In this document: positions 1 to 38,950 of the stretch, piece after piece
Layout of the letters: every line of letters starts with the position of its first letter
Numbering within the stretch: the stretch's first letter is position 1
Source: Bryobacterales bacterium
GTDB taxonomy: Bacteria > Acidobacteriota > Terriglobia > Bryobacterales > Bryobacteraceae
Assembly: GCA_003166875.1 (NCBI GenBank)
Contig: PMUN01000125.1
Coordinates: 15,129-54,078, forward strand
DNA length: 38,950 nt
Direction of reading: 5' to 3'
The notes under the pieces: model-generated
What the model was told of the DNA's origin: nothing
What the model saw: the letters and a program-made list of their open reading frames with translations, nothing else
Database searches by the model: none
Translations under genes and position numbers: made by a program

Positions 1-1
1 C

Positions 2-454
2 CCGATTCTGATCGAGCAGCCGAGCGATCCTAATCTGCCGCCCAGCAATTCGATTCGCCCCGTCATCGACGGCGAAGTGACATCGTATTTCGAATGGATG
101 GGCGCCGGACGTTATCGCATCGATAACCGTCCAGGCGCCATGCACGGACAGCGATCGCTGTCCCGAGACCTTTACTACGGAGGCGATAACAGCAATTTCT
201 ACGTGCGGCTTGATTTCGAAAACAGCGCCGAATTTTCGAAAATCGAGCTGCGAACTCCAACCGCCGTCATCTCTCTACTGGATACGCCGGAAGTGGAGTC
301 TGCCCGTCGAAAGATCCTGGAAATCCGAATCCCGTTTCACTTGCTCGGCATATCCAAAGATCAGCCCCTGCAATTCCAGCTGGCGCTATTCAACCACGAC
401 GTCCCGCCGGAAGTAATTCCAGCAGACGGCTGGATCAAGTTTACTCCCACCTGA
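2..454 (+). CDS. C-terminal part of a GH57-like glycoside hydrolase (5' truncated by window)
   Basis: An open frame enters the window at base 2 and ends at TGA 452-454; the start lies upstream. The visible part begins with a segment in which an SYFEWMGAG motif is followed by GAMHG and then YYGGDNSNFYVRLDFE. I associate this arrangement with the C-terminal beta-sandwich region that follows the catalytic barrel in bacterial family-57 alpha-glucan hydrolases. The catalytic domain is outside the window, so substrate and activity cannot be judged. An internal GTG at 77 is in frame but is very unlikely to be the true start, because the similarity extends upstream of it. Family assignment is from motif memory only. 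Confidence 0.6.
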   Translation, partial: PILIEQPSDPNLPPSNSIRPVIDGEVTSYFEWMGAGRYRIDNRPGAMHGQRSLSRDLYYGGDNSNFYVRLDFENSAEFSKIELRTPTAVISLLDTPEVESARRKILEIRIPFHLLGISKDQPLQFQLALFNHDVPPEVIPADGWIKFTPT

Positions 455-492
455 CCAACTGCCGCCTGCCTCCTGCAGCCTGCCGCCTGAAA

Positions 493-1164
493 TCAGCCCT
501 TCCGGCTGGAATATTTGTTAAGCACATTAATCAGCCGGGTGGCTGAATCCGGAATGGGTGTGTCGCCGAGAACGATGTCGCGGTTTGAAATCGGTTTGCT
601 GTACAACTCTTTGTTCCAGTCTTCATCGGGCCGAAGCGTGGCGCCTTGCAGTGACACTCCTGCGAAAATCCCGCGGGAGCGCGAGTAAGTCAGGATCTCG
701 GCGTGCATCTGGGCATCCGTTTCAGCAGAAGAATCGCGGCCCACTGGCCCAAGCGCGGCGTTCGCATCCGCGCCTATCGTAAATTTGCTCTGAAGAAGTT
801 TTTTCACGCCGCCCTGGTTCATCACCAGGAACACCACGTCGGTCTCGGAACCGCCGATCTGAAATCCTACGCTGCCGCCTTCCACGCGAACAGCCGCCGG
901 CGCTGACCAGCCACCGCCGGCCCTGCGGCAGAGCATGAATCCCTTGCCATACTTGGCGCCCACAATAAAAGCGGCCTTCTTTACTCCGGGCACCACTACC
1001 AGGCATTCGGCCTTGCGGAGCAAGTCCTGCGGAATTCCTTTATCCGGCGCGGACATGATTTCGGTCATCGTGTCGGCTGCCGCATCCAACCTCTCGCGAG
1101 CGTCTGGGGCGCCGAACAGCAAACCGGCACTCAATCCGAAAAGCGCAAGCTGGGATATTCTCAT
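493..1164 (-). CDS. SYLF (Ysc84/DUF500) lipid-binding domain protein, exported
   Basis: This is a 223-aa protein with an N-terminal signal-like hydrophobic stretch (about residues 1-18, MRISQLALFGLSAGLLFGA). It is followed by a SYLF domain: an N-terminal helix with an AECLVVVP strand, then KAAFIVGAKYGKG, CRR..GGWSAPA, GGSVGFQIGGSETD and LVMNQGGVKKLL. These match the glycine-rich SYLF core that binds phosphoinositide-like lipids in eukaryotes; its role in bacteria is not settled. A strong GGAGGAG ribosome binding site lies about 7 nt upstream of the ATG. Periplasmic or outer-surface location is inferred from the leader. Its neighbours suggest no pathway. Confidence 0.85.
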   Translation of the reverse strand: MRISQLALFGLSAGLLFGAPDARERLDAAADTMTEIMSAPDKGIPQDLLRKAECLVVVPGVKKAAFIVGAKYGKGFMLCRRAGGGWSAPAAVRVEGGSVGFQIGGSETDVVFLVMNQGGVKKLLQSKFTIGADANAALGPVGRDSSAETDAQMHAEILTYSRSRGIFAGVSLQGATLRPDEDWNKELYSKPISNRDIVLGDTPIPDSATRLINVLNKYSSRKG

Positions 1165-1244
1165 TTTGTTTCCTCCTCCCGCTGATTGTAGCGCAGGTGC
1201 GTCTCACGGCCTGCCTGCGCTATAGTTCCGGAGGGAGCACGCGA

Positions 1245-1532
1245 GTGGTTGAATGGAGCTTCGCTCAAAACGAGCCGTCCGAAGAGCTGTGCATGCTGCA
1301 TCATTTCGCCATGAAGAAGCGGCAGCCGAGCGGCGACGTCGAGTTCCTGATCACCGTGCGGGAATACGTTTCGCCACCCGATCCGGCGCTCAAGTTCTTC
1401 GCGCAAGCCGACAAACAGACCAACCAAAATACCGCGCCCTTTACACCATTTGGGTGGGGACCATCGCTGGTGCAGGCGCTCACGGAGTGCATTAAGGCGA
1501 TCCACCGTTTTCCGTACGAACCAGCCGGGTGA
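1245..1532 (+). CDS. Small conserved-looking hypothetical protein
   Basis: This is a 95-aa frame starting at GTG 1245, chosen because a GGAGGGAG box ends about 9 nt upstream. A longer in-frame extension to GTG 1197 has no such signal. The protein is soluble, with a VEFLITVREYVSPPDPALKFF segment (shown in part) and a C-terminal helix containing LTECIKAIHRFPYEP. Its end overlaps the 3' end of the convergent xseA by 41 bp. I do not recognise the family. The good RBS and unbiased composition make it more likely than its opposite-strand shadow frames. Confidence 0.5.
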   Translation: MVEWSFAQNEPSEELCMLHHFAMKKRQPSGDVEFLITVREYVSPPDPALKFFAQADKQTNQNTAPFTPFGWGPSLVQALTECIKAIHRFPYEPAG

Positions 1533-2871
1533 CTTCCGCCGCGATTCTCCCTTTCGCGAGCCGCACTTGGATTTCCGAGCCCAGCGGCGCCTCATCGGGT
1601 TCTTTCACAAGGCGACCGGCGTCATTCGTCACGATGGCATAACCGCGGTCCAGGATTTTGAGCGGGCTCAATTGAGTTAGGTGCGCAAGCAACGCGTCTA
1701 AAGAACCATGCGCGCGCGTCACGCGGAGCCGAATGAGCTGCAGCGCGGCCAGGTCCGCATTCTCCAGCCGGCGGCGTGCGGCGGCGAACCTCAGGCGCAG
1801 ATCCAGGCTGCGGAGACGGGCGGTCAATTCCTCCAAACGCTTGCGTCCGGCCGACGCACGGCTACCGATGCGGTCACGCAGGCGAAATTCCAATTCGTCC
1901 ACGCGCTGCTGTAGCCGCCCGATGTTTCGATGCAAGACGGCCGAAGCCCGCTCCACGCCCTGCTGGTGCAATCGCCGAGCCGCCATCGCCAGACGGTATC
2001 GGATGGACTGCAGGAGTTTATGTTCCGCCAAGCCGATCTGCTCGATGAGCTGTTCCTGCGTGCAAATCACCAACTCCGCGGCAGCCGAGGGCGTGGGCGC
2101 GCGCAGATCCGCCACAAAATCGGCGATCGTGTAATCCGTTTCGTGACCCACCGCGGAAATCACCGGTACACTGCTGGCCGCGATGGCTCTTGCCACCGCC
2201 TCCTCATTGAAGGTCCACAAATCTTCAAGCGATCCGCCACCGCGCGCGACGATCACCACGTCCGGCCACTTCGATCCGCTGAAATATTCGATGCCGCGCA
2301 CCACTGCTTCGATGGATCCTTCGCCTTGCACCAGCGCTGGATAAAGCCGGATGTGCACGCCGGGGAATCGGCGCGAAAGAATCTGCGTCATGTCCCCGAT
2401 CACCGCGCCGGTGGGTGAAGTTACGATTCCGATTCTGGCCGGAAGCCGCGGGATTGCCCGCTTGCGCGCCGCTTCAAACAAGCCCTCCGCCGCCAATTTC
2501 TTCTTGAGCTGCTCGAACGCGAACTGCAATGCTCCGTGACCCTGCGGCTCCAGCGCTTCCACCAGAAGCTGGTATTCGCCGCGCGCTTCGTAAACATCGA
2601 TGCGCCCGCGCGCCAGCACCGCGATGCCATCCTGAGGCTTGAACTTCAGATAGCGCAGCGAGGTCCGGAAGCATACGCAGCGCACTTGTGCCTCCTGGTC
2701 CTTCAACGTGAAATAACAGTGGCCGCTAGCCGCCATCTTGGAACCCGATATCTCGCCCGCCACCCAGACGTCGTCGAACTCCGAGCCCAGCAGATCGCGA
2801 ATGCGCGCACTGAGTTCCGAGACAGTGAAGGTCTTGCGCACAGGACCCCACGCCAGCGCCATCTGCTCCAT
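1492..2871 (-). CDS. xseA: Exodeoxyribonuclease VII large subunit
   Basis: XseA is the large subunit of the ssDNA exonuclease that trims DNA to acid-soluble oligonucleotides. The 459-aa protein starts at ATG 2869-2871 (MEQMALAWGP...). The open frame continues 52 codons further upstream, but that extension runs into the divergent SDR gene and lacks the conserved OB-fold start. Visible landmarks are the N-terminal OB fold (FTVSELSARIRDLL, VWVAGEISG, GHCYFTLKD), the catalytic core with RIGIVTSPTGAVIGD, VVIVARGGGSLEDLWTFNEE and VISAVGHETDYTIADFVADLRAPTP, then a long coiled-coil region and the closing KILDRGYAIV segment. The small subunit xseB, often adjacent, is not found beside it. Confidence 0.97.
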   Translation of the reverse strand: MEQMALAWGPVRKTFTVSELSARIRDLLGSEFDDVWVAGEISGSKMAASGHCYFTLKDQEAQVRCVCFRTSLRYLKFKPQDGIAVLARGRIDVYEARGEYQLLVEALEPQGHGALQFAFEQLKKKLAAEGLFEAARKRAIPRLPARIGIVTSPTGAVIGDMTQILSRRFPGVHIRLYPALVQGEGSIEAVVRGIEYFSGSKWPDVVIVARGGGSLEDLWTFNEEAVARAIAASSVPVISAVGHETDYTIADFVADLRAPTPSAAAELVICTQEQLIEQIGLAEHKLLQSIRYRLAMAARRLHQQGVERASAVLHRNIGRLQQRVDELEFRLRDRIGSRASAGRKRLEELTARLRSLDLRLRFAAARRRLENADLAALQLIRLRVTRAHGSLDALLAHLTQLSPLKILDRGYAIVTNDAGRLVKEPDEAPLGSEIQVRLAKGRIAAEVTRLVRTENGGSP

Positions 2872-2909
2872 GTTTAGAGCGTAGCGCACGTGTGTTCCAA
2901 TAAATCCTG

Positions 2910-3686
2910 ATGACCAAAAACTACACAGATCTAACCGGCCGCGTTGCAGTGGTGATTGGCGGAACTTCCGGTCTCGGCCGAGCCATCGCGCTGGGCTTGG
3001 CTGAAGCGGGAGCGGCGGTAGTCGCATCCGGCCGCCGTCAGGAATTGGTGGACGAAATGGCTGCGGCCATCACGCAGCTGGGCCGTGAATCGTTGAACTA
3101 TAGCGTCAACGTATCCGATCGCGCGTCCATCGACACGCTCCGCGATGCGGTACTGGCGCGCTTCGGAAGAGTGGACGTGCTGGTGAACGCGGCTGGACGA
3201 ACGAAGAGAACGCCGACCAAGGATCTTCCCGAGCAGGAATGGGAAGACATTCTGGATACGAACCTGACAGGCATTCTGCGCACTTGCCAGTCGTTTTACC
3301 AGCCGCTGGTCACGAGCGGCCGCGGGCGCATCATCAACATCGCTTCTCTGAGTTCGTTCGTCGGTTTATACGAGGTTACAGCCTATTGCGCGTCTAAGGC
3401 CGGCGTGCTTTCGCTCACGCGCAGCCTGGCTGTAGAGTGGGCGAGAGTAGGGATCAATGTGAACGCGATCGCGCCGGGAGTATTTCGCACCGACCTGAAT
3501 TCCGCTTTGCTGGACGGCACAGAGCGCGGCCGCGAGTTCCTGATGCGCACTCCCATGCAGCGTTTCGGAAAACCGGAAGAACTGATCGGCGCCGCGGTGC
3601 TGCTAGCTTCCGATGCGGCCAGCTACATCACCGGCCAATCCATCGCAGTGGACGGCGGGTTCCTCGCTTCGGGTGTGAACACGTAA
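2910..3686 (+). CDS. Short-chain dehydrogenase/reductase (classical SDR)
   Basis: This is a 258-aa NAD(P)-dependent oxidoreductase of the classical SDR type. It shows the cofactor-binding GGTSGLG (residues 17-23), NAAG (93-96), catalytic Ser146 in IASLSS, Tyr159 and Lys163 in YCASK, and APG at 188-190. The closing VDGGF is typical of the gluconate 5-dehydrogenase / 2-deoxy-gluconate 3-dehydrogenase branch, but the substrate cannot be fixed from sequence. The start codon is ATG 2910. It is divergent from xseA with a 38-bp gap and convergent with the next regulator gene. No extra domain or leader is present, so it should be cytoplasmic. Confidence 0.93.
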   Translation: MTKNYTDLTGRVAVVIGGTSGLGRAIALGLAEAGAAVVASGRRQELVDEMAAAITQLGRESLNYSVNVSDRASIDTLRDAVLARFGRVDVLVNAAGRTKRTPTKDLPEQEWEDILDTNLTGILRTCQSFYQPLVTSGRGRIINIASLSSFVGLYEVTAYCASKAGVLSLTRSLAVEWARVGINVNAIAPGVFRTDLNSALLDGTERGREFLMRTPMQRFGKPEELIGAAVLLASDAASYITGQSIAVDGGFLASGVNT

Positions 3687-3699
3687 TTACTGGTCGCGA

Positions 3700-5586
3700 T
3701 TACTGAACCAGGCCGATGCGCTTCTCGATCGCCCGGAATCCAGGAGAGTTTCGCATCGGCGCGAAAGCCGGGTCAACCGCGAGACTCAGCACCTGGAATT
3801 CATGCAAGTCCGCCGACCGCTGGAGCCATTTCAAAGTGTTCGGCTCGTCTCCCATGAAAGCGTAGACTAACGCGAGCCACTCCATCGCGATGCCGGGGTT
3901 CGGGTACTTTTCCTCGTACGGACGGATCAGCCGCAGAGCCTCGTCTTTCTGGCCTGCTTTCGCCTGCGCCATCGCCTCGCACACTTGGGCCGGAGGAAAA
4001 CGTTGTTTCAGTTGCCGGAAGATAGGCAGGGCCAATACCGGACGGCCTTCCTCGACGTATGTCAGGCCGATGAGCTGCTGGGTCCATAGCATCCTTGGGT
4101 TTTCCGCAGCCGCCCTTTGAGATATCTCGCGAGCTTGGACGAAGCGTCCCTCTAGATTCCGGGCTAGGGCGAGATTACTCTGCGTGGCTGTCGAGTATGG
4201 GTCCAGCTCCGCCATGCGCGAGAAGTGCAAATCAGCCTCGGCAAAACGGCCGTGAAAGAGGAGGAAAAATGCGTAATCGCGATTCGCTCCGGCGCTGGAA
4301 GGGCCGGTGACCGCCAATTGGAGTTCCCGTTCGGCCCGCCCCCAATCGCGATCGTACTGCATGGCCAGAAGTGCAACTAATGAGTGGGCCGCCGGCAATC
4401 CGGGGTCCAGTTGGAGCGCCTTCAGGGCCAACTTTTCCACGCCCTTGAGTTCCGCCTCGGTCTGATAAGAGGATCCCCTTGCAATGCTCTGATTGAATTT
4501 CGCGTTGGCCAGCCCCAGGTACGCCGGTGCGTACTCCGGGTCCTTATCGATGGCATGTTGAAAGTCCAACTCCGCTTGAGTTACGGACTCGGGCGTTACC
4601 TGTTGCAAATCGTATCGCCCTTTCATGAAGAACTCATTTGCCTCGGTGTTGGGGACATGTGTGGTGGACGGAACTCCGGCGGCTACTTTTAGCCCCGCGG
4701 CGATGCCCGCCGCCAATTCCGACTGGACGGCGAACAAATCGGACGCTTTCCGTTCGTACGTGTTCGACCACAGAAGAGACCCATCCGACACGCGCTCGAG
4801 ATGAGCGATGATCTTGATCCGGTCTCCAGATCGCGCGACGCTGCCTTCGAGAACATTAGCGACCCTGAGCAACCGGCCGACTTCTCGAATATCCACTCTC
4901 TTACCCTTGAACTGAAACGCGGAGGACCGGGCAATTACGCGTAAGCCTTTGATGCGGGCCAGGGAATCGGTGATTTCGTCGGTTAAGCCATCGGAGAAGT
5001 ACTGGTTGGCCGGATCGGGCGTCAAGTTCACGAAGGGGAGAACAGCGACGGAAGGGGGCGATGGGCGCGAAAAAAATCCGCGCCACGCGATGACTGCCCC
5101 GGCAACACACATGAATCCGAGCGCCGCATACAACCAAACTCGCGGTCGCGCGGCCGGAACTTGCTCGGCCGTTGGGCTTTGACTTGGGGCGGGTTCGATT
5201 TCGATCGGATTTCGCCGGAATACCGGTACATAGGTGCCGACGGGCAGTTCGATCCGGACATCGGCCTCGGCTCCGCCGTTTTCGTAGTACTTCGCAAGCC
5301 GCTTCCGCAGCCGGCCCGCCTCCTGCCGGACGACAGGATCCAGCCGAGGGTCCCAGGATGCAGGACGATCGAATACTTCAACGCCCAGGACGTTTTCCTT
5401 AAGGAGCGGGGCTTCGCCGCGAAGCGCGGTCTCAACCAGATACCGCAGGAATCGGGCGGGACGCTCGGTCTTGCCAAACGCTTCACTCGATACCACTTGG
5501 TGCAGCGCCGCAAGCACCGCATCAGGCGGGATTTCTCCGGCAGCGTCAGCTTTCGCCCGTCTGTCGAGATCTGGTTGCGCAGGCAT
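3700..5586 (-). CDS. Transmembrane winged-helix/FlgO-like/TPR regulator (copy A, intact)
   Basis: This 628-aa protein has an architecture common in Solibacter-type acidobacteria. Residues about 30-125 form a DNA-binding-like domain (FLRYLVETALRG, LLKENVLGVEVFDR, DPRLDPVVRQEAGRLRKRL, ELPVGTYVPVF). One transmembrane helix follows at about 150-168. A periplasmic TolB-N/FlgO-like domain spans about 178-300 (VAVLPFVNL, FSDGLTDEITDSLA, VANVLEGSVARSG, LLWSNTYER), and TPR helices run from about 315 to the end. The likely role is membrane-linked transcriptional or signal control; the target is inferred only from the divergent PEP-CTERM gene 198 bp away. No clear Shine-Dalgarno precedes ATG 5584-5586. 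The N-terminal 189 residues are duplicated downstream at 6384-6950. Confidence 0.85.
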   Translation of the reverse strand: MPAQPDLDRRAKADAAGEIPPDAVLAALHQVVSSEAFGKTERPARFLRYLVETALRGEAPLLKENVLGVEVFDRPASWDPRLDPVVRQEAGRLRKRLAKYYENGGAEADVRIELPVGTYVPVFRRNPIEIEPAPSQSPTAEQVPAARPRVWLYAALGFMCVAGAVIAWRGFFSRPSPPSVAVLPFVNLTPDPANQYFSDGLTDEITDSLARIKGLRVIARSSAFQFKGKRVDIREVGRLLRVANVLEGSVARSGDRIKIIAHLERVSDGSLLWSNTYERKASDLFAVQSELAAGIAAGLKVAAGVPSTTHVPNTEANEFFMKGRYDLQQVTPESVTQAELDFQHAIDKDPEYAPAYLGLANAKFNQSIARGSSYQTEAELKGVEKLALKALQLDPGLPAAHSLVALLAMQYDRDWGRAERELQLAVTGPSSAGANRDYAFFLLFHGRFAEADLHFSRMAELDPYSTATQSNLALARNLEGRFVQAREISQRAAAENPRMLWTQQLIGLTYVEEGRPVLALPIFRQLKQRFPPAQVCEAMAQAKAGQKDEALRLIRPYEEKYPNPGIAMEWLALVYAFMGDEPNTLKWLQRSADLHEFQVLSLAVDPAFAPMRNSPGFRAIEKRIGLVQ

Positions 5587-5784
5587 TTTTCAGGGGAACC
5601 GGCCTTCTGGAACCTTCAGGCTACGCAATTTTTCTGTACGCAGCTACCCCCCACTAATACCATAACTTACCGCCGGCGCTGCTACGGTAGCACTACCCCT
5701 TGTCTCTTGTTTTCGCTTGGTGCTGGCGGTTATTGTCGATCTTCCGCATCACGCGGAAAATTTGCATCGGAGGAAATTTCAGAA
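5020..5784. repeat. Direct repeat copy A: regulator N-terminus plus divergent promoter/leader
   Basis: About 765 bp are clearly similar to 6384-7144. The repeat runs from the codon for Thr189 of the regulator, through its start, across the intergenic region, to the ribosome binding site of the PEP-CTERM gene. The intergenic part (about 5609-5784) keeps shared blocks such as CCTTGTCTCTTGTTTTC, CTTCCGCATCACGCG and GCATCGGAGGA. These blocks presumably include the two divergent promoters and any operator. Confidence 0.85.
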
Positions 5785-6369
5785 ATGCGAACGATGATAC
5801 TCGTGGTATTACTATTTACGGCCTTGGGCAGCACAGCAGCTCACGCCGACACCTTACTATGCGGAGGGTCCACCGTTTGTTCTTCGGGAGGGTACGTAAC
5901 GGAAATTGAAGGCTTAACTATTGTTTCGACCCAATACAACGTGACATTCGCACTCACGGACAGTGGCCCGTCTCCGTTCAATACAAACTCTGAGGCCCCG
6001 AACGCCGCCGCGGCGATAGCGACTGCCCTCGGCACATACCGTATAGTATCATCCGCAGTGAACAATACAGAGGCGGGGAGCGGGGAATGGTATTGTGTGG
6101 ATGCGGGAGCCGGTGTCTGTAACCTGTACACTACCGGATACCAGACCGAGGAATTCGTATTGTGTGGGAATACTTGGACCACCGGAACGTGTTATCCCAC
6201 AACCGTACCGAACAGTGACATCGGCTCCCCCGGGGACTATTTCGCTGTGTTTTCGCCTTCGACTTCCGGTGGCGGGTCCACTGTTCCAGAACCGGGGATG
6301 GTGGGCGTTATGGGCGCCGCCATGCTAGGGATCTGCGCTATTTACCGCCGTCGTCGCAAGGCCGTCTGA
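5785..6369 (+). CDS. PEP-CTERM sorting-signal surface protein (copy A, intact)
   Basis: This 194-aa exported protein starts at ATG 5785, with GGAGG ending about 11 nt upstream. The open frame extends far upstream, but that stretch lies over the divergent regulator and the promoter. It has a signal peptide (about residues 1-21, ending AAHA), then a Ser/Thr/Gly-rich ectodomain with several cysteines. The C-terminal anchor is VPEPG, a hydrophobic helix and an RRRRK tail. PEP-CTERM proteins are processed by exosortase and often associate with exopolysaccharide; no exosortase is in this window. Its last 28 bp overlap the end of the truncated regulator copy. Confidence 0.85.
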   Translation: MRTMILVVLLFTALGSTAAHADTLLCGGSTVCSSGGYVTEIEGLTIVSTQYNVTFALTDSGPSPFNTNSEAPNAAAAIATALGTYRIVSSAVNNTEAGSGEWYCVDAGAGVCNLYTTGYQTEEFVLCGNTWTTGTCYPTTVPNSDIGSPGDYFAVFSPSTSGGGSTVPEPGMVGVMGAAMLGICAIYRRRRKAV

Positions 6370-6950
6370 CATTCTCCGCATATGGTCAGGTTCACGAAGG
6401 GGAGAACCGCGACGGAGGGTGCCGATCGATACGAAGAGAGACTGCGCCACGCGATGACTGCTCCGGCAAGACACAGGATTCCGGCAGCCGTGTAGTACCA
6501 AACTCGCGATCTCGCGGCCGGAACGTGTTCCGGCGCCCGGCTTTGAGCTGGCGCGGGTTCGATTGGGGCCGGTTGCCGTCGAAAAGCCGGTACATAGGTG
6601 CCGACGGGCAGTTCGATCCGGATCTCGGCCGGCGCTCCACCGTTTTCGTAGTACTTAGCGAGCCGTTTCCGCAGGCGACCGGCTTCTTGCCGGACCATGG
6701 GATCCAGCCGGGGGTCCCAATTGGCAGGGCGATCGAATACCTCCACGCCCAGGACGTTTTCCTTCAGAAGGGGGGCTTCGCCGCGAAGAGCGGTCTCAAC
6801 CAGATATCTCAGGAAACGGGCCGCCCGGTCGCTCTTGCCAAACGCTTCACTGGCGACCACTTGGCGGAGCGCCGCTAGCACCGCATCGCGCGGGATGTCG
6901 CCGGCAGCTACTGCTTTCACCGGTCTATCGAGGTCTGGTTGGGAAGGCAT
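6342..6950 (-). pseudogene. Truncated second copy of the TPR regulator (copy B)
   Basis: Residues 1-189 (to PFVNLT) parallel the intact 628-aa regulator closely, including the DNA-binding-like domain and the transmembrane helix. At about base 6384 homology stops and the frame continues for 13 unrelated codons read antisense through the end of the PEP-CTERM gene. The periplasmic domain and all TPRs are missing. The product, if made, would be a membrane-tethered DNA-binding-like domain with no sensor. I call it a pseudogene produced by an incomplete tandem duplication. A shortened regulator competing for the same DNA site cannot be excluded. Confidence 0.8.
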
Positions 6951-7144
6951 TTTGCGGGGAGGGAATCTTTCGGAACTCTAAGGCTAGGTGGTTTTTCTGT
7001 ACGCCGCTATCCTCCGACAATACCAGAACTTACCGCCCGCGCTGCTACTGTAGCACCACCCCTTGTCTCTTGTTTTCCCTTTGGTGCCGGTGGTTATGCT
7101 CGACCTTCCGCATCACGCGAGAGTTCTGCATCGGAGGAGATTAT
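6384..7144. repeat. Direct repeat copy B: truncated regulator plus divergent promoter/leader
   Basis: This is the second copy of the roughly 765-bp unit at 5020-5784, with scattered substitutions and small indels. The unit starts exactly where the truncated regulator loses homology and ends at the ribosome binding site of the second PEP-CTERM gene. Confidence 0.85.
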
Positions 7145-7905
7145 CTGAACCTTTGGCGACTCGTTCCCGCCGCCATTCTAGCCTGCGCAGTAAATGCGGT
7201 ACAGGCTGACACAATCACCATTCTCAACCCCAGCTTCGAGCCCAGGTTTTAGCACGGGCACCGGTACAACATATCCATACGGCGGCATTACCGACTGGAC
7301 CGCGACAACCACCTCTCCCCTTGGCTTCAATGGGAACGTCGGCCAAGGCGGTGCTTTCGGTGTCTACAACCCCACAACCGTCTCATATCCCGACGGCGTT
7401 AACGTAGCATTTCTTCAGGGCGTCGCGAGTAGCGTTTCGATATCCCAGACCCTCTGTGCCACCCTACAGGCCAACGATACCTACACGCTTACCGCGTGGG
7501 AAGGTTTGAGAGACGACACCGCTGTTCCTGCGCCCGGCTTGTATGCAATGGTTCCGACATCGCCCTGGAGGCGGGTGGGACGGTCTTAATTCACTCCGCG
7601 ACGAGACAACCGTGACATGTCCGAGCAGTCGTGGTGTTTTTCAAGAATTCACCGTGACCCTCAACAGTGCCGGCGTCAACCCGGCTCTGCTAGGGCAATC
7701 GTTGGGAATCGTGCTGACTGCTAGCGGGTCCGGGTCGATATTCGAGCCCTCTGAGATCGACTTCGATAAGCTTTCATTGACCGACACGCTGGTTTCGGGC
7801 GGCGGCGGAGGGTCCACTGTTCCCGAGCCGGGGATGGGCGTTGTGATGGGTGGTGCGATGGTGGCGATCTGTGCTATTTACAGGCGGCGCCGAGCGGCGG
7901 TGTGA
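7145..7905 (+). pseudogene. Second PEP-CTERM protein gene, decayed (start lost, at least two frameshifts)
   Basis: A PEP-CTERM-type protein can be followed through three reading frames. A signal peptide frame begins at CTG 7145, where the ATG would be expected after a GGAGGAG box (LWRLVPAAILACAVNAVQA, then ITILNPSFE) and stops at about 7252. The ectodomain continues in a second frame from about 7246 (TYPYGGITDW, YTLTAWEGLRDD). A third frame from about 7600 gives FQEFTVTLN, SEIDFDKLSLTDT and the VPEPG / hydrophobic / RRRR anchor ending at 7905. The ectodomain is unlike that of copy A, but the leader and anchor are similar. Sequencing error could explain one indel, but not easily all three lesions. 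Confidence 0.7.
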
Positions 7906-7921
7906 GTGTAGTGTAAACGCG

Positions 7922-7957
7922 CGCCCGTGAGTCTTTGAAATAGAGGTCTGACGGGCG
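7922..7957. terminator. Possible stem-loop downstream of the PEP-CTERM pseudogene
   Basis: CGCCCGT (7922-7928) can pair with ACGGGCG (7951-7957) around a 22-nt loop. There is no U-tract, so a terminator role is only a suggestion. The rest of 7958-8088 shows no gene. Confidence 0.25.
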
Positions 7958-8088
7958 TGGTACTTCGCGACATTTTTACTTATCCTAACTGCTGGCCCGC
8001 TCTTCTGTAAGGAAATTCGCGTGGGTGTTCAGGGTGGGATTCATTTTGGTGATTTCCTGCCGGGTTCGACAGGTGGCATTACCAGCAG

Positions 8089-8969
8089 TCAACGGATCCA
8101 TTGGTTCGTTCGGCCGATTTCCTGTATCAGTTCCCCGTTCCGGAAAATTAATGTTATGACCCTCCCTTGATCGTCAATGAGTACAAAGTCAACTGATTTG
8201 TTGGTGTCGTAAAAAGCGGTATTCACGAACCAGATTTCATCGATCTTCGCGAGGTCTGGAAATGTGGCTCGTTGCTTCACTAATCCGGCGTGTACTTGTT
8301 CCGGGGCTGGGTGTATCTGATCGCGCTCAAGTAGCAGAATTCGCTTGTCCGCATGTGCCTCGACGAGTTTTGGGAGCTTCTTTCTCAAGGCCCTTTCCAC
8401 ATCGTTGCGGAGGTCCGCCGGCACTCTGTCGCTTGGAGCGATCAGGCAACAGCCGCTCATTCCAGGATGAGTGCTGACCTGGATGCCGACTCGGAGTGTC
8501 ATCGTGCCTTTTTTGGAAGCGACCCCAACCGGCACCGCACGCTTGGAGTATCCTACCAGCATGTTGGCGTGGTTCGCGAGCAATCAAGACCGCAGGTCCT
8601 CACCGATCCTCTCCCAGTTGGAGCCTTCGCTAAAGACCGAGCGGGTATGAAAACAACTAAATTGCGCGCAGGCACCGCGAACGCCGGGCTTTTCTCGATC
8701 CGGGAAAAGTATTCTATGAAGCGAGAGAAGTCTTCCTTTTCTCGCACGAACAGTTGGATATGCGTGTGCTCGATGGCGAGTTTAGTATTGTCGGATTTTC
8801 TAGCGATGACCTCGACCGCGCCGTCCTGTTCCTCCTCCGGCCATCTGTCGGGACTCCAGTCCCCCTTCTCGTATGCCGAGAGGAAGAGTTCGATCAGCGG
8901 GCGCTCCTTCGACGGCGACTTGAAAATCAAAAGATCACGAGCTTGGTCGTCGCGAGATCTTGATCGCAT
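8089..8969 (-). pseudogene. Hypothetical gene split by frameshift and in-frame stop
   Basis: Two overlapping minus-strand frames appear to be halves of one protein of about 290 aa. The N-terminal half starts at ATG 8967-8969 and contains RDLLIFKSPSKERPLIELFL, AIEHTHIQLF and EDFSRFIEYF, to about 8650. After a one-base shift the coding sense resumes (SNWERIGEDLRS), meets a TGA at about 8584-8586, and continues as the C-terminal half (VPVGVASKKG, LRVGIQV, KRILLLERDQ, KIDEIWFVNTAFYD, VDFVLIDDQGRV). The latter could alone be read as 164 aa from TTG 8583. I recognise the pattern as a conserved hypothetical protein of acidobacteria with no known function. Confidence 0.55.
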
Positions 8970-9231
8970 TGATTGCTGGAGCGGCGAGTGGGGCCGTCAG
9001 CACGGTGATCACCTTGATTAACAATGCTCTCTCGATCTCAGTCAGGCCGCAGGCTGCCTGTGTCGTGGCGCCGCCGATCGAGATCAAGGTCGGTGACCAG
9101 TTGAGGGTGTTCGGCCAAGTGACCATGGCATCAATACCCAGCGGTGAGAGTTGGCCAACGCCGACTATCGTCCAATCACTGAGCGGCCGGCCTGAGTTAC
9201 TCTGAACTGAACAAATCGCGCGCGTCAATAT
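8970..9231. other. Unassigned stretch with competing short frames on both strands
   Basis: A plus-strand frame (about 8960-9205, containing LIAGAASGAVSTVITLINN, possibly a membrane helix) and a minus-strand frame (8935-9228) cover the same DNA. Neither has a convincing ribosome binding site or a recognised family. I cannot choose between them and do not call a gene. Confidence 0.25.
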
Positions 9232-9276
9232 GCCCGGGTGGCGGAATCGGCAGACGCATCGGACTTAAAAGTCCGA
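9232..9276 (+). pseudogene. 5' half of a tRNA-Leu(UAA) gene (split tRNA, left part)
   Basis: The acceptor strand GCCCGGG (9232-9238) is followed by a normal Leu D-arm and an anticodon arm with CUUAAAA (anticodon UAA). Then UCCGA-type stem bases follow after an extra G. No variable arm, T arm or 3' acceptor follows. Bases 9238-9268 (31 nt) are identical to 9321-9351 of the complete tRNA-Leu just downstream. The missing CCCGGGC acceptor strand occurs 14 kb away at 23324-23330. Confidence 0.8.
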
Positions 9277-9314
9277 TCGGGTCAGTCGGCGTTTCGTGCT
9301 ATCTTTGAAGCCGT

Positions 9315-9647
9315 GCGGGCGTGGCGGAATCGGCAGACGCATCGGACTTAAGCGAAAACTTGAGTGCCCGCCGGGAAACCGGCGATGGTAGAACTGCTCA
9401 AAGTCGGGGAACCCTCTGACATGGCGATCCCGAGCCAAGCCCTGCCGGAGCAATCAGCGTTCCGGTTGGGAAGGTGTAGAGACTAGACGGGCAGCGCCTA
9501 ATCCCGAAACTGATTTGGGGCATGGCGAAGGGATAGTCCAGACCCCAAACCTTGCTGCAATCAAGCGGGGGCGGCGAAAGCCGTAGTGGCAAGAAAATCC
9601 GTTGGACCGCAAGGTCCGTGAGGGTTCAAGTCCCTCCGCCCGCACCA
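9315..9647 (+). tRNA. tRNA-Leu(UAA), interrupted by a group I intron
   Basis: The 5' exon is 9315-9349 and the 3' exon is 9594-9647; the spliced tRNA is 89 nt with encoded CCA. Acceptor GCGGGCG pairs with CGCCCGC. The D stem GCG/CGC, anticodon loop CUUAAAA, long variable arm (GGACC-GCAA-GGUCC) and T arm GAGGG-UUCAAGU-CCCUC are all present. Positions 27 and 43 form a U-U mismatch in the anticodon stem. The spliced product should read UUA/UUG leucine codons. The first 31 nt from the end of the acceptor strand repeat those of the broken tRNA 83 bp upstream. Confidence 0.93.
9350..9593 (+). ncRNA. Group I self-splicing intron in the tRNA-Leu(UAA) anticodon loop
   Basis: The intron is 244 nt and lies after the U34-type position (CUU|AAAA), the same site as the cyanobacterial and plastid tRNA-Leu(UAA) introns. 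P1 forms between exon ACUU and the internal guide GAGU (in CTTGAGTG, about 9359-9366), leaving the conserved U-G wobble at the 5' splice site. Core blocks resemble those introns: GATCCCGAGCCAAGCC (from about 9426), GGTGTAGAGACTAGACGG (about 9473-9490), GATAGTCC (9532-9539) and a GCGGCGAAAGCCG stem-loop near the end. The last base is G (omega G). No homing endonuclease ORF fits. Subgroup IC3 is assigned from recall of the tRNA-Leu intron family. Confidence 0.92.
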
Positions 9648-9860
9648 ACTTTTCATGCCTCTCACGCCGGGAAACAACGGGCCAGATGGTCCCGCACCGG
9701 CGCCCTGGGATTGGAACCATCCCTTCGTAACCTTTCACCGGCAGGGAACGCCTGCTATCCTGAACTTTTTTTGCCACGATCCGACTCATGCTCGACTCTA
9801 ATGGTATGATGGCGCCCGATTCAATCGGGATGCGCGTCGCGAAGAATACAGGAGAACAAT

Positions 9861-11006
9861 ATGAAAATACTGATGGTCCTGACATCGCACAACCAACTGG
9901 GGAACACGGGCCGCCCGACTGGTTTCTGGCTTGAGGAATTCGCGGCCCCCTATTTCGTATTCAGGGATGCTGGCATTGAGCTTACGCTCGCCTCTCCGAA
10001 AGGCGGGCAGCCTCCGCTCGATCCGAAAAGCGATCTGCCTGAAAATCAAACGCCGGCGATGGCGCGGTTCAAGAAGGACGCGGCGGCGCAAAAGGCTCTC
10101 GCCAACACGGTCAAACTTGCGGACGTGAAGGCGGAAGACTTCGACACCGTTTTCTATCCCGGTGGGCACGGCCCGATGTGGGATCTCGCGGAGAGCCCTA
10201 CGTCGATCGCCCTTCTGGAGGCCTTCTACAATTCCGGCAAGCCAATCGCATTGGTGTGCCATTCGCCCGGGGTGCTTCGCCACGTTACCTACCAGGGCGC
10301 TCCGCTGGTGAAAGGAAAACACGTCGCCGGTTTCACGAACGGCGAGGAAGAGGAGATGCAGCTCACGAAGGTTGTGCCGTTCCTGGTCGAAGATGAACTG
10401 CTGCGGCTCGGCGCCATATACGAGAAGGTGGCGAACTGGCAGCCTTTTTCTGTCACTGACGGCCGTCTCATTACTGGCCAGAATCCTGCGTCGTCGACCT
10501 CGGCAGCTCAGGCGCTTCTGAAACTCATGACTGTATCGGAATTGGAGCCGTCAATAAACAGCGTACAAATCGGACAGAAGAGCTATGAGATGCCCCCGCG
10601 GGACGGAATCAGCGTCGCACATTTTCTCACCGTCGCCGACATCGACCGATCGCTTCGCTTCTATGAAACGGTCTTCGGCGGTCGCGCTCTGAGCAGAGGC
10701 GACAGCAAGGGCGCGCCTGGGTACATTCAGATCGCGAATACGTGGCTCCTTGTCAACGTCGGGGGCGGGCCGACCCCCGACAAGCCGTCGGTAACGCTTA
10801 GCGTCCTCGCCGACCCGGATAAGATCAGCAGCTTTATGAATATCCGCGTTGCGGATATTCAAGCGTGCTATAAATTATGGAAAAGTCGAGGAGCCGAGTT
10901 CATCACCGAGCCGATCCCCAAGTACGGCGAGACGCGCTGCTACATCCGCGATCCTGACGGTTATATTATCGAGGTCGGGCAGAGCACCGACCTTACGTAC
11001 GGTTAA
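9861..11006 (+). CDS. DJ-1/PfpI (glyoxalase III-like) fused to a VOC/glyoxalase I-like domain
   Basis: This is a 381-aa single-frame fusion. Residues 1-225 are a DJ-1/PfpI domain of the HchA-like type. It has a GFWLEEFAAPY segment with the conserved Glu, DTVFYPGGHGPMWDL, and the nucleophile Cys133 in LVCHSPG. Residues about 250-377 are a vicinal-oxygen-chelate domain (His254 in VAHFLTVADI, RFYETVFGG, and RDPDGYIIEVGQ with metal-ligand Glu371). Both families include methylglyoxal-detoxifying enzymes: glutathione-independent glyoxalase III and metal-dependent glyoxalase I. A combined aldehyde-detoxification role is an inference. The start is ATG 9861, preceded by AGGAG about 7 nt upstream. The neighbourhood is stress-related. 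Confidence 0.9.
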   Translation: MKILMVLTSHNQLGNTGRPTGFWLEEFAAPYFVFRDAGIELTLASPKGGQPPLDPKSDLPENQTPAMARFKKDAAAQKALANTVKLADVKAEDFDTVFYPGGHGPMWDLAESPTSIALLEAFYNSGKPIALVCHSPGVLRHVTYQGAPLVKGKHVAGFTNGEEEEMQLTKVVPFLVEDELLRLGAIYEKVANWQPFSVTDGRLITGQNPASSTSAAQALLKLMTVSELEPSINSVQIGQKSYEMPPRDGISVAHFLTVADIDRSLRFYETVFGGRALSRGDSKGAPGYIQIANTWLLVNVGGGPTPDKPSVTLSVLADPDKISSFMNIRVADIQACYKLWKSRGAEFITEPIPKYGETRCYIRDPDGYIIEVGQSTDLTYG

Positions 11007-11067
11007 CGCTAGGTTCAGGCATAGGGCATAGAAAGGAGCATCATGTGAACCTAAGGAGACCACGCAC

Positions 11068-11160
11068 ATGACTGCCCCCATCACGGCGAACACGCTCGGT
11101 GTGAACGTTTTTACCGCCCCGGGAAAGGCAATGGCAGGCGAGCGGCCAAAGCCCTTCGGC
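11068..11160 (+). pseudogene. N-terminal fragment, possibly of an MBL-fold hydrolase
   Basis: A good AAGGAG box precedes ATG 11068. The first 31 codons (MTAPITANTLGVNVFTAPGK, then AMAGERPKPFG) look like a real protein start, and I associate it with metallo-beta-lactamase-fold hydrolases. After about 11160 the frame runs antisense across the integrase remnant and loses protein-like character. The frame stays open to 11418, so a 116-aa product is formally possible. Family assignment is tentative. Confidence 0.35.
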
Positions 11161-11208
11161 GAAGCGGAGTCCCCACATGAAAATCATCGGAGATTCTTCA
11201 ATCCATTC

Positions 11209-11346
11209 CTAACGATTCTGCAGAAGGTGCAATTTGGGTTTACCTTCGAAAGCTTCCTGCAAGATCTTGGTGAGACGCTCCTGATGCTCGGGCACCCAAG
11301 CGGCATAATGCGCCCTGACAACATCTTCGGTGTTGCACACGTGTCC
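11209..11346 (-). pseudogene. C-terminal remnant of a tyrosine recombinase/integrase
   Basis: Read on the minus strand from 11346 to the stop at 11209-11211, the frame gives GHVCNTEDVVRAHYAAWVPE and then HQERLTKILQEAFEGKPKL. This matches the end of phage-type integrases: the LGH box, about ten residues, then the HY carrying the catalytic tyrosine (Y at about 11306-11308) and a basic tail. A TAA stands directly before the Gly codon, so nothing upstream is in frame; the R-H-R part of the active site is missing. It is a broken relic inside the tRNA-bracketed island. Confidence 0.6.
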
Positions 11347-11357
11347 TTACCGAAAAA

Positions 11358-11389
11358 TGCGTCCGGGTCATCCTGCGTCCGGGTCATCC
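11358..11389. repeat. Tandem repeat, 2 x 16 bp
   Basis: The unit TGCGTCCGGGTCATCC occurs twice without a gap, at 11358-11373 and 11374-11389. It lies directly next to the integrase remnant. A TATAAT box follows at 11414-11419 without an obvious -35 element. Confidence 0.8.
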
Positions 11390-11518
11390 AGCGACTCATC
11401 GTGTTAGTCATTCTATAATGGCGTTGTGTTAACAACGACTCTGGACACACCCGAGTTGGAGGTTTTGATTCCTAGAGATGGCGCGCGTGATTGGCAGCCA
11501 GGTTGCTAGTCAAGAAGC

Positions 11519-11755
11519 ATGTCCAAGATCACCGAGGCTAGCCGCGATCATATCGCCGATGAAAACTTCGCGTTCCCCAAGGAACGTAAAGAACCCATTC
11601 ATGACACCGCTCACGTGCGCAACGCAATCGCCCGCTTCAAGCAGGTCCAAGGAGTGACCGAGGCTGAACGCGACGCGGCCTGGAAACGCATAAAATCCGC
11701 CGCGAAAAAACACAAGGTAGAGTTGAACGAAAAAGACTGGCGCGAACTGAGTTAA
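11519..11755 (+). CDS. Small DUF6582-like hypothetical protein
   Basis: This 78-aa, very hydrophilic protein has the pattern FAFPKERKEPIHDTAHVRNA, then IARFKQVQGV and an Arg/Lys-rich helix (AAWKRIKSAAKKHKVEL). Small proteins with the same 'FALP..R.YPI.D..HARNAL' layout are common in phages and soil bacteria and are annotated DUF6582; their function is unknown. The start is ATG 11519 with a weak AAGAAG upstream. Its stop overlaps the end of the convergent reductase relic. Confidence 0.6.
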   Translation: MSKITEASRDHIADENFAFPKERKEPIHDTAHVRNAIARFKQVQGVTEAERDAAWKRIKSAAKKHKVELNEKDWRELS

Positions 11756-12493
11756 CCACTCGTATGCGGGTTCCCTCCGGCCGCGCGGCTAGGAGGACCG
11801 CCGCGATTCACGCTGAGTAGCGCACCTTTCGCTTTCAGTGCGGTTCTTGCATCGTTCGAAGACAGGCTTACGGCGTCCTTCAAATGCCTCGCGAGCATTT
11901 CCTTATCAATCAGTCCGGCCTCGCCTTGCCAGGGCCGCTGCGATTTCGACATTTCAGTCATGCTGGCGATCAACTTGTAGTTCGGATTCTCTCGTTCCAG
12001 AGCCTGGAGCTCATCCAGAAACGGAGCATCCTCTGGACGGCGGTTCGAATAGAAAAGGAAGATTCGGTGAGGCAGCTTCTCTTTCGCGGCGCGGAACACA
12101 ATACTTCGAAAAGGCGTGATTCCGATACCGCCCGCTAGAAACACCGCCGTTCGCTTCACATTGTTGTGAAGAGTCAGGCTGCCGGACGGTCCTTCGATCT
12201 TATACTGCGGAGCTTAGCGGCATGGTATTCAACACACGCTTGAATGCCGTATCGCGCATGCGGGTGGCCACCATCAGGGTGTCTTCGTGAGGAGCGCTCG
12301 CGATGGAAAACGACCGCACATTTCCTTCAGCATCCATCTCTGAAGGATCAAGCAAAGTCATGTCGACATACTGGCCCGACTTGAATGTCCAGTTCGATGG
12401 CTTTTCAAAGAGGAATGCGGTCGTGCCTTCCGCTACCTCATGCCTGCTCAAGAGTTTGGCCATAGTGACTGGCGAAGCTGTAGTAGTCGACAT
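11752..12493 (-). pseudogene. Ferredoxin-NADP reductase-like flavoprotein, frameshifted and C-terminally altered
   Basis: The start is ATG 12491-12493 with AAGGAG 7 nt upstream. The FAD domain is intact (FKSGQYVDMTLLDPSEMD, then RSFSIASAPHED). At about 12212 one base is gained: the starting frame ends in LSSAV-stop, while the next frame continues sensibly (QYKIEGPSGSLTLHNN, AVFLAGGIGITPFRSI, FLFYSNRRPEDAPFLDEL). After LARHLKDAV (about 11875) the usual nucleotide-binding tail (a GPPAMV-type motif and a closing aromatic) is absent. It is replaced by about 38 unrelated residues. Two lesions make it a likely pseudogene of a single-domain NAD(P)H:flavin/ferredoxin reductase. Confidence 0.75.
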
Positions 12494-12819
12494 AAGTTCT
12501 CCTTCTCGCGTATATCTTCCGGAGTCGGCGTTTTTCAAAAGGCAGGAGGAGAGTGATTTTGTTTCGGCGGTCTCCTTCGGCGGTTTCACCCAGATTTAAC
12601 CTGCGTGACTAGCCGACGTGCTTCCCCCGAATCTGGATGTGATCCAGCTACAAGCTTTTTGGTTCGGGAAGTTGCTCTAGCGGGTTCGCAGTATTCTGCG
12701 CCATGCTGGCAAACCCGTGCTTTTTGGTCACGGTCATCCTATGGAAGCGGATTCTCACACCGGGGTGCGTCGGTTTCCTCACAAGGAAAAACGTGCACTG
12801 CCCCGGAAAGTCGGTTCGT
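12494..12819. other. Intergenic stretch without a recognisable gene
   Basis: Short frames exist on the plus strand (12605-12889, 12717-12917), but they run antisense through csbD, lack ribosome binding sites and look compositionally random. I see no RNA gene or strong repeat. Confidence 0.5.
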
Positions 12820-12999
12820 TTACTTCCCTAACACCTTTTCGACCTGGCCGACCTTCTTTTGGACCTTGCCTGCCAGCTTTTCATCCTGACCTTTTGTCTC
12901 CATGTCTGGATTGTTGATTGCCTGGCCGACCTTCTCTTTTACTTTTCCTTTGGTCTCATGAAGCTTGCCTTCCAACTCGTCCTTCGTACTCGGTTTCAT
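12820..12999 (-). CDS. CsbD family stress-response protein
   Basis: This is a 59-aa hydrophilic protein. It starts at ATG 12997-12999 behind a strong AAAGGAG box 8 nt upstream. It shows the CsbD pattern: KDELEGKLHETKGKVKEKVG, then NNPDMETKGQDEKLAGKVQK and KVGQVEKVLGK. CsbD proteins are small, cytoplasmic and stress-induced (sigma-B controlled in Bacillus); their molecular role is unknown. It sits downstream of the 17M-like and BON genes on the same strand and probably belongs to the same stress group. A second, broken CsbD relic lies at 16033-16227. Confidence 0.92.
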   Translation of the reverse strand: MKPSTKDELEGKLHETKGKVKEKVGQAINNPDMETKGQDEKLAGKVQKKVGQVEKVLGK

Positions 13000-13105
13000 T
13001 TGTGCTCTCCTTTTAGATATTGATAGCTGCCCTGCGGAGTATGCTTCTGGGCATGGGCTGTTCTCCGCTGGGTGCAGTTAGCGCTTTTATCCGTACCGTA
13101 ACGAC

Positions 13106-13138
13106 CGGGGGCAGGCGGAGCCTCCGCCACCCGCCCCG
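13106..13138 (-). terminator. GC-rich palindrome between the 17M-like gene and csbD
   Basis: GGCGGAG-C-CTCCGCC (13114-13128) is a perfect palindrome flanked by GGGGGC and CCGCCCC-type arms. It lies just after the stop of the 17M-like gene in its direction of transcription. It could act as a terminator or attenuator, but has no U-tract. Confidence 0.35.
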
Positions 13139-13146
13139 ACACAACT

Positions 13147-13707
13147 CTACCGGTGCGCCGCGACCTTGCTGGTCGCGGGATAGTCCGCGCTGGCTTCGCC
13201 AGACGTCGAGATATCCTGGGCGCCCGTGTGCTTCAGCAAATCTTTTGCCCGCGTTATCTGGTCTGACGTGTCGCAGTGCACCGAAAGAAGAACGCCACCT
13301 TCCTTGATGTGTCCTTCATACCGCTTGGCTTCATACTCGGGGATACCCATCCCCACGAGGGCGCCAATAAGACCCCCGACGGCGCCGCCGACTCCGAGCC
13401 CGGCAAGAGCGCCCATGATCGGGCCGGCCGCGATAAACGGACCAACTCCGGGAATCGCAAGAGCACCGATCCCGGCCAGTAACCCCAGCGTTCCGCCGAT
13501 TACCCCGCCCGTCGTAACGCCAGTGGTGGTACCTTCCGGCGCTTTTGTGTTCTTCTCGTGGGCAAAGTCTTTCGACCCCTGGTTGTCCTGGAGCAGAACC
13601 GAAATGTCGTCATTGGAGAAACCTTCCTCCCGGAGGCGCTCGACGACCCGTTCCGCCTGATTTGCGTTGTGGTAGATACCAAACACCGCTGTCTTTTTTC
13701 CTGCCAT
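13147..13707 (-). CDS. General stress protein 17M/YflT-like protein with glycine-rich central segment
   Basis: This 186-aa protein starts with the YflT/17M-type fold (KTAVFGIYHNANQAERVVER, LREEGFSNDDISVLL). A Gly/Ala-rich hydrophobic block follows (about residues 62-118: GGVIGGTLGLLAGIGALAIPG and a second GGAVGGLIGALVGMG). A C-terminal domain closes it (YEGHIKEGGVLLSVHCDT, KDLLKHTGAQDI). Proteins of this layout are commonly annotated as low-temperature- or heat-induced stress proteins; the glycine-zipper block suggests membrane association. The start is ATG 13705-13707 with AAAGGAG 7 nt upstream. Function is unproven. Confidence 0.85.
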   Translation of the reverse strand: MAGKKTAVFGIYHNANQAERVVERLREEGFSNDDISVLLQDNQGSKDFAHEKNTKAPEGTTTGVTTGGVIGGTLGLLAGIGALAIPGVGPFIAAGPIMGALAGLGVGGAVGGLIGALVGMGIPEYEAKRYEGHIKEGGVLLSVHCDTSDQITRAKDLLKHTGAQDISTSGEASADYPATSKVAAHR

Positions 13708-13756
13708 AATTGATCTCCTTTTTGACTGTGAGCGAACGTGAAACTTCGGTGAGGCC

Positions 13757-14155
13757 TTACGGCTTCACTGACATTTTGTTAACGACCTTATCCGGGCTGC
13801 CAGCCCCTTCGGTCGCCATTGCCATGATCGACTTCACCTCATCGTCAGAGTGCACCGGGCCTTTTAATGTCACGGTCCCGTTTTGACTGATGATCTTGAC
13901 GTTATGAGCGTAGGTAGAGAGACTCTTGTCAGCCATGACGGCCTTGCGGATCTTCGCCGTCAAAGCGCGATCGGCGGCATTCATCTTTTGTTTATCCGCG
14001 GTTGCTTCGCCGGGATTCTGATCGCGCTTGTTGACAGCCGTATTGTCAGGCTGCGGCTTAGGGTCCGTCGATTGGGCATAGACCGGGAGCAACAAGGACG
14101 GCAGCAACAGAGCGAATGTGAGTACGTTGGATTTTGTGAGATGGAAGAGATGCAT
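13757..14155 (-). CDS. Periplasmic BON domain protein (OsmY-like)
   Basis: This 132-aa protein has a signal peptide (about residues 1-28, ending PVYAQ), a hydrophilic linker and one BON domain. The domain shows ALTAKIRKAVMADKSLST, NVKIISQNGTVTLKGPVHSD and VVNKMSVKP. BON domains bind phospholipid or other envelope components, and OsmY-type proteins are induced by osmotic stress. It lies upstream of, and co-directional with, the 17M-like gene (49 bp gap) and csbD, suggesting a stress operon or regulon. A 30-nt piece of this gene (13950-13979) recurs exactly at 15667-15696. Confidence 0.9.
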   Translation of the reverse strand: MHLFHLTKSNVLTFALLLPSLLLPVYAQSTDPKPQPDNTAVNKRDQNPGEATADKQKMNAADRALTAKIRKAVMADKSLSTYAHNVKIISQNGTVTLKGPVHSDDEVKSIMAMATEGAGSPDKVVNKMSVKP

Positions 14156-14694
14156 AACGCTCTCTCATAAGCATGTGTAGGCCCAGTCCGCAGGCAGACG
14201 GACACAACGCTCGCCCCGCGTATTGGGAACCGCCGCCGACTCGTTCAGAACAGAAAGAGGACTTCATTCTGATCACACCTCAAGTTCCGTGATGGCGAGC
14301 CGAACGCAACTGCCGCTGACTGAGACACCGTGGCAGCGATCCTGGCATCATCGAGGTCTGAGCCAGCGGTACAGGTAACCTGGTGTGAACCAGGCGCACG
14401 GGTAATCTGATGTGTCTTCAGAACGGCAGCGCTTCGGTCTCATCGACTCTCCCGCCGAAGGTGCCCACTGTGACCGTCCACGGTCATTTGACCTTATATC
14501 GTCGTGCGTGAAGAACCCTCTCGGAGCACGGTACATTCCCTTTGGAGTAGCCGGTCGCCTGCCACTGTAGCACTCTTTCCCTCGTAGGACGAGGCTGCAC
14601 TAACTTCCGTAAACCTCCAGCTTCTGCTTTATGCGCTCGCAAACATCAGTTTGGCCGCCAATCTGCATCCTCTAGATGGAGAAGAGGTAAACAA
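14156..14694. other. 539-bp intergenic region, no gene recognised
   Basis: Short opposite-strand frames (for example 14348-14536 on the minus strand) have no ribosome binding site or recognisable motif. I see no tRNA, repeat or strong palindrome. The region must hold the promoters for the leftward BON gene and the rightward 26-aa gene. Confidence 0.5.
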
Positions 14695-14775
14695 ATGTCG
14701 ACGATATTGATTGTTCTTGTAGTGTTGTTTCTACTCGGCGGTGGGGGCTGGGGATATTCTCGTTACCGCCGGTGA
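14695..14775 (+). CDS. 26-aa hydrophobic membrane peptide (DUF3309-like)
   Basis: The ORF MSTILIVLVVLFLLGGGGWG + YSRYRR is preceded by AGAGG about 10 nt upstream. It has a single transmembrane helix, then a GGGGWGY turn and a basic tail. This is the layout of very short hypothetical membrane proteins (DUF3309 and relatives) that often sit near CsbD/YtxH-type stress genes. It is too short for family assignment by motif alone. Confidence 0.55.
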   Translation: MSTILIVLVVLFLLGGGGWGYSRYRR

Positions 14776-14845
14776 CGCCCGCTGGCCATGTCTCCGCGCT
14801 GGCGAACGACTTCAGGTTGGCTCGTCGAAGCTAAGCGCGATTTGG

Positions 14846-14885
14846 CAAATCAGGAAAGACCAGAGCAAATTAGGAAAGACCAGAG
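14846..14885. repeat. Tandem repeat, 2 x 20 bp
   Basis: CAAATCAGGAAAGACCAGAG (14846-14865) is followed immediately by the same unit with one T for C change (14866-14885). It sits just before the DksA-like pseudogene. Confidence 0.85.
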
Positions 14886-14894
14886 TACGACCCC

Positions 14895-15276
14895 ACGACA
14901 AAAATCGAACTGAACGCATTCAGAAGTGTCTTGGAGAGCCGACAGACTGATTTACGAAACGGCAGCAGAAGCCGCGAGGCTATGGCCATCGAGACGAGTC
15001 CGGATGAGCTGGACCGAATCCAGCACGCCAGCGATTCGTGATCTGGCGATCGACAATCTCGAGCGCGATTCCAGCCAGCTTGCAGAAGTACGAAGCGCAC
15101 TTCGCCGCGTCAATGCAGGCGCATTTGGATTCTGCGTTGGCTGCGCAGAGAAAATCAATCCGAAGCGCCTTGCTGCAGTCCCGTGAGCTTCATTCTGTTT
15201 CGTCTGCCAAGAAGCTTTGGAACGCACGAAGACTCCCTGGAGCGATATCGACACATCGCTCGTCATGGCGGCCTGA
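14895..15276 (+). pseudogene. TraR/DksA-type zinc-finger protein, broken by frameshift and in-frame TGA
   Basis: A DksA/TraR-like protein of about 126 aa can be reconstructed. The first frame begins at ACG 14895 (ATG expected: TKIELNAFRSVLESRQTDL) and runs to IQHASD. After a one-base shift at about 15038 it continues as RDLAIDNLERDSSQLAEVRS, ALRRVNAGAFGFCVGC and EKINPKRLAAVP. There TGA (15184-15186) replaces the expected Trp, and the same frame goes on with ASFCFVCQEALER to a real stop at 15276. The zinc-binding C4 set (CVGC...CFVC) is complete. DksA proteins bind RNA polymerase and mediate stringent-type control; this copy would end before the second cysteine pair. Confidence 0.75.
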
Positions 15277-15353
15277 AAAGCGGTCCAGCTTTTGCTCACG
15301 GTGCCGTCGAAGTTCAGAATATGCGGTGCTCACCAATGAGCAGACGAGAAACC

Positions 15354-15503
15354 ATGCTTTGGACGATTGTCACAGTGTAATCGGATCTTTGGCTGTTGGG
15401 ATGTAGGCAGAGCATTAGCGAGATCCTGATTCACTAACTACTGGTTGCAGCATTGGTGGTTTTCGTCATCAACCTAGTGAATTCCCGCATAGGCGCGGCT
15501 TAG
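15354..15503 (+). pseudogene. Decayed Lmo0937-type small membrane protein
   Basis: MLWTIVTV-stop, then LWLLG, then SEILIH-stop-LLVAALVVFVINLVN. These pieces in a nearly constant frame recall the Lmo0937 family layout (MLWTI..ILL.LWLLG...GG.IHLLLV.A.VV...). Two in-frame stops (TAA about 15378, TAA about 15444) and missing residues show decay. Two intact relatives lie at 15813 and 19344. Confidence 0.5.
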
Positions 15504-15666
15504 CTGCCCAGCACCCGCTACCGTTCATCAGCACCGCAATCCGTGATCCTGGGTGGTGAGCCGCACTTCTTCTATCATCGCCAAGACTCCGCCGTCCCTA
15601 TCAGGCTCGCACCTTCCTTGCACCGATTCGGCGCTTGCGGATGGCGCCGGGGGCGCCGGTGATAAA

Positions 15667-15696
15667 ATCTTCGCCGTCAAAGCGCGATCGGCGGCA
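15667..15696. repeat. 30-bp exact copy of an internal piece of the BON gene
   Basis: Bases 15667-15696 equal 13950-13979 exactly; on the minus strand they encode the AADRALTAKI segment of the BON protein. The copy ends at the first base of the 275-bp repeat, which suggests a recombination joint. Confidence 0.85.
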
Positions 15697-15970
15697 GGTT
15701 CCATGACTCATCGTTCGAGCGAATCGCTCAACAGAAGATGACGTTGGCCTGGCGCGTGCTCTTGAGGAAGGGTGTCCCCAAAGCCTGTGGGTGACATACG
15801 AAGGAGATTCCAATGTTTCTAACGCTATTCGCTATTTTGCTTGTAATGTGGGTGCTTGGATTCTTTGCGTTCCACGTTGCCGGTGGGCTGATTCACCTTC
15901 TGTTGATATTCGCGGTGATTTCTTTGGTAGTGCACTTCTTCAGGCGTCCTAGTGCGGCCTGAAGGCAGTG
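15696..15970. repeat. 275-bp direct repeat, copy 1 (Lmo0937-like gene with leader)
   Basis: It matches 19227-19501 over the full 275 bp with only scattered substitutions and no indels. It includes a palindrome GAGCGA-A-TCGCTC (15717-15729), a leader with GGAAGGGTGTCCCCAAAGCC, the AAGGAG box and the whole 49-aa gene. Confidence 0.95.
15813..15962 (+). CDS. Lmo0937-family small membrane protein, copy 1
   Basis: This 49-aa peptide begins MFLTLFAILLVMWVLGFFAF and ends FFRRPSAA. It has two hydrophobic helices separated by HVAGGLIH, the Lmo0937-family pattern. An AAGGAG box ends 6-7 nt before ATG 15813. Members are inner-membrane peptides of unknown function, often beside CsbD and YtxH genes, as here. 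It is almost identical to the copy at 19344 (one residue, V/I, differs). A conserved palindrome 84 nt upstream may be an operator. Confidence 0.8.
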   Translation: MFLTLFAILLVMWVLGFFAFHVAGGLIHLLLIFAVISLVVHFFRRPSAA

Positions 15971-16032
15971 GATCGGTTCCGGGAATTTAATGCAAGAGTA
16001 GCCGGGCTGACGGAATTCACAAATTGAGGAGG

Positions 16033-16227
16033 CTACAGTCGCCCCCACTCCGTGCTGAGGTCTACTTTTCTAGGACCTTTCCAACGGTCGCCCACTTTCT
16101 TCTGAATTTTGCCGCCGACCTTCTCGGCCTTTCCCTTAACTTCCAGGTCAGGATCGTTGGTAGCGTGTCCCAGCGCTTCTTTCACTGTGCCTTTGAGTCC
16201 GTGTGGAGCGCCTTCGACCTGCTTCAG
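16033..16227 (-). pseudogene. CsbD-family relic with frameshifts
   Basis: From 16227 leftward the frame gives LKQVEGAPHGLKGTVKEALG, then HATNDPDLEVKGKAEKVGGK and IQKKVGD, a typical CsbD body. There is no start codon in frame: the frame is joined at its 5' side to a response-regulator fragment. Near the C-terminus a one-base shift turns the expected VGKVLEK ending into RWKGPRK and a longer tail ending at 16033. It has two lesions, so the gene is dead or a fusion relic. Confidence 0.75.
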
Positions 16228-16228
16228 A

Positions 16229-16310
16229 CATAGCCCTGGGCACCGGCGCGAATCGCTCTCACCACTGAATGCTCGTCGCCCTTGATCGAGAGCATGACGA
16301 ACCTAAGTCA
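16229..16310 (-). pseudogene. REC-domain fragment of a NarL/FixJ-type response regulator
   Basis: The minus-strand frame reads LRFVMLSIKGDEHSVVRAIR and AGAQGYV-stop. It matches the alpha4-beta5 end of receiver domains (V.MLS...DE..V..A..AGA.GY.LK, where the Lys is the conserved switch residue). One base is missing before the LK that opens the CsbD relic, so the two fragments are fused back to back. The phosphoacceptor part and the output domain are absent. Confidence 0.6.
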
Positions 16311-16465
16311 GGCAACCAATCGATGTCTTACACCGGACGCGATAATATCACGCTAAGAACACGCGTTTAAGAAGTTGGTAGACCACATGCAGGCTTGAGA
16401 GGGAGGATCCCGATGGGACACATCGTGGCAACCTCGGCGCAACACAGAGAACAAAGGAGACGATC

Positions 16466-16780
16466 ATGGAAACTGACAATAGAGTCGGCTATTTCTTCCT
16501 CGGTCTTGGTTTGGGAACCGCTGTTGGATTGCTTTTCGCTCCAAAATCTGGAGCCGAGAGCAGGAACTATTTACGATCCAAAACGCAGGAAGGCACGAGC
16601 TATCTGAAGAACCAGGGCGAGCAGCTGGTCAACGGCGCGACCGAGACGGTCGAGCGTGGCATGAAAACGTTGCAGGATCAAGTCGAGAGCTTTTCGGAGG
16701 CAGTCGACGCTGGGAAGGAGGCCTATCGCGAGGCGGTAGCAACGTCAGCCTCTACGGTCGGCTTAACCGGGCGCGGTTAA
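16466..16780 (+). CDS. YtxH domain protein
   Basis: This 104-aa protein starts at ATG 16466 behind AAAGGAG 8 nt upstream. The N-terminal glycine-rich transmembrane segment (YFFLGLGLGTAVGLLFAPKS) carries the LLFAPKSG signature of YtxH proteins. A long amphipathic helical part follows (LRSKTQEGTSYLKNQGEQLV, VERGMKTLQDQVESFSEAVD). YtxH proteins are stress-associated and probably membrane-bound; their mechanism is unknown. It fits the surrounding cluster of CsbD, Lmo0937, BON and 17M-like genes. Confidence 0.9.
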   Translation: METDNRVGYFFLGLGLGTAVGLLFAPKSGAESRNYLRSKTQEGTSYLKNQGEQLVNGATETVERGMKTLQDQVESFSEAVDAGKEAYREAVATSASTVGLTGRG

Positions 16781-16985
16781 ATTTTTCGATTCAGATGAGG
16801 GCGGGCTGGCCAGGCCGCTCTCTTCTATCCTTACGACAAATCTGGTCAACTACGTAACCAGCAGCTTGAATAAACTTACGTTGGATCCCATCCCGCCAAT
16901 TGCATCGGTCAACGATGCGCGGGTAACCATCTCGAACCGTACTCACGATGGTGTGGCAGGGGGCGACCCGCCGCCCCTATGGCGA

Positions 16986-17255
16986 TCAACTCGGCTTCGG
17001 TCCGGCGATGCGCATCGGAACCGCTACTTGGACCAACCGTCGCTTCGCAGGCATTAGTTTAGCGATTCGCGGTTTAAAGATCTTGTGCTCGCCCTTGTCG
17101 GTTTGTGCCACAGGCTGATTGTTTTCATCCGAAGAGAACCCGGTAATTGTGGCTTTACGATTCTTAAACTTGCCGACCAGCAGGACATCACCTACTGCCA
17201 GTCTTGGAAGCTTGTACGCTTTCTCGCTAGTCTTGCGGTTATGCTGCTTTAGCAT
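16986..17255 (-). CDS. Small basic hypothetical protein
   Basis: This 89-aa Lys/Arg-rich protein has a compact core (VGDVLLVGKFKNRKATITGF, then DENNQPVAQTDKGEHKIFKP and RIAKLMP). The core looks like a small beta-barrel in which a loop 'G...DE..QPV..TDKGE.KIFKPR' is conserved in soil-bacterial hypotheticals I recall. ATG 17253-17255 lies 15 bp after the stop of the di-haem protein gene, so the two are likely co-transcribed. Nucleic-acid binding is possible from the charge but unsupported. Confidence 0.6.
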   Translation of the reverse strand: MLKQHNRKTSEKAYKLPRLAVGDVLLVGKFKNRKATITGFSSDENNQPVAQTDKGEHKIFKPRIAKLMPAKRRLVQVAVPMRIAGPKPS

Positions 17256-17270
17256 GGTGCTTGACCTGCG

Positions 17271-18671
17271 CTATAGCACCCGCAGAAAAGCTACCAGATC
17301 CGTTTTCTCGGATTGTGCCAACTGAAGTTCCAGCACCAAATTGAAGAATTCCACCGTGTCCTCGAGAGTTAGCAAACGCCCATCGTGCAGATACGGCGGC
17401 GAATCCCTAACCCCGCGAAGAGGAAACGTCTTAATCGGCCCATCCGCGTATGCCATCATCCCATTGACCAGATGCGGCTTGAAAAATCGCTCTGTCCGGA
17501 GATTGTGCATGAGGTTGTCGGTGTAATACGGGGCTTGATGACATTCCACGCACCGCGCCTTGCCAAAGAACAGCAGCTGGCCGCGCATTTCCGCCGCGTC
17601 AGCCTTCTTGGAATTGAGTTTCCCATCCACACCGAGCTTGGGAGCCGGCGGAAAGTCCAGCAGTTCTTGAAACTCCGCCATGGCGTGCACTTGGCTCCCT
17701 CGATCGAGAATGTTCACGCCCTTCTTCTGCGCGATCACGGGGTCACCGTCGAAATACGCGGCGCGCTGTTCAAACTCGGTGAAGTCCTCGACGGTCTTCA
17801 GCGCTCGCTGCGAGCCGAACAAGCGTTGAATATTCACACCGCGAAGTGACGGCGTGTTGATCCGATGCCGGAACTCCTGCGGCCGGGTGTCACCCGCCAA
17901 ATGGGTAGCTCGATTGGTGTGACCGTTCGCGTGGCAGTCGAAGCATGCCACTCCCCGGCTCGCGCGTTCCGAGCGCCGGTCTTCGGTGGCATTGAACTGT
18001 TGCTGCGGGAACGTCGCCACCAGCAGGCGCAATCCCTCTAACTGCTTGGGATTCAGAATGCCATTGAATAACTCGTAATAGTTGTCCATGGTGACCAGCT
18101 TGCCCTGCGATACATCGCCCAGATCCACTCGGGTAGTTAGATAGATTGGCGGCGGGAATTCTGGTATCAGATGGTCCGGAAAGTCGAAGTCGAGATCGAA
18201 GCGAGCCAGGTCGCGCCCTTCCTGTTTCTTGATCTCGTCGATTTCGAGCTTGGGGAAAAGCATGCCGCCCTCGGGATGATTCGGATGTGGCAGAGGCTGG
18301 AAACCGGCCGGGTACAAGTCCCGTTCTTTGATTTGCTCTGGGCTCAGCTTAGAAAGCTGAGCCCAGGTTGTGCCGCTGGCGAGTTTGACTCGCACGCCCT
18401 GTTGCACTGGCTTGCCCCCCGACATTTTGACTTCCTGAGCCGGGCGATTGCTCAGATCATAGCGCTGCTCAAGCAGCGCCATCTGCCGCTTCATGATCTC
18501 TGGCTTAGCCGCGCTCATGCGGCCCCGGATGGTCGAGAAGCTCTCGTGAATGTCGACCGGCGCGTAGCTCGAAGGCTTTTTGTCGTTGTCTTGTGAGCGC
18601 GCGGCACGGACGCTTATCAACAGCCCGACGGCAAGCACGATCCATCTTGATTTGTGAAATTTCGTTGTCAT
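17271..18671 (-). CDS. Di-haem cytochrome c peroxidase/MauG-like protein
   Basis: This 466-aa exported protein has a signal peptide at about residues 1-26 (IVLAVGLLISVRAARS). Two haem c motifs follow: CFDCH (243-247) and CVECH (374-378). The C-terminal pattern FPLRGVRDSPPYLHDGRLLT (416-435) is typical of bacterial di-haem peroxidases, where it lies near the low-potential haem. The first 200 residues are an unusual long N-terminal extension relative to about 330-aa CcpA enzymes. It probably reduces peroxide in the periplasm, or acts as a MauG-like oxidase; electron partners are not encoded nearby. It may be co-transcribed with the small gene that follows. Confidence 0.88.
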   Translation of the reverse strand: MTTKFHKSRWIVLAVGLLISVRAARSQDNDKKPSSYAPVDIHESFSTIRGRMSAAKPEIMKRQMALLEQRYDLSNRPAQEVKMSGGKPVQQGVRVKLASGTTWAQLSKLSPEQIKERDLYPAGFQPLPHPNHPEGGMLFPKLEIDEIKKQEGRDLARFDLDFDFPDHLIPEFPPPIYLTTRVDLGDVSQGKLVTMDNYYELFNGILNPKQLEGLRLLVATFPQQQFNATEDRRSERASRGVACFDCHANGHTNRATHLAGDTRPQEFRHRINTPSLRGVNIQRLFGSQRALKTVEDFTEFEQRAAYFDGDPVIAQKKGVNILDRGSQVHAMAEFQELLDFPPAPKLGVDGKLNSKKADAAEMRGQLLFFGKARCVECHQAPYYTDNLMHNLRTERFFKPHLVNGMMAYADGPIKTFPLRGVRDSPPYLHDGRLLTLEDTVEFFNLVLELQLAQSEKTDLVAFLRVL

Positions 18672-18865
18672 TGTTTTGAGCGAGGAGCACCGATTGCATC
18701 GAGTGCACGTTCTCGGCCACTCCCGGAACGAGATTGTGACTAAGAAACCGGTGCGCTGGGGTTCAAAGAATGAGGGAACGACGTCCTAGGGATATACCAA
18801 TCAAACATCCGGCCAGGGTGCTCTTCGGGGGCCCTCATGCTGTTAACGATATCTGGTCATGCGTC

Positions 18866-19036
18866 CGATCACAAGAAACTTAAGGAAGAGGCCACCAAGA
18901 AACTTGGGGAGGCGAATGCCCGAAGGCACACCGTCTAAATGGCGTGATCAGCGATGCGGCAGCTCGTCTCGGAGTGCCACGGACCACGTTGAACGCCATG
19001 ATGAAGAAGCTGGGGGGCGCCCGCAAGGATCTTTGA
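18866..19036 (+). pseudogene. Fis-type HTH C-terminal remnant of an NtrC-like regulator
   Basis: From about 18866 one frame gives HKKLKEEATKKLGEANARRH. After a one-base shift at about 18934 the next frame gives LNGVISDAAARLGVPRTTLN and AMMKKLGGARKDL, with a stop at 19034-19036. The second part is the Fis-type helix-turn-helix that closes sigma-54 activators (AAARLGVPRTTL is characteristic). No AAA+ or sensor domain precedes it, so this is a truncated relic. Confidence 0.65.
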
Positions 19037-19173
19037 TGATTCGGATCAGCGAGCATCAGACGTGATCACACGCCTCACAGCCTCATCGAAGCCCTTTCTC
19101 GCGTCAAATCCCCGGATCATTCCGGCGTACTGAACGTCCGTCAGGTGGTGGGGTTACGATTGCCATAACCATA

Positions 19174-19205
19174 TATGGTCAAGTGCCCAGGTATGGTCAC
19201 TTGCC
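19174..19205. repeat. Short direct/inverted repeat pair, possible operator
   Basis: TATGGTCAAGTGCC (19174-19187) and TATGGTCACTTGCC (19192-19205) are 18 bp apart, and contain the inverted pair CAAGTG/CACTTG. A CCATATATGG palindrome overlaps on the left (19169-19178). They lie 22 bp before the second 275-bp repeat. Confidence 0.5.
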
Positions 19206-19226
19206 TCGCGCCCTCTCCTCCAAACG

Positions 19227-19501
19227 AGGTTCCATAACTCATCGTTCGAGCGAATCGCTCAACAGAAGATGACATTGGCCTGACGCGTGCTCCTCCGGAA
19301 GGGTGTCCCCAAAGCCAGTGGGTGATATACGAAGGAGATTCCAATGTTTCTAACGCTATTCGCTATTTTGCTTGTAATGTGGGTGCTTGGATTTTTTGCG
19401 TTCCACATTGCCGGCGGACTGATTCACCTTCTGTTGATATTCGCGGTGATTTCTTTGGTAGTGCACTTCTTCAGGCGTCCTAGCGCGGCCTGAAGGCAGT
19501 G
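19227..19501. repeat. 275-bp direct repeat, copy 2 (Lmo0937-like gene with leader)
   Basis: This is the second copy of 15696-15970, about 3.5 kb away and in the same orientation. The palindrome GAGCGA-A-TCGCTC (19248-19260), the leader and the coding sequence are all retained. Confidence 0.95.
19344..19493 (+). CDS. Lmo0937-family small membrane protein, copy 2
   Basis: This 49-aa peptide is identical to copy 1 except that FHVAGG is FHIAGG. It has the same AAGGAG box and upstream palindrome. Nucleotide changes between the copies inside the gene are few and mostly silent, so both look maintained or recently duplicated. It probably encodes a two-helix inner-membrane peptide of unknown function. 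Confidence 0.8.
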   Translation: MFLTLFAILLVMWVLGFFAFHIAGGLIHLLLIFAVISLVVHFFRRPSAA

Positions 19502-19611
19502 CCACGTCTGGATTTAGGTTGCTTCGAAATGCGTTGGACCTACATCTGCCGTCACAAAGACGGGAAGTCTCGCTGCTTTTAAGGCGATGCAACTGGAGGA
19601 GAGTGCGAACC

Positions 19612-19812
19612 ATGAGTCTAACTACATTCGATCCGGCCATAAGAAACACCAAGTTATTTGACCGGCAGAAGTTTGTTCTAGCTGTACACCAGGCTCTCAA
19701 AGAGCACGACAAAGACAGGGATAAAGCAGGCCATTCGGGCCATAATATAGCCATAGACTGCGATAGCGAGCTGGAACATTTTGCAGACCGCATCTTGGAA
19801 CTAATGGACTAA
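19612..19812 (+). CDS. Small acidic hypothetical protein
   Basis: This 66-aa protein starts at ATG 19612, with GGAGGAG about 9 nt upstream. It contains FDRQKFVLAVHQALKEHDKD and IDCDSELEHFADRILELMD, predicted helical and acidic, with no leader. I do not recognise a family. The good ribosome binding site and its place directly after the Lmo0937-like gene suggest a real gene of the stress cluster. Confidence 0.55.
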   Translation: MSLTTFDPAIRNTKLFDRQKFVLAVHQALKEHDKDRDKAGHSGHNIAIDCDSELEHFADRILELMD

Positions 19813-20072
19813 CGCCGAAGCCAGCGGTCCATTGCCGACCATCGATTGGATAGTGGACAGTTTGTTGCTGCGCGCAGGGCGAGCGTGCGTCGCCAAACGA
19901 TGCGGTTCAATTGCGAACCTGGGCTGTCGTCTCCGAAGATGCCGTACTTCCACTCGAAGAGATCGCCCGTCGCATTCTGAGCCAAGAAAAAAAACTCGAA
20001 CGCGAATACGGCGGACAGGGATAGAAGAATCAAGAAAGTCTTCCGCCCTTCCAAAATCGTCACCTCTGACAT
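19809..20072 (-). CDS. Possible small membrane protein
   Basis: The minus-strand frame from ATG 20070-20072 encodes MSEVTILEGRKTFLILLSLS, then AVFAFEFFFLAQNATGDLFE and a basic C-terminus. One transmembrane helix (about residues 11-30) is clear. The open frame extends 31 codons further upstream without a better start. There is no family recognition; the tail (RAATNCPLSNRWSAMDRWLR) looks less protein-like. It may be a chance frame. Confidence 0.3.
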   Translation of the reverse strand: MSEVTILEGRKTFLILLSLSAVFAFEFFFLAQNATGDLFEWKYGIFGDDSPGSQLNRIVWRRTLALRAATNCPLSNRWSAMDRWLRR

Positions 20073-20366
20073 GCCGAGACTGGTTCCCGTGAACCGGCTG
20101 TCATTCCGTGCGTAAGCATTTCCAGGACACGCCGCGCCAATTCTGCTCCGGCGGACATAGGGCAATACACTGTCTCGGTGTCATGATTTTACACCTGCAA
20201 GGGATTTTCTGTGCCCGTTCCTCCGCTTCGAGCAATGCGGCTGCCGCCAACCAGCGCGGCCTAGCCATACCGTTTAAACATGAGTCCGAACCGCGCCATC
20301 GATGAAGTATTTTCGGTTCCGCCTACGCTGATGGGATTAGCTTGCCTGTCCACTGGTGCCCGTCCG

Positions 20367-22103
20367 TCAGACCAGTCCGGTATTGCGTTCGATCGTCTTG
20401 ATCACCGAGTCCATCTTCCCGCTCAACACTTGTTTGGCGAGGCTGAGGGTGAAGCCTGTGACCGCATGAAAGGGAAGATGCGACGGCAATGATAAAGCGT
20501 AGGGATCGACCACCACATCGACCACGACGGGCCCGCCCTGGTGCGCGAGTGCCACCGCGAGCCCTTCTCTCACGTCGCCCGGTTCTTCGATGCGGATGCC
20601 CTTCGCGCCCATCGCCTCGGCGACCTTGGCGAAATTCGGGTTCTTGAAATCGACGCCGAATGGAACCACGCCGGCTTCCTGCATCTCGATATTGACGAAG
20701 TCGAGCGATTCGTTGTTGAGGATGATTTGCACGATCGGCGTCTTCCGCTGCACTTGCGTCAGCAGGTCGCCGAGAGCGAGCATGGTGAACCCACCGTCGC
20801 CGCACAGCGCGATTGTCTGCCGTCCCGGATAGGCGAGTTGCGCACCGAAGGCGTTGGGAGCGGCATTGGCCATGGAGGCCCAGGAAAACGAGCCGAAGAG
20901 CCGACGGTTCGGCCCGCCCTTTATGTGACGCGCCAGCCAGATGCAGGCCGTTCCCGTGTCCGCGAAAAACAGCGCGTCGTCCGCAGCCAGCTCGCTGAGC
21001 GTCGCGGCCAGGAATTCCGGCCGGATCGGCTTGATCCCCGGCCCTTTCTCGGCATAGTGCTGCAGGAGCTCATGGAACGAGGTTGTGTCCGCGACATGCT
21101 TCTCTAGGAAACGGCTGTCGCCCTTATCGCCGAGCTTGGGGAGCAGCGCGGTGACGGTCGCTTTGATGTCGCCCACGAGCCCTAGATCAACGGCGGTTCG
21201 CCGTCCGATGTGCTTCGGGTTCCGGTCGATCTGAACTTTCTTCACATCGCCGCCCGGAAGAAATTCCGAAAACGGAAAATCGGTGCCGAGCATCAGCAGC
21301 AGATCCGCGTCGTGAATGGCCTTATAGGCTCCGCCGTAGCCCAAAAGACCGGTCATTCCGACGGCATGGGGATTGTCATGTTCCAGCCATTGCTTGCCGC
21401 GGAAGGAATATCCGACGGGCGCCTTCAGTCTGGCCGCGAGTTGCAATACCTCTTCGCGTGCATCACGGCAGCCGTCGCCGCCGAAAATTGCCACCTTCTT
21501 GGCGGCATCGATCATTCCGGCCAGCTTGTCGACATCCGCGTCGGCCGGGCGAAATACCGGCGCAGCGGGAATCGTGAACTCATGAACGGAATCATCCGCC
21601 GCGTTCGCCGATGCGATGTCACCGGGCATCGAGATCACTGTCGGCCCCTTGTCTACCATGGCCGTCAGGATCGCGGTCGTGAATACGGCCCGTGCCTGTT
21701 CAGGGTTGACGACCCGCCCGACATAGAGACAGGCCGTATCGAAAAACTTGTACGGGTTCAATTCTTCGAGTGCGGCCGTGTCCATGAGCTTCGTTTCGAC
21801 ATCGCCGGCGATGGCAATGATCGCGGCCCCCTCCTTGCGCGCGTCCATCAGTCCGTTGAAAAGATGCGTCACGCCGGGACCTGCGGTACCGCATACCGCG
21901 ACGGGATCGCCGGTCAGGTACGCTTCGGCGACCGCGGCGAAAACGCCGTACTCTTCATGGCGAACGTGGATGAACTCGATCTTTCCGTTGCGCCGCAGCG
22001 CGTCGATAACCGGGTTCAACGCGTCCCCGACGATGCCGTAGCAGCGTTTAACCCCGGCCTTCGCCAGCAACTCCCACATCGCGTCCGCGACTTTTCGTGC
22101 CAT
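20367..22103 (-). CDS. poxB: Pyruvate dehydrogenase (quinone) / pyruvate oxidase, TPP-dependent
   Basis: This 578-aa enzyme starts at ATG 22101-22103 behind AAGGAG 6 nt upstream. It has the three TPP-enzyme domains: the Pyr domain with the catalytic Glu in FIHVRHEEYGVFAA (about residue 50), the central FAD/DHS-like domain (MLGTDFPFSEFLPGGDVKKV, QIDRNP), and the PP domain. The PP domain carries GDGGFTMLALGDLLTQVQRK, then NNESL (the GDG...N cofactor motif). The C-terminal tail (AVTGFTLSLAKQVLSGKMDS, VIKTIERN) resembles the membrane/quinone-activated tail of E. coli PoxB. The expected reaction is pyruvate to acetate and CO2 with electrons to quinone. PoxB is stationary-phase/stress related elsewhere, fitting the cluster. 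Confidence 0.92.
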   Translation of the reverse strand: MARKVADAMWELLAKAGVKRCYGIVGDALNPVIDALRRNGKIEFIHVRHEEYGVFAAVAEAYLTGDPVAVCGTAGPGVTHLFNGLMDARKEGAAIIAIAGDVETKLMDTAALEELNPYKFFDTACLYVGRVVNPEQARAVFTTAILTAMVDKGPTVISMPGDIASANAADDSVHEFTIPAAPVFRPADADVDKLAGMIDAAKKVAIFGGDGCRDAREEVLQLAARLKAPVGYSFRGKQWLEHDNPHAVGMTGLLGYGGAYKAIHDADLLLMLGTDFPFSEFLPGGDVKKVQIDRNPKHIGRRTAVDLGLVGDIKATVTALLPKLGDKGDSRFLEKHVADTTSFHELLQHYAEKGPGIKPIRPEFLAATLSELAADDALFFADTGTACIWLARHIKGGPNRRLFGSFSWASMANAAPNAFGAQLAYPGRQTIALCGDGGFTMLALGDLLTQVQRKTPIVQIILNNESLDFVNIEMQEAGVVPFGVDFKNPNFAKVAEAMGAKGIRIEEPGDVREGLAVALAHQGGPVVVDVVVDPYALSLPSHLPFHAVTGFTLSLAKQVLSGKMDSVIKTIERNTGLV

Positions 22104-22603
22104 CCGAGACTCCTTCCCGCGAAAGCCGGTCAGAACCGCGCACCGTCCCTATCTGGGTTGGCTGAAACTTCTACCTTGGGTCCGGCTTCTTCGGTTAGTA
22201 TAGATCGGCCAGCCCATCTTTGAACCGTCTTGGACGTCATCAGGCCGGGTGCCGGATTCGCTGGGAACCTTTTCGCAGGGCCACTTTTTCGTTTTCGCCG
22301 TCGCTAATACGTCCGATTGGCAGGGAGTGGTCGTTGAAATGCAGGCCCGATGATGGGCCGAGGAAGGAGTTTTGCTGTTTTCTCCTTTCCGAATCGCGAA
22401 CCGAAGGAGGACGGCGGCAGGAACGCGACGAATCCCCTAAAACATATAAGTCCGCCTGAGGACTTGATTCGGCGCTGGTACGGGGTTCTTGCCGTCTCCC
22501 CCGTTTCATGGCGGCTCCGGGGCCGGTAAAATCGGCCGTCAAGAACAGCCCGGGGAACCAACAGGGAGAACAACCGAATTGACCCAGGCGGATTTTTAGG
22601 CAA
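22104..22603. other. 500-bp intergenic region, no gene recognised
   Basis: Minus-strand frames at 22240-22632 and 22304-22618 have no motifs or ribosome binding sites. A hairpin AAGTCC-GCCTGA-GGACTT (22448-22465) is present. The poxB promoter must lie at the left end. I see no RNA gene. Confidence 0.45.
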
Positions 22604-23200
22604 ATGAACGTTCTCCAATTCATAACGGCCATTCCGTGGGGTGTGTCGAAGGGCAGCGGGTGTTATGTCGGCGCCCGTACGCTCATCAAGGCTCTGCGCG
22701 GGCGCGGGCTCCGGGTCGCTGTGGTCAGGCCGGGAATTATCACCCCGGTCTATACGGCAACCCGGCTGTTATTCAACGAAAGCCTGCGCTGGCGCCGCTT
22801 CAACAGCGCGGCGACGATCGGCATCGATGCCGATGGTTATGCCATCTCCCGCCGGCGAAACGCGCCTCCGCACATCGCCTGCATCAAAGGCGTTCTGGGC
22901 GACGTCTCCGGCACCGACGCTGATTCCCGAATGTGGATCTTGGATGGGATCAACAATCCAGGATTCTCGGGTGGTCCCGTCATACTTGGAACCGGGGACG
23001 ACCTCAAATTTGCCGCAGTGATATCAGGATACTATTTGGAGCCGACAGAGGTGATACGGGGAGGACGGGCCGATTTAGCGCCCGATGCACCCAGAGACAT
23101 CGTGAACGTCAACTCCGGCTTCATCATCGCTCACGACATTGTCTATGCGGTCGATGCAATCAAGAAGCATCCAACCGGCCCGATACGGCCAATCAAGTAA
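22604..23200 (+). pseudogene. Chimeric ORF: glycosyltransferase N-terminus joined to trypsin-like protease C-terminus
   Basis: This 198-aa open frame is built of two unrelated halves. Residues 1-102 (VLQFITAIPWGVSKGSGCYV, RTLIKALRGRGLRVAVVRPG, YTATRLLFNE, PHIACIKGVLGD) look like the N-terminal Rossmann half of a GT4-type glycosyltransferase. Residues about 106-198 (WILDGINNPGFSGGPVILGT, FAAVISGYYLEPTEV, VNVNSGFIIAHDIVYAVDAI) look like the C-terminal half of a trypsin-like serine protease, with the nucleophile Ser122 in GFSGGP. The protease His and Asp and the glycosyltransferase donor-binding half are missing. Neither activity is expected. The in-frame joint is near 22910. Confidence 0.65.
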
Positions 23201-23309
23201 ATACCCTTCAGGCGTGCAGTAGCGTGCAGGGGTTCTCGGGAAAGCTGGTATTAATGGGAACCACAGCAACCTAGAGTCTATAACTTATGCATTCTTATAA
23301 ACTTCCCAA

Positions 23310-23334
23310 GGTTCAAGTCCCACCCCGGGCACCA
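23310..23334 (+). pseudogene. 3' end of a tRNA-Leu gene (split tRNA, right part; att-like)
   Basis: The sequence has the T-loop UUCAAGU with the 3' T-stem CCCAC, then acceptor CCCGGGC (23324-23330), discriminator A and CCA to 23334. The 5' T-stem strand does not match (CAAGG instead of GUGGG), so only 25 nt are tRNA-derived. The acceptor strand is the exact complement of GCCCGGG at 9232-9238. This is the usual footprint left at the far end of a tRNA-integrated element. Confidence 0.8.
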
Positions 23335-23438
23335 TATATTCTGAGATTTAGGACCTTTTTAGACTTGGACAATCTTGGGAGAAATCAGATAGAAAACGCT
23401 ACGCAGAAACCGGTAGTCACGTTTAACGCGTTCGGACC

Positions 23439-23640
23439 TCAAGCCAGCAGCATGCTTTCTTCGAGGCCTTCCAGGGATTCGAGGAAGAGTGGCAGTGGCA
23501 AGGTGACGAGCCACTCTCAGCGCGCGATGCCAACCAGCGGGTTGCCGGCAACCTGCCGTTGCCAAACTCCTGGGGAACCGAAGGCGTCATCAATGAACGC
23601 TTTCGGACCGCCGCATTGTTTGCAATTATATTCAGGTAAT
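23439..23640 (-). pseudogene. Degenerate unidentified ORF
   Basis: A minus-strand frame reads NCKQCGGPKAFIDDAFGSPG, VWQRQVAGNPLVGIAR, a TGA (about 23520), then EWLVTLPLPLFLESLEGLEE and a stop at 23439. The coherent protein-like sequence and single CxxC suggest the tail of a real gene broken by a nonsense codon and an upstream frame change. I do not recognise it. The rest of 23335-23768 shows nothing else. Confidence 0.25.
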
Positions 23641-23768
23641 CCTTATCGAGCATTCTCCACGCAGCAATACCCAGCGCGCTCAACCGGCCACTCGCTTACC
23701 GAACAGACTGATGGCACATGAGGGGCCCGAGACGTTATAATCTCCGCCAATCTGTACCGGTTAGGAAC

Positions 23769-24050
23769 CTACACAAGCTCTAGCCGCAACTCGCGCCCAA
23801 CAGCAGTCGCGGCTTTGCGGAGCGTGCTCAAGGTCACGGCATCGTAGTCGGGATCGAGCAGACGGTCGAGCGCAGCACGGCTGGTGTGCATACGGCGCGC
23901 CATTTCTGCTTTTGAAAAGTGCTTCTCTTTCATGGCCGCTTCGACCTGCCGGGCCAGGACGCGCTTGATTGCAGTCGCCGTGACTTCCTCATAAATACCC
24001 TCCTCACGGAGCCAGCTATCGACGGATGATCCGATGTCTTTCTTTTTCAT
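23769..24050 (-). CDS. XRE-family antitoxin (HigA-like)
   Basis: This 93-aa protein has a helix-turn-helix in the middle (KEKHFSKAEMARRMHTSRAA, LDRLLDP, residues about 41-68) and ends AVGRELRLELV. Short XRE proteins with this layout are antitoxins that repress their own operon. Its start codon overlaps the end of the upstream toxin-like gene by 4 bp, so the two are translationally coupled with the toxin first, as in higBA-type loci. It lies about 430 bp outside the right tRNA fragment. Confidence 0.85.
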   Translation of the reverse strand: MKKKDIGSSVDSWLREEGIYEEVTATAIKRVLARQVEAAMKEKHFSKAEMARRMHTSRAALDRLLDPDYDAVTLSTLRKAATAVGRELRLELV

Positions 24051-24397
24051 GTACCTGTTCCTTTCTTCCGTTTAAGTGCCAGATCGATGTCCCGTTGAGG
24101 CGTCTTTTGGCTCTTCTTCATAAAGCCGTGAATCAGCACCATGCTCCCGTGCTCAACACAGAAAATAACCCGCGCAATCCGGCCCCGCGGCAAACTGCTC
24201 CGTACTTCCCACAATTCGTCCCCAAGCGAACGAACCAGCGGCATCCCGATCGGCCACGAGAACTCGACATCTTTGAGGTCCTCACCGATCACTTTCCGGT
24301 CTTCGCGCTCAAGGCCCTTCAACCACTCGCGCACCGGCTCATGTCCGCGATTGGAGCGGTAGAAACGTGCGGGTAGGCGCTTGAGACCGGGATTCAT
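24047..24397 (-). CDS. RelE/HigB-type toxin (Gp49-like)
   Basis: This 116-aa basic protein shows the HigB/Gp49 (DUF891) pattern: ARFYRSNRGHEPVREWLKGL near the N-terminus, IGEDLKDVEFSWPIGMPLVR, then LWEVRSSLPRGRIARVIFCV and VLIHGFMKKSQKTPQRDIDLA. HigB toxins are ribosome-dependent mRNA endonucleases neutralised by the neighbouring antitoxin. The conserved Lys/Arg residues of the RelE fold (RSSLPRGRIARV, GFMKKSQKTP) are present. It is first in a two-gene operon with the XRE antitoxin. Substrate specificity and activity are inferred from family only. Confidence 0.88.
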   Translation of the reverse strand: MNPGLKRLPARFYRSNRGHEPVREWLKGLEREDRKVIGEDLKDVEFSWPIGMPLVRSLGDELWEVRSSLPRGRIARVIFCVEHGSMVLIHGFMKKSQKTPQRDIDLALKRKKGTGT

Positions 24398-24839
24398 AGA
24401 GCACGGTACCAGTTTTGATACAGGCTGTCAATTCCGATCTTACGCGATCTTGTTACCGGCAGTACTCATGGCTCCATGCTCTCAGCGCCATTTTTTTCCT
24501 GTTGCCCCAAAGACAGCTGGGCGGAGGCACTGTAGCCGCCCCTGCTGTCGATGACGGATTTTGGCTCCCCTTCGCCTTGGCGCGGCGCACTAAGCTGGCA
24601 CTTATGCTCGCCAGATTTTTGGTGCCGTTTGGGGTTGAGAACCGCAAAACAGCAATCTAGAAAAACCTGAACATGTGAAATCAATGACTTTGGCAAAAGT
24701 AACGGGCGAAGGATCGCGCGGCTCTATAAGTTCCCCCCCAAAAACTGGACGTGAAAGAACTCGAACGGCTCACCGGTGCGGTTAGGATGGGTTCAACGCC
24801 TATCGGCAGTTGAACGATGAAGTTGCTTTGTGATGAAGT
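24398..24839. other. 442-bp intergenic region
   Basis: No convincing gene. A block TTCCCCCCCAAAAACTGGAC at about 24731-24750 recalls IS3-type terminal sequences, but no second end or transposase is present. Short frames on either strand (24415-24660, 24453-24647) lack ribosome binding sites. Confidence 0.4.
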
Positions 24840-25202
24840 TCACATTCCAAAAGCAGAAGTCTGCCAAGTCGTAATTTCAACGAGCACGGCGCAATCGTCA
24901 ATGTTGTTCCATATGGTTCCGGGCATATTCCAATAGACAAAATGATCTGTTCCACCATCTGGGCGAGGCCTTTTTATCGGCGTTCCGCTCCCTGTGTATA
25001 GAACGATGTTATCGCCCGCTTTGACCATTCCGGGCGCAAACCAATAGGCAGACTTAGGCGGTGTGGCTATTTTGTCTGAAATGTAGTGTGTCACGAAGAT
25101 CGCATAAAAATTAAGATTGGCATCGGCGAGCGCCCTAAGATGCAATCGTTCCTGGTTAGGGATTCCACGATCCGCAATGATGACTATCGCAAGGCGCATC
25201 AC
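24840..25202 (-). CDS. Small protein with lamin-tail-like signature, second gene of an operon
   Basis: This 120-aa protein starts at GTG 25200-25202 or ATG 25197-25199, overlapping the stop of the upstream gene. The body reads YWFAPGMVKAGDNIVLYTGS, then GGTDHFVYWNMPGTIWNNID and DCAVLVEITTW. The 'hydrophobic - G D - V L Y T G - W/Y..N - T I W N N - D C A V L' layout resembles lamin-tail-like (LTD) beta-sandwich domains found alone in bacterial hypotheticals. This is pattern recall, not a search. There is no signal peptide. Because it is coupled to a two-TM coiled-coil protein, the pair probably works together; the function is unknown. Confidence 0.55.
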   Translation of the reverse strand: MMRLAIVIIADRGIPNQERLHLRALADANLNFYAIFVTHYISDKIATPPKSAYWFAPGMVKAGDNIVLYTGSGTPIKRPRPDGGTDHFVYWNMPGTIWNNIDDCAVLVEITTWQTSAFGM

Positions 25203-25675
25203 TTAACCAACTTGGCAATTACACATCCGGTCACCCATACGATTCCAAACGCCAACGCGATTGGGCCTCTTGAGTTCTTCTCATCCCAGAAGAATGGAGC
25301 TAGGCCGATAATGGCGAACCCCGCGCCCAGCGAGCAGCTATACAGGACTTCGAATCGTGCTTGTCCCTTGAGCCTCTCTTCACTTCCCTTCAGTTTTTCT
25401 TCCGCAACATCCGCCCGCTTATCGGCACCATGGAATCTCTCCTCGTATCCTTCCAGTACTGTGCATCGTCCTTCAGCACGCCGCAGAAGCTCCAATATCA
25501 ATTTTTGAACTCCTGGACTTGCGAGTTCTGGGTCTGTCAGTCCTCGGGTGATTTCTTTGAATGCCTCGCCGCCTCCGGTGGCGGAAGTCGTCGCTTGCTC
25601 GGCTGTCACCGGCGTTTCGGCGACATGTTGACCTTGGGCATCATCGCCTCGTTCAGGCGTCGCAGGAGGAGTCAT
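25199..25675 (-). CDS. Coiled-coil protein with two C-terminal transmembrane helices
   Basis: This 158-aa protein has three parts. Residues 1-40 are low-complexity and polar. Residues about 58-107 form a charged coiled coil (KLILELLRRAEGRCTVLEGY, KRADVAEEKLKGSEERLKGQ). Two hydrophobic helices close it (about 110-128, VLYSCSLGAGFAIIGLAPFF, and about 136-154, PIALAFGIVWVTGCVIAKL), joined by WDEKNSRG. It is first in a two-gene operon, overlapping the lamin-tail-like gene. Cytoplasmic coiled coil plus two TM helices is a layout seen in some membrane effectors of defence systems, but nothing here proves that role. I do not recognise the family. Confidence 0.6.
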   Translation of the reverse strand: MTPPATPERGDDAQGQHVAETPVTAEQATTSATGGGEAFKEITRGLTDPELASPGVQKLILELLRRAEGRCTVLEGYEERFHGADKRADVAEEKLKGSEERLKGQARFEVLYSCSLGAGFAIIGLAPFFWDEKNSRGPIALAFGIVWVTGCVIAKLVK

Positions 25676-25737
25676 CTGAGAATTGACTTATTAGCCCAGC
25701 ATTGTATCATTATCGAGAACCAACCTGTGTTAATCCC

Positions 25738-25866
25738 GTGAAACAGCTTGGCAATTGCCCAGTGTGCGGACGACGCGTCCCTTCGCCCAGCGAAACCAAA
25801 GGCGAAGAAACGTCCCCCAGGACTGCAAGTTCCACCCGGAGCCAAATCGTGAACGGCGTGGGATAA
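25738..25866 (+). CDS. Possible 42-aa peptide with a CPVCG motif
   Basis: A GTG-initiated frame encodes KQLGNCPVCGRRVPSPSETK and a Ser/Thr-rich tail, ending with TAATAA. One CxxC knuckle is visible, too little for a zinc finger on its own. There is no ribosome binding site. It may be the start of a longer broken gene continued by the next frame. Confidence 0.25.
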   Translation: MKQLGNCPVCGRRVPSPSETKGEETSPRTASSTRSQIVNGVG

Positions 25867-25873
25867 TAAGTAC

Positions 25874-26161
25874 ATGTTGAAAATAGGCCACGCTAACCAG
25901 CAAAACATTCATCCAACTCAAACTTTCTGCGGGAAAGATATTTTTGCCGGGCTCGATCCCGCTGCCGAAGTTTCGATGAGCGTTCCTTCGTTGGGACCCA
26001 TGGAGCGGCACTTGATTACATGCCTGGAGTGCAGAATGTTTGTGGACGGACGATGGCCGCTCGATGTGCACGGTTTTGTGCAAGTGATCCCGCGAAGCAG
26101 CTTATCGGGCGCACAGCGAGTGCCCCCGCATCAATTGCTTACGTCGCCTCAATCTCGTTAA
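25874..26161 (+). CDS. Possible small hypothetical protein
   Basis: This 95-aa frame from ATG 25874 contains NIHPTQTFCGKDIFAGLDPA and MERHLITCLECRMFVDGRWP, including a CLEC pair. It lacks a clear ribosome binding site and ends inside the last codons of the convergent receptor gene. Minus-strand frames cover the same DNA. Low confidence. Confidence 0.3.
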   Translation: MLKIGHANQQNIHPTQTFCGKDIFAGLDPAAEVSMSVPSLGPMERHLITCLECRMFVDGRWPLDVHGFVQVIPRSSLSGAQRVPPHQLLTSPQSR

Positions 26162-29100
26162 TAAATTACCTTCAATGAAAACTGAATCTGCCGCGACGTT
26201 CCTGCCGTGCGGCTAATCTCGCCGAAGCCCGGGCCTAGGACGATATTTGAGGGCAGGCCGAAATTTACGAAGTTGAATACGTTGAAGAACTCGGCGCGGA
26301 ACTGCAGCGAGGCTACTTCGCCTTGCGCGCGGGTTACGAGCGGGGTGTCTTTGATTAGCGCCATGTCGAAATTGTGGAGGCCTGGGCCGCGGAACGTATT
26401 TCTGCCCAGAGTTCCGAAGACTCCCTGGTTTGGTCCAGTCCCGCCTGGGACATTGATCGGAATATAGAAAAACGAGGCGTTGTTCGCGCCCATTCCGAAA
26501 TAGTCTTCGCGCACCGTGCGGCTGGTGGAAAGATCCGGGCTGCCGATCTGATCGGGCCGGTCCGTGCCGTTCGCTCCTACTCCGGTCTGCTGCACGCCTG
26601 AGTAAACCGTGAAAGGAAGGCCGCTCATAAAAGTTCCGATGCCCAGTAGTTGCCAACCCGCCGTTAGCTTTTTGCCGAGAGGCCGAAGGAACGGCGCGCG
26701 GTCCGCGTGAAGATCCTGGAAGAGGCTGAACGCCAGCACGTTCTTGATGTCGAAGTTGGACACCGCTTTGTCGGCGCGGGTATCGTAGGGGTTTTCAGGC
26801 GCGGTTTGCACTACCGCGCCGGAATATCCGGAGACGAATCCGCCGAACACTGCGCTCGCGTCGTCAATGGATTTCGAAAGCGTATAGCTGGCTTGAAATC
26901 CCAGGCCGGAAGCGGTCAGATCCTTTTGCGCGGACACCTGCAAGGAATGATAGGTGGAGTGGGAACGATTGGTCATCAGGTTGATCGGTCCATAGCCGCC
27001 GGTGATTTGTCCCGATGAATTGAACTGCGTATAGGGCGCGAATCCAGGATCGGCGCCGGCAAAACCGTTTGGATAATCCGTTACTGGTAGCTTGATTCCG
27101 GCCGTGCCCACATAGGCCGCGGTTACCGTCGCGCCGCCGAGTTTTTGCTCCAGGCCCGCGGTCCATGTGCCGATGTAGCCGTTCTGAAAATTGGGCGCGA
27201 TGCCGGCAACGGCGAGCGGCGTGATCTGATGACCAGGGGAAAGCGCTGCAAGGTCCTGCTCAAAGCGCAGCACATCCATAAGCGTGTTACCTGGTACGAG
27301 TTTGGAATTGCCCGCCGCGAATATCGGCGATCCAGTTGGTGTGTACACCGGGGGCAGTTGCTGAGGCGTGATGGTGAGGCCGAAAGGAATGAATTCGCCG
27401 GGCGAGGCGGTGAGGCGCGGATAAAGGACAAATGGCGTGCTTGCTGTGAGGTAGTCGTCCTGATACAGATTGACCAAGAGCGTTGTGATCCCGGCGCCGG
27501 CGCGCAGCAACGTATTTCCGGCCGCGCGCCATTCCACCGCAAGACGCGGTCCCCAGCCGTTCTTGTCGAGCGAGTATGGTGGTTGAGGGTTGATGAGCAA
27601 CGTGGATCCGGGGTGCGAGCCGCCGAGCACGGGAGCGGAAGTTTCGAGGTTCGATTCGCGAATGCGGGATTCGATTTCATATCGCAAGCCGTAGTTGAGC
27701 AGCAGGCGAGGGGATATCTTCCAACTGTCCTGGATGAACACATTGTACGCATCGCGGTGGATGGCGGCATCGCCGATGCGCGGGCCCTGGGCGAACAGCA
27801 GCGGAGCGACGGCGGTGGTGTAAGTGAACGCGCTCGCGGTGAGGAGGCCGGTGAGGGCGTCCGGCAGAAGACCGCCGACTGGAATGTTGTGCGCGCCGCT
27901 CATGGACTGGATCGCGACGGGTGAATAGGCCGCTCCGCCGCCGAACTGGTACTGACCGTTCGGATTGATCCCGAACAGCGAGGTATCCCGGTTCAATCGC
28001 ACTTCGCCTCCGGCTTTGAAGCTGTGTTTTCCGTGATTCCATGCGATGGTCTGGCGGAGCTGCAGAAGATTGCCGAACCATGCCGTGACGGATCCAGCGG
28101 CTGCGTTGAACGCTTCGTACAGGCCATCGCCGAATGTGAGCGCGGGATCGGTGCGATCGAGCGTCGGGAACCCCGGCGTGGCGCGAGTGAAACTCAGGGA
28201 GGACTGCAGAGTGAGTGAGGCCGATGGCGTGCGGGTGTACGAGATGGCGGCGTTGCGCTGCTGATCGGTGAATTCGATGGCGAAATTCGGATCGATGGCC
28301 GTTTGGCTGGGGTTGGTGGTTGGCCCGACAGTGTTCTCCATGGTGAAGCGCGCGAACAATTGCGATTTGTCAGAAATGCGGTGATCGAGGCGCGCGGAAA
28401 ACTGATCCGAGACCGTTGTGACTTTTGAGGACGTCGCGTAGGTGCGCTGGCCATAGGGACCTTGAGCATCGTTGGGCAGGGGGTAGCGCGCCAGAAGTTT
28501 CGCGATCTGGGGGTTCACGGGAACGATCAGCGTGTCGCCGGGAAAGGCGGTGGTGTCGAGGCCAGAACGCTCGGCAGCGGTTGGAACGGGGATCACCTCG
28601 GTGTCGCTCAGCACTTGCCGGAAACCTTGGTATTCCAGGAAGTAGTAAGTTTTATCGCGGCCATTGTAGAGGCCTGGTATGACGAGCGGGCCGCCATTTG
28701 TGAAACCGAACTCATTGCGGATGAAGGGCGGGATGCGGCGTGGATCCACGCTGGAGCGTTGGTCGAAGAAATTGCGGGCATCCAGAGCTGAGTTGCGAAG
28801 AAACTCGAACGCGGAGCCGTGTTCGGAGTTGGTTCCCGAGCGCGTGACGATGTCGGTGAAGCCAGCGGCGCCGCGTCCGATTTCGGCGGGCATCCAACCG
28901 GAGCTGGAGCGGATCTCCTGGACAGCATCGACGTTGAAATTCGTGAAAGTGGCGCCGCCCATTTCGGGATCCGTGCTGTCGGCGCCATCCATCGCAAAGA
29001 CGGCGGCGGTTCCGCGCTGACCGTTGACGGCAAACTGCTGGGTGAAGTTGGCCGCGCCGTTGGTGTCCGTCATAGTGCCTGCGGCGAGCAGAAGCAACTG

Positions 29101-29547
29101 GCTGAAGTCGCGCTTGTTGAGGGGAAGCGAGGAGACGGCTTTGTTGGATAGCTGTTCGCCGCCGGTGCTCTGGCGTGAGCCTTGGTCTTCAAGAAGCGTG
29201 AGGCTGCCTTCGGGCGACAACTGCAGAATCGCATCCAGACCCGCGGTGGGCAGGTGCACTTTGCGGGAGTCGGTGGCCGTGGTGCGATCGTATTCCACCG
29301 AGATTGAATACTCGCCTGGCGCGAGCGCGGGGAACGTGAAGCGGCCGGTCGGTCCGGTCTTGGACGTCACGATGGATTTCCCCGATTGAAGATGCACTTC
29401 GGCGCCGGCGACTACTTTGCCGGTGCTGTCGCGTAGAATGCCGGTCCAGGGCTTTGTGTCTTGCGCCATTGCGCACGCAGCCAGAACGATCGCTGCAATT
29501 CCGTAAGCCAGAGGCTTGCGCCACGTTGAATAAGACTTCCCAACCAT
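26158..29547 (-). CDS. Oar-like TonB-dependent outer-membrane receptor with carboxypeptidase-regulatory-like domain
   Basis: This 1129-aa outer-membrane protein has a signal peptide at about 1-28 (AYGIAAIVLAACAMAQ). A CarboxypepD_reg-like domain at about 33-110 shows WTGILRDSTGKVVAGAEVHL and TGRFTFPALAPGEYSISVEY. A TonB plug follows (LPLNKRDFSQLLLLAAGTM, FAVNGQRGTAAVFAMDGADS, VDAVQEIRSSSGWMPAEIGR), then a large beta-barrel closing with FSLKVIY. This class is greatly expanded in acidobacteria and is thought to import or process polymers; the ligand is unknown. It is divergent from carA with a 49-bp gap. AAGGAGAG lies about 16 nt before the ATG, a long spacing. Confidence 0.93.
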   Translation of the reverse strand: MVGKSYSTWRKPLAYGIAAIVLAACAMAQDTKPWTGILRDSTGKVVAGAEVHLQSGKSIVTSKTGPTGRFTFPALAPGEYSISVEYDRTTATDSRKVHLPTAGLDAILQLSPEGSLTLLEDQGSRQSTGGEQLSNKAVSSLPLNKRDFSQLLLLAAGTMTDTNGAANFTQQFAVNGQRGTAAVFAMDGADSTDPEMGGATFTNFNVDAVQEIRSSSGWMPAEIGRGAAGFTDIVTRSGTNSEHGSAFEFLRNSALDARNFFDQRSSVDPRRIPPFIRNEFGFTNGGPLVIPGLYNGRDKTYYFLEYQGFRQVLSDTEVIPVPTAAERSGLDTTAFPGDTLIVPVNPQIAKLLARYPLPNDAQGPYGQRTYATSSKVTTVSDQFSARLDHRISDKSQLFARFTMENTVGPTTNPSQTAIDPNFAIEFTDQQRNAAISYTRTPSASLTLQSSLSFTRATPGFPTLDRTDPALTFGDGLYEAFNAAAGSVTAWFGNLLQLRQTIAWNHGKHSFKAGGEVRLNRDTSLFGINPNGQYQFGGGAAYSPVAIQSMSGAHNIPVGGLLPDALTGLLTASAFTYTTAVAPLLFAQGPRIGDAAIHRDAYNVFIQDSWKISPRLLLNYGLRYEIESRIRESNLETSAPVLGGSHPGSTLLINPQPPYSLDKNGWGPRLAVEWRAAGNTLLRAGAGITTLLVNLYQDDYLTASTPFVLYPRLTASPGEFIPFGLTITPQQLPPVYTPTGSPIFAAGNSKLVPGNTLMDVLRFEQDLAALSPGHQITPLAVAGIAPNFQNGYIGTWTAGLEQKLGGATVTAAYVGTAGIKLPVTDYPNGFAGADPGFAPYTQFNSSGQITGGYGPINLMTNRSHSTYHSLQVSAQKDLTASGLGFQASYTLSKSIDDASAVFGGFVSGYSGAVVQTAPENPYDTRADKAVSNFDIKNVLAFSLFQDLHADRAPFLRPLGKKLTAGWQLLGIGTFMSGLPFTVYSGVQQTGVGANGTDRPDQIGSPDLSTSRTVREDYFGMGANNASFFYIPINVPGGTGPNQGVFGTLGRNTFRGPGLHNFDMALIKDTPLVTRAQGEVASLQFRAEFFNVFNFVNFGLPSNIVLGPGFGEISRTAGTSRQIQFSLKVIY

Positions 29548-29596
29548 GCTTCAATAATAGTTACTCTCCTTCCCGAGCATTGGAGGTCAATCCGAA

Positions 29597-30730
29597 TTGA
29601 ATCAGGCATTACTCGCCCTGGAGGACGGGACGGTCTTCGAGGGCAGGAGCTTTGGTGCGCACCGAGATAAGCTGGGCGAAGTGGTCTTCAACACGGCCAT
29701 CACCGGCTATCAGGAGATTTTCACCGACCCTTCTTATTCAGGCCAGATCGTGGTGCTCACGAATCCGCAAATCGGCAATTACGGCGCCAACAAAGAAGAT
29801 CTGGAAGCTGCGCGGCCTTACATTGAAGGGCTGATCGTCCGCGAGTTCTCATCCATCGCGAGCAACTGGCGCTCGGAAGAGAATGCGGAACAGTTCCTGG
29901 CTGAAAACGGCGTACCGGTGGCGGCTGAGATTGATACTCGCGCGCTGGTTCGCCATCTGCGCACGCGCGGCGTGATGCGCGGGATCCTCGCGCCGGGCGG
30001 CGGCGATCGTGCGGAGCTGATTGAACGCGCCCGGCGATCGCCTTCTATGACTGGGCTTGATCTGGCCACGAGAGTTTCTACGCCGGTGAACTACGCCTGG
30101 GACAAACCGGTGGAACGCTGCTCGCCCTCTGAGCCAGTGCCCGCTCAGGTGGACCCGTGGTGTCACGTTGTGGCCTACGATTATGGAATCAAGCGCAATA
30201 TTCTGCGGCGGTTGGTGCAGGTGGGTGCGCGCGTAACGGTGGTGCCGGCGCTGACGTCGGCGGAAGATGTGCTTGCACTCAAGCCCGATGGAGTGTTCCT
30301 TTCTAATGGGCCGGGCGATCCGGAACCGCTGCAATATCAGGCGGAACAAGTTCGCAAGCTAATCGGCAAGAAGCCCGTGTTTGGCATCTGCCTGGGGCAT
30401 CAGATTCTCGGGCTCGCGTTGGGTGGGAAAACCTACAAGCTCAAGTTCGGGCATCGCGGCGCGAATCATCCGGTGTTGAATCAGGTGACGCAGAAGGTGG
30501 AGATTACTTCACACAATCATGGATTCGCTGTTGATCCGGATTCGCTCAACCAAAGCGAAGTGGAGTTGACGCACATCAATCTGAACGATCAAACGCTAGA
30601 GGGTTTTCGTCATCGCAACGAGCCGGTGTTTTGCGTGCAGTATCATCCGGAGGCTGCGCCCGGGCCGCATGATTCCCATTATCTGTTTGATGACTTCATG
30701 AGAATGATTAAAGATTTTAGCCGCAGATGA
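29597..30730 (+). CDS. carA: Carbamoyl-phosphate synthase small (glutaminase) subunit
   Basis: CarA hydrolyses glutamine and channels ammonia to CarB for carbamoyl phosphate (pyrimidine and arginine synthesis). The 377-aa protein has the N-terminal CPSase_sm domain ([54 protein letters not shown]) and a class I glutaminase domain with SNGPGDP. The nucleophile is Cys265 in [12 protein letters not shown], with His350 and Glu352 in [16 protein letters not shown] 29597 is the start: GGAGGT lies 9 nt upstream and the protein begins exactly at the family start. carB follows after 19 bp, forming an operon. Confidence 0.97.
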
Positions 30731-30749
30731 ACGCAGATAAACGCGGATA

Positions 30750-33998
<3,249 letters not shown>

Positions 33999-34101
33999 GA
34001 GTCGCCGCTGGGAGCGAAATCGTGCAATTCTGAAACATTTTTACCCAGAAATGTCAGTTGACAGATGGGTTATCATGAACGATTGCGCTTTTAGAGGAGA
34101 A

Positions 34102-34470
34102 ATGCCGTCTAAAAAAACAAGTGCCCCCGCACTGAACCATGCCCCTGGCGTCCGCCGGCTCGACCTCGCAAGGTCCCGGAAGAAAGCAGGGGTCTCGCTC
34201 AATGACATCGCCGAAGAAACGAAGATTAGTTTGCGTTTTCTTCGGGCGATTGAAGAAGAGGAATTCGAGAAGCTGCCGGGCGGCATCTTCAGCACCAGTT
34301 ATCTGCGGCAATACGCCACGGCCATCGGCTACGACGAAACCGAATTGCTGGCGCATTTCGACCGCAAGATGAACCCGCCGGCTGCTGGTCTAGAAACGCG
34401 GCCGGATGCCAGTGGGAATCAAAGCTTCCTGGACCGGTGGCTGAAGATTCCGGCCGAGGCGCAGCGCTAG
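34102..34470 (+). CDS. RodZ-type helix-turn-helix protein
   Basis: The protein is 122 aa from ATG 34102; in-frame ATGs at 34051 and 34075 would give up to 139 aa. I prefer 34102 because the sequence before it has no ribosome binding site and low protein character, though GAGGAG lies only 2-3 nt away. The HTH_25/RodZ-like domain reads LDLARSRKKAGVSLNDIAEE, TKISLRFLRAIEEEEFEKLP, GGIFSTSYLRQYATAIGYDE. RodZ itself continues into a transmembrane helix and periplasmic domain, which are absent here, so this is a soluble DNA-binding-like variant. It lies 103 bp after carB and could be co-transcribed with it. Target unknown. Confidence 0.8.
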   Translation: MPSKKTSAPALNHAPGVRRLDLARSRKKAGVSLNDIAEETKISLRFLRAIEEEEFEKLPGGIFSTSYLRQYATAIGYDETELLAHFDRKMNPPAAGLETRPDASGNQSFLDRWLKIPAEAQR

Positions 34471-34501
34471 CGGCCCGAAGAAATAACCGAATTTCCGGTA
34501 T

Positions 34502-34634
34502 TGGGTCAGTTTCAGAATGTGGGGCAGGTTGGTAACTGTTGGTAACCTGCGCGCCGATTGGCAATCGACGCAAACTGCGCGGGTTAACAACCCGCGCGCA
34601 GGATGGCATCCTGCCCCACAACTAAACTGACCCA
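34502..34634. repeat. 133-bp nested palindromic element
   Basis: The outer arms are TGGGTCAGTTT (34502-34512) and AAACTGACCCA (34624-34634), exact complements. The next pair inward is TGTGGGGCAGG (34518-34528) and CCTGCCCCACA (34610-34620), also exact. Inside are four small palindromes in series: an imperfect one around GGTTGGTAAC...GGTAACC, CGATT-GGC-AATCG, GCGCGGGTT-AAC-AACCCGCGC and AGGAT-GGC-ATCCT. It contains no gene and lies between convergent genes. It resembles MITE/REP-type repeats. A transcript would fold into a multi-branched structure. Confidence 0.85.
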
Positions 34635-34785
34635 CTGCTGAATTCCGGAGGCGCGTCATCCAGCCCAGATGGCGCACATCCCGAATCAGAAACTCGCAGC
34701 GCTTTTGGACGCCATACGGAACCGATACACGATTGGATATCGGCCGGCGCGCGATGGCGTGGTCGGGATGTTCTTTGCAGGATCG

Positions 34786-34856
34786 AAGTGGGTATTATCG
34801 CTAGCCTGCCAAGCCGACGTGGGCGTCGGCCGCGGTCCAGGGGGACCGCCCCACTT
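34786..34856. repeat. Second, smaller nested palindromic element
   Basis: Outer arms AAGTGGG (34786-34792) and CCCACTT (34850-34856) enclose two perfect hairpins: GCCGACG-TGGG-CGTCGGC (34813-34830) and CGGTCC-AGGG-GGACCG (34833-34848). It lies just after the kinase stop codon in the kinase direction, so it may also serve as its terminator. The stretch 34635-34785 between the two elements shows no gene. Confidence 0.7.
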
Positions 34857-34863
34857 TGGGAAT

Positions 34864-37590
34864 CTAGCTCAGCAGATCTGGCTTCCACAAACGGCGGCCG
34901 GCGGTGGATGTATGAAATCCCCAGGCAGCCAGCGCCAAAACGCTAGCCAGCAGGAGGACATTGTGGCCGAAGTACCACGCGGATGTGGATGTAGTCACTT
35001 GCGTATAGGTGACGAGGCTGTCCACGAAAATAAACGTCGCCAGTGCCAGCAAACCGAAGCGCAAGACTAAGCCCGCGACCAAGCTGAAGACCACCACAGC
35101 CGCCACGCCATCCTGAATGCGGCCGCTCTGGAAGTATTGCAGAGCGGAGAAAATCAAGATGAAACCGCCAGTGGCCAGCCACTGATTCCGCAGCAGAACC
35201 CGCAATATAAAAATCACAAAGAAGAACATTAGAGTGTCGCGGATGCCGTGCGGAATGCTTCGGAAGTATACGGCTAGCGTGCTTCGGATTCCGAGCAGGA
35301 CGTCGGTGGATCCCAGATCGGGCGGATCCGTGCTGGGCAGCGCTAGATTGGCGATTTGATTGATTACCCTGACGGCAACCGCGAGGGCCGCGCCGGCCAG
35401 GACATCGCGGCCGACGATGGGATCGCGCCAATGGCCAGTGAGGACGGCGCTCCAGGAAATCATGGTTTGAGGCCAGCGGCGACGGACGTGCGGCTCCAAT
35501 GCGAGATACATAGTCCGCACCACGAAGGCATAGAAAATGGCGGTGGCGAGCGCGACCAGGAACATTCCGAACGTGCCGAACGACGCGGCCAGGTGAGTAT
35601 GGAAGAGCCACAATCCCATCTGTACGAAGCCCACGCAGGTGGCCAGCCGCGTGGCGCCCGCTCCGTCGCCGCCACCTCTTTTGACGTTGCGTTTCATCAG
35701 CAAGATGGTGCCGATGGAAATCGCGAGCGAAATACCGACGAAGATAATGAACTGGCCGCGATCTGAGTTGGACGATTCGCGCTTCGGCATCCGATCGGTC
35801 ACGGCCCACGGCCCGATGAGAGAGAACACAACCGGTTGGCCTCGTAACGCAGCAGCTTCCACGCGCAGCGGGCGCGAGCCGCCCGGCCATGTTCCGGTCC
35901 AAGCCACGCGCGTATCGGAAGTCGCGAGCCAGGTCCAGACAGATTCAGTGGACTGTAACTGAGTTTGATCGAGGCCGGCCGCAGCGAAGAGCGGACTCCA
36001 ATCTGGCGTTGGATGCACGGTGGCCGGCTGAAGCTTTTGATCCGGAATTCTCTCGAAGTAAAGTAACCGGCCCTGGGCATCCAGCTTTAGCCAGGTCATG
36101 CCGGAGAGAACCGCTGGTGGATCCTCGGGCGTCACAATTCCGGGAGTCAGCAGATCGTCGTGGAATTCTCCTGCGGTCAATGGATAGGGACTTTCGCGAT
36201 ACCAGAACTGAAGCGGCAAAGGACGTCCGCCCAGCACTTCGTTCCAGCGTGGGGCCGGCTTGTCTGTGCTTTGCACATAGTTCAGATAGGCATTGTTCCA
36301 ATAATATTCGTAAGCAGAATCGGCGGGCGAATCCGTGAAGCCCAGGCGCTGGATCACATCGCGGGCTTTCTGCGACAGCACTTCCGGCGAATACTGAGGC
36401 TGGACGCGTTCGAGCGCGCTGGCACGCACGCCCAGCACGTAATAGGCGGCCACGCCCAAAACCACGGCGGCCAATAAGGGAACAGCGAAGCGAGGCGCAA
36501 GTCCGACGCCTTCACCAGCCGCGGCCACCATTTCTGGCGACGGTGTTTCCCCCGCGGCCAATGCTGCTTGGAGCGGATCACCGCCCGGCAATCCCGCTGC
36601 GACGGCGAGAGCCGAGGATGGACGGCGCGAAGGGTCGGGATCGAGGCAGCGCAAAACCACGCGTTCGACCGCGGGGTCCAAGTCCCGCACCAGTGTTGAG
36701 AGACTGATCGGAGTTGCCTTGGTCTGAGCTTGCATGAGTTCGGCGAGCGTGTTTGCCTCGAAAGGGCGCTTGCCGGTAAAGATTTCGTAGAACACCAGAC
36801 CCAGTGAATAAATGTCGCTGCGCGCTGTCACTTCCTTGCCGGCTAATTGTTCAGGAGCCATGTATTGCGGAGTGCCGTTGCGTACTTCGGCGCCCGAAAT
36901 CTGGTCCGCCAGCCCGGCCAATCCGAAGTCGGTGAGCAGGACTTGGCCGCGGCTATCCAGCATGACGTTCGCGGGCTTCAAATCCCGATGCAGGACTCCC
37001 TTTTCGTGCGCCGCTGCCAGGCCGGCGCAGAGCTTGCGGGCGATCTCAAGCGCCTTATCCGGCGGCAAACGGCCGATGCGGCGAAGCAGAGAGCCAAGAT
37101 CCTCGCCATCCACGTACTCCATGGAGAGAAAGATATGCCCGTCAAATTCGCCGACGTCGTAGACGCGGCACACATTGGGATGCGACACCTGCCGCGCCAC
37201 GCGCACCTCGTTTCGAAAACGCGCGAGTGCATTCGGGTTGCTGAGCGCGCCTTCGGGCAGGAATTTCAGGGCTACCGGCTGTTCTAGGGTCAGATCGTCG
37301 GCGCGATATACCTCGCCCATTCCACCTTTGCCAAGCAGGGAGACGATTCGGTATCGCGCGGCCAGCAGAGTACCGGGCACAAAGCGGATTTCAGCGTGGG
37401 AAGAGGAAGACGAGGTTCCCAGGCGCGACGAACCGCTTCCGGGTGTTTTCGCGGAGGATCGCGGAGTAGCGGGAACGGATGCGGCGACCGTGCGCGTGGC
37501 GAAGATGTCGGTCTCGACATTTTGTCCGCAAGTGGAACAGAAGCGGCTGTTCTCGGCAATTTCGCTCGCGCAGGACGGGCACTTGGTCAT
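34864..37590 (-). CDS. Membrane Ser/Thr protein kinase with zinc ribbon
   Basis: This 908-aa protein starts at ATG 37588-37590 (MTKCPSC...). The open frame runs 79 codons further, but that part crosses the divergent gene and is not protein-like. The N-terminal zinc ribbon has Cys4, Cys7, Cys18 and Cys21. A Ser-rich linker leads to a Hanks-type kinase domain (about 80-335): GKGGMGEVY 87-95, Lys109 in VALKF, HRDLKPAN 201-208 with Asp203, DFG 221-223, APE 245-247, all catalytic residues present. A TM helix follows at about 369-387. Next comes a large extracytoplasmic region, then several TM helices in the last 250 residues. Its input and targets are unknown. Confidence 0.92.
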   Translation of the reverse strand: MTKCPSCASEIAENSRFCSTCGQNVETDIFATRTVAASVPATPRSSAKTPGSGSSRLGTSSSSSHAEIRFVPGTLLAARYRIVSLLGKGGMGEVYRADDLTLEQPVALKFLPEGALSNPNALARFRNEVRVARQVSHPNVCRVYDVGEFDGHIFLSMEYVDGEDLGSLLRRIGRLPPDKALEIARKLCAGLAAAHEKGVLHRDLKPANVMLDSRGQVLLTDFGLAGLADQISGAEVRNGTPQYMAPEQLAGKEVTARSDIYSLGLVFYEIFTGKRPFEANTLAELMQAQTKATPISLSTLVRDLDPAVERVVLRCLDPDPSRRPSSALAVAAGLPGGDPLQAALAAGETPSPEMVAAAGEGVGLAPRFAVPLLAAVVLGVAAYYVLGVRASALERVQPQYSPEVLSQKARDVIQRLGFTDSPADSAYEYYWNNAYLNYVQSTDKPAPRWNEVLGGRPLPLQFWYRESPYPLTAGEFHDDLLTPGIVTPEDPPAVLSGMTWLKLDAQGRLLYFERIPDQKLQPATVHPTPDWSPLFAAAGLDQTQLQSTESVWTWLATSDTRVAWTGTWPGGSRPLRVEAAALRGQPVVFSLIGPWAVTDRMPKRESSNSDRGQFIIFVGISLAISIGTILLMKRNVKRGGGDGAGATRLATCVGFVQMGLWLFHTHLAASFGTFGMFLVALATAIFYAFVVRTMYLALEPHVRRRWPQTMISWSAVLTGHWRDPIVGRDVLAGAALAVAVRVINQIANLALPSTDPPDLGSTDVLLGIRSTLAVYFRSIPHGIRDTLMFFFVIFILRVLLRNQWLATGGFILIFSALQYFQSGRIQDGVAAVVVFSLVAGLVLRFGLLALATFIFVDSLVTYTQVTTSTSAWYFGHNVLLLASVLALAAWGFHTSTAGRRLWKPDLLS

Positions 37591-37651
37591 GGCCGATCGC
37601 CTCTCATGATCGCACACCGCGTAGTGAGGCGGCTGTGATAGAGTTAGCCGA

Positions 37652-38858
37652 ATGATTGATCCACTGAAGACTCGCTTGACGCTGGTGGCGTGTTTCGCCG
37701 CGCTGATTGCCGGGGCGGCTTTTTCCCAGCGCGCGCCCGATACTGCTGAGCGATATCGCGAAATGTCGGCGGAGTTCGAGCGCAAAGGCCTGGCTGAACC
37801 ATTCAAAGGAATCACAACGAACGGCAACGTGGAGAACGGTCTTTTTCCGATTCATTCCACCGGCGTTTCCACCGAACCAGTGCGGAAGGCAGCCGAAGCT
37901 TTTCTCGCCGCCCTGACCGCGGAACAGCGCGCCAAGACCATGTTCCCAGTGGACGACCCGGAATGGCGCAAGTGGATGAACCAGCACTTCTATGTGCGGC
38001 AAGGTGTCAGCTTGAAAGAAATGACGGAGGCGCAGCGCGAATCAGCTTTTTCCCTGATGCGGGCTTCTCTCAGCGCGAAGGGGATGAAGTTGACGCGCGA
38101 CATCATGCATCTGAACGAGACTTTGGCGGAGCTATCCAACGATCACGAGTTTCTCGGCGAATGGCTGTACTACATCACCGTGATGGGTAAGCCATCCGCC
38201 ACCGAACCGTGGGGCTGGCAACTAGACGGTCATCACGCCATCATTAATTACTTCGTGCTGGGCGATCAGGTGGTGATGACGCCGTATTTCGCCGGCTCGG
38301 AACCCGTGATCGCCACTTCGGGCAAATATAAAGGCACGGAGATTCTCCAGGACGAGCAGAATCGGGGACTCGCCATGCTGGAAGCGCTCACGGAAGCGCA
38401 ACGCAAGAAGGCGATCCTGAACTTTTCGAAAACCGGCAATAACATATTTGACGGAAGCCTTTAAGGATAATGTCGTTCTGGATTACGCGGGGGTTCGGGT
38501 TTCGGAGCTATCGGCAGCGCAACGGCGGCAGCTTGTTGATCTGGTGGACTTGTATGTGAGCAACATGGACGACGGTCACGCACGCGTGAAGATGGACGAG
38601 GTGAAGAAGCATCTGGACAATACCTGGTTCGCTTGGATTGGCGGATCGGGCGCGGATAGCGTGTTTTACTATCGCGTCCACAGTCCGGTGATTCTGATCG
38701 AATTCGATCATCAGCGGCCGGCCAATTTGGCGAAATTCGCGTCCGATCCGAATCAGCCTACGCGGCAGCACATTCACGTGGTTGTGCGGACGCCGAATGG
38801 GAATGATTATGGGAAGGATTTGCTGAGGGAGCATTACGAGCGGAACCCGCATTCGTAA
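37652..38858 (+). pseudogene. DUF3500 protein, split by one frameshift
   Basis: The first frame starts at ATG 37652 with a signal peptide (LTLVACFAALIAGAAFSQ). It carries most of DUF3500: WMNQHFYVRQGVSLKEM, FLGEWLYYITVMGKPSATEP, WGWQLDGHHAIINYFVLGDQ, VVMTPYFAGSEP. It ends at TAA 38462-38464. A second frame from about 38448 continues without a gap: [66 protein letters not shown], ending at 38858. One indel at about 38447 splits a protein of about 400 aa of unknown function. It may be a real mutation or a sequencing error. It is divergent from the kinase gene with a 61-bp gap. Confidence 0.8.
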
Positions 38859-38867
38859 AAGAAAGCA

Positions 38868-38950
38868 ACGACCGGTCGCTTACGCTCGCGGTTCGGAAAG
38901 ATGCCTCATGTTTATAGAGTGTTGCCGAACCGCGACCGTGAGGGAGTCGG
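38868..38950. repeat. Palindromic repeat at the window edge
   Basis: TCGCGGTTCGG (38886-38896) and CCGAACCGCGA (38925-38935) are exact complements. Imperfect pairing continues outward for about 16 more bases to the window end (ACCGGTCGCTTACGC against CCGTGAGGGAGTCGG). I recall similar CCGAACCGCGACCGTGAGGG-type repeats between genes of related genomes. Confidence 0.65.

Follow-up and report, generated by a model that had tools for sequence, protein, structure and literature searches.

The intron-bearing tRNA-Leu(UAA) gene at positions 9315-9647 of the window (the whole stretch of 38,950 nucleotides analysed here, which lies on contig C373 in a draft genome of 8.0 Mb) is probably the replacement tRNA of an integrative element, which splits the tRNA-Leu(UAA) gene of its host and supplies another in its place. 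As the sequences of relatives show, an element with a tyrosine integrase inserts at a core of about 10 bp, GGACTTAAAA, in the anticodon loop of an intronless host tRNA-Leu(UAA) gene; the host gene is cut, its 5′ half staying at the left end of the element and its 3′ half at the right end. The element brings a complete second tRNA-Leu(UAA), of the same isotype; in full copies this gene comes straight after that of the integrase, and in the short copies with cargo only it sits immediately within the left end. In the mechanism we propose, the host would then depend on the element, because tRNA-Leu(UAA) would be needed for UUA codons. The pre-tRNA of the replacement would self-splice and, since the intron is placed within the 7-nt loop forming the core, the replacement would be kept from serving the integrase of the element as an attachment site.

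The gene is formed by a 5′ exon (9315-9349), a group I intron (9350-9593) and a 3′ exon with CCA (9594-9647), all on the forward strand. The intron, defined by its match to the Rfam group I model and by a covariation-supported structure, splits the core as GGACTT|AAAA; its insertion point lies between CTT and AAAA and its terminal nucleotide is a G, in agreement with the initial annotation, which had placed a 244-nt insert with a terminal G at a CUU|AAAA site. We take this insertion point to be like that of the cyanobacterial and plastid tRNA-Leu(UAA) introns. When the exons were joined, the 89-nt product was called as tRNA-Leu(UAA) by ARAGORN, as anticipated from the pairing of the exons, and no tRNA was called by this program on the unspliced window sequence. 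The assignment to group I holds as to the extent and E value of the covariance-model match (RF00028, full model, 9340-9556, 40.6 bits, E = 7.1e-9), and falls short as to its score, which is under the curated Rfam gathering score of 50, so that a default Rfam scan misses this intron. In an alignment of 14 family introns, the expected helices were recovered with compensatory changes at 11 pairs, and the U-G pair in P1 was invariant (14/14); the splice-site wobble and the group I-type core blocks, first read from the single sequence, are thus borne out. We expect the window pre-tRNA to self-splice. Within the 3′ half of the intron there is also a match, under the cut-off, to the LOOT RNA model (RF03000; 9495-9585, forward strand; 28.2 bits, E = 0.0027, cut-off 46.4), and LOOT and group I introns may have sequence in common. 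The same locus is present in a second genome of the same family (G002:C11), and the host, suspected to be an acidobacterium, is indeed Bryobacteraceae-type.

Two remnants of a resident tRNA-Leu(UAA) gene, and the replacement scheme to which they belong, go beyond the account given in the initial annotation. With the intact 89-nt intronless tRNA-Leu(UAA) gene of relatives as the query, a 5′ remnant with the acceptor strand GCCCGGG was found at 9232-9270 (forward strand; 93% to query positions 1-43, E = 6.8e-10), where it marks the left junction and closes with the core GGACTTAAAA (9261-9270). The left end of the element (GTCCGATCGGGTCAG...; 9271-9314, forward strand) follows, with the motif ACTTAAAAGTCCGATNGGGTCA, found at 13 places in 11 of 237 family genomes, and the putative promoter of the replacement tRNA. 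The presumed interior (9648-23309) holds accessory genes identified by Pfam, including a DJ-1/PfpI and glyoxalase fusion gene (9861-11006, forward strand) and a gene for a TPP enzyme (20367-22103, reverse strand). It is bordered by the 3′ remnant of the resident gene (23310-23334, forward strand), a 25-nt stretch with the T-arm, the acceptor strand CCCGGGC and CCA, identical to query positions 65-89 (25/25), which marks an eroded right junction 14 kb downstream of the 5′ remnant; the 11-mer CCCGGGCACCA inside it occurs once in the window, with 0.01 expected. The cognate tyrosine integrase is seen in relatives but was not found in the window copy: tblastn gave no match to it within the window or its flanks, and no PF00589 match is listed by Pfam on the window's contig. 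Since the window copy likewise lacks recognizable right-end repeats of the kind described below, and its 3′ half is reduced to 25 nt, the 14-kb extent of the element is drawn by analogy. We take this copy for a cargo-only member of the element family that has degraded. Synteny between the window flanks and intact loci gave no proof of an empty site in a close relative. A match to the CyVA-1 RNA (RF02965) was recorded at 22355-22434 of the window (forward strand; 41.5 bits, cut-off 41.4). The window's genome also has two dense tRNA arrays, one of 26 tRNAs (G000:C468, 18900-22100; L056) and one of 13 (G000:C143, 21900-24500; L059), the former with a 78-nt Leu(UAA) gene that could supplement or substitute the intron-bearing tRNA.

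In the relatives, many of which are draft MAGs, the split halves and the ends of the element are better preserved. The 5′ and 3′ halves, taken per genome and in some pairs lying on different contigs, were joined in a script and gave a perfect 89-nt tRNA-Leu in 11/11 pairs (five UAA, six CAA), with 55/55 anticodon-stem pairs matching; none of 20,000 shuffles of the halves reached the same pairing, and the corresponding value for shuffling within the anticodon class is 4.5e-4. Where both ends are on one contig, the halves are 2.3 to about 60 kb apart, with varied, unrelated cargo. Ahead of the core at the right end are three repeats (TTACACA, TTACACA and TTCACA), a pattern with 20 occurrences in 237 genomes and none for the reversed-pattern control. 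Three tandem junctions, in which a right end is directly followed by a left end, were found at the resident core rather than at the intron gene and show that this core has been entered more than once. CAA-site relatives have genes for a relaxase, a coupling protein and a ParA ATPase (in G037, relaxase PF03432 and coupling protein PF02534). Integration in the relatives splits the tRNA gene of the host at a short core and does not restore it, and the window agrees in part, its 3′ half being eroded. The mobile segment suspected from the window gains substance in this way, as split resident tRNA-Leu halves flank integrative elements in its relatives.

Searched with the intact gene, most Bryobacteraceae genomes have the intronless gene whole, and in several of the genomes with the intron it is broken in two. 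An intact UAA gene was present in one of the 13 intron-bearing genomes versus 65 of the 88 others (Fisher p = 7e-6), intact genes being counted at a minimum of 80% identity to the intronless query, so that diverged genes are uncounted. The sole intron-bearing genome with an intact UAA gene is G007, whose intron gene has lost the 5′ acceptor strand; against the proposed mechanism, three genomes (G642, G637 and G383) have an ARAGORN-complete tRNA-Leu(UAA) in addition to the split one. Moreover, the core GGACTTAAAA is contiguous in 30/30 sampled intact host UAA genes and interrupted in 24/24 family intron genes. The one observation that favours a need of the host for the tRNA of the element is the near mutual exclusion of the intron gene and an intact UAA gene.

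The integrase of the element shows homology to PF00589 across the catalytic region, at 22.4 bits against a cut-off of 27.1; a Phenylobacterium relative clears the cut-off with 31.7 bits. Searches led by the integrase, and hence independent of the intron, covered 396 Acidobacteriota and 385 Alphaproteobacteria genomes. The intron tRNA was directly downstream of the integrase in 7/7 UAA-site copies versus 1/14 copies at other sites (p = 7e-5, leaving out the query copy, L479, and L447, where the contig ends after the integrase; p = 3.5e-4 with the ambiguous L482 counted as UAA). The earlier suggestion that the intron moves together with its host tRNA is supported. At L490 a second integrase is next after the integrase, and L453 (G383:C9) is a CAA-site element with an intron-bearing tRNA-Leu(UAA). 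Of the intron loci identified by a pattern search, 20 have the integrase directly ahead of the intron gene, and among alphaproteobacterial and acidobacterial intron loci the UAA 5′ half is 86-194 bp upstream of the integrase wherever readable, except at L158; matching 3′ halves were located in most genomes checked. In G199, for example, contig C74 carries, in this order, the resident UAA 5′ half, repeats, the integrase and the intron tRNA-Leu(UAA), and the matching 3′ half is on C79. A search of the 200 bp upstream of 162 intron loci outside the family found no 5′ half, because in full elements the integrase comes in between and puts it at a distance of about 1.4 kb. Viral contigs with the intron had this integrase or the 5′ half upstream in 0/56 testable loci. 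A second integrase family at tRNA-Leu(UAA) (L333, L335) was rejected as the carrier because, at these loci and at L334, it restores the 5′ half rather than replacing the gene.

By the decoding rules, UUA is read by tRNA-Leu(UAA) alone, and UUG is also readable by this tRNA. A replacement would hence be needed at UAA sites, and the decoding of UUG by tRNA-Leu(UAA) would account for the several CAA-site elements in which no tRNA directly follows. CAA-site relatives also carry a complete tRNA-Leu(CAA) after the integrase, with the stem of this tRNA changed from GGACTCAAAA to CGGCTCAAAA. Whether the intron serves as a shield is, in our judgement, evenly poised: it would hide the core in the replacement tRNA from the element's own integrase, sparing an essential tRNA further insertion or excision, and in CAA elements the recoded stem would serve this purpose. 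The element may instead have picked up a foreign tRNA-Leu(UAA) whose old intron is a passive passenger and protects nothing, an account that we consider possible but would not favour. It draws on the many loci that have the same intron site with neither a 5′ half nor the element integrase nearby: of the 64 Leu(UAA) intron loci on genome contigs that have 1.7 kb or more of upstream sequence, 15 have the 5′ half and 14 the integrase. Because of these loci, the insertion site is probably older than the element. A mere passenger, however, sits poorly with the presence of the intron in every UAA replacement seen, when most host UAA genes are without it, and with the different alteration of the same core region in the tRNA-Leu(CAA) replacements. 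Moreover, the authors of a study of mycobacteriophages speculate that a replacement tRNA may act as attB (PMC10865867), a problem that an intron would solve.

That the intron gene arose as a tandem copy beside a decaying tRNA, with no mobile element involved, is very unlikely. The two window genes are only about 45 bp apart and the integrase was not found there, as a local duplication would have it, but the acceptor stems of the two tRNAs differ (GCCCGGG in the resident, GCGGGCG in the intron-bearing gene), and in relatives the 3′ half follows conserved repeats at a distance of 2 to 60 kb, separated by cargo that is unrelated. The relatives thus contradict a duplication, an exception specific to the window being possible. 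Homing or reverse splicing of the intron into a resident tRNA-Leu in this lineage, routes by which group I introns can move (PMC3984707), is scarcely credible, as the resident tRNA-Leu gene has no intron, the gene that does have it is another one, and 244 nt are too short to hold an endonuclease gene.

A replacement tRNA delivered by an integrative element thus remains the reading we prefer. ICEs, IMEs and cis-mobilizable islands at tRNA genes have an integrase, a MobA/VirD2-like relaxase, a coupling protein and ParA, form cargo-only derivatives and tandem arrays, and normally rebuild the target tRNA gene. Elements among the relatives of the window copy share these components, the MobA/VirD2-like relaxase included, as well as the cargo-only derivatives and tandem arrays; here, however, the tRNA gene is destroyed and replaced. 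The closest known mechanism is the tRNA-dependent lysogeny of mycobacteriophages (Guerrero-Bustamante and Hatfull, 2024; PMC10865867), a phage system for which no intron in the phage tRNA is mentioned, whereas the present elements have a relaxase and a coupling protein, or cargo only, and the replacement at UAA sites has a group I intron in the core. Tycheposons likewise have cargo bordered by a tRNA and a tyrosine recombinase, and the text available to us describes neither the splitting of an essential tRNA nor an intron (PMC10872708). The cyanobacterial and plastid introns share the host tRNA and the kind of intron (PMC4476775; Paquin, 1997 and Rudi, 2002, cited in PMC3984707), but the intron described here is on an integrative element, in a second tRNA gene beside a broken resident. 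We found no report of an integrase-linked tRNA-Leu intron in the open-access literature.

These elements would widen tRNA-dependent integration from phages to mobilizable elements, and the split halves of a tRNA gene are a ready signature by which to find them. Introns have been proposed to keep integrases away from the tRNA genes that contain them (Randau and Soell, 2008, cited in PMC4390854); the shield, if true, would be a bacterial case of introns guarding against integration, and a single integrase with two tRNA substrates would now allow a direct test of the proposal. The element also offers a vehicle for the scattered tRNA-Leu group I introns of Alphaproteobacteria and Acidobacteriota and, if the mechanism is true, would account for part of their spread beyond cyanobacteria.

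As to the source of the intron, its initial description as cyanobacterial/plastid-type is not supported by the tree, in which the window intron falls within a supported set of 20 rows (96/85), all Bryobacteraceae-type, with Acidobacteriaceae and alphaproteobacterial introns as neighbours; the tree took in no cyanobacterial introns, so that the intron may still have an older descent from these. Introns of the window kind were found in many Alphaproteobacteria and in a few Chloroflexi, beta- and gammaproteobacteria. A 4-kb contig (G035:C683) carries four group I introns within 1.7 kb (911-2612; L002, L014, L016 and L017), and ARAGORN calls no tRNA in that region. The module of integrase and intron tRNA is itself present in Alphaproteobacteria, where a relative of the integrase is also followed by a complete tRNA-Leu(UAG) (L486, 2839-2923), perhaps another replacement tRNA.
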